Assembly (NCBI GenBank): GCA_023253775.1
Contig: JALRFI010000028.1
Span: 1 to 40,673, forward strand
DNA: 40,673 bases
Source: Crocinitomicaceae bacterium
GTDB lineage: Bacteria > Bacteroidota > Bacteroidia > Flavobacteriales_D > Crocinitomicaceae
Direction: 5' to 3'
Positions 1 to 40,673 of this stretch are shown in pieces. The notes under the pieces are model-generated. The model was not told the DNA's origin. It saw nothing but the letters and a program-made list of their open reading frames with translations, and made no database searches. The position numbers and the translations under genes were made by a program. Every line of letters begins with the position of its first letter. Position 1 is the first letter of the stretch.

Positions 1-653
1 ATCAAAGAAGGTTTTACCGAAAACTTATCATTGATTCGTTGCGTGTAAGCCAAATAACCAATCAAATGCCTTCTAAATCCGTATCCGTCAAGCCCCGTGT
101 ACCCAAAATTTGAAAAAGATTGCACAACCTGCTTTGAAGAAGCTGAGACTTCCAATCCTTTAAATTGATACATAATTCCTAATTCTGAATTGATGCTGGA
201 TGAAGATTGAGTACCTCCATTCACAATCACATCTGCACCATCGAGTACAACAGCTCCTTCAGGATTCACTCTGAACTGATAGTAACCAGCCGTTAATCCA
301 ATCCTAAGTCGATGGGGTTCTGGTAAAGGCAATCCATATGAAAGAGAACCTGAAGCAGCCACTTGCTGAAGCATTCCAAGCTTATCGATCAAAACACTTC
401 CTCCAGCTCCCCATACATTTTTAAATGCAGTATTTGCACTAAGAAAACTAGTTGTTGGCGCACCTGACACTCTCACCCACTGATTGAGATGTGAAAAATA
501 AACCTCGGTACAACCATTCACTCCTGCATATGCTGGGTTAAAGGAAAATCTATTGTAATTATATAGATTACTTTGAGGTGTCTGTTGCGCAGAGATATGC
601 GTCAATAATCCTACGATAGCGCTACACAATATATATTTCATCTGTATTCTCAT
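1..653 (-). CDS. PorP/SprF-like T9SS outer-membrane protein (partial, 3' end outside window)
   Basis: This is a partial gene running off the left edge; about 217 codons are visible. The translation begins MRIQMKYILCSAIVGLL and has a signal peptide ending near HISAQQ. The mature start then shows the family hallmark NPAYAG followed by aromatic-rich beta-barrel strands (WGAGGSVLIDKLG, LRIGLTAGYYQF). PorP/SprF proteins are outer-membrane barrels of the type IX secretion system, and SprF-like members are linked to secretion of type B cargo. The gene starts 5 bp after the stop of the type B cargo gene, so the pair is almost certainly one operon and this protein is the likely dedicated partner of that cargo (inference). 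The start could be the ATG at 653 or the in-frame ATG at 641, which gives the cleaner signal peptide MKYILCSAIVG. The family call is firm; the exact partner role is not shown. Confidence 0.88.
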   Translation of the reverse strand, partial: MRIQMKYILCSAIVGLLTHISAQQTPQSNLYNYNRFSFNPAYAGVNGCTEVYFSHLNQWVRVSGAPTTSFLSANTAFKNVWGAGGSVLIDKLGMLQQVAASGSLSYGLPLPEPHRLRIGLTAGYYQFRVNPEGAVVLDGADVIVNGGTQSSSSINSELGIMYQFKGLEVSASSKQVVQSFSNFGYTGLDGYGFRRHLIGYLAYTQRINDKFSVKPSL

Positions 654-658
654 GGCGC

Positions 659-3600
659 TTATTTTTTAAATCTGAATAAATTAATTTCTCCGGTGTACTC
701 AGAATCCAAACATTTGATCGAATAGTAATAAACCCCGTCAGGAAGAGGCTCCCCATCTTTAGTACCGTTCCAATTATTCTGATAATCATTGGTTGAATAG
801 ACTGGTTGGCCCCATCTGTTATAGATCATGACATCACATCCGCTGATGATGCTTAGGTTAGATATTTTCCAAGTATCGTTCTGCCCATCATCATTTGGAG
901 TTACCATGTTCGAGATAAGGAAGTCAGAAACATTTAAAGTCAAGTAAACTATAGAATCACAACCTGCTGATGTAGTAAAGACTTCCGTGTAATCACCAGG
1001 ATCAGATAGATTCTGAGTTCCGAATATATAAGTGTCTCCGAGACCTATCGTAACTTCCTGGAACGTTTCTACAGCGTCATCTACAAATAAATACAATGTA
1101 ACCGTAGAGTCACAACCATTCGCATTGGTTAGATTCGCAGTATAAGTACCTGCACTACTTATCGTTTGACCATTGAACGAATAAGTCTGACCACTACAAA
1201 TACTAGCAGATGTAGATCCAATCAATTCTGGCAATACAGTTAAATAAAGTGTTACAATTGAATCACAACCATTCGCTGCAGTAACTGTTTGCTGATAAGT
1301 TCCTGATGCTGAAAGTGTATTTCCATCAAACGAATATGACTGACCGGCACAGATCGTCATAGCAAAGGATCCATTCTCAACTGGAAGAACTGTTAAGAAT
1401 AGTGTGGCAATTGAATCACACCCATCTACAGATATTAAATTGTCAAAGTATGTTCCTGAAGTATTATATGTACTTGATCCGAATGAGTAGCTATCGCCTT
1501 CACAAATCGTAACACTCGTATTTGACGTTAGCGTCGATGTTACAAATAAAGTCGTGACAACAGTACTATCACATCCATTCGCGGACACAAAAACATCTGT
1601 GTAAATTCCCGAAGTGTTATAAACACTAGTGCCTACTGAGATCGAAGCACCTTCACAAATAGTGAATTCTTGTGCAAAGAATGATGGTTCAAGTACTGTT
1701 AACGTCGTGTACACTGTACTATCACATCCGTTTGCTCCAATAAATACATCTGTATATAATCCTGCAGTCGTCTGATTGGCGCCTTCCAAGAAGATAGATT
1801 GTCCGTTACATATTGACGTATTCACGAAGTTCAAGTTTGGAGCAACGATACAAGGATTCGAACAAGCTGTTGCATCAACAGTGAAAACATAAGGACAAGC
1901 CCCATCATTCACCGAGATCGTGAATACCTCTGCAGAAGGTACTGCAAAAACAACATTTACTCCTGCACTAAACACTCCGGTTTCTACAAGATTCATTGAA
2001 CCATCTGCAATTGTGTAAGAGAAGTTAGACCCGTAGAAGGTTGCTAATCCACCATTTGCTGTAAATGTAATTTCACAGAGCGCATTGTTGTAATTGGAGA
2101 CAGGAACTACAGGTTGTAAGAACACGATTGGAACTCCATTTTCAACGGTTGATGAATTACATGTAAGATCTCCCCAGTTTGCCGGCTCATCAGCCATTGG
2201 GGATACGTAATAAATCTGGTTGAACATTGGATTTCCGAATGTTCCTGAACCATCTGTATCATTTAAGAAAACCCCATTGTCTGATTGAAGTGAGTCAATA
2301 AACGTGAATCCACTGCCCGAAACTGGATCCGGTACCGGATTCGTCTGATGGATTACATAACCAAGAGTTAAACATGAAGGAATACTCATTGTTGACTCCC
2401 CTATTCCATTCAACATGATATTTGGATCTACAGTTTCTCCCCAGCATACAAATGCGGTATCTCCACTAGTAACAGTAATTGTTTCTGCTGCGGCAACCAG
2501 TTCTAATTCAATATCACCGGCATCACTTTCTACCTCACGAATATATTCAATGATATATTGACCTTCATCTCCAGGCGAACCTCCATCTAATTGAACCGCG
2601 TAAAGAGCTCCAGGTGTTAGACAACAAATAGACTCCTGTGTACCTTCAAATCCAGCTGAACCCTGGAGCATAGGAGTGATTAGGGGAGTATTTCTTGTTC
2701 CGTCTTCAGTAAAGGTTGCTGGTTGTAAACCACCGTAACAATCTGTCCCATTAAGAAAAGTGTAGATTGCATATCTAAGTGTATCAAGTCCAATGTATGC
2801 TCGTAAGTTCATTTCAACTGCACCTGAAGGAGGCGCAACGAAGTAATGCCATACTGTCTGATCTGCCCTATCACCTGATAAAGGAGATGATGCTGGTTCT
2901 CCAGCCAAGTATTCTCTACATGCAAGGACGTTTGTTCCTGCAACCGCTTGAAAATCTGGATTAGTTCCAGCAAGAGTCACAGGAATTTCATAGAGAGGAT
3001 CAGCAAATGCAAGACAAAGGATGTCATTTCCCGGAGGATTTAATGAAGGGTCTGAAACCGAGGGGTCGTAAATCCATGAACTGATCTCTTGAGAGCTTAG
3101 TGGGGTAATTGCATCAGATGGGTCCATCATCCCAAAATATTTATATCCAGGTTCAAGACACCGTGCATTAATTACGGCGCTAGGATCTCCACCTAAGAAA
3201 TTATTTGCTCCTCCATCATCGGCGTCCAAAAACTGTAGATTGGCACAAGAGTAATCAGAAGGTAATCCTGGAGAAAAAAGAACATCGTACGCAAACAAGG
3301 CATTATTCTCACCATAGATCACATCATCGTAATCAGTCTCAATTATCATTCGACCATTATTTGGAGCGACAAAATTGAACCATACACTTTCGTTAACAGT
3401 TCCATTGTTCTCAGCAACATGATCGTAATCATATGCGTGATAGTTATTTGGGTTATTGTTCGTGTGTGCAGCCCCTGTTTCTGCAAAATCATCACCTCCA
3501 TCGTATGCACAACCAAAATCAATCGTTACTGATGGAGGGTTACCCGTCTGATTGGAAACTGGTGCTACACCATATGGAACTGAAGAGGACAGACAAGGGA

Positions 3601-4729
3601 TATCCTCAGCATCTGCGGCAGGACCTCCACCTAAATCATTTACACGAACTTCAACAATACCCGCATCGTTAGGATCATCTCCCGTAAGTTGTACATAATA
3701 AGTTTCTCCTGCAATTAACTTTTGATAACTTATAAGAGGCAGTGGATCACATGCGCTCAGAGAGATTTGTGCTTCAGGATCTAATCCCAAAAGATCTATA
3801 CCGTCGGAAAATTGAATATGAGACAAATAATCGAATTTATCCTTAATCAGCACACCTGTTATTGGTTGGATTCCTGTACCACAGTTCCCTCCGTCAGCTG
3901 CATGATAAATTTCTATGTAAGTTCCGATCTCTGTGCCGCCAAGATCTGTAGTAACCTCCACCGATCCACTTGCAGGTGCAACAAACTTGAACCATGCTGA
4001 TGAATTATTAGTCGCTACATCCCCACCTCTTGGCTCATTTGTTTCAAGCGTGTTACTTGCGCAAATGGCTGTTTGGTATGTCGTATTGATATTGATAAGA
4101 TTAGCATCACATATATCATCAGCCAAGATAATAACAGAAGTTGCAAAATCAACTCGTTCAACTTGTAGATTGATGACATATGTTTGATTACATCCTCCTC
4201 CTGAGCCACTTGCACTGAACGAGTAATTTAGCGTTCCAGGAGCTCCAGGAACCGTCATTGTGACATTTTGAATTCCAGTCTCTCCATCCGTGAGGCCCAG
4301 AATGTCATAGTTCCCGGCATCATCATTCTCATAGGCTTCCCAAGCTAAATTGATCGTTGTCGGAACGTCAGTAGGACATATATACTGATGATCAAAGAAA
4401 AGTCCATTGGATGGTGAAAATCCGCCATTTGGCGTTGCAAAAGTATATGGCCCATTGTTACCATTAAAATAGGCATAATTAAAATCAAACACACCAAATA
4501 GTGCCGGATTGTTGTTGGTATAACCCAATGTGTTATCAGTTGCAGTAAATTCCCAGACAAAGTCAGAGTTGTTAGTGATAAAGAGTATATCAGCATCACA
4601 GTCAGAATTATTCAAGGTCTGAACCGAAAGGACCTTTACTCTGATAATGGATTGAGAAAAAACTGCGTTTTCCAAATAGAGCAATGATGCCAATAGGCAC
4701 AACGCTCTTAAAGAACGGACTACAATCAT
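659..4729 (-). CDS. Large secreted repeat protein with type B T9SS sorting domain (gliding motility-associated C-terminal domain)
   Basis: A 1356-residue secreted cell-surface protein. Residues 1-26 form a signal peptide ending VFSQS. Three PPC-like beta-sandwich units follow, each with the signature W-x-x-F-V-A-P-x-x-G (AWFKFVAPASG, VWFNFVAPNNG, VWHYFVAPPSG). Six 51-residue repeats lie at about residues 965-1265, each with a C-x-G motif and a (N/D/A)GCDS motif. The last ~88 residues are a type B sorting domain (MVTPNDDGQNDTWKI, VMIYNRWGQPVY, LPDGVYYYSIKC), as found in CHU_C-type T9SS cargo. The protein should cross the outer membrane through the T9SS and stay on, or be shed from, the surface. 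No enzymatic domain is recognised; adhesion or a structural role is a guess. It lies 40 bp after pdhC and 5 bp before a porP/sprF-like gene. Confidence 0.9.
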   Translation of the reverse strand: MIVVRSLRALCLLASLLYLENAVFSQSIIRVKVLSVQTLNNSDCDADILFITNNSDFVWEFTATDNTLGYTNNNPALFGVFDFNYAYFNGNNGPYTFATPNGGFSPSNGLFFDHQYICPTDVPTTINLAWEAYENDDAGNYDILGLTDGETGIQNVTMTVPGAPGTLNYSFSASGSGGGCNQTYVINLQVERVDFATSVIILADDICDANLININTTYQTAICASNTLETNEPRGGDVATNNSSAWFKFVAPASGSVEVTTDLGGTEIGTYIEIYHAADGGNCGTGIQPITGVLIKDKFDYLSHIQFSDGIDLLGLDPEAQISLSACDPLPLISYQKLIAGETYYVQLTGDDPNDAGIVEVRVNDLGGGPAADAEDIPCLSSSVPYGVAPVSNQTGNPPSVTIDFGCAYDGGDDFAETGAAHTNNNPNNYHAYDYDHVAENNGTVNESVWFNFVAPNNGRMIIETDYDDVIYGENNALFAYDVLFSPGLPSDYSCANLQFLDADDGGANNFLGGDPSAVINARCLEPGYKYFGMMDPSDAITPLSSQEISSWIYDPSVSDPSLNPPGNDILCLAFADPLYEIPVTLAGTNPDFQAVAGTNVLACREYLAGEPASSPLSGDRADQTVWHYFVAPPSGAVEMNLRAYIGLDTLRYAIYTFLNGTDCYGGLQPATFTEDGTRNTPLITPMLQGSAGFEGTQESICCLTPGALYAVQLDGGSPGDEGQYIIEYIREVESDAGDIELELVAAAETITVTSGDTAFVCWGETVDPNIMLNGIGESTMSIPSCLTLGYVIHQTNPVPDPVSGSGFTFIDSLQSDNGVFLNDTDGSGTFGNPMFNQIYYVSPMADEPANWGDLTCNSSTVENGVPIVFLQPVVPVSNYNNALCEITFTANGGLATFYGSNFSYTIADGSMNLVETGVFSAGVNVVFAVPSAEVFTISVNDGACPYVFTVDATACSNPCIVAPNLNFVNTSICNGQSIFLEGANQTTAGLYTDVFIGANGCDSTVYTTLTVLEPSFFAQEFTICEGASISVGTSVYNTSGIYTDVFVSANGCDSTVVTTLFVTSTLTSNTSVTICEGDSYSFGSSTYNTSGTYFDNLISVDGCDSIATLFLTVLPVENGSFAMTICAGQSYSFDGNTLSASGTYQQTVTAANGCDSIVTLYLTVLPELIGSTSASICSGQTYSFNGQTISSAGTYTANLTNANGCDSTVTLYLFVDDAVETFQEVTIGLGDTYIFGTQNLSDPGDYTEVFTTSAGCDSIVYLTLNVSDFLISNMVTPNDDGQNDTWKISNLSIISGCDVMIYNRWGQPVYSTNDYQNNWNGTKDGEPLPDGVYYYSIKCLDSEYTGEINLFRFKK
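954..1870 (-). repeat. Six in-frame 153-bp tandem repeats inside the type B cargo gene
   Basis: The codons for the GCDS motif recur near 954, 1107, 1260, 1413, 1566 and 1719, which is exactly 153 bp (51 codons) apart each time. Each protein unit follows the pattern C-x-G-x-S/T, a G-x-Y motif, then GCDS and a hydrophobic beta strand of the TLxLTVL type. Nucleotide identity between units is only partial, so this is an old or selected repeat and not a fresh expansion. The constant spacing shows no indel between units. Confidence 0.85.
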
Positions 4730-4769
4730 AAGAAGTAAGCAATAGTTTTAGAATTGCTAACCTACTAAA

Positions 4770-6044
4770 TTATAACAACATGTTCACAGGATTCTCCATG
4801 AAATTTTTGAAGGTCTGTAAAAATGAAGCACCAGATGCACCATCAACCACTCTGTGATCACAAGAAAGAGTCACTTTCATCACATTTCCCGGTACAACTT
4901 GTCCATTCTTTACAACAGGAACTTCTTTAATACCTCCTACAGCAAGAATACAGCTGTCAGGTGGATTTACAATAGCTGTAAACTCTTCTATACCAAACAT
5001 TCCAAGATTTGAAATTGTGAAGGTATTACCCTCCCAATCCGATGGTTGTAGTTTCTTATCCTTGGCCTTCTTGGCGTATTCTCTAACTTCTTCTGAAATT
5101 GTAGACAATCCTTTAGAATCCGCGAATCGAATTACAGGAACTAAAAGCCCTTCATCTACCGCTACAGCTACACCAACGTGTACATGATGATTTCTTCTGA
5201 TATAATCACCATACCAAGAACTATTGATCGCAGGGTGTTTTTTCAAAGAGAGAGCCACAGCTTTAACCACAAAGTCATTGAATGAGATCTTAACTCCATT
5301 GGAATTAATTGACTTTCTTGCTTCTATTGCAGCGTCCATGTCAATATCAAGAGTCAAATAAAAATGTGGTGCAGTAAACTTGCTTTCCGCCAATCTTCTT
5401 GCAATGGTCTTTCTCATTTGAGAAACAGGTTCATCTACAAAAGATTCTGTTCCAGCAGGAACTGAAGGAATCATGGCAGAAGCTCCAGAAGCAGGAGTAT
5501 AAGGAACAAAATGATCTACGTCTCTTTTGACAATTCTTCCGCCTTCACCTGTTCCAGCTACAGCATGAATGTCGATACCTTTTTCTTCAGCAAGTTTTTT
5601 CGCAAGTGGACTTGCAAATACTCTTCCGTTATTTTGAGCTACTGGGGCTGGTGCAGCCACCGGTGCCGTAGCAGTTGTTACGGCAGCAACCTTTGTTTCT
5701 GAAGGTGCCGGCTCAGGAGTAACCGTTTTTTCTTCTTGTTTAGGAGCTGGTTCTACTTTAGTTTCAGCTGCAGGAGCTGAACTGATCAGTGCACTTATAT
5801 CTTCTCCCTCTTTACCAATAATGGCTAAAACAGAATTTACAGGTGCAGCATTACCTTTCTCTACCCCTATATGTAATAGAACCCCATCATAAAATGATTC
5901 AAATTCCATCGTTGCCTTATCAGTTTCAATTTCAGCAAGTACTTCTCCTGAACTTACTTTATCACCAATCTTCTTCGTCCATTCTGCAACGACACCTTCA
6001 GTCATGGTGTCGCTAAGCTTGGGCATGTAAATTACTTCAGCCAT
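4770..6044 (-). CDS. pdhC: Pyruvate dehydrogenase complex E2, dihydrolipoyllysine-residue acetyltransferase
   Basis: A 424-residue E2 core subunit that transfers the acetyl group from lipoyl-lysine to CoA in the cytoplasmic pyruvate dehydrogenase complex. The domain order is complete. One lipoyl domain spans residues 1-80, with the lipoylated lysine at K43 in ETDKATMEFE. An Ala/Pro/Lys linker follows (about 85-140). The E1/E3-binding domain covers 141-177 (FASPLAKKLAEEKGIDI and GTGEGGRIVKRDVD). The CoA acyltransferase domain carries the active-site motif DHRVVDG at 396-402 (H397, D401). It follows E1-alpha by 22 bp on the same strand, so the two are co-transcribed. E1-beta and E3 are not in the window. 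The DKA rather than DKVD lipoyl motif and the adjacent pdhA favour pyruvate over branched-chain or oxoglutarate substrate. Confidence 0.93.
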   Translation of the reverse strand: MAEVIYMPKLSDTMTEGVVAEWTKKIGDKVSSGEVLAEIETDKATMEFESFYDGVLLHIGVEKGNAAPVNSVLAIIGKEGEDISALISSAPAAETKVEPAPKQEEKTVTPEPAPSETKVAAVTTATAPVAAPAPVAQNNGRVFASPLAKKLAEEKGIDIHAVAGTGEGGRIVKRDVDHFVPYTPASGASAMIPSVPAGTESFVDEPVSQMRKTIARRLAESKFTAPHFYLTLDIDMDAAIEARKSINSNGVKISFNDFVVKAVALSLKKHPAINSSWYGDYIRRNHHVHVGVAVAVDEGLLVPVIRFADSKGLSTISEEVREYAKKAKDKKLQPSDWEGNTFTISNLGMFGIEEFTAIVNPPDSCILAVGGIKEVPVVKNGQVVPGNVMKVTLSCDHRVVDGASGASFLQTFKNFMENPVNMLL

Positions 6045-6066
6045 TGTTAACTGTAATATCTATCAA

Positions 6067-7119
6067 TTAATATTCTATGATGTACGGGTAATCTTCCTGT
6101 ACATAAACATCTTTGTAAAGTTCTTCCGCTTCTGGATATGGAGAATTCTCAGCAAAAACAATTGATTCTTCTACTTCATTCTTCACCCACTCATTCATCT
6201 CTTCAATCTCCTTTTCAGTCATCCAATTATTTTTCTGAATCATTTCCAAGCAATGAGTGATTGGATCTTTTTCGATCCATTCATTCACTTCATCTTTGGA
6301 TCTATATTTCTGAGGGTCAGACATCGAATGTCCTTTGTAACGATAAGTTCTAATGTCCAATAATGTTGGTCCATCGCCTCTTCGAGCTCTATCCGCAGCT
6401 TCTTCAATTGAATCGTGAACATCTTCCGGACGCATACCATTTACAGCTCTTGATGGCATCTCGTAAGAAAGACCAATCTTCGTAAGGTCTGTAACATTCG
6501 TAGTACGTTCAACTGAGGTACCCATTGCATAATTATTGTTTTCAATAATGAATACAACTGGCAATTTACAGTTCATAGCCATATTGAAAGTTTCATGCAA
6601 CATTCCTTGACGTACAGCACCATCACCCATAGAAACAAAAGCTACATTGTCTGTTCCATTGTACTTTTCAGCAAATCCAACTCCCGCACCCATTCCGATC
6701 TGAGCACCCACAATCCCATGTCCTCCCATGAAGTTAACGTTCTTGTCAAAGAAGTGCATTGACCCTCCTTTTCCTTTAGAACAACCTGTAATCCTTCCGA
6801 ACAATTCTGCCATCAGAATTCTTGGATCACTTCCAAGTGCAATCGGATGAGCATGGTCACGATAGGCTGTCATGTGTTTATCACCCGTACGACAAGCACT
6901 TGCTGTACCGACTGCTATTGCTTCCTGTCCAATATATAAGTGGCAAAAACCACCAAATTTTTGTTGTATGTATAATTGACCAGTTCTTTCTTCAAATCTT
7001 CTGATCAAAGACATGTCTTTATACCATTTGATGTAAGTCTCCTTGCTGAATTTCGTATTGGAAGCAGAAGCTTCTTTTCTGGTCGTTTTTGAAGGTTTGC
7101 TCGCCGATTTTACCGCCAT
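6067..7119 (-). CDS. pdhA: Pyruvate dehydrogenase E1 component, alpha subunit
   Basis: A 350-residue E1-alpha that binds thiamine diphosphate and, with E1-beta, decarboxylates pyruvate and acetylates the E2 lipoyl group. The ThDP motif is visible from G165-D-G to the Asn run near 194-196 (GDGAVRQG, then ENNNYAMGT). The substrate/phospho-loop region YRYKGHSMSDPQKYR is present. The first ~25 residues are a Ser/Lys/Thr-rich extension without obvious function. It is the first gene of a pdhA-pdhC pair with its own -7 element at 7146-7153. E1-beta (pdhB) must be encoded elsewhere, a split arrangement seen in many Bacteroidetes. Confidence 0.93.
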   Translation of the reverse strand: MAVKSASKPSKTTRKEASASNTKFSKETYIKWYKDMSLIRRFEERTGQLYIQQKFGGFCHLYIGQEAIAVGTASACRTGDKHMTAYRDHAHPIALGSDPRILMAELFGRITGCSKGKGGSMHFFDKNVNFMGGHGIVGAQIGMGAGVGFAEKYNGTDNVAFVSMGDGAVRQGMLHETFNMAMNCKLPVVFIIENNNYAMGTSVERTTNVTDLTKIGLSYEMPSRAVNGMRPEDVHDSIEEAADRARRGDGPTLLDIRTYRYKGHSMSDPQKYRSKDEVNEWIEKDPITHCLEMIQKNNWMTEKEIEEMNEWVKNEVEESIVFAENSPYPEAEELYKDVYVQEDYPYIIEY

Positions 7120-7145
7120 TTTTACCTTGTTTAATTTTCAACTCA

Positions 7146-7153
7146 CAAATATA
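7146..7153 (-). promoter_or_regulatory. Predicted -7 element (TATATTTG) of pdhA
   Basis: On the minus strand this is TATATTTG, a perfect match to the Bacteroidetes -7 consensus TAnnTTTG. It lies 26 nt before the pdhA ATG, predicting a leader of about 20 nt. No well-placed -33 TTTG is visible; the nearest TTG is 23 nt away. Confidence 0.55.
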
Positions 7154-7201
7154 GAAAAATATCCTTTTCAGGTATTCAATTTCTCCCTTTCTCTTGGTGT
7201 C

Positions 7202-9199
7202 TTACTTATTCATCCTGACCTTTAGATTGTTATAAAGCTCAAGTGTATGAAGTTGATCTGGATATTGCTTTAAAATATCCTCGTACATCAACATTGCTTT
7301 ATCCAATTCACCTGTCATTTCATAAAGCATAGCAAGATTTGATCTTGAGCTAATGTCATCGGGATTCAAAATACAATAGATCGACATAATCGTAGTGGCT
7401 TTTTCGATTTCACTTCGTTCAAAATACCTTTTAGAAAACTCTAGAAATACTGCACTAAGCTCTTTGAATTCAAGCCCGGATTCGTTAATTAATCGTACGA
7501 CTTCATCATCCTTTTTCAACTCATAATTTGAATAGATCAAACGATGTAAATCATCCTTTGTCAAATTCTCTACTTTAGCAGCTGTTTTGGCCATTGTGCT
7601 CAAATAGATTGTCTTATTTTCTGAATTCCCTTCAAGCTTTATCAATTCATCCAGGATGTAATAACGATTATTGAATAACGTTCTTTTTGTAAGTTCAAGA
7701 GAATCTATAGCTACTCCCAAAAGATCATTTGCACGATTCAAATGTTTCAATTTATCTTCTGTCGACTGAGTAATTTTCGCTTTTTCACCATAAACGAAAG
7801 CTAGATTCTCATAGACATTTGGATACAAATCGTAGATTTTCAGACACTTTTGATAACTTTTAATCGCCTTATCAAACCAAACGTCCTTAACGACAGCTTT
7901 ATTTCCTTGCTCCAAGTATTCTGTGCCAAGATTGAAATTGGTTTTAATGGATTCTGGACAAACTGCTACTCCTGATTCGTAAATGGATAGATTGTTCTTC
8001 CAATCCATGTTTCGGATGAAAGTTCTAGGAACGTAATAAGCCGAAAGACCAATTATACTTGTCAAAAGCACGGGCTTGTTCAATTTATCACCAACCCAAC
8101 TAAATGTACATACAACAAGGATGATTATTCCCAACAATGGTAGAAACATGAATCGTTCACCCAAGGGACAATTGATCAAAAAGAAAAAATTCGATGTAGC
8201 AATGAAGGTCGTCCCAAATAAAACAGCACCTATCCCCCAATCCTTCCTCAAAAATGTTCCAACCACCATTGCTGTCAATAAAAATATTAGTAAGACTGCT
8301 CCTAACCACCCTGAAACCCCGGCACCCTCAATGGTAAATGTAGATAATGAATAGTCCCAGCTCATTTGAATAGGAAGTAAACAAAGCTGAATGTATTTTA
8401 AGAAGATCGAAGAATTGACCAGAAATCTATCAAACCCTTCATAAATGACCAAAGAATTAGCTACTGGATCGATCGGATCACCGATCAAAACATCTGAAAG
8501 AACTTGCGATCTAATAAATAAATAGATCATTAATGGTAGCCCAGACGCAAGCAATGATGCTGCCATTCCTGCGAAATTGAAACCATTCTTCAAGTGGTAG
8601 ATCAATGGAAATAGAATAAATGCGGGTATAACTGATTCTTTTGAAAGAGCCGCAACAAAAAAGGTAGCTCCAGCAAGTGAGATGTATTTTATTCTTTTCG
8701 AATCTTTGAGCCACCTCAAAAAATACCACAACGACACAAATAAGAACAATGCTGCCAATATCTCGTCCCTACTTTTGACATTCGAAACGACCTCAGAATG
8801 CAACGGATGAATGGCAAATAAAAGAACGATCCACTCCGTAAAATAGCCTGAACGATTTTCAAACAACAGCTTTAGCATCTTATACAGAGCCATTATTGTC
8901 AAACCATACAATAAAATTTGGACGAAGTGTGAAGCTGATGAATTCAATCCAAATAAGGATCTCTCGATAGCAAAACTTGTTAGGACCAATGGTCGATAGG
9001 ATTCATCTTCCCGACCATCATAACCATATAAATAACTATGTGAAAAGATTTCTGGAATACCACTAATTCCTTTTTCAGTAAGACTATTCTTGGTTGCTAC
9101 AATTAGATCATCAACCACATAATCATGCCCGATTGTATTCATGTACATTGCCACTCCGAGCAAGAGCCAAAACCAGTTTTTCTGAAAAATTACACTCAT
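7202..9199 (-). CDS. TMTC-like GT-C family membrane protein with C-terminal TPR repeats
   Basis: A 665-residue protein with two halves. Residues 1 to about 390 are polytopic membrane sequence with many hydrophobic helices. Residues ~405-660 are soluble helical repeats of TPR type (for example SRSNLAMLYEMTGELDKAMLMY). The N-terminus has the layout of the TMTC/DUF1736 group of GT-C glycosyltransferases: an acidic pair D30-D31 in the first loop (YVVDDLIV), a second acidic cluster before SYRPL (D61-P70), and HPLHSEVVSNVKSRDEILA in a later loop. These enzymes use lipid-linked sugars to glycosylate exported proteins; the substrate here is unknown. The start codon overlaps the cdd stop (ATGA, 9196-9199), so the two are translationally coupled. 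No terminator follows it. Confidence 0.75.
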   Translation of the reverse strand: MSVIFQKNWFWLLLGVAMYMNTIGHDYVVDDLIVATKNSLTEKGISGIPEIFSHSYLYGYDGREDESYRPLVLTSFAIERSLFGLNSSASHFVQILLYGLTIMALYKMLKLLFENRSGYFTEWIVLLFAIHPLHSEVVSNVKSRDEILAALFLFVSLWYFLRWLKDSKRIKYISLAGATFFVAALSKESVIPAFILFPLIYHLKNGFNFAGMAASLLASGLPLMIYLFIRSQVLSDVLIGDPIDPVANSLVIYEGFDRFLVNSSIFLKYIQLCLLPIQMSWDYSLSTFTIEGAGVSGWLGAVLLIFLLTAMVVGTFLRKDWGIGAVLFGTTFIATSNFFFLINCPLGERFMFLPLLGIIILVVCTFSWVGDKLNKPVLLTSIIGLSAYYVPRTFIRNMDWKNNLSIYESGVAVCPESIKTNFNLGTEYLEQGNKAVVKDVWFDKAIKSYQKCLKIYDLYPNVYENLAFVYGEKAKITQSTEDKLKHLNRANDLLGVAIDSLELTKRTLFNNRYYILDELIKLEGNSENKTIYLSTMAKTAAKVENLTKDDLHRLIYSNYELKKDDEVVRLINESGLEFKELSAVFLEFSKRYFERSEIEKATTIMSIYCILNPDDISSRSNLAMLYEMTGELDKAMLMYEDILKQYPDQLHTLELYNNLKVRMNK

Positions 9200-9669
9200 A
9201 ATGAACCAAAAACGAAAGGCAAAAGATCCTTTGCTCTTTCGAAGATCAATACTCTTCCATCCTGACTAACAATGATCACTTTAAATGGTTGTTTTTGACG
9301 TTCTTCAACTTCCACCATCACTTGTCTGCATCCTCCACAAGGACTTAAAAGTCGATCAACCGGAAGAAGATTACCTTTCGCAACAATACATAAAACTTCT
9401 ACAGTCTCATTCGGGTAATTACTTCCACAATGAAAAAGCGCAACTCTTTCGGCACACAATCCAGAGGGGTAAGCAATATTTTCCTGATTACTTCCAATGA
9501 TCACCTGCCCATTCCCCAATAAAACACTCGCCCCTACTTTGAATTTACTGTATGGGGCATATGCGTCGACACATACACTAAGGGCTTTTTCTAATAACCC
9601 CTTCTCTTCTTCATTCAAACTATCAGTCGTTGGAAATAACTGATAATTGATATTCAATTGATATTTCAT
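9196..9669 (-). CDS. cdd: Cytidine deaminase
   Basis: A 157-residue pyrimidine-salvage enzyme that hydrolytically deaminates cytidine and deoxycytidine to uridine forms in the cytoplasm. The zinc site is complete: C72-A-E74 (the Glu is the proton shuttle) and P110-C111-G-G-C114. The N-terminal substrate motif AYAPYSKFKVGA is also present. The length is that of the homotetrameric class. The stop codon overlaps the start of the downstream TMTC-like gene by 4 bp. It is divergent from mtaB with 89 bp between the start codons. The product call is secure. Confidence 0.95.
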   Translation of the reverse strand: MKYQLNINYQLFPTTDSLNEEEKGLLEKALSVCVDAYAPYSKFKVGASVLLGNGQVIIGSNQENIAYPSGLCAERVALFHCGSNYPNETVEVLCIVAKGNLLPVDRLLSPCGGCRQVMVEVEERQKQPFKVIIVSQDGRVLIFERAKDLLPFVFGSL

Positions 9670-9718
9670 AATTCAATGTTAACCCGAAAATACAAATTCA
9701 AACTCATCTGCACTCATC

Positions 9719-9749
9719 TTTGTAATCTACTTCATTTACGCTAATTTTG
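9719..9749 (+). promoter_or_regulatory. Predicted Bacteroidetes promoter of mtaB
   Basis: The sequence has TTTG at 9719-9722, a 19-nt spacer, and TAATTTTG at 9742-9749. Both elements and the spacing match the Bacteroidetes housekeeping promoter. The -7 element ends 9 nt before the mtaB ATG, so the mRNA should have almost no 5' leader. Confidence 0.75.
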
Positions 9750-9758
9750 CACCCTCTT

Positions 9759-11084
9759 ATGAATCAGTACAAAAAAGTTTCGTTCTACACCCTAGGCTGC
9801 AAGCTGAATTTCTCAGAAACATCAACTATTGCTCGTCAGTTTATTGATGCTGGGTATGCAAAAGTTGATTTCGAAGAAACTCCCGATATCTACGTGATCA
9901 ACACGTGTTCGGTTACTGAAAATGCTGATAAAAAATGTAAACAGTTAGTCAAAAGAGCCCTTAAAATTAATCCTGAAGCGTTTGTTGCCATCATTGGTTG
10001 TTATGCACAGCTCAAGCCTCAGGAGATTGCTCAGATTCCCGGAGTTGATGTCGTTTTAGGTGCAAATGAGAAATTTAATGTAATAGAACACATTGAAGGA
10101 ATTGATCATAAAGGCAATGTCGCAAAGGTTGAAAATGAATCAATAAAGGAGACGAAAGAATTTGTACCAAGTTTTTCGTTTGGCGACAGAACTCGATCTT
10201 TTCTTAAGGTTCAGGATGGCTGTGATTATTTCTGCACTTTTTGTACAATCCCCTTAGCCCGCGGAAAAAGTAGGAATGCACCCATTCAAGACACCTTAAA
10301 AGAGGCCGAAAAGATTGCCGAAACCAATGTAAAGGAAGTCGTTCTTACTGGCGTAAATATTGGTGATTTTGGACAAGGGAGCGAGGAGAATTTCTTTCAA
10401 TTGATCAAAGGACTTGACATGGTTAAAGGAATTGATAGGTACCGAATTTCATCTATTGAGCCCAACTTACTATCGAATGAAATCATCGATTTTTGCCTTA
10501 ATGAATCAAATCATTTTGTTCCTCATTTCCATATCCCGCTTCAATCTGGAAACAACAGGTTGCTAAAAGCAATGCGCAGAAAGTACTTGAGAGAGCTTTA
10601 TGCGGAACGTGTTTCAAGAATAAAATCAATTAGAAAAGATGCGTGCATTGGCGTTGACGTTATTGTCGGATTTCCAGGTGAAACAGATGAAGAATTCTTG
10701 GATTCTTTGAATTTCCTAAAGGACCTCCCGGTGAGCTATTTCCATGTATTCACCTATTCCGAAAGAGCTAATACCACCGCAGTTAAACTTGGGGATCCAG
10801 TTCCGATGAATGTTCGAAAAGAGCGATCTAAGATGCTACATATTCTCTCAGAAAAAAAGAAAAGAGCTTTTTACGAGGAAAATATAGGAACAATACGTTC
10901 GGTTCTATTTGAAAACGAAGAGGATACCGGAATGATGCACGGATTCACAGAGAATTATGTCAAAGTTAAATTTCCATTTGACGAGCAAATGATCAATACA
11001 TTTCAAACTGTTGAATTATCTGAGATCGATCGAGACGGGATTATGAAGTGTAAGTTGACTTCAACTCAAGCTATTACAGCTTAA
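9759..11084 (+). CDS. mtaB: tRNA N6-threonylcarbamoyladenosine methylthiotransferase MtaB
   Basis: A 441-residue radical SAM enzyme that adds a methylthio group to t6A37 of tRNAs reading ANN codons. The N-terminal UPF0004 domain holds C14, C50 and C81, which bind the auxiliary 4Fe-4S cluster. The radical SAM triad is C155-x3-C159-x2-C162 (CDYFCTFC). A C-terminal TRAM-like tail follows. I chose the ATG at 9759 (MNQYKKVSFYTLGCK). An in-frame TTG at 9747 is the tail of the predicted -7 promoter element and cannot be the start if that promoter is right. The 3' end overlaps the convergent mnmD gene by 11 bp. The MtaB call over MiaB or RimO rests on the TLGCKLNFSET start and the ARGKSRN segment. 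Confidence 0.92.
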   Translation: MNQYKKVSFYTLGCKLNFSETSTIARQFIDAGYAKVDFEETPDIYVINTCSVTENADKKCKQLVKRALKINPEAFVAIIGCYAQLKPQEIAQIPGVDVVLGANEKFNVIEHIEGIDHKGNVAKVENESIKETKEFVPSFSFGDRTRSFLKVQDGCDYFCTFCTIPLARGKSRNAPIQDTLKEAEKIAETNVKEVVLTGVNIGDFGQGSEENFFQLIKGLDMVKGIDRYRISSIEPNLLSNEIIDFCLNESNHFVPHFHIPLQSGNNRLLKAMRRKYLRELYAERVSRIKSIRKDACIGVDVIVGFPGETDEEFLDSLNFLKDLPVSYFHVFTYSERANTTAVKLGDPVPMNVRKERSKMLHILSEKKKRAFYEENIGTIRSVLFENEEDTGMMHGFTENYVKVKFPFDEQMINTFQTVELSEIDRDGIMKCKLTSTQAITA

Positions 11085-11745
11085 TCGCAACTGTCATTTC
11101 CCTCTTGCCGGGAGGCCCGGGTAGCGCAACAACATCAAAACCGATTTGTTTTAGATTTCTTTTGAATTGACCCTGTGCACAATAGGTAATCAATTTGCCA
11201 TTCGTTTTTAATAGCGAGAACATTTTTTCCAGATTATCCATTTCCCACATCTCGCTTTGGGCTCTTGGACCAAATGCATCATAAAAAACAAGGTCAAAGA
11301 TCGAGGGTTCAGGACAAAATACTGATAGATTCTGATGGATCTTTCGAACGGAAAAATGATCGTCATACCGCTCAAGAACACCCCATCTCAAATCGTGCAT
11401 CCAACTGAAAAAATCTACATAATCAACTCCGATTATCTCAACATAATTCAGCTTACTATAAAACTCTTTTTCAACAGGATAAGCTTCAATACCTGAATAT
11501 ATAATTTCAATAGAATTCTCTTTCGCGTACTGATAAGAAAGTAGAGCATTTAACCCAGTCCCTAAACCCATTTCAAAAACTCGAATTGGTAAATCGGACG
11601 AACTTGGTATTAACCCCAAACCATTTTGAATAAAGACGTGCATAGCCTCTTGAATAGCGCCATGTCCTGAATGATAGTTTTCATTCAGGTCGTTAATTCG
11701 AATGGTCATTGAACCATCATTGGTAAGAATCAATTCTTTCTTCAC
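11074..11745 (-). CDS. mnmD: tRNA 5-(aminomethyl)-2-thiouridine34 methyltransferase MnmD-like protein
   Basis: A 223-residue SAM-dependent methyltransferase of the MnmC N-terminal (DUF752) family. In this family it completes the mnm5(s2)U modification at the tRNA wobble position. The SAM-binding motif is FEMGLGTGLNALL, the adenine-ribose acidic residue lies in GIEAYPVE, and the family signature YDAFGPRAQSEMW is followed by YCAQGQFKRNL and PGPPGKREM. There is no C-terminal oxidase domain, so this is the stand-alone MnmD form. The start is a GTG at 11743-11745 (GTG AAG AAA), supported by a -7 element 4 nt upstream. It converges with mtaB and overlaps its last 11 bp; both act on the tRNA anticodon loop. 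Confidence 0.88.
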   Translation of the reverse strand: MKKELILTNDGSMTIRINDLNENYHSGHGAIQEAMHVFIQNGLGLIPSSSDLPIRVFEMGLGTGLNALLSYQYAKENSIEIIYSGIEAYPVEKEFYSKLNYVEIIGVDYVDFFSWMHDLRWGVLERYDDHFSVRKIHQNLSVFCPEPSIFDLVFYDAFGPRAQSEMWEMDNLEKMFSLLKTNGKLITYCAQGQFKRNLKQIGFDVVALPGPPGKREMTVAIKL

Positions 11746-11749
11746 GATA

Positions 11750-11757
11750 CAAAGTTA
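11750..11757 (-). promoter_or_regulatory. Predicted -7 element (TAACTTTG) of mnmD
   Basis: On the minus strand this reads TAACTTTG, a match to TAnnTTTG. It ends 4 nt before the GTG start of mnmD, so transcription should begin at or next to the start codon. No clear -33 TTTG is seen at the usual spacing. Confidence 0.6.
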
Positions 11758-11845
11758 AAGGGGTAATTAACAAATGTTGATAAACGAATTGAATAAATTT
11801 TGATTACTCTTTCATTTACTCCGTGACATTTCGACACGCTTTCGC

Positions 11846-11853
11846 TATATTTG
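11846..11853 (+). promoter_or_regulatory. Predicted -7 element (TATATTTG) of dnaB
   Basis: TATATTTG matches TAnnTTTG and ends 4 nt before the dnaB ATG at 11858. The -33 region at 11822-11826 is poor (CGTGA). This predicts a leaderless or near-leaderless dnaB mRNA. Confidence 0.6.
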
Positions 11854-11857
11854 TTAC

Positions 11858-13429
11858 ATGGAAAACTCGTCTGAAAATAACAGCAAAAAGCCAGCGTCCC
11901 GTGTTCGGTCCAGTAGCTCCATTATTACTGAGCTAGGAAGGATTCCGCCTCAGGCATTAGATTTGGAGCAAGCAGTTCTTGGAGCTATGATGCTTGAAAA
12001 AAATGCTGTAACAGACACCATTGATATTTTGCGACCTCAGAGTTTTTATGACCCGAAGCATCAATTCATTTATGAAGCCATAAGAGAGCTCTTCGGAAAC
12101 TCCAGCCCTATTGATCTTTTGACTGTTGTCAATAAATTAAAGGAAAAAGGAAGTCTTGAAGCTGCCGGAGGAGCGGCATACATCTCACAACTTACTTCTC
12201 GCGTTGCCTCTTCGGCACACGTTGAGTATCACGCCAGGATCATTACTGAGAAATACATTAAAAGAGAATTGATCAGAATGTCCAGCGAAGTCATCAGAGA
12301 TTCGTTTGACGATACGAATGATGTTTTCGATGTTTTGAATAAAGCTGAGGGTGAACTTTTTAAGATTGCTGAGAATAATACAGGTAAACACTTTGACACG
12401 ATGCAGGTTGCAGTTAGTCAAGCCATTCGTGAGATTGAAGCTGCCGCACAAAATAAAGATGGAATTTCAGGTATCCCTACAGGATTCCATAGTCTTGATA
12501 AATTGACTTCAGGATGGCAACGATCTGATATGATCGTAATTGCAGCTCGTCCTGCTATGGGAAAGACTGCCTTCGTATTATCAATGGCCAGAAACACAGC
12601 TGTAGATTATAATATGGGGGTTGCTATCTTCTCCCTTGAAATGTCTTCTGTACAGCTCGTAAAACGTTTGATTTCAGGTGAAGCACGGATCAAAGCAGAA
12701 AAGCTGAGAAAAGGAAATTTGGAAGAACATGAGTTTCAGCAATTGCACTCTAGAATTGCCAAACTGGCCACGGCACCAATTTACATTGATGATACACCAG
12801 GTTTGTCCGTTTTCGATTTAAGAGCTAAATGTCGCAGAATGAAAATGCAATACGACATTCAGATGATCATTATCGACTATTTACAGCTGATGACGTCAGG
12901 AGCAAAAAGCTCAGGAAATAGACAAGAAGAAATTTCGACCATTTCCAGGTCGATTAAGGAAATCGCTAAGGAATTAAACGTTCCTGTGATTGCGTTATCT
13001 CAGCTAAGCCGTTCCGTAGAAACTCGGGGAGGTGATAAAAGACCTGTACTATCAGATCTGCGTGAATCTGGGGCTATCGAACAGGATGCGGATATTGTCT
13101 CATTCATTTATCGCCCTGAGTATTACGGGCTTCATCACGATGAGGAAGGAAATTCAAATCAAGGTCTCGGTGAAATAATTGTTGCAAAGCACCGAAATGG
13201 AGCATTGGAAAATGTTCGATTGAAGTTTGTTGGAGAATACGCTCGTTTTGAAAACATCGAAAATTACATGGATGATTCTACGTCGGAAGGAAACTTTAAT
13301 CTTTCTGCAAATACAGGGTTTGAAAATGAAAACACGAGAACGGTTACTGTAAAAAGTAAAATGAATTCTTTCACAGAAGAATCGGACGATAATTTTGATT
13401 TTAATGAAATTGATGATCCTTCTTTTTAA
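11858..13429 (+). CDS. dnaB: Replicative DNA helicase DnaB
   Basis: A 523-residue hexameric helicase that unwinds DNA ahead of the replication fork. The N-terminal DnaB domain begins near residue 25 (IPPQALDLEQAVLGAMM). The RecA-like ATPase domain has Walker A AARPAMGKT at about residue 229, Walker B IIIDYLQLM near 337, the H3-like ALSQLSRSVE segment, and the DLRESGAIEQDAD motif. The C-terminus carries an acidic, Asn/Glu-rich tail (last ~60 residues) beyond the conserved core. No intein interrupts the Walker motifs. The start ATG at 11858 follows a -7 element by 4 nt. The next gene begins 32 bp downstream on the same strand. Confidence 0.97.
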   Translation: MENSSENNSKKPASRVRSSSSIITELGRIPPQALDLEQAVLGAMMLEKNAVTDTIDILRPQSFYDPKHQFIYEAIRELFGNSSPIDLLTVVNKLKEKGSLEAAGGAAYISQLTSRVASSAHVEYHARIITEKYIKRELIRMSSEVIRDSFDDTNDVFDVLNKAEGELFKIAENNTGKHFDTMQVAVSQAIREIEAAAQNKDGISGIPTGFHSLDKLTSGWQRSDMIVIAARPAMGKTAFVLSMARNTAVDYNMGVAIFSLEMSSVQLVKRLISGEARIKAEKLRKGNLEEHEFQQLHSRIAKLATAPIYIDDTPGLSVFDLRAKCRRMKMQYDIQMIIIDYLQLMTSGAKSSGNRQEEISTISRSIKEIAKELNVPVIALSQLSRSVETRGGDKRPVLSDLRESGAIEQDADIVSFIYRPEYYGLHHDEEGNSNQGLGEIIVAKHRNGALENVRLKFVGEYARFENIENYMDDSTSEGNFNLSANTGFENENTRTVTVKSKMNSFTEESDDNFDFNEIDDPSF

Positions 13430-13461
13430 AGTTTGGATAAATTTTTAAGGACTAATACCTG

Positions 13462-14727
13462 ATGAAAATTTTCATTTCCGCCATATTGATCATTGTTTCT
13501 TCAATTCAATTAAAAGCTACTCAGCTTTTAGTACCAATGGACGAGAGTCAAAACAATCATCTAAAGGCCTATGGTATTGCTTTTTGGACACTTGAGAATG
13601 AGGTAGTCATTGAATGGTTATTGAATTACCGAGGTGGATCATTTCTCATGCCTCATTTGAGAGCGATAGAAGAAGAACTCATCATCAGAGGGGTCAAATA
13701 TGAAGTATTGGCAGATGGGCAGGTGAATCAGATTAAAAATCAAATTGGTAACCCTGAAGTAAACATGGAGATCGTTCAGCTTGAGAAAGCTCCAAAAATT
13801 GCTGTTTACACACCTAATACATCTCAACCCTGGGATGATGCTGTAACAATGGTAATGGAATATGCAGAAATTCCGTACGAAAAGATATATGATTCAGCGA
13901 TTGTTATGGGTGTACTTCCAAAATATGACTGGCTGCATCTTCACCATGAAGATTTTACAGGTCAATACGGTAAATTCTATGCCAATTACAGATCTTATCC
14001 ATGGTACAAAGAACAAGTAGCAGCCGCTGAACGAGATGCAGAAATGCTTGGGTTTAAAAAAGTTTCTGAGCTCAAACTGGCAGTCGCGTCTTCTATTAAG
14101 AATTTCGTTGCGGGTGGAGGTTTTCTATTTACGATGTGTAGTGGAACAGATAGTTTCGATATCGCTTTAGCTGCGCACAACACTGATATCTGCGAATCAA
14201 TGTTTGACGGGGATTCATCAGATCCCAGAGCACAAGACAAATTAGACTATTCGAATTCATTTGCATTTGAGGACTATAAATTGGTACGAGACCCAATGAT
14301 TTATGAGTATTCTGAAATCGATGGAACTGAATTAAGAAGATTGAATAGAGTAACTGAAAACACCGACAAATTCACGTTGTTTGAATTCAGTGCGAAATGG
14401 GATATTGTACCCACCATGCTTACTCAATGTCATACAGATGTTATTTCAGGTTTCATGGGGCAGACTACAGATTTTAAAAAAGACTTCATAAAGCCTAATG
14501 TGCTTGTTATGGGGGAAAATAAATCACTTGGCACAGCAAGGTATTTACATGGAGAATATGGTCAGGGAACCTGGACTTTTTATAGTGGACATGATCCGGA
14601 AGATTATGAGCATAGAGTTGGAGATCCTCATACAGACCTTAATTTGCATCCCAATTCGCCAGGATACAGATTGATTTTGAATAATATTTTATTTCCAGCA
14701 GCCAAAAAGAAAAAGCGAAAGACTTAA
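13462..14727 (+). CDS. Secreted Bacteroidetes protein with class I glutamine amidotransferase-like elbow (often labelled asparagine synthetase B)
   Basis: A 421-residue protein with a signal peptide (MKIFISAILIIVSSIQLKA) followed by TQLLVPMDESQNNHLKAYG. Related Bacteroidetes proteins are often labelled asparagine synthetase B. That name does not fit what is visible: there is no N-terminal nucleophile Cys2, no ATP-pyrophosphatase loop, and the protein is exported. Around residue 226 there is a GGGFLFTMCSGTDSFD segment resembling the nucleophile elbow of class I glutamine amidotransferase/ThuA-like folds, and HGEYGQGTWTFYSGHDPEDY near the C-terminus could supply a His. The C-terminus ends in a Lys/Arg cluster (KKKKRKT). 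It follows dnaB by 32 bp and may be co-transcribed. The molecular function is unknown. Confidence 0.7.
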   Translation: MKIFISAILIIVSSIQLKATQLLVPMDESQNNHLKAYGIAFWTLENEVVIEWLLNYRGGSFLMPHLRAIEEELIIRGVKYEVLADGQVNQIKNQIGNPEVNMEIVQLEKAPKIAVYTPNTSQPWDDAVTMVMEYAEIPYEKIYDSAIVMGVLPKYDWLHLHHEDFTGQYGKFYANYRSYPWYKEQVAAAERDAEMLGFKKVSELKLAVASSIKNFVAGGGFLFTMCSGTDSFDIALAAHNTDICESMFDGDSSDPRAQDKLDYSNSFAFEDYKLVRDPMIYEYSEIDGTELRRLNRVTENTDKFTLFEFSAKWDIVPTMLTQCHTDVISGFMGQTTDFKKDFIKPNVLVMGENKSLGTARYLHGEYGQGTWTFYSGHDPEDYEHRVGDPHTDLNLHPNSPGYRLILNNILFPAAKKKKRKT

Positions 14728-14794
14728 ATTATTAACAATCATTGGTGGTTAGTAGTCAAAAGATTAAATTCGAATGATCTAAAACTATTAAGAA

Positions 14795-17700
14795 ATGAAA
14801 AAAAGCTATTTTACTCTTGTGGCTTTGCTTCTGTTTTCATCAACGTTTGCTCAAAAAAACATAGCTGAACAGCCTGTATTGCAAAACAAGATCAAAACAA
14901 CAGTCAAACCATCGCAACCTTCTTCTTTACAGATTAATTTCGGCACTTCCCAAAAAGATGTCAACAGAGGCTCTGGCATTGATGAGGCTCATAACTGTAA
15001 ATCGCATGATTTTACCAAGGATTATTACCAGAGAATTGGAATTTGGGAACAGGTTCAATCTGATTATCTTCAAAATGCAGGAAATGTTCAGATCCCTACC
15101 TCTATGCGTGTACCAGGAGCAAATACAATCCCTGTCATTTTTCATGTTGTATACAACCCTAACAACCCAGCAGAAAACGTATCGAATGCCCTGATTATGC
15201 AGGTATATAACGATCTTTTGGAGGATTTTACTTTATTGAACGCTGACGCTTCACAGGCTCGGACGGGATTCGGATTTATTCCAGCCGATCCGAATATCAA
15301 TTTCTGTCTTGCAACTCAGACACCAACAGGTACTCCGCTAACAGAAGTTGGTGTGGTGAGAGTTTCAACAACGGAAGACTGGTATAACTCAGATGGTGGT
15401 GAAGAAAATAAAATGAAATCATCCGCTACGGGTGGTTCTCAGATCTGGGATAGAAACAAATACTTAAACGTATGGATATGTGACATTTCAAATGGCGCAA
15501 ACTCCGGTACTGCAGGATATGCATATCGTCCTACAACTTCTTTCCTACCGGGGTCCTCAATCGATGGAATCGTATTGGATTACAACCTTGGAATGAACAA
15601 CGATAATGTCTTAACTCACGAAGTTGGACACTACCTTGGACTTGACCACACATGGGGAGGATCAGGTAGTTGCACAAATGATGATGGCTTCACGGATACA
15701 CCAAATACTGCTGGTCCATCATTCAACTATTCTGGTTCATGTTCCGGAAATCAGACTACTTGTTCTGGGGTTCAGACACAATATGAAAACTACATGGATT
15801 ACAGTAACTGTACTGTAATGTTTACTCAAAATCAGGCTGACTACATGCTTTCCATCTTAAATGGAATTAGAAGCTCATTATTGCAGTCACCTGGCTGTGA
15901 CCCTGTGAATGCACCTCCAGTAACAAACTTTATTGCTGATATTGGTTCACCTATAATTATACCGGTAGGAGGTTCTGTAAACTTCACTGATATTTCGACA
16001 AATGCCCCGACGGCTTGGATCTGGAATTTTGGAGGTGGCGCTGCAAATCAAACAGTTCAGAATCCTGCAGTAACTTTCAATACGGTTGGCACATACACTA
16101 TTACACTTACAGCTTCAAATTCTTATGGAAGTGATTCCGAGATAAAGACAGGTTTTGTTCAAGTGGTTGCAGCAGCGTCTGGAACAGCTTGCGATACATT
16201 AAGGAACTACAACCCGGTGACTGAAGACCTCGCAGCATATATCACAGAATTCACAGGATGGAATGATTGGGGTTACTTCCCCGGTACAGGGGCTTATGAT
16301 TACCCTCCTGTCTTCCCGACAACACGTTGGGCTGATCGCTATGTTGCACCTGCCACAACTCAGGTAAGAAGGCTGATTTTCCCTATTCTACAAGTCGACA
16401 ATAATTCAGGAACAGGATTAATGAAAATACGTGTCCATTCTGAAACAGCTGGTAATCCTGGTGCAGTATTGGCAACAGATACACTACTACTGGCTGATAT
16501 GGATGAACAAGCATATAATACTTTTGACTTCACGAATCCTCCAACTGTAACTGGGGCTTTCTGGATTTCATTTGAATTATTCTATGGTACTCCTCAGGAT
16601 ACTGTTATTTTAACATGTGTTGATTTTGATTACAGAAACGGAACTCTTGCAACTGGAGTAAATACAATGAAGTTATTTAACAATGCCCAATGGAGAACGC
16701 CTGAATCACTATATGGAACTTCATGGAAATCAAGTTTATGGCTGGATGTTTTAACTTCCAATGGACCTAATCCTGTCGCGAATTTTACGTTTAGTGAAGC
16801 AGAGATATGTCAGGGTGGGCAAATTACTGTTAATGGATCTGGATCGACCAATACCACTTTTTATGACTGGTATGTAACCAATGATCCTGTTACTACAGTG
16901 TTGACGAATAGTAATCTGTCGGGTACGACATTCACTTTCGCAAACACAGGAAACCATAGGATCTATTTATTTGCAGATGGTTCATGTAAAACAAGTGGTT
17001 TGTATTTGCCGGTGGTTGTAAATCCTCTACCCGCTGCAACCGTAACAGGAACTGCTACGACTTGTGGGAACAACAACGGAATAATAACAATTACCAATCC
17101 TACAGGAGGAGATACTCCGAATTACAGTTATTCGATTAACGGATCTATTTATCAGACAGGTGCTACATTCACTAATCTAGCTGCAGGAACGTATACTGTG
17201 TACATTAAGACTCCGGGTAGTAACTGTCAGGCAACATATTCGGTAACAATCGGGACTTCAACTGCCTTTAATGCTTCAGTATCTCCCAACACATCCGTTT
17301 GTCCGGGTAACTCTGCCACAATTACGGCATCAGGTGGAACCACCTACGCTTGGTATGATGGGTCAACTTTGATTGGATCAACTGCATCCTTGACTGTAAC
17401 ACCGGCAACGACAACTCAATACACCTGCTTAGTAACCAATAGCTCTGGTTGTCAATCGACAGTCTACGCAACGGTTGCAGTAACTTCACCTCCAAGCGCA
17501 AACTTTACATTTAGTGATTTTTGTTTCGGCGCTCCTAATGGTCCAACTAATATAATTACTTCAGGAGGGACGTTTAGCTTCAGTTCAGCACCAGGAGATG
17601 GTGCAACGATAAATGCCACCTCAGGTGTTATTTCAAATCCTACTTTAGGAACCACATATTCAGTTCAATATGCTGTTTCTGGATCTTGTCCGAATTCATT

Positions 17701-18862
17701 TATTGAAACCGTTACAGTGAATACAGTTGACGACCCTACATTTACATCGGCAAACTGGTGTCAAGGCACCAGTAATACTGTAACAAACATCGTAACTACT
17801 GGTGGTACATTCTCTTTAAACCCAACTCCGACTGATGGAGCTTCAATAAATGCTACCACAGGAGTAATAAGCAATGCAGTGGTAGGCAACTCGTACACTA
17901 TACAGTACCTCACTCCTGCTGGGGCATGTCAATCATCAAATACCCAGACTGTGACATACAATGCAACGCCTGCAGTGAATGGTGGTAATGATCAGACAGT
18001 TTGTGGTGGAGCTACAGTTACACTTTCGGCAACAGGAGCTACGACGTACTCATGGACTGGAGGAGTAACAAATGGCGTTGCTTTTACGCCATCTGCTACG
18101 ACTACCTATACCGTTACAGGGACTTCGAATGGTTGTGTAAATACTGACCAGGTAGTGGTTACAGTTAATCCAGCACCAACAGTGAATGCAGGTGCTGATC
18201 AGTCTGCATGTGAAGGAAATTCTGTAACGCTTACCGCTTCCGGTTCAGCCACGACTTACACTTGGAATAATGGAATCACACAAGGTACTTCATTTACACC
18301 TGCAGTGGGGTCAACGACGTACACGGTAACAGGAACTGGAACAGGAGGTTGTACGGCAACTGATCAGGTGAGTGTAACGATCAATTCAAATCCTACAGTC
18401 TCATTAGCTACTTTCCCTACCCCTTGTGTGAACTGGGATGGATTCCTTCTTTCAGAGGGTTCACCTGCAGGAGGATTATACTCTGGAACTGGAGTAAGCT
18501 CAAATGCCTTTGACCCGCTGACAGCAGGTGTAGGTACTTACACGATCACTTATGATTATACTGACGGGAATGGCTGTTCCGGCTCAGCTCAGGGATCTAT
18601 TACAGTAGATGCCTGTGCAGGTATCGAAGAGCAAGTAAATCCAGAATTTGGAATATACCCGAATCCAACCAACGAAATGGTTAGTATCGAGTTTGAAGGT
18701 AAATTCGATTATAATGTGTTTGATGCAAGTGGACGATTGATCACTTTTGGATCAGGAAACATGGTTAGCACCGTTGATATGACCCACTTCGAATCTGGTT
18801 TATACATGTTTGAATTGCAAAGTTCAACTGTATCATCAACGATTAGAGTTATTAAACAATAA
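14795..18862 (+). CDS. Secreted M43-type (pappalysin/cytophagalysin-like) metalloprotease with PKD/Ig-like repeats and type A T9SS sorting domain
   Basis: A 1355-residue secreted protease. Residues 1-19 are a signal peptide ending TFAQK, followed by a pro-region. The zinc motif HEVGHYLGLDH lies at about residues 275-285 and the Met-turn NYMDYS near 331, the arrangement of M43 metzincins. A PKD domain follows (about 375-455, with WIWNFGGG and GTYTITLTASNSYG). Further beta-sandwich modules come next. They include two tandem pairs: NxVTNIVTTGGTFS-type units, then GxDQxxCxGxxVTL-type Ig-like units at about 1055-1200. The last ~80 residues are a type A sorting domain (FGIYPNPTNEMVSIEF, FESGLYMFEL, TIRVIKQ). 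It is therefore exported by the T9SS and probably anchored or released at the surface. The substrate is unknown. A strong terminator follows. Confidence 0.9.
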   Translation: MKKSYFTLVALLLFSSTFAQKNIAEQPVLQNKIKTTVKPSQPSSLQINFGTSQKDVNRGSGIDEAHNCKSHDFTKDYYQRIGIWEQVQSDYLQNAGNVQIPTSMRVPGANTIPVIFHVVYNPNNPAENVSNALIMQVYNDLLEDFTLLNADASQARTGFGFIPADPNINFCLATQTPTGTPLTEVGVVRVSTTEDWYNSDGGEENKMKSSATGGSQIWDRNKYLNVWICDISNGANSGTAGYAYRPTTSFLPGSSIDGIVLDYNLGMNNDNVLTHEVGHYLGLDHTWGGSGSCTNDDGFTDTPNTAGPSFNYSGSCSGNQTTCSGVQTQYENYMDYSNCTVMFTQNQADYMLSILNGIRSSLLQSPGCDPVNAPPVTNFIADIGSPIIIPVGGSVNFTDISTNAPTAWIWNFGGGAANQTVQNPAVTFNTVGTYTITLTASNSYGSDSEIKTGFVQVVAAASGTACDTLRNYNPVTEDLAAYITEFTGWNDWGYFPGTGAYDYPPVFPTTRWADRYVAPATTQVRRLIFPILQVDNNSGTGLMKIRVHSETAGNPGAVLATDTLLLADMDEQAYNTFDFTNPPTVTGAFWISFELFYGTPQDTVILTCVDFDYRNGTLATGVNTMKLFNNAQWRTPESLYGTSWKSSLWLDVLTSNGPNPVANFTFSEAEICQGGQITVNGSGSTNTTFYDWYVTNDPVTTVLTNSNLSGTTFTFANTGNHRIYLFADGSCKTSGLYLPVVVNPLPAATVTGTATTCGNNNGIITITNPTGGDTPNYSYSINGSIYQTGATFTNLAAGTYTVYIKTPGSNCQATYSVTIGTSTAFNASVSPNTSVCPGNSATITASGGTTYAWYDGSTLIGSTASLTVTPATTTQYTCLVTNSSGCQSTVYATVAVTSPPSANFTFSDFCFGAPNGPTNIITSGGTFSFSSAPGDGATINATSGVISNPTLGTTYSVQYAVSGSCPNSFIETVTVNTVDDPTFTSANWCQGTSNTVTNIVTTGGTFSLNPTPTDGASINATTGVISNAVVGNSYTIQYLTPAGACQSSNTQTVTYNATPAVNGGNDQTVCGGATVTLSATGATTYSWTGGVTNGVAFTPSATTTYTVTGTSNGCVNTDQVVVTVNPAPTVNAGADQSACEGNSVTLTASGSATTYTWNNGITQGTSFTPAVGSTTYTVTGTGTGGCTATDQVSVTINSNPTVSLATFPTPCVNWDGFLLSEGSPAGGLYSGTGVSSNAFDPLTAGVGTYTITYDYTDGNGCSGSAQGSITVDACAGIEEQVNPEFGIYPNPTNEMVSIEFEGKFDYNVFDASGRLITFGSGNMVSTVDMTHFESGLYMFELQSSTVSSTIRVIKQ

Positions 18863-18883
18863 TACTTCAATTGACAAATAATT

Positions 18884-18913
18884 AAGCCCCTGATTTTCAG
18901 GGGCTTTTTTTTT
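18884..18913 (+). terminator. Rho-independent terminator after the M43 protease gene
   Basis: A perfect 10-bp stem, AAGCCCCTGA and TCAGGGGCTT, encloses a TTT loop and runs into nine T residues (18905-18913). It lies 21 bp after the stop codon of the protease gene. Confidence 0.93.
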
Positions 18914-19082
18914 GATATCTGGTGATGACCTACATTCGCCACAAAATTCTATTTGGCTCGTTGTTCTGCCTTCTCGACTGCATTTAAACTACACCTCTAA
19001 GCAGAGACTTCTTTTTTAGATTCTTAATGATTCAACGCCATCCGGATTCACAGACATTATTACTCCAAACAAAATAGTACAG

Positions 19083-19109
19083 AAAAGAAAAATCCCGACT
19101 TTCATGGGG
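19083..19109 (-). terminator. Weak candidate terminator after the CotH-domain gene
   Basis: On the minus strand a short GC stem (CCC/GGG plus one wobble pair, about 19094-19108) is followed by a T-rich run (TTTTTCTTTTCT). The stem is short, so this is only a candidate. The rest of 18914-19082, between the convergent genes, shows nothing I can name. Confidence 0.3.
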
Positions 19110-19118
19110 TTCGTTTCA

Positions 19119-21392
19119 TTAATTCTTGACTACTGGAAGATTTCTGGTCGATCCATCTATGAACTTTATGATCAATCTATAATAACCAGTCTTCCAATCA
19201 TTCGTTGAAAGCTCGATCAAATCCCCTTTCATTTGCTCTGAACAAATCAATCTACCTTGAAGATCAATAACAGAAATCGTTACTTCCTCTCCATTCGATA
19301 GTTTTATGTTTAAAAAGTCTTCAGCCGGATTCGGAAATACGAAAACTAATTGATCACTCTCTAAGTCTTCAACTGAAACATAACAATTGTTCAATGCATT
19401 AAAAGTTGGTGTACCATATATAAACGTTTGCCCATCAGGACATCTGGCATAAGCAACATCTGTTATTTGTGTAAAATAGTTGAGATAATCATACAACTGG
19501 ATACCATCCGTCAAAATAAGCTCCTCTCCTGCTGAGTTCAATTTGAAATTCGCATGAAGCCCCGACTGAAGTGTATCATTATCGGCCCAAATCACTAGAA
19601 CCTCTCCTGCTGGAAGAATTGTACCTGCAGGAATTTCCCATTTTGTGATATTCGCAGGGTCATCGGACAAGTACAATCCTCCAAGATCAAAAACATTAGA
19701 AGTTGTATTGTATAACTCTATCCAATCGTTGTGCTCTCCATAATTATCAAACCCATAACTAGAATTTGAAGCTAATATCTCATTGATAAGCACATCTCCA
19801 ACAGATGGAAAAGGCGCTGAGGCAAGCAGTGAATAGAACTCATGTTCTGCTCTTTGAGGACTAAACATTCCTGCAAAGGAGTTTTCCGCATAGAAATAAA
19901 ACTCCATTTCTGAGCTTGTCAACGTAACATCTACACCGTATACATTGTCTCCTGCAGCACCATCGCCATGAGCCCCATCATCAAACATTTGAACACGATT
20001 GAATCTTAACGGATGGTCCATTCTGTATCCCATATAGACAATCGTTTCATTAGTACATGTAGCTGTCACAAAAACAGCTTCACCAACGCTCGGAGTGACG
20101 TTACTAACCGCGTAAGAAACGATATTTGGACCGACAAGCTGATAGTCTGGATTAGAGTTAAAAAATGCAACTCGTTGATCCATTAAATTCTGAATTCCAT
20201 ATGTCGTCATTCCAGGTCCAGGTCCACCAGTGTTAACGTTTGCAGTTAATCCTCCCTGAAATTGTGCATATGTAAAGAACTTAAAAGGATCTGCCAAAAC
20301 GTACGTATCAATTGAGTTCTGCAATTGATTGGCTGTACTGATATAGTTTCCTGAAGCAAATATTTCTTGGACCATTGTTCTAACATGGGCCATATACATC
20401 CTTTTATACATTGGGTTAGCCAATATCTTAACGATTAGGGGGTGATTTGCAGACGCTGAATTTGAAAAAGGATCCAAAGTCCAAGGGGTTGTCAACTGAC
20501 CTGAACCTGTTCCACCTGGAAAACCAGCAAAACTCATGTTTAAGTCCCAAACAGTTGGAACGAATCGTTCATTTAGATCATTGTATAAATAATAATTCTG
20601 TCTAAACGCTCCACTATAAGAGTCCAAATTCACCAAAACATTATTGAAAGCAAGCATCCAGATTGCTCTATCCATGTCAAGATAATTTTCGATATTTCCA
20701 AAATCGTTATTCAAGACATTAATCATCTCTACCAGATCGGTCCATCCAAAGTCTGATTTCAATTCATAGCGTGACGTATAAAGCGTAGTATCCACTCCTA
20801 AATACTTTAGATCAGGATTACCATTGCCACCTGGTCCAGCGCCACCGACAGGATTGCACTTTATGAAGGCTCCATCTGAAGAGAAATAATGATCTCCGTT
20901 AAACTTACCGTTGATACTTTCTGCATTAGAATATACCCCTCTTAAGGAACCATTGATATATACATTGGCAAAATTGGCTTTCGGACAGTCCATATATTGT
21001 TCGAGTACGGCATATGACAGCACTTCCCTTATCATTGACGGATCTTGGTATCCATTCTGCAATTTGAGATCAGTATAACCTTGATAATTATAACCTCCAT
21101 GAATATAATTCAGTTCAATATGAAGCGGATTCTTATTGTTATTGGCATTGTAAGAGCTATTCCCTTTATACTTGACGCCTACACTGTCATAGACAACTCC
21201 GTTGATCCTAACGGAATCTGCAAGTAAATAATCTTCAGTAGTCGATGCTAGTGCATCGAGCTGAGAATCCCAATTCGAAAACCCAAAGAAGATTTCAATA
21301 TTCTGAACCATCGAACGATCATAAAGCCCTTGAGTAAAAGCATGCCCGATCACCAGCCCGGTCATGAAAAGAAATAAAGAGATTTGTTTCAT
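19119..21392 (-). CDS. Secreted CotH-family protein with lamin-tail domain and type A T9SS sorting domain
   Basis: A 757-residue protein with signal peptide MKQISLFLFMTGLVIGHAF. The CotH domain spans about residues 30-370: VRINGVVYDSVGVKYKGNSS, LKLQNGYQDPSMIREVLSY, ANVYINGSLRGVYSNAESI and the kinase-like VPTVWDLNMSFAG. CotH proteins are atypical protein kinases best known from Bacillus spore coat; in Bacteroidetes they occur as surface or secreted proteins of unknown target. A lamin-tail domain follows at about 545-650 (INEILASNSS, NDWIELYNTTSNVFDLGGLYLSDD). The last ~80 residues are a type A sorting domain (VFVFPNPAEDFLNIKL, GYYRLIIKF). It is downstream of gyrB on the same strand but separated by a terminator, so it is likely transcribed independently. 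Confidence 0.87.
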   Translation of the reverse strand: MKQISLFLFMTGLVIGHAFTQGLYDRSMVQNIEIFFGFSNWDSQLDALASTTEDYLLADSVRINGVVYDSVGVKYKGNSSYNANNNKNPLHIELNYIHGGYNYQGYTDLKLQNGYQDPSMIREVLSYAVLEQYMDCPKANFANVYINGSLRGVYSNAESINGKFNGDHYFSSDGAFIKCNPVGGAGPGGNGNPDLKYLGVDTTLYTSRYELKSDFGWTDLVEMINVLNNDFGNIENYLDMDRAIWMLAFNNVLVNLDSYSGAFRQNYYLYNDLNERFVPTVWDLNMSFAGFPGGTGSGQLTTPWTLDPFSNSASANHPLIVKILANPMYKRMYMAHVRTMVQEIFASGNYISTANQLQNSIDTYVLADPFKFFTYAQFQGGLTANVNTGGPGPGMTTYGIQNLMDQRVAFFNSNPDYQLVGPNIVSYAVSNVTPSVGEAVFVTATCTNETIVYMGYRMDHPLRFNRVQMFDDGAHGDGAAGDNVYGVDVTLTSSEMEFYFYAENSFAGMFSPQRAEHEFYSLLASAPFPSVGDVLINEILASNSSYGFDNYGEHNDWIELYNTTSNVFDLGGLYLSDDPANITKWEIPAGTILPAGEVLVIWADNDTLQSGLHANFKLNSAGEELILTDGIQLYDYLNYFTQITDVAYARCPDGQTFIYGTPTFNALNNCYVSVEDLESDQLVFVFPNPAEDFLNIKLSNGEEVTISVIDLQGRLICSEQMKGDLIELSTNDWKTGYYRLIIKFIDGSTRNLPVVKN

Positions 21393-21437
21393 ACGTACAA
21401 TTTAAATGAATAAACGACAAAAAGCATAATATCCCTC

Positions 21438-21464
21438 AAAAAAAAAGACACCCGCAGGGTGTCT
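21438..21464 (-). terminator. Rho-independent terminator of gyrB
   Basis: An 8-bp perfect stem, AGACACCC and GGGTGTCT (21446-21464) with a 3-nt loop, is followed on the minus strand by a run of nine T residues (complement of 21438-21446). It lies 24 bp beyond the gyrB stop and upstream of the CotH gene. Confidence 0.92.
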
Positions 21465-21487
21465 AAAAATTTTAGGAGAAGAAATAG

Positions 21488-23455
<1,968 letters not shown>

Positions 23456-23478
23456 CTATCTACATTTTGATAAGCCAA

Positions 23479-23486
23479 CAAAAATA
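23479..23486 (-). promoter_or_regulatory. Predicted -7 element (TATTTTTG) of gyrB
   Basis: On the minus strand this reads TATTTTTG, a match to TAnnTTTG, 38 nt before the gyrB ATG. The predicted leader is about 30 nt and ends in an A-rich tract just before ATG. No clear -33 element is seen. Confidence 0.5.
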
Positions 23487-23555
23487 AGGAAAACAGACGC
23501 TTTTTCCTCTTGATTTGGGTGATAAGAAAAGATACTTTTCAACAAAATATCAACG

Positions 23556-23578
23556 AAAAAGGAGGTCTTTCAACCTCC
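23556..23578 (-). terminator. Terminator after the glutathione peroxidase-like gene
   Basis: A 6-bp stem GGAGGT/ACCTCC (23561-23578) with a 6-nt loop is followed on the minus strand by TTTTT (complement of 23556-23560). It starts 9 bp after the stop of the peroxidase gene. Confidence 0.8.
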
Positions 23579-23586
23579 CGGTTTCA

Positions 23587-24138
23587 TCAATCTTTTTTGA
23601 TCCAATCAATTACCTCAGGATCGTTAGGCAACATTCGGGGCGAAATCACTTTTTCCAGTCTACCCTCTTCACCTATTAAGTATTTCTGAAAGTTCCATTT
23701 AACCTCGTTATCCTCAAGCCCATTCTGCTCTTTCTCGGTCAGGAACTTATACAATGTATGCATATCCTTGCCCTTTACATCAATTTTCGACATCATTGGA
23801 AAAGTTACCCCGTAATTTTTCTTGCAAAATGACGCGATTTCTTCGTCAGTTCCCGGTTCTTGTCCCATGAAGTTATTCGCAGGAAAACCTACAATCACAA
23901 AATTGCTGTCTTTGTAATTCTCATAGACTTCTTCCAGTTGCTCATATTGAGGGGTTAAGCCACATTGAGATGCGGTATTAACGATCATAACCTTTTTCCC
24001 TTTCAACGTTGAAAGATCAAATTCATTTCCATTAATATCTGTTACCTTAAACTGATAAATTGTCATATCCATTTTATTTTCTTGAGCTGTACAGCTAAAA
24101 ATTGAAAAAAATACTAATCCTAAACTAAAGATCTTCAT
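23587..24138 (-). CDS. Glutathione peroxidase-family lipoprotein
   Basis: A 183-residue thiol peroxidase of the GPx family, exported as a probable lipoprotein. I start it at the ATG at 24138, giving the signal MKIFSLGLVFFSIFSC with lipid-attached C16. An in-frame ATG at 24198 lies upstream of the predicted -7 element and would bury the signal peptide. The peroxidatic cysteine is C59 in NTASQCGLTPQY. The WNF motif is at 148-150, and C105 (IASFCKKN) is placed like the resolving cysteine of thioredoxin-dependent GPx proteins. The usual FPCNQF motif reads FPANNF here (85-90), so the tetrad Gln is replaced by Asn. The likely role is peroxide removal in the periplasm. It is divergent from the OmpA-family gene. 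Confidence 0.87.
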   Translation of the reverse strand: MKIFSLGLVFFSIFSCTAQENKMDMTIYQFKVTDINGNEFDLSTLKGKKVMIVNTASQCGLTPQYEQLEEVYENYKDSNFVIVGFPANNFMGQEPGTDEEIASFCKKNYGVTFPMMSKIDVKGKDMHTLYKFLTEKEQNGLEDNEVKWNFQKYLIGEEGRLEKVISPRMLPNDPEVIDWIKKD

Positions 24139-24180
24139 GATGTTATTTTTTCTTGTAAACAGAATTAATTTACTTATGTT

Positions 24181-24188
24181 CAAATATA
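24181..24188 (-). promoter_or_regulatory. Predicted -7 element (TATATTTG) of the GPx-like gene
   Basis: On the minus strand this reads TATATTTG. It predicts a start near 24174 and a ~36-nt leader to the ATG at 24138, which supports that start over the upstream ATG at 24198. No -33 is evident. Confidence 0.5.
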
Positions 24189-24235
24189 TCACAAACAACG
24201 GAACATTTTTTGAGTTTTATCGATATAACTAAACA

Positions 24236-25093
24236 ATGAGAATTTTTCTGACCATATCGTCCATCTTATTTTTTATTCCATTTTTCTTTGGTCAGCTTTC
24301 TGGTGTATGGCAAGGAATCATGATTAAAGATGGGGCAAGTAATGATCAGTCAACGTTAGTATTTGCCAATTTCGAGATCTCGGACGGAAAAGTATCAGGA
24401 AACACAAGGAACGAAATGTACGACACCGATATGTTTGCTGTTAAAAAAATACGTGGGACGTCAACTCAAAACAAGCTTTCCTTTTCTGAATTTGTCATTG
24501 AAAAGAAGAAAAACAACTCCAAGATTACTTGGTGTAATATCTCGGCAGACCTCATTTATGACGACAGCACAGGATATTTAACAGGAAGGTATACCAGCAG
24601 TGATTGCAAAAGAAACAATGGAAAGATCATTCTTTACCGATCTAAAGGTGAATTCCCTAAAGACGAAGAGTCAGCGTTGTCACAGGTCTGGTACACTCGA
24701 TTCCTGATTGATCTAAAAAAGGGATATAATGCCCCTGAAATCAGAGAAAAAGAAAGGAAAAGCTTCGTTTTTCAACCGATCTATTTTGATTATGACAAAG
24801 ACGAGTTAAAGCAAGAATATTACCCATTTTTGATCAAAATGGTTAGAGTTGTCGATGGACACAGTGACTTACGAATTAAAGTAACCGGACATACCGATTC
24901 TGACGGTTCAGATTCATACAATGAAGATCTTTCGAGAAGACGTGCTGAAGCTTTGATCAACTTCTTTGTGAGCCAAGGACTTTCCAAAGATCGTATTGTC
25001 CTCGATTTCAAAGGTGAAAAGGAGCCCATTGACACAAACAGTACTCCCGAAGGAAAACAAAAAAACAGACGAGTCGACTTTTCCTTTATTTAA
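24236..25093 (+). CDS. OmpA-family protein with N-terminal beta-rich domain
   Basis: A 285-residue envelope protein. A signal peptide (MRIFLTISSILFFIPFFFG) is followed by a beta-rich domain of about 130 residues starting SGVWQGIMIKDG; I do not recognise it beyond a resemblance to small lipocalin-like sheets. A short basic linker leads to an OmpA C-terminal peptidoglycan-binding domain at about 180-285 (IYFDYDKDEL, GHTDSDGSDSYNEDLSRRRAEAL, KNRRVDFSF). The diaminopimelate-binding Asp (HTD) and Arg (LSRRRAE) are both present, so it should tether to peptidoglycan. The stop overlaps the last 8 bp of the convergent TonB receptor gene. Confidence 0.85.
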   Translation: MRIFLTISSILFFIPFFFGQLSGVWQGIMIKDGASNDQSTLVFANFEISDGKVSGNTRNEMYDTDMFAVKKIRGTSTQNKLSFSEFVIEKKKNNSKITWCNISADLIYDDSTGYLTGRYTSSDCKRNNGKIILYRSKGEFPKDEESALSQVWYTRFLIDLKKGYNAPEIREKERKSFVFQPIYFDYDKDELKQEYYPFLIKMVRVVDGHSDLRIKVTGHTDSDGSDSYNEDLSRRRAEALINFFVSQGLSKDRIVLDFKGEKEPIDTNSTPEGKQKNRRVDFSFI

Positions 25094-27503
25094 CTTTTTT
25101 CTTCGTTGTAAACTCAATTATAACCCCTATTGTTGGTTGTACTATTCCTGAAGTATTTGCGACTTCTTTCGTTAAATAACGATTGGGATCATTTGGATCA
25201 GTCAGTGGATTCCCCTGTTCATCTTTTTGAAGTAAAAGTGTCGGAGCTACAGTAGTTTTGTACCCATACATATTTTGAATATCCAAGTAGAAATCCATAT
25301 TAATCTTCTGAAGATAGATCTTCTTATCTACTCTAAAATTCAATTGATGAAAGCTTGATTCCCTTTCCGTATTCAACATATTATAATCAAGCACCCCCTG
25401 CCCTCTCAAATCCCAAACCTGCTTCAAGGAAGAGGTAGCAATGTCATATGGAGTGTAAGGTGCCCCAGTGGAGAACAACCATCTCAATCCAATTTCCCAA
25501 CCCTTTTTAAAGCGTTTACCTCCGGTCAAAGAAACTGAGTGTCTACTATCCCATGAAGACGCTATAAACTGATCATTCTTGTCCTTAAATTCAGATGTAA
25601 CAAACGTGTACGCTACAATCCCATAATATCCTTTGTAAAGTTTTTGCTGATATAAAAACTCAGCTCCATACGATCTGCCACTAGATATCGAACTAATCTC
25701 CTCATTTCCTATTATACCAAAGTCGGAACCTAAATTGGCAAGAGAGATGGAATCTTTGTTCGAAAAAGGATAACGGGTATAGTTTTTATAAAATCCTTCA
25801 ACTGTCAATCTACTATCTTTTTCAGTCAAATACTCCAATCCAGCTACATAATGCTCAGCCCTGATGTATTTTATATTGTTTTCTTTATTTACCAGGACTC
25901 CATTCGTATTTCTAAAACCAAGTATTGTATATGCAGGCAACTGATGGAACCTTCCAATACTTGAATTAAAACTCCATTTTTCTGAAATGACATAGCGAGC
26001 CGACAAAACTGGTGAAATTTGATCAAGCGGGTTTAACAGACTACTTGAATAATCAGATACATCGGACCTTAGCCCAAGGGATAATCCCAGACGATCATTA
26101 AAAAAGTTCTTGTTCACCTGCGAAAAAACTGAGTACTTACTTAAGAAAAGGTCAGATGTATAATCAACTGTTACAGGCGTAACTCCTATTTGAATTCTAT
26201 TAAATGTGGAATTGTTATAATGAACAAACTCATAACCGAATCCAACCATAAATTTCCAACCATTTACATTTTTTAAATGCTCAAATCGAAACTTATTTTC
26301 TGCTTCAAAAGAAGAATAATCCAATAGTTTGTTTTCATCGGTCTCAATGTTCTGAAAATACCTCGTAGCTATATTCTTCAGCATATTTCTACTCAAAATG
26401 AAAGTCTGATATGAATTTTTAGAATAGTGAAGCCAGTTCATCCCAACCGTATAATTCCATTGATCTTGAGTCGGTATATTCCCTAAAATATACTCGTTAA
26501 ACTCTCTTGTCTCTGAATCATCTACTTTGTCGTTTACCTTTGTATTCAGCTTAAAATCATCAATCGCTCCTAACCCAATAAATGTGACCTTGTTCTTATC
26601 ATTCAATTTGAAATTGACCTTATATTGAAAGTCATTGTATGTCGGTAAGAAGGGTAATTGAAGAGCAGCAAAAAGAAATTGCAAATACGACCTTCTCGCA
26701 GAAAAAATAAAATCAGCTTTTTTACCTAGCGGCCCATCGAACGTTAAAGCAGCATCACTTGACCCTAAGGCAAAATTGGTAATTAGGGCATCCTTATTCC
26801 CGTCTTTTTGCTTAAAGCTGATAACGGAACTTAAACCGTTGGCTTTATTCACTGGAAATGCGGAAGAATTAAATTCTACCTCTCGAATGAAGTTTACGTT
26901 TAACAAACCAACAGGGCCTCCGCTACTTCCTTGAGTTGCAAAGTGGTTAATGTTAGGTACTTCAATACCATCCAGATAAAACTTATTTTCTCCAGGTGAC
27001 CCACCTCTAATTATAATGTCATTTCTAAATGAAGCTCTCAAAGCTACACCTGGCAGGGCCTGCAGAACTTTACTAACATCCCTGTTTGCACCTGGTAAAC
27101 GTTCGATCTCAGTCGAGTTTAAAGTTCTCATTGATACGGGCGATTCTGCCTTTTTGACGAAAGCATCTGCTTTCACAACTACCTCTTTTTGTTCAACTAC
27201 AATTGGTTCAAGTCTGATCTCAAGAAAAAGTGATCTCGCATTAGTTACATTTTGCTCGGTCAGTATTTGATCAATAAATCCTGATGAAGAAAATTTAATT
27301 GTATACAAGCCAGGTTGAAGACTATCCAGCAAAAAGTTTCCATCGTCGTATGATATTGCTCCTTTCCCCTCTCCAACTAAGATTACTTTCGCAAATGGAA
27401 TTGGCTCATTCGTCAGGTTATTTTTTACCGTACCAGAAATTTTTCCGGTTTGGCCAAATGAAAAAAATGAAATTAAAAACAGAATTATAAAAAGAGCTCT
27501 CAT
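25086..27503 (-). CDS. TonB-dependent receptor with carboxypeptidase-like regulatory domain
   Basis: An 805-residue outer-membrane receptor. The signal peptide is MRALFIILFLISFFSFG. A carboxypeptidase-regulatory-like beta-sandwich follows at about 20-105 (GKISGTVKNNLTNEPIPFAKV, SYDDGNFLLDSLQPGLYTI). The plug domain lies at about 120-250 (LPGANRDVSKVLQALPGVAL, NDIIIRGGSPGENKFYLDGIEVPNINHF). The rest is barrel strands ending IIEFTTKKKVK. No SusD-like gene is adjacent, so this is not a classical SusCD pair, and the substrate cannot be read from context. It converges on and overlaps the OmpA-family gene by 8 bp. The CHI-like gene upstream is separated by a terminator. Confidence 0.9.
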   Translation of the reverse strand: MRALFIILFLISFFSFGQTGKISGTVKNNLTNEPIPFAKVILVGEGKGAISYDDGNFLLDSLQPGLYTIKFSSSGFIDQILTEQNVTNARSLFLEIRLEPIVVEQKEVVVKADAFVKKAESPVSMRTLNSTEIERLPGANRDVSKVLQALPGVALRASFRNDIIIRGGSPGENKFYLDGIEVPNINHFATQGSSGGPVGLLNVNFIREVEFNSSAFPVNKANGLSSVISFKQKDGNKDALITNFALGSSDAALTFDGPLGKKADFIFSARRSYLQFLFAALQLPFLPTYNDFQYKVNFKLNDKNKVTFIGLGAIDDFKLNTKVNDKVDDSETREFNEYILGNIPTQDQWNYTVGMNWLHYSKNSYQTFILSRNMLKNIATRYFQNIETDENKLLDYSSFEAENKFRFEHLKNVNGWKFMVGFGYEFVHYNNSTFNRIQIGVTPVTVDYTSDLFLSKYSVFSQVNKNFFNDRLGLSLGLRSDVSDYSSSLLNPLDQISPVLSARYVISEKWSFNSSIGRFHQLPAYTILGFRNTNGVLVNKENNIKYIRAEHYVAGLEYLTEKDSRLTVEGFYKNYTRYPFSNKDSISLANLGSDFGIIGNEEISSISSGRSYGAEFLYQQKLYKGYYGIVAYTFVTSEFKDKNDQFIASSWDSRHSVSLTGGKRFKKGWEIGLRWLFSTGAPYTPYDIATSSLKQVWDLRGQGVLDYNMLNTERESSFHQLNFRVDKKIYLQKINMDFYLDIQNMYGYKTTVAPTLLLQKDEQGNPLTDPNDPNRYLTKEVANTSGIVQPTIGVIIEFTTKKKVK

Positions 27504-27553
27504 CTTTAAAATTAAACAACTATCACAATGACAAACAAAACTGTCAAATGTTT

Positions 27554-27585
27554 AAAAAGAAAAAGCCATCTTTTCAGATGGCTTT
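27554..27585 (-). terminator. Terminator after the chalcone isomerase-like gene
   Basis: A 9-bp stem, AAAGCCATC and GATGGCTTT (27562-27585), has a 6-nt loop. On the minus strand it is followed by a T-rich run (TTTTTCTTTTTAAA). It lies just after the stop at 27589 and before the TonB receptor gene. Confidence 0.88.
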
Positions 27586-27588
27586 AAT

Positions 27589-28155
27589 TTATACCTTACC
27601 TAGCATGGCGTTTTTCAAACCGGAATCAACTGGTTTATCACCAAACCAAATTCCCCACAATGCCTTTTTAAATTCTAAACCTTTCTGAGTCCCAAGATTA
27701 TCTCCGTTCATAATCACTTGAACTCCAGTTCCCGGCTTGTAAATGAGGATGATGTCATCTCCAGATTTAAAAGGCTTGCTAAAAATCTTCATGAATGATT
27801 CAATTTCCGAATCTGAGGCTTTTCCTGCAGTAGACGTTTTAAAGCCCTCAGTTACAGTTTCAACGAATTTATCCCTTGTTACTTTATTAGAAACGATTTT
27901 TAAACGAATACACATCTCCTCATCAGCATTTGTGATCTTCTTAGCATCTGAAGATTGTGCCTGAAGATAAAGTGCCGCAACATAGAGATCAATGAAATAC
28001 TTTTCTCTCAATCCAGAGCCATTGTACTTAACCACCTTTTCATTGATCTTCATTTTGGCAGGAAAAGTAACCCCATGTGATTTGATATCCTGTGCAAAGG
28101 ATGATACTGATAACATCAGCATTAAAACAAGACTTGAACTTAACTTCGTAAACAT
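27589..28155 (-). CDS. Exported chalcone isomerase-like protein
   Basis: A 188-residue protein with signal peptide MFTKLSSSLVLMLMLSVSSFA. The mature part fits the bacterial chalcone isomerase-like family: GVTFPAKMKINEKVVKYNGSG, EKYFIDLYVAALYLQ, MCIRLKIVSNKVTRDKFVE and the closing KKALWGIWFGDKPVD. Bacterial members share the fold of plant chalcone isomerase and related fatty-acid-binding proteins; a catalytic flavonoid role is not expected, and lipid or other small-molecule binding in the periplasm is inference. It is a single-gene unit with its own terminator, and is divergent from a small lipoprotein gene, with the two -7 elements only 18 nt apart. Confidence 0.8.
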   Translation of the reverse strand: MFTKLSSSLVLMLMLSVSSFAQDIKSHGVTFPAKMKINEKVVKYNGSGLREKYFIDLYVAALYLQAQSSDAKKITNADEEMCIRLKIVSNKVTRDKFVETVTEGFKTSTAGKASDSEIESFMKIFSKPFKSGDDIILIYKPGTGVQVIMNGDNLGTQKGLEFKKALWGIWFGDKPVDSGLKNAMLGKV

Positions 28156-28180
28156 AATTTTTAAATTAATGATTTATGGC

Positions 28181-28188
28181 TAACTTTG
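28181..28188 (+). promoter_or_regulatory. Predicted -7 element (TAACTTTG) of the small lipoprotein gene
   Basis: TAACTTTG matches TAnnTTTG, 40 nt before the ATG at 28229. A T-run sits where -33 would be (about 28158-28161). It points toward the opposing -7 element at 28207-28214. Confidence 0.5.
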
Positions 28189-28206
28189 AACAATCATTGT
28201 TCCAAA

Positions 28207-28214
28207 CAAAAATA
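28207..28214 (-). promoter_or_regulatory. Predicted -7 element (TATTTTTG) of the chalcone isomerase-like gene
   Basis: On the minus strand this reads TATTTTTG, 51 nt before the ATG at 28155. The predicted start near 28200 would lie a few bases past the predicted plus-strand start near 28195, so the two promoters would occupy the same DNA. Confidence 0.5.
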
Positions 28215-28228
28215 CTAAATAAAAGCTT

Positions 28229-28504
28229 ATGGTTAAAATCACATTTTACGCGGCAGTATTTTCAAGTATATCGTTCCTTTCATCCTGTGGTGGAGGTTGG
28301 TCTGAAGATCAAAAAGAACAGATCAAAAACACTTGTATTGGTAATGGTAATTACGATTGTGATTGCTATTTAGAGAAAATCACTACTGCTCATCCAGATC
28401 CAGAAACCTACAACGGTTTGTCTAAAGAGGACAAAAGTTCGCTTGTAGAAGGTTGTGTGCGAGAAGTAGAAGAAAGCGAAGAGGAAGAAATGGAATCCTT
28501 CTAA
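28229..28504 (+). CDS. Small cysteine-containing lipoprotein of unknown function
   Basis: A 91-residue protein. The signal peptide MVKITFYAAVFSSISFLSSC has a lipobox ending in C20, so it should be a lipoprotein. The mature part has a C36-x7-C44-x-C46 pattern (CIGNGNYDCDCYLEKI) and a later Cys in EGCVREVEE, and ends in an acidic tail (SEEEEMESF). Small Bacteroidetes lipoproteins with a similar spaced-Cys core exist, but I know of no function. The gene has its own -7 element upstream and a strong terminator 3 bp after the stop, so it is a single-gene unit. Confidence 0.75.
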   Translation: MVKITFYAAVFSSISFLSSCGGGWSEDQKEQIKNTCIGNGNYDCDCYLEKITTAHPDPETYNGLSKEDKSSLVEGCVREVEESEEEEMESF

Positions 28505-28507
28505 TCT

Positions 28508-28534
28508 AAAAGCAGCTCTAAAGCTGCTTTTTTT
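28508..28534. terminator. Bidirectional terminator between the small lipoprotein gene and the pabA/trpG-like gene
   Basis: A 10-bp stem, AAAAGCAGCT and AGCTGCTTTT, encloses the loop CTAA and has T-runs on both strands. It starts 3 bp after the lipoprotein stop. The loop contains the stop codon of the opposing amidotransferase gene (TAG, 28518-28520), and one stem arm encodes that gene's last residues KKQL. Confidence 0.9.
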
Positions 28535-29099
28535 CTTTTATCCATTCGATCAAATTAACAAAATAAGCTTGTGAATGGTCAGTCATTATTGATTCAGGAT
28601 GAAATTGAATACCGACCATTTTCTTTTTGTCCGAAGCTATGATCATTGGTATCGAACCACTATCTAATGCAATCGTTTTTACATCATCGCGTTTTAATTT
28701 GCAGGCCCAGCTGTGATATAACCCAACACGACTTTTACTGATAATATCTTTAACCAAAAGATGCTCTGGATAAGCAATTTCCAAGAACTCTTTTTTTCCG
28801 TGACGTACGGCATTCAAATTATAGATCTCTCCACCAAGCCATAGGGTGATTGCTTGCATCCCCAAACAGATCCCAATGATTGGCTTAATTCCGGCATACT
28901 TATTTAAAACCTTGTCTATAATCGGTTTTTCAAATGGCAATCCAGGTCCAGGCGACAACACTATTGCATCAAAAAAATCAAGATCCTTCAATTCGATCTG
29001 TTCAAAATCAAATACTTCATTTTCCAAACCCAGCGACTTGAACTGATAAGAAATATTGAAAGTGAAAGAATCGTGAAAATCAATTATCGCCAGCTTCAA
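28518..29099 (-). CDS. Class I glutamine amidotransferase, anthranilate/aminodeoxychorismate synthase component II
   Basis: A 193-residue glutaminase that supplies ammonia to a chorismate-amination partner. The catalytic Cys is in GICLGMQ and the His-Glu pair in FHPES. SPGPGLPFEKP forms the oxyanion region. I place the start at the TTG at 29097-29099, giving (M)KLAIIDFHDSFTFNI, which matches the usual family N-terminus. The ATG at 29207 would add 36 atypical residues, run across the start of the divergent ridA gene, and lie upstream of the predicted -7 element. A GTG at 29123 is a further possibility. No chorismate-binding subunit is adjacent, so PabA (folate) and TrpG (tryptophan) cannot be told apart here. 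Confidence 0.85.
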   Translation of the reverse strand: MKLAIIDFHDSFTFNISYQFKSLGLENEVFDFEQIELKDLDFFDAIVLSPGPGLPFEKPIIDKVLNKYAGIKPIIGICLGMQAITLWLGGEIYNLNAVRHGKKEFLEIAYPEHLLVKDIISKSRVGLYHSWACKLKRDDVKTIALDSGSIPMIIASDKKKMVGIQFHPESIMTDHSQAYFVNLIEWIKEKKQL

Positions 29100-29125
29100 T
29101 CCGAATATTTTTAATTTTACCACAA

Positions 29126-29133
29126 CAAATGTA
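29126..29133 (-). promoter_or_regulatory. Predicted -7 element (TACATTTG) of the pabA/trpG-like gene
   Basis: On the minus strand this reads TACATTTG, a TAnnTTTG match, 26 nt before the TTG start at 29099. The upstream TTG is only about 15 nt away, so -33 is weak. Confidence 0.5.
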
Positions 29134-29166
29134 AAGAAAACGAGTTCACAATATTTTTTGACAGTT

Positions 29167-29547
29167 ATGAAGAAAGAAATCTCAATTCCTGGAGCACCAA
29201 AACCCATTGGACCTTACAGTCAAGCCATTCTTTCAGGCAACACCCTTTATATCAGTGGTCAAATTCCATTGAATCCACAGAATGGAGAACTCGTCATGGA
29301 TACTGTTGAAGCTTCAACACATCAGGTAATGAAGAATATTATGGCGCTATTGAATGAAGCAGGTATGAATGCCGAAAACATTGTAAAATGCAGTATTTTT
29401 CTAAAAGACCTGAACGATTTCACTTTAGTAAACCAGGTATATGGAAGCTACTTTTCACATACCCCGCCTGCTCGCGAGACAGTACAGGTATCAAGACTTC
29501 CTTTAGACGTATCAATTGAAATCTCATGTATCGCTGTTAAGTCCTAA
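29167..29547 (+). CDS. ridA: RidA family enamine/imine deaminase
   Basis: A 126-residue protein that hydrolyses reactive 2-aminoacrylate-type enamines released by PLP enzymes, protecting the cell from their damage. The family motifs are GPYSQAI near the N-terminus, ISGQIPLNPQNGEL, and the C-terminal PPARETVQVSRLPLD containing the active-site Arg. I chose the ATG at 29167 (MKKEISIPGAPKPIGPYSQA) over an in-frame TTG at 29158 that lies in a T-run. It is divergent from the amidotransferase gene. The following GT2 gene probably begins 5 nt after the ridA stop, so they are likely co-transcribed. Confidence 0.93.
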   Translation: MKKEISIPGAPKPIGPYSQAILSGNTLYISGQIPLNPQNGELVMDTVEASTHQVMKNIMALLNEAGMNAENIVKCSIFLKDLNDFTLVNQVYGSYFSHTPPARETVQVSRLPLDVSIEISCIAVKS

Positions 29548-29552
29548 TTCGT

Positions 29553-31523
29553 CTGAAATCAGAAAAATACCATATTAAATTATCAGTTGTAATTGTAAAT
29601 TACAATGTCGAATACTTTTTGGAGCAATGCCTGAACTCAGTTTCCAAGGCAATGGAGAGAGTATCGGGTGAAGTTTTTGTTGTTGACAACAATTCCATAG
29701 ACGGAAGTGTAGAAATGGTTCGATCGAAATTTCCAGATGTTCATCTGATCGCAAATACTGAAAATCTAGGGTTTTCTAAGGCAAATAATCAGGCTATGAT
29801 GATCGCAAAAGGAGAGTATATACTTCTACTTAACCCTGATACACTTGTGGAAGAGGATACTTTTTCTAAAGCTCTCCAATTCATGGATGATCACAATGAT
29901 GCTGGAGGTTTGGGTGTTAGAATGATCGACGGAAAAGGGAAATTCTTACCGGAATCAAAAAGAGGCCTACCTACTCCTTCCGTCGCTTTTTATAAGATCT
30001 TCGGATTAAGCGCTTTATTTCCCAGATCTAAGAAATTTGGACAATATCATCTAGGCTATCTTGATGAATTCAAAACTCATAAGATACAAATACTCAGTGG
30101 AGCCTTCATGCTGATGCGTAATGACGCTTTGAAAAAAGTAGGCCTTCTGGATGAGTCGTTTTTCATGTATGGTGAAGATATCGACCTCTCTTATAGAATT
30201 ATTAAAGGTGGTTATACCAACTATTACTTTCCCGAAACAAGAATTATTCATTACAAAGGTGAAAGCACGAAGAAAAGCTCGGTGAACTATGTCTTCGTTT
30301 TCTATAGGGCCATGGTTATTTTTGCGGCTAAGCATTTCAGTCAAAAAAATGCCAAATTATTCTCCTTTCTTATCAATGCAGCAATTTATTTTAGAGCTTC
30401 AGGAGCGGTAATTAATAGGTTCTTAAAAAAAATGATCATTCCTTTGATCGATACTATTTTAGTAGCAGGTGGATTAATGGCTCTTACAAATTACTGGAAG
30501 ATCAATGCTATTGAATTTCCTGAATCGGTCTTAAAATTTGCCATCCCAGTTTACACGATCATTTGGATTATAAGCAACTTATTTAGTGGTAGTTATGATC
30601 GCCCAATTAAATTCTCTCGTTTTGCAAAAGGAACTTTTATTGGACTATTAATAATTCTAATCGTTTATGCGTTACTTCCAAAGATCTGGCAGTTCTCAAG
30701 ACTTTTCATTTTAACAGGTGCTTTATGGACATTCGTTTATTTAGTTATCTCAAGAATTTTCCTTCATTTCTCTGTCGGAGGGGCATTTTCCATGAGACCA
30801 ATTATAAATAAGAAATTTGCAATAGCAGGAAGCAAGAATGAATTCGATCGAATTTCAGAAATTTTAAAAAACACAGGGTCTAAAATTGAGTCGATCATGT
30901 GGGTTTCTACCGAAAAGAATTCAAATCAGGTAGCTCAATTCAATATAAATCAATTGGATCAGATCGTACACATCCATAAAATAGATGAGGTGATTTTTGC
31001 AGCAAAGGACAATACTGCGGCTGAGATTATACAATGGATGTCTTTCCTTCCCGAATCAAATATCGACTTTAAGATTGCTCAGCCAGATACTTTGTTTCTA
31101 ATTGGAAGTAACTCTATTGAAACAGCCGGAGATCTTTATGTTGTGAATGTCAATGCGATCCAAAGACCCGAAAATATTAGAGCGAAGCGCACGCTTGACC
31201 TCCTTGTTTCGACAGGATTATTATTGCTTTTCCCCATAAGTTTCTGGTTATTTAAAAATCCAATGATTTATTTTAAAAATCTTTTCTCTGTTTTCACAGG
31301 GAAACTATCTTTTGTGGGATACAAAAGCTCTCAGGATTTAAATTCCTACCAATTACCGAAGCTAAAAACTGGTATTCTTACCCCAATTGATGGGACTTCT
31401 TTCAATGAATTAGATTTGGCGCACAAATTAAACCTGATCTATGCAAGAGATTACAATATCCAAAAGGACATTTCAATTTTAATGAAAGCATGGAAATTGA
31501 TGGATAGAGACATGGCAAAATAG
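29553..31523 (+). CDS. GT2 glycosyltransferase fused to a degenerate polyprenyl-phosphate sugar-1-phosphate transferase module
   Basis: A large membrane glycosyltransferase, about 656 residues if it starts at the CTG at 29553. The GT-A domain opens with KLSVVIVNYNVEYFLEQCL and holds VVDNNSIDGS, LLLNPDTLV and FFMYGEDIDLSYR. About five membrane helices follow, then a Rossmann-like segment (KKFAIAGSKNEFDRISEIL), then a C-terminal region resembling WbaP-type bacterial sugar transferases: KRTLDLLVSTGLLLLFP, LSFVGYKSS, and LNLIYARDYNIQKDISILM. The catalytic block normally between the membrane helix and the VGPRP motif is missing, and VGPRP reads VGYKS. So the second half is probably a non-catalytic scaffold. 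No ATG, GTG or TTG precedes the first beta strand in frame: the stop is at 29538-29540, then CTG at 29553 and ATT at 29574; the first TTG, at 29619, would delete that strand. The role is inferred as surface polysaccharide synthesis. Confidence 0.8.
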   Translation: MKSEKYHIKLSVVIVNYNVEYFLEQCLNSVSKAMERVSGEVFVVDNNSIDGSVEMVRSKFPDVHLIANTENLGFSKANNQAMMIAKGEYILLLNPDTLVEEDTFSKALQFMDDHNDAGGLGVRMIDGKGKFLPESKRGLPTPSVAFYKIFGLSALFPRSKKFGQYHLGYLDEFKTHKIQILSGAFMLMRNDALKKVGLLDESFFMYGEDIDLSYRIIKGGYTNYYFPETRIIHYKGESTKKSSVNYVFVFYRAMVIFAAKHFSQKNAKLFSFLINAAIYFRASGAVINRFLKKMIIPLIDTILVAGGLMALTNYWKINAIEFPESVLKFAIPVYTIIWIISNLFSGSYDRPIKFSRFAKGTFIGLLIILIVYALLPKIWQFSRLFILTGALWTFVYLVISRIFLHFSVGGAFSMRPIINKKFAIAGSKNEFDRISEILKNTGSKIESIMWVSTEKNSNQVAQFNINQLDQIVHIHKIDEVIFAAKDNTAAEIIQWMSFLPESNIDFKIAQPDTLFLIGSNSIETAGDLYVVNVNAIQRPENIRAKRTLDLLVSTGLLLLFPISFWLFKNPMIYFKNLFSVFTGKLSFVGYKSSQDLNSYQLPKLKTGILTPIDGTSFNELDLAHKLNLIYARDYNIQKDISILMKAWKLMDRDMAK

Positions 31524-31525
31524 CT

Positions 31526-31556
31526 CTTGTCTAAAAGGAATTTTACCTTATTTTTG
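31526..31556 (+). promoter_or_regulatory. Predicted Bacteroidetes promoter of the second E2 gene
   Basis: CTTG at 31526-31529, a 19-nt spacer and TATTTTTG at 31549-31556 match the -33/-7 consensus. It begins 2 bp after the GT2 stop codon and predicts a leader of about 25 nt for the gene at 31588. Confidence 0.75.
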
Positions 31557-31587
31557 TAACCGATTTTAAAACTCTTTATCAAAAGTT

Positions 31588-32955
31588 ATGGCGCAAATAG
31601 AGATCAGACTTCCTAAGATGGGAGAGAGTGTGACGGAGGCTACTATTAGCAACTGGTTAAAGAATGTTGGTGATACAGTGGATATGGACGAACCACTTGT
31701 TGAGGTTGCAACTGATAAAGTTGACAACGAACTTCCTTCTGAGGCGGCAGGGGTATTGATAAAGCGTCTTTTTGAAAAAGATCAAGTGGCTCAGGTCGGT
31801 GATGTGATCGCAATCATTTCGACAGATGGAGATAGTGGATCTGCATCAAACGAACCAGCTAAAGAGATCAGCAATTCGGTTGCATCTGCCGAGGACATAA
31901 CAAAAATCGTTGAACAAGCTATTACAACAGTTAATGGTTCTACAGTAGAGATTTCCAAAAATGGTCCTTCTGGAAAGTTTTATTCACCATTGGTGAGAAG
32001 CATTGCCGAAAGAGAAGGAATTTCAATGAACGAACTTGAAACAATAAATGGTACAGGTCAGGCAGGAAGAGTTACCAAAAAAGATATTCTTAGCTTCGTA
32101 AGCAACCGAGGTAGTCAACCCGTCGCAACTGCAGTTTCTGTTTCGACTAACAATGTTATTATTCCGGCAACTGCATCTTCTCCAACGTCTACTGTTTCCA
32201 ACAGTTTCTTAAATAACATTAAAGAACCGATAGTTATTCCGAATCCAGGAGATGAAATCGTTGAGATGGATCGAATGAGGAAGATCATCGCTGAACATAT
32301 GGTAATGTCAAAGCATGTTTCACCCCACGTTACGTCTTATGTTGAAGCAGATGTTACAAATATCGTAAACTGGAGAAATAAAGTTAAAAACGAATTCATG
32401 AAGCGTGAAGGAGAAAATATCACCTTCACTCCTATCTTTATTGAAGCGATTGTTAAAGCCATTAAGGATTTTCCGATGATTAATGTATCTGTTAGCGGCA
32501 CGAGCATTATAAAACGAAAGGATATCAATATCGGAATGGCTACTGCTTTGCCATCTGGCAATCTAATTGTTCCGGTTATTAAGAATGCTGATCGATTAAA
32601 TCTGACTGGAATCACGAAGTCAGTAAATGAACTCGCGAACAACGCTAGAAATAACCAGTTAAAGCCAGAAGATATTCAAGGTGGTACTTTCACGATTACC
32701 AATGTTGGTTCTTTTGGAAATGTAATGGGTACACCAATAATTTCTCAACCACAGGTGGCAATTCTTGCTGTCGGTGCAATCCGAAAGATGCCTTCAGTAA
32801 TTGAAACTCCTCAAGGTGACTTCATAGGCATCAGGCATAAAATGTTCCTATCTCACTCGTATGATCACAGAGTTGTTGATGGATCACTAGGTGGACAATT
32901 TGTAAGAAGGGTGGCTGATTACCTAGAACAATTCGACCCTAACAGAGAACTCTGA
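31588..32955 (+). CDS. 2-oxoacid dehydrogenase complex E2 (probably branched-chain), dihydrolipoyllysine-residue acyltransferase
   Basis: A 455-residue E2 acyltransferase. The lipoyl domain is at 1-78 with lipoylated K44 in ATDKVDNELP. The E1/E3-binding domain lies at about 130-170 (FYSPLVRSIAEREGISMNEL, GTGQAGRVTKKDIL). The catalytic domain has YDHRVVDG with H427 and D431. The DKVD lipoyl motif and the MPKMGES-like N-terminus (IRLPKMGESVTEATI) point to a branched-chain-type or 2-oxoglutarate E2 rather than a second PDH E2. No E1 or E3 is adjacent, so the substrate cannot be settled. It has its own promoter and a hairpin spanning its stop codon, and the first PorE-like gene starts 32 bp later. 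Confidence 0.9.
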   Translation: MAQIEIRLPKMGESVTEATISNWLKNVGDTVDMDEPLVEVATDKVDNELPSEAAGVLIKRLFEKDQVAQVGDVIAIISTDGDSGSASNEPAKEISNSVASAEDITKIVEQAITTVNGSTVEISKNGPSGKFYSPLVRSIAEREGISMNELETINGTGQAGRVTKKDILSFVSNRGSQPVATAVSVSTNNVIIPATASSPTSTVSNSFLNNIKEPIVIPNPGDEIVEMDRMRKIIAEHMVMSKHVSPHVTSYVEADVTNIVNWRNKVKNEFMKREGENITFTPIFIEAIVKAIKDFPMINVSVSGTSIIKRKDINIGMATALPSGNLIVPVIKNADRLNLTGITKSVNELANNARNNQLKPEDIQGGTFTITNVGSFGNVMGTPIISQPQVAILAVGAIRKMPSVIETPQGDFIGIRHKMFLSHSYDHRVVDGSLGGQFVRRVADYLEQFDPNREL

Positions 32956-32968
32956 TAAATTCAGAGTT
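32948..32968 (+). other. Intercistronic hairpin spanning the E2 stop codon
   Basis: A perfect 8-bp inverted repeat, AACTCTGA and TCAGAGTT, has the 5-nt loop TAAAT. The first arm ends in the TGA stop of the E2 gene. No T-run follows, so it is not a standard terminator; it may stabilise the upstream mRNA end or lower read-through into the PorE-like gene cluster. Confidence 0.65.
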
Positions 32969-32987
32969 AACTATAAATGAACCATTT

Positions 32988-35342
32988 ATGAAAAGGTACT
33001 TTTTAGCGATATGCATTGCTTGTCTAAGCTATGTTTCATTAGCTCAAGTGACTGAACATGAAATTAGACAAATGACTCAAGAAGCTCCAGAACAACAACT
33101 TGTTGTTGAATGCTCAAGAATGCTACAGGAGAACTATTTTTATTTTGCTGAGATCATTGTTGATCGCTTACTTCAGATCAATCCTAATAGCGCTAATTAT
33201 CATTACAGAAAGGGATTTATAGTTTTAGACTCTAGAAGAGATTTTGAAACAGCTTTCCCTTACCTGATCTTCGCAACATCGAGTATTAACAAAAACTATG
33301 ACATGTATTCTTCGAAGGAGAAAAGTGCTCCAACTGATGTCTACTTTCATCTTGCTCGATGCTATCATCTTGACGAACAATTGGACAAAGCAAAAGAATT
33401 CTATCAGAAATTCATTGACAACACGAATCCAAAATCAGAGTTAGTTCCAAAGGCTACTCTTCGATTGTTTCAGTGTGATGTTGCCAAAGAATTGATTAAC
33501 AATCCAAAAAAAGCTGTGGTAAAAAACGTAGGTGAAGTAATTAACACCCAGTATCCTGAATACTCACCAGTGATTTCATTGGACGGGTCATCATTATATT
33601 TTACATCAAGAAGACAGTGGGAAGATCAGTCGACCGATGACTACAGAGATAATCAATTAAATCAATACCCTGAAGATATCTATGTTTCCTATCAGGACTT
33701 TGAAACAACAAACTGGACAAAACCAAGAAGACTTGAGTTCTGTGAAGGTAGGTTAAACGAAGCTTCAGTCACAGTTAGTTCCGACGAAAGAATCATCTAT
33801 ACTTATGAGGATAGAACCGGCGCCGGAGACTTGTATTTTTCGGATTTTCAGAATAATGAATTTCAGTTTCTTAAAAAACTAGGATACAAAGATGTGAATA
33901 CTAAGTTTTGGGAAACTCATTGTACAGTAACTCCTGATGGTCAACAAATGTATTTCACTTCTGATCGTCCCGGTGGATATGGGAAAAGAGATATTTATAG
34001 AGTCGTGAAGCTTCCAAACGGAGATTGGTCTGAGCCAATAAACCTTGGGCCCACTATCAATACTGAAGAAGATGAAGACTGTCCGTTCATAGCTGTAGAT
34101 AATAAAACACTTTATTTCTCTTCTAATGGTAAGACATCGATGGGAGATTTCGACATTTTTGTTTCGGTTAGAGATGACAAAGACATATGGTCAATTCCTA
34201 TCAACCTTGGTTATCCAATAAATAGTACAGGTGATGACGTATTTTATACCACGACATCTAATGGACTTAAAGGATACCTAACATCTTACAGGAAGAAAGG
34301 ATTCGGAGAGAAAGACATCTATGAGATTCATAATGACTACATGGAGATTAAGAATGCAGCTGTGCTAAAAGGAAGAATCTATACTTCTGACGGGAGTCCC
34401 TTACCTGAAAACGTTAGAATGGAATTGACTTGTAAGAACTGTGAGAACAATACAGTGCTTTCAATGTATCCAAGAATGAGAGATGGTAAGTTCATCAACA
34501 GTTTGCAGCCTTGCCGTGAGTACATTATTGGCTTCTTTGTAGACTCTATCTTAGGTTCAGTATACCGTGAGTCATTCTCTACCAAATGTAATGCTGGATA
34601 TGAGGAGATTCTAAAAGAGGTTGTGTTGGATATAGATAGAAACAGAATAGTTCCTTTACTTACTTACACCCTTGACGGATTTGTGTCTGATGCCAAGACT
34701 TCAGAGATACTTAAGGATGCTACAGTTGAATTCATTGATAATACTTCAGGTATTTCATCTGAGCTTTTGACCTCAGATGATAAAGGATTCTTTTTATCTG
34801 AACTTTTGGTGGATAAACGTTATGGAGACACTATGGATTACACAGTAAAGGTGTCTAAGTTAAATTTCCTGACACAAAACTTCCAATGGCAAGCAGTTTT
34901 AGGTGAAGAAACAAATATTCATTTAGCCTATGTTCTGGAAAAGCCGGAGCTTGGAATCGACCTTGCAAAAGTGTTGAAATTGAATCCTATTTATTTTGAT
35001 GTAGATAAATCTAACATACGACTTGACGCGGAGATCGAATTGAACAAGATCGTTCAAATCTTGAATGATAACCCTGAGATTAAAATCGAACTTGGATCCC
35101 ACACCGATTGTCGCGCTTCTAAAGCGTACAACATGTCTTTGTCAGATAGACGTGCGAAGTCTTCAGCGGAATATATCAGAAACCGCATCTCAAATCCAGA
35201 GAGAATTTATGGTAAGGGATACGGAGAATCAAAGCTTGTGAATGAATGTGAATGTGAAGACAGTGAGATTACTCCGTGTTCCGAAGAGCAACACCAAGAA
35301 AACAGAAGAACTGAATTCCGTATTGTTCAGAATACGAAATAA
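32988..35342 (+). CDS. PorE-like envelope protein, copy 1 (TPR, PD40 beta-propeller, CRD, OmpA)
   Basis: A 784-residue protein with the domain order of T9SS PorE. The signal peptide is MKRYFLAICIACLSYVSLA. A TPR-like helical region spans about 20-165 (SANYHYRKGF, VYFHLARCYHLDEQLDKAKEFY). PD40/WD40-like blades cover about 185-455 (SLDGSSLYFTSRR, DGQQMYFTSDRPGGYGKRDIY, NKTLYFSSNG). A domain beginning TSDGSPLPENVRMEL follows at about 463-560, then a CRD-like sandwich at 563-660. A complete OmpA domain lies at 662-784, with both peptidoglycan ligands: D707 (GSHTDC) and R722 (LSDRRA). Known PorE is a lipoprotein; here the signal looks like type I (ends SLAQ). It heads a tandem of three paralogs and is the only copy with a canonical OmpA domain. 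Anchoring T9SS components to peptidoglycan is inferred from family knowledge. Confidence 0.85.
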   Translation: MKRYFLAICIACLSYVSLAQVTEHEIRQMTQEAPEQQLVVECSRMLQENYFYFAEIIVDRLLQINPNSANYHYRKGFIVLDSRRDFETAFPYLIFATSSINKNYDMYSSKEKSAPTDVYFHLARCYHLDEQLDKAKEFYQKFIDNTNPKSELVPKATLRLFQCDVAKELINNPKKAVVKNVGEVINTQYPEYSPVISLDGSSLYFTSRRQWEDQSTDDYRDNQLNQYPEDIYVSYQDFETTNWTKPRRLEFCEGRLNEASVTVSSDERIIYTYEDRTGAGDLYFSDFQNNEFQFLKKLGYKDVNTKFWETHCTVTPDGQQMYFTSDRPGGYGKRDIYRVVKLPNGDWSEPINLGPTINTEEDEDCPFIAVDNKTLYFSSNGKTSMGDFDIFVSVRDDKDIWSIPINLGYPINSTGDDVFYTTTSNGLKGYLTSYRKKGFGEKDIYEIHNDYMEIKNAAVLKGRIYTSDGSPLPENVRMELTCKNCENNTVLSMYPRMRDGKFINSLQPCREYIIGFFVDSILGSVYRESFSTKCNAGYEEILKEVVLDIDRNRIVPLLTYTLDGFVSDAKTSEILKDATVEFIDNTSGISSELLTSDDKGFFLSELLVDKRYGDTMDYTVKVSKLNFLTQNFQWQAVLGEETNIHLAYVLEKPELGIDLAKVLKLNPIYFDVDKSNIRLDAEIELNKIVQILNDNPEIKIELGSHTDCRASKAYNMSLSDRRAKSSAEYIRNRISNPERIYGKGYGESKLVNECECEDSEITPCSEEQHQENRRTEFRIVQNTK

Positions 35343-35454
35343 TTGTTTCAAATAAAATTCTAAATCCGTTTACAGACGTACTTTTTGCTATTTTAGATGG
35401 CTTGAAACATTTAGTTCAACAACCCGTATTCTAAAACATACAAATTGAAAATCA

Positions 35455-37560
35455 ATGCAAATGCATATGAAGAATAAGATTCTATTAATGATGATGGTAG
35501 CAGCAACGTTCAGTTTTGCCCAACCTACTGAATCAGAGATCAGAGAATTTGCCAGAACAAAATCGGAGCAAGAAATCGTTACGGAAACTTCCCGCTTGAC
35601 ACAGGATGGATTTATCTTTTTCGCTGACATTTTAACTGACCGTTTGCTTCAAATAAATTCCAACAGCGCAAATTATAATTATCGCAAAGGATTTATGATT
35701 TTAAGTCTAACAGGAGATTTTGAGAAAGCTATTCCCTATTTTATTGTAGCAACCACGGATATCGATCCAAACTTCGACATGTATTCTTCTAAGGAGAAAA
35801 GTGCTCCAACCGACGCTTATTATCATTTAGCTCAATGTTATCACTACAATGAGGAGATTGATCTGGCAAGGGAAAATTATCAAAAATTCCTAGATGCAAC
35901 GAAGAAGAAATCGGAATTAATACCAAAGGCTCAACTGAGGATTCAGCAATGTGACTTGGCGAAACAAATGATGGCCTCTCCTATTAATGTTAGATTAAAG
36001 AACATCGGGAAAACGATCAATACAAACTTCCCAGAATATAGCCCTGTTGTTTCACTTGACGGGTCTGCACTTTATTTCACTTCAAGACGGCCATGGTCAA
36101 ATGGCGAATCTGATAATTTTAAAGATCTTGCAATCAATCAATTTCCGGAGGATGTTTACGTTAGTTTTCTTGATAAAGACTCAAACTGGACAGAACCAAT
36201 TATGCTCAATTTCTGTCTTCCTAAAAAAAATGAGGCAACAATGGCAGTGAGTACTAACGAACGTAGGATTTATCTTTATGAAGATTCTACAGGAAATGGA
36301 GATATTTTCTACACTGATTTTTATGCTAGTAAATTCAATGAGATTCTTCAATTAGAAGGTGAAAAGATAAATACTGACTATTGGGAAACGCACGCTATGG
36401 TTTCTCACGACCAAAGTAGAATGTTCTTTTCTTCTGATCGTCCTGGTGGATTTGGGGGTCGAGACCTTTATGTCAGTTATCGTAAAGCTGATAGTACCTG
36501 GTCAAAGCCAGTCAACATGGGACCAAGAATCAACACTGCAAATGATGAAGATTCTCCATTTGTATCTGTGGATAATCGTCAACTTTATTATTCTTCAAAT
36601 GGTGAAAAAAGCATTGGAGGATTTGATATTCTGATTTGTGATCTCATGGCTGACAATACATACTCGGAAGGAAGAAACATTGGATATCCATTCAACTCAA
36701 CCAATGATGACATTTTCTACACAACTACTGTCGACGGACTAAAGGGATACATGACGTCCTACAGAAAAGATGGTTTTGGAGAAAAGGACATATATGAAGT
36801 CCATAACGATTATTTGGGTGTTAAAAGCACAGCAATATTCAGAGGAGTGATTAAAACATCAGATGGGTCTCCTTTACCGGAAGATTTTGCATTGAATTTT
36901 AGGTTAATATGCGATGGTTGTGATGAATCAGAACAAAACCGCTCATTGTTCCCAAGATTGAGAGATGGAATGTTTTTAACTGGAATCAAACCATGTGAAA
37001 CATACAAAATCGCTTATTATAATGCTTCAGAAAATCAATTGATGCATGAAGAAACTTTTGTTACGGATTGTGATTCTGATTACCAAGAGATCTACAGAGA
37101 GTTGATTCTTGATGTGCCTTCAAGAAGTATCGTAATACCGAAGGACACTGTTCTTGAAATTGATCCTGTTATAGTTACGACACATAAAAACATTGAATAT
37201 ATTCACTACTTCGATTACAATAAGAATAAGCTTACTGTGAACAAAGGAGATTTGAAAGACTTTGTAAGAGAGATTGAAGCACAACTTAATGATGGTCGTC
37301 CAAGGATTACGATTAACGTTTATTCTTCTGCGTCTAATGTTCCTACAAAAACTTATGAGACTAACGAGAAGTTAACTTCGATAAGGGCTGAAAACATGAA
37401 ATATGACCTTCAAACTCATTTTGAAAAAAAACGTGATTTTGCAGGGAAAGTTAACGTTGTAATTGTATCAGCAATTGTGGATGGACCAGAATATGAAAAA
37501 GACTTCAAAGACAAGAACAAGTACAAGCCTTATCAGTTTGTTGGTTTAAAAACTGAATAG
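35455..37560 (+). CDS. PorE-like envelope protein, copy 2, with divergent OmpA-like C-terminus
   Basis: A 701-residue paralog of the preceding gene. Starts at 35455, 35461 and 35467 are all in frame; the last gives the typical signal MKNKILLMMMVAATFSFA. The TPR-like region (SANYNYRKGF, AYYHLAQCYHYNEEIDLA) and PD40 blades (SLDGSALYFTSRRPW, SRMFFSSDRPGGFGGRDLY, RQLYYSSNGEKS) are conserved, as is the TSDGSPLPEDFAL domain. The CRD-like domain of copy 1 is absent. The C-terminus (about 577-701) follows the OmpA layout (IHYFDYNKNKL, an amphipathic helix, ITINVYSSASNV, NEKLTSIRAENM), but the HTD motif is replaced by SAS at about 625-627, while R644 is kept. It ends KYKPYQFVGLKTE. Peptidoglycan binding is doubtful. 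Confidence 0.82.
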   Translation: MQMHMKNKILLMMMVAATFSFAQPTESEIREFARTKSEQEIVTETSRLTQDGFIFFADILTDRLLQINSNSANYNYRKGFMILSLTGDFEKAIPYFIVATTDIDPNFDMYSSKEKSAPTDAYYHLAQCYHYNEEIDLARENYQKFLDATKKKSELIPKAQLRIQQCDLAKQMMASPINVRLKNIGKTINTNFPEYSPVVSLDGSALYFTSRRPWSNGESDNFKDLAINQFPEDVYVSFLDKDSNWTEPIMLNFCLPKKNEATMAVSTNERRIYLYEDSTGNGDIFYTDFYASKFNEILQLEGEKINTDYWETHAMVSHDQSRMFFSSDRPGGFGGRDLYVSYRKADSTWSKPVNMGPRINTANDEDSPFVSVDNRQLYYSSNGEKSIGGFDILICDLMADNTYSEGRNIGYPFNSTNDDIFYTTTVDGLKGYMTSYRKDGFGEKDIYEVHNDYLGVKSTAIFRGVIKTSDGSPLPEDFALNFRLICDGCDESEQNRSLFPRLRDGMFLTGIKPCETYKIAYYNASENQLMHEETFVTDCDSDYQEIYRELILDVPSRSIVIPKDTVLEIDPVIVTTHKNIEYIHYFDYNKNKLTVNKGDLKDFVREIEAQLNDGRPRITINVYSSASNVPTKTYETNEKLTSIRAENMKYDLQTHFEKKRDFAGKVNVVIVSAIVDGPEYEKDFKDKNKYKPYQFVGLKTE

Positions 37561-37567
37561 AATCTTA

Positions 37568-37599
37568 CTTGAATTCAACGAGAATATTAGCTACATTTG
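37568..37599 (+). promoter_or_regulatory. Predicted internal promoter of PorE-like copy 3
   Basis: CTTG at 37568-37571, a 20-nt spacer and TACATTTG at 37592-37599 match the Bacteroidetes consensus. The element is followed by a run of ten A residues and then the TTG start at 37616, so the leader is about 10 nt and A-rich. Confidence 0.65.
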
Positions 37600-37615
37600 A
37601 AAAAAAAAAATCACT

Positions 37616-39685
37616 TTGAAGCAGCTAATACTCTCGTTTTTTATTTCCATTCCCATCAGCACCTTGTATTCTCAGATTCTACAATCCGAAATAGACGAGC
37701 TTTTAAACACCAAAAAAGAATCATTTCTGGTACGTGAGAATTCACGTTTAATGCAAGAAGATTTTTTGTTTTTCGCGGATCAAATTGCAGCAAAACTACT
37801 TACGTTTCAGCCAGAAAGTGCTAACTACCATTATCGTAAAGGATTCACAGAACTATACTCGATCCAAGATCCGGCAGCTGCAATTGAGCATTTTAATATT
37901 GCAATTCAAAATACGGACAAAAATCATGACGCATTTTCAAAGAAAGAAACAAAGGCACCTACGGACGTATTTTATCATCTTGCAGAATGTTATCATTTGA
38001 CAGGACAATTTCAAAAATCAATTGATCTGTTGAATACTTATAAATCCATGTCTCGTGATGAATCAGAATTATTAAACAAAATCAATTTAAAACTTTCCCA
38101 AGTTTCAAATGCAAAAAATGCTGCAGGACCAAATTTAATAGCAAAGCCACTAAACGAAGTAAATACCTTCTACCCTGATTTTGCCCCGCTCATTTCACTT
38201 GATGAAAAAGTATTATTTTATACTGCTCGAAGACCTTGGGAAAATGGTGAAACAGACCTATATTTTGACCGAAAGTTCAATTTCCCCCCTGAAGATGGCT
38301 ATGTGACGGAATTTATTAATGGTAAATGGTCCAGCTCAAAACGAATTCTACTATCAGAACCACATTTGAATGAAGCAGGATTGGCAATGAGCGCCAATGA
38401 AAGAGATATTATCCTCTACAGTGATTCGACAGGAAATGGTGACCTTCTTTTTGCTAAAAACGAAAATTCATATCTCAATCCGCAACAATTGTACTTGGAT
38501 ACCACATTGAATACTGAATTTTGGGAGACCCATGCTGCTTTTTCAGGAGATGGAAAAACAATTCTTTTCACATCAGACAGAGATGGTGGACATGGTGGTA
38601 GGGACATCTATATAATGAAGAAAACAGATGGGAAATGGTCCACGCCCGAAAATATCGGATCTCCAGTCAATTCAGAATACGATGAAGACGGCCCTTTTCT
38701 GTCGTTCGATGGCTCAGTATTATTCTTTGCTAATAACGGACTTAACAGTTATGGCGGGTTCGATTTATTCTACAGCAAAAAATCATCTGATGGAACATGG
38801 TCTGCCCCAGTGAATATGGGAGCGCCATATAACACCACCTTTGATGATGTATTTTTATCTACTACTATAGATGGTAAACATCACTACTTTTCATCAAATA
38901 GAGAGGGTACAAAAGGGAGTTTTGATATTTTCTCCATTGAGTCACCATCTAACTTCTCTCAGATAGCAGCTTTCATCGGAAAAATAAAAACGTCAACAGG
39001 AGAACCGCTTCCATCAGATGTGCACCTTGATTTCAAAATTTCAGCAGATGTTAATAGTGAAGGATGGAATGAAGAAATCTACCCTCGATTAAGGGATGGT
39101 CTATTCTATGGGAAACTTGAGCCATGCAAAACATTTCATCTCACTTTGAACAATCCGAATGCGGATAAGCCTTTCCATGAGGAGACATTTATAACTGAGT
39201 GTGAACGCGATTATCAGGAAGTATATCGTGAATTTGTTTACAATATGGAAACCAAACTGATCGAACCGATTAAGATTGACGTTGACACTACGGGTCCTGC
39301 CATTACTGAATTTAAGAATGTGGAATTCCTTCATTATCTTGATTACAATATGACTATGGTCGAGAATGATCCGTCGTTGAAGGTAGCACTGGAAACAATT
39401 GAAGAACAGATCAGAAACGGTAGACAAGAAATTACATTGAATGTATATTCTTCTGCATCGAAGGTCACTACCAAATCTTTTGATTCTAATGAGAAACTTG
39501 CTCAATTAAGAGCAGATAACTTGGTTAAAACGTTAACATCTAAAATTGATCCTGTCCTAATCACCTCAGGAAAAGTGAGAATTGAAATTACAAGCGTAAT
39601 TGTAGATGGTCCATCATACAATAGCGATGCAAATAATAAAAGCAAATACAGACCTTACCAATTCGTAGCGTTTAAAACCGAGTAA
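37616..39685 (+). CDS. PorE-like envelope protein, copy 3, with divergent OmpA-like C-terminus
   Basis: A 689-residue third paralog. The start is a TTG at 37616 (TTG AAG CAG), giving the signal MKQLILSFFISIPISTLYS; an in-frame TGA at 37598 leaves no upstream ATG. The TPR-like region (SANYHYRKGF, VFYHLAECYHLTGQF), PD40 blades (LDEKVLFYTARRPW, GKTILFTSDRDGGHGGRDIY, GSVLFFANNG) and STGEPLPSDVHLDF domain match copies 1 and 2. Like copy 2 it lacks the CRD-like domain and ends in a divergent OmpA-like unit (LHYLDYNMTMVEND, LNVYSSASKVTTK, NEKLAQLRADNL with R632, then KYRPYQFVAFKTE). It may have its own promoter. The exonuclease gene starts 10 bp after its stop. Confidence 0.82.
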   Translation: MKQLILSFFISIPISTLYSQILQSEIDELLNTKKESFLVRENSRLMQEDFLFFADQIAAKLLTFQPESANYHYRKGFTELYSIQDPAAAIEHFNIAIQNTDKNHDAFSKKETKAPTDVFYHLAECYHLTGQFQKSIDLLNTYKSMSRDESELLNKINLKLSQVSNAKNAAGPNLIAKPLNEVNTFYPDFAPLISLDEKVLFYTARRPWENGETDLYFDRKFNFPPEDGYVTEFINGKWSSSKRILLSEPHLNEAGLAMSANERDIILYSDSTGNGDLLFAKNENSYLNPQQLYLDTTLNTEFWETHAAFSGDGKTILFTSDRDGGHGGRDIYIMKKTDGKWSTPENIGSPVNSEYDEDGPFLSFDGSVLFFANNGLNSYGGFDLFYSKKSSDGTWSAPVNMGAPYNTTFDDVFLSTTIDGKHHYFSSNREGTKGSFDIFSIESPSNFSQIAAFIGKIKTSTGEPLPSDVHLDFKISADVNSEGWNEEIYPRLRDGLFYGKLEPCKTFHLTLNNPNADKPFHEETFITECERDYQEVYREFVYNMETKLIEPIKIDVDTTGPAITEFKNVEFLHYLDYNMTMVENDPSLKVALETIEEQIRNGRQEITLNVYSSASKVTTKSFDSNEKLAQLRADNLVKTLTSKIDPVLITSGKVRIEITSVIVDGPSYNSDANNKSKYRPYQFVAFKTE

Positions 39686-39695
39686 ATAAATAGGG

Positions 39696-40553
39696 ATGAG
39701 ATTAAACCTTGAAAGGCCTTTAGCTATCTTCGATCTAGAAACAACAGGAATAAATATCTCTTCTGACAGAATTGTTGAGATCGCTATTGTTAAATTAGCT
39801 CCGGACGGTACACAAACTTCCTATTTGAAGAAAGTTAATCCTGGAATCCCAATTCCTCCAGAAATCACAGCGATTCATGGTATTTCGGATGACGACGTCA
39901 GAAATGAACCATCCTTTAGAGATATTGCACTTGAAGTTTTGGAATTCATTGGTGATGCAGATCTGGGGGGATATAATTCAAATAAATTCGATATTCCTGT
40001 AATTGTCGAAGAATTAATGCGAGCAGAAATTGACATAGATTTTTCTGAAAAACGTTTTATCGATGTTCAAAATATCTTTCATAAAATGGAACAACGAACG
40101 CTTGCTGCTGCATTCCAGTTTTATTGTAAGAAAAATCTTGAAAATGCTCATAGCGCGCTACATGATGCACAAGCAACACTAGATGTACTACTCGCTCAAA
40201 TGGAACGCTATGAAAACCTTCAAAATAATGTTAGCTACCTCGCCGAATTTTCACGCGGTACAAATGCAGATATTATTGATTTCGCTGGTAGATTGGCAAG
40301 AAACGATAGCAAAGAGGTAATTTATAATTTCGGAAAACACAAAGGAAAAACGATTCGAGAAGTGGCTCGAATTGAACCAGGTTATTATGGTTGGATGTTA
40401 GATGCTGACTTTCCTCTATTCACAAAGAAGATTCTAAAGTTGGAGATGGAAAAGATCAAGTTAGAGAACGAAAGAAAAAAACAGGAAAAGTCAAAAAAAG
40501 AAGAAGAAAATTTACAGTCTAAGTTGGATGCTCTTAAAAATAAAGATAATTAA
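39696..40553 (+). CDS. DnaQ-like 3'-5' exonuclease with C-terminal DUF3820-like domain
   Basis: A 285-residue protein. Residues 8 to ~165 form a DEDDh exonuclease domain: Exo I FDLETTG with D13 and E15, Exo II GYNSNKFDIPVI with the Asp near 99, and Exo III HSALHDAQATLDVL near 153-163. Residues ~205-250 carry a small domain of the DUF3820 type (IYNFGKHKGKTIREVARIEPGYYGWML). A highly charged Lys/Glu coiled-coil tail follows to the end. The domain pair recurs in Bacteroidetes; whether it proofreads for Pol III or trims other nucleic acid is not decided here. The start follows the third PorE-like gene by 10 bp. Its last 42 bp overlap a convergent gene at the window edge. Confidence 0.87.
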   Translation: MRLNLERPLAIFDLETTGINISSDRIVEIAIVKLAPDGTQTSYLKKVNPGIPIPPEITAIHGISDDDVRNEPSFRDIALEVLEFIGDADLGGYNSNKFDIPVIVEELMRAEIDIDFSEKRFIDVQNIFHKMEQRTLAAAFQFYCKKNLENAHSALHDAQATLDVLLAQMERYENLQNNVSYLAEFSRGTNADIIDFAGRLARNDSKEVIYNFGKHKGKTIREVARIEPGYYGWMLDADFPLFTKKILKLEMEKIKLENERKKQEKSKKEEENLQSKLDALKNKDN

Positions 40554-40673
40554 ATAACCAGCTCGTTGGATTAATTTTTGAATTAAAAGGTCAATATTTT
40601 TATTAAATGTTTTGGTTAAAGCGGCTTCTAAGAAAAAACGACCGCCACGACCGATAATTGAGCCAAGTATAAA
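40512..40673 (-). CDS. 3' end of a membrane protein, possibly YqaA/DedA-like (VTT) family (partial)
   Basis: The minus strand is open from the right edge for about 53 codons, ending at TAA (40512-40514). The fragment reads FILGSIIGRGGRFFLEAALT, continues with a Lys/Ile/Leu-rich helix, and ends AGYLIIFIFKSIQLRL. The GRGxRFFLxAAL pattern followed by a terminal hydrophobic helix resembles the end of YqaA/DedA-type (VTT) membrane proteins. The evidence is a short tail only, so the family is tentative. It overlaps the exonuclease gene by 42 bp, tail to tail. Confidence 0.5.
   Translation of the reverse strand, partial: FILGSIIGRGGRFFLEAALTKTFNKNIDLLIQKLIQRAGYLIIFIFKSIQLRL

Follow-up and report, generated by a model that had tools for sequence, protein, structure and literature searches.

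A predicted OmpA-like domain with an altered ligand pocket in a tandem array of PorE-like genes from a Crocinitomicaceae bacterium

OmpA-like domains are usually taken as markers of peptidoglycan binding, and in the T9SS the PorE-like partners that carry them have been proposed to tie type B adhesins to the cell wall (PMC9143113, PMC12618676). In PorE, the side chains of Asp576, Asn584, and Arg591 were described as holding diaminopimelate (DAP), with main-chain amides also contributing (PMC7192894). PorP is reported to be bound by PorE and to bind a type B CTD protein in turn (PMC9143113). Between two and 13 PorE homologues have been reported per species (PMC5053529), and in F. johnsoniae six porP-like genes adjoin porE-like genes, an arrangement by which non-mobile adhesins were proposed to be tied to the wall (PMC9143113, PMC12618676). 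The natural OmpA-like domain of Tp0624, in which the pocket Asp is replaced by Ala, was reported not to bind DAP (PMC5104382).

Our study focused on three tandem PorE-like genes in one contig of a Crocinitomicaceae bacterium (the window, meaning the whole stretch of 40,673 nucleotides analysed), the second and third of which end in a domain with Ser at the site of the DAP-binding Asp (the Ser-type domain). We put slightly less than even odds, roughly 45%, on reading copies 2 and 3 as periplasmic adaptors of the PorE-like type, built of a TPR-like and propeller chassis and an OmpA-fold domain whose ligand pocket has been rebuilt. The usual inference of peptidoglycan binding would fail for a conserved branch that retains the fold, the Asn, and the Arg and always has the Asp replaced, and such a branch would point to a second anchoring mode. 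Among openly licensed PubMed Central papers, none was found whose title or abstract describes the Ser-type domain.

Organization of the tandem array

The three-gene array of the original prediction proved real, with all ORFs on the plus strand: copy 1 at 32988-35342 (784 aa), copy 2 at 35455-37560 (701 aa), and copy 3 at 37616-39685 (689 aa, with a TTG start). An E2 acyltransferase gene (31588-32955, plus strand) lies upstream and an exonuclease gene (39696-40553, plus strand) downstream, and both recur in the gene order of relatives. The sequence TACATTTG at window positions 37592-37599, ahead of copy 3, resembles a Bacteroidota -7 promoter box, and copy 3 may therefore have its own promoter.

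Pfam found PD40 in all three copies, as had been predicted. In copy 1, a TPR-like region, a PD40 propeller, and a TSDGSPLP domain are followed by a CRD-like module (residues 561-646; 34668-34925, plus strand) and a canonical OmpA domain (34992-35264, plus strand). The OmpA assignment, expected from the outset, was confirmed by PF00691 over residues 669-759 (E 2.7e-14, 53.7 bits against a gathering score of 27.2), with D707 and R722 where they had been placed and N715 between them. The CRD-like module matched CarboxypepD_reg (PF13620, E 1e-4) below the cut-off, at 23 of the 32.3 bits needed, and did so in copy 1 alone.

Copy 2 comprises a TPR-like part, a beta-propeller (residues 179-451; 35989-36807, from PD40 and the AlphaFold model), a modelled beta-sandwich containing TSDGSPLP (residues 459-560; 36829-37134), and the non-canonical OmpA-like domain (residues 577-701; 37183-37557, from the profile match, the AlphaFold model, and the structure search), all on the plus strand. 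Copy 3 has the same order of parts by alignment, and its Ser-type domain (39287-39682, plus strand) matched the profile at E 6.8e-51, with S615 and N625 (both by alignment) and R632 in the pocket. Judged by eye, both copies appear to begin with a signal peptide, in which no lipobox was apparent. It had been claimed that they lack the CRD-like domain; this stands insofar as neither gave a CRD match and the copy 1 module is unmatched in both, but the model of copy 2 retains the beta-sandwich at residues 459-560.

Copies 1 and 2 share 51% identity over the first 558 columns of their pairwise alignment, and past column 558 a single 21-bit BLAST stretch was found (E 0.18). Identity between copies 2 and 3 is 40%, end to end over 702 columns. 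With PF00691, neither copy 2 nor copy 3 gave a match even at E as weak as 1. A T6SS OmpA-type NCBIfam model touched them at E 0.07 and 0.01, respectively, which hints at OmpA kinship.

Predicted fold and pocket of the Ser-type domain

The AlphaFold model of the C-terminal domain of copy 2 (mean pLDDT 90.8, pTM 0.80) has the topology strand-helix-strand-helix-strand-helix-strand. Its top matches among solved structures were OmpA-like domains, the first being 3td3, OmpA of A. baumannii (Foldseek E 9.6e-6), to which VIA-align gave a Z score of 10.2 with an rmsd of 3.1 over 113 residues; the comparison with PorE (6top) gave Z 8.9 and rmsd 4.4. The full-length model (pLDDT 85.1, pTM 0.72) places a helical TPR-like part, a propeller, one beta-sandwich (459-560), and a low-confidence linker ahead of the OmpA-like domain. 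The C-terminus of copy 2 is thus predicted to adopt the OmpA fold, as the first look at the array had suggested. The shared tail (VDGPxY...KYxPYQFV) had been regarded as an addition to that fold; in the model it is part of the fold itself, where it completes the third strand and supplies a short helix and the fourth strand.

By spacing, PorE Asp576, Asn584, and Arg591 correspond to D707, N715, and R722 of copy 1, which contains the DAP-binding motif TD(x)7NxxLSxxRA as given in PMC5104382; the corresponding stretch in copies 2 and 3 reads AS(x)9NxxLxxxRA. The hhalign alignment placed S627, N637, and R644 of copy 2 (codons at 37333-37335, 37363-37365, and 37384-37386, all on the plus strand) on the canonical Asp, Asn, and Arg, with a probability of its own of just 2.5% and E 0.019, so that the mapping of the pocket also rests on the matching motif. 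The proposed change of HTD to SAS with the Arg kept was correct for the Asp site, which is Ser, and for the Arg, found at R644 and R632 as predicted; the prediction had missed the kept Asn and, in the alignment, two residues inserted between the Asp site and that Asn.

This pattern goes beyond chance and is fixed in relatives. Among fetched domains with an HMM E below 1e-10 and few gaps, all 123 distinct homologues of the Ser-type domain have Ser at the Asp site together with the Asn, Leu81, the Arg, Gly118-Pro119, and Gln135. Asp, Asn, and Arg are all present in each of 70 distinct canonical domains. In the Ser-type domains, conserved GPxY and YxxYQ stretches occupy the places of the canonical GYGE and NRRxE, outside the DAP contacts reported for PorE.

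A different ligand for copies 2 and 3 is plausible, because the Asp is lost and because Tp0624, with Ala for Asp, was described as not binding DAP (PMC5104382). Retention of the Asn and the Arg speaks for a ligand seated in the same pocket. As two of the three DAP-contacting side chains are present, weak or altered DAP binding could nevertheless persist, and the domain might still bind peptidoglycan of the ordinary DAP type, the role of the Asp being taken by Ser or a main-chain group and a PorE-like function being preserved in a divergent sequence. The same predicted fold and the use of main-chain amides, Asn, and Arg by PorE (PMC7192894) speak for this explanation. We consider it unlikely, since Asp is present in 70 of 70 canonical domains and Ser is fixed in 123 of 123, the loss of Asp in Tp0624 is accompanied by no DAP binding in the account of PMC5104382, and a SPOR domain has been added in one relative, as though the protein required a further contact with the wall. 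That relative (L032:1129-3597, G051) has a Ser-type protein ending in SPOR (PF05036, E 6.4e-5, over the cut-off), a possible second wall-binding module. A SPOR domain apparent by eye in a further relative, L151, had no Pfam match at E up to 0.01; L151 gave a weak PF00691 match (E 0.0048, below the cut-off).

Alternatively, the Ser-type domain may have given up small ligands and become a protein-protein module, with the OmpA fold docking onto a lipoprotein or a barrel and the conserved residues holding loops. Replacement of the Asp in all 123 homologues counted, the position of GPxY and YxxYQ outside the PorE DAP contacts, and a PorP/SprF gene adjoining the short form of the protein would all suit such a module. 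Conservation of Asn78 and Arg85 in 123 of 123 domains, for which a pure docking surface has no obvious need, makes us regard it as possible though rather doubtful.

On the main reading, an adaptor with a rebuilt pocket, the chassis would hold an outer-membrane partner, which by analogy with PorE and PorP may be a PorP/SprF-type barrel carrying a T9SS type B adhesin. The C-terminal Arg/Asn pocket would still grip a carboxylate-bearing envelope ligand, but would not engage the side chain of DAP as canonical domains do. Copy 1, with the same chassis and a canonical CRD-OmpA end, should bind ordinary peptidoglycan stems, and neighbouring copies would give two anchoring modes on one chassis.

Distribution, gene order, and history

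A search with the C-terminus of copies 2 and 3 had been suggested as a check, and it returned a conserved family with matches through the order and the class. The seed of the profile was gathered by a pattern demanding SAS, so that the profile leans to the SAS form; later matches were accepted by score alone. With genome matches counted at E up to 0.001, the Ser-type domain was found in 155 of 299 genomes of the order of the window (52 of 65 genera) and in 93 of 295 genomes of the class (44 of 156 genera). In each of these two draws, E is above 1e-10 for five of the matches. In a phylum draw, 8 of 395 genomes matched, and six of those matches were weak (E 1e-4 or worse). The phylum and class draws are different sets of genomes, and neither is a census. 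Confinement to the order, as suggested by the phylum draw, was ruled out by the class draw. Named records with the domain include Crocinitomicaceae and Fluviicola MAGs, Taishania pollutisoli, and Cryomorpha ignava; in viral contigs, no relative was confirmed. Three MAGs titled Chitinophaga pinensis (L095, L098, and L100) also carry it, under titles that look wrong, and the canonical copy of L095 clusters with copy 1 of the window in trees of the chassis.

Of the 109 loci of the long form, to which copies 2 and 3 belong, that have 1.3 kb or more of upstream sequence, 79 show an E2 gene upstream (72 of 89 with repeats removed). At the remaining 30, the recognised upstream gene was another array copy in 27, and none was recognised in L023, L219, and L222. 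A recurring gene order is GT, E2, [canonical], Ser form, [PD40], exonuclease, FAH, and the E2 gene was found at 14 of 20 class loci read. A canonical copy adjoined a Ser copy at 60 of the 109 long-form loci (47 of 89 with repeats removed), and the two kinds also adjoin in Taishania pollutisoli (L134), a cultured relative. In two genomes of another class family, f84 (L215 and L223), the array runs Ser form, canonical, Ser form, so that mixed tandem arrays occur beyond the order of the window as well. Long forms, including copies 2 and 3, sit among apparently unrelated genes, outside PorP/SprF operons.

A short form of ca. 505 aa combines PD40, a SprB-like repeat (below the cut-off in both proteins searched), and the Ser-type domain. 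At 12 of 16 loci, or 11 of 13 with repeats removed, the closest gene recognised upstream of it was PorP/SprF. A type B CTD adhesin gene precedes the PorP/SprF gene at L111, L113, and, in the genome of the window itself, contig C30, where the adhesin (TIGR04131, E 9.7e-16), PorP/SprF (E 4.4e-67), and the Ser-type protein occur in that order. At the seven short-form loci read besides that on C30, an adhesin was upstream in two, and two of the five without one have less than 0.7 kb of upstream sequence. Contig C13 of the same genome holds a type B CTD adhesin (E 4.8e-17), PorP/SprF (E 6e-71), and a canonical CRD-OmpA protein. A further short form of this genome, on contig C80 (L039), has no adjacent PorP/SprF gene; its domain is 72-74% identical to that of copy 2, a closer match than the domain of copy 3, which has 42-43%.

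The suggested PorP/SprF link is drawn from gene order and concerns the short form only, not copies 2 and 3. Co-occurrence with the T9SS was uninformative: SprA was present in 286 of 295 class genomes, and in 92 of the 93 with the domain if both class draws are the same genomes, as their handles suggest. The genome of the window holds SprA in part (profile positions 2-658). A Ser-type partner that lets the adhesin slide on the gliding track was also considered; the SprF tail is described as having Cys-X-Cys (PMC12635249), and the idea is weakened by the C30 carrier, which ends without it. The position of a Ser-type protein in an adhesin-PorP/SprF operon is what makes the finding matter, and with one genome holding two adhesin operons, each with one kind of partner, the question is directly testable. 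Canonical copies beside Ser copies, together with both kinds of partner in sister type B operons, would fit some division of labour, as originally envisaged.

The history of the array was followed in chassis trees of 80 and 42 of 131 deduplicated rows, hand-picked for family coverage. Both trees left out five long canonical neighbours (L154, L155, L163, L167, and L168; 893-1163 aa); the 42-row tree, rooted on canonical PD40-OmpA paralogues from the same genome, also left out the long branches L001, L005, and L007. In the 42-row tree, the rows that come from seven other families of the order have the Ser type, and canonical rows are nested within the family of the window. In none of 200 bootstrap trees (0%) did a single branch separate the Ser rows from the rest, and a minimum of three changes is required by well-supported branches; the 80-row tree agrees. 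A 68-row tree, with class rows added and the five long canonical neighbours restored, gave the same picture: those five form a starred clade of their own outside the locus rows, and a starred clade of 39 rows contains 31 Ser and 8 canonical rows, all 8 from the family of the window. Deeper in the class, canonical and Ser chassis are intermixed at unresolved forks.

Within the order only, then, the chassis trees place the Ser form before the canonical one at this locus, the reverse of the predicted rewiring of copies 2 and 3 from a copy-1-like ancestor. Copy 1 in turn looks like a chimera. Over its first 555 residues it shares 51% identity with copy 2 and 32% (275 columns) with the canonical protein on C13, while its OmpA domain is 60% identical to that of the C13 protein and has no significant likeness to copy 2. 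A similar picture could also arise from gene conversion of the chassis between neighbours. As to concerted evolution of long- and short-form domains, the domain tree is too short to resolve it.

The tandem position might suggest that copies 2 and 3 arose by duplication of copy 1 and are now decaying, which we judge very improbable. Against one near relative, dN/dS was 0.017 for the domain of copy 2 (dS 2.8, saturated) and 0.094 for that of copy 3, and such low values indicate a domain that was retooled, not decayed. The residues fixed in 123 domains, the greater age of the Ser form at the locus that the chassis trees imply within the order, and the matches across the class also contradict decay.

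More broadly, and more tentatively than for the two copies themselves, we suggest that the Ser-type domain may represent an unnamed OmpA-fold family across many families of the class, its pocket rebuilt for a non-DAP ligand. In tandem arrays, this C-terminal module and canonical OmpA ends would replace one another on a common TPR-propeller chassis. In T9SS type B operons, the choice of module would then set how the adhesin carrier is anchored, by an ordinary wall tether or by a second, undescribed mode. Since the altered domain is kept in many relatives, sometimes near surface adhesin genes, it may hold envelope proteins in a way not yet described.

Comparison with known systems

Copies 2 and 3 resemble PorE (PG1058) of Porphyromonas gingivalis in having TPR, a beta-propeller, and a predicted OmpA-fold C-terminus and, for the short form only and by gene order, in the class of the PorP/SprF partner. 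Unlike PorE, they have no CRD match and no DAP-binding Asp. PorE is a lipoprotein associated with the outer membrane; no lipobox was apparent by eye in copies 2 and 3. The full TPR-propeller-CRD-OmpA order is thus absent from them and displayed by copy 1, with the CRD below the cut-off. The T9SS PorE model NF052230 scored 249.6, 138.9, and 107.6 bits for copies 1, 2, and 3 against a cut-off of 600. Across the genome of the window, its best match was a protein on contig C96 (372.1 bits) and the best stretches in copies 1, 2, and 3 gave 170, 141, and 98, none reaching the cut-off, below which the model also matches 6 of 14 control genomes, E. coli included. Because these scores fall below the cut-off and the C96 protein scores higher, "PorE-like" here denotes architecture, not orthology.

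The best NCBIfam model for all three copies was that of CHU_0125 from Cytophaga hutchinsonii (NF053607), with 330.9, 161.6, and 123.1 bits against a cut-off of 620, and the TPR-PD40-OmpA order is common to both (PMC5891637). In copy 2, the CHU_0125 and PorE matches extend to about residue 646, into the altered domain. CHU_0125 differs from copies 2 and 3 in the Pal-like OmpA_C domain ascribed to it (PMC5891637).

Tp0624 of Treponema pallidum likewise has an OmpA fold in which the DAP-contacting Asp is replaced and the Arg kept (PMC5104382). It has Ala for Asp and Glu/Gln at the Asn site, whereas the Ser-type domain has Ser, the kept Asn, and the two-residue insertion, and according to PMC5104382 DAP is not detected in the wall of T. 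pallidum. The type B operons of F. johnsoniae, which comprise a substrate, a SprF-like shuttle, and a PorE homolog, are matched on C30 and C13 by the same kinds of genes in the same order. The F. johnsoniae complexes were proposed to be anchored to the wall (PMC12618676, PMC9143113); the PorE-like protein encoded on C30 instead ends in a Ser-type domain.
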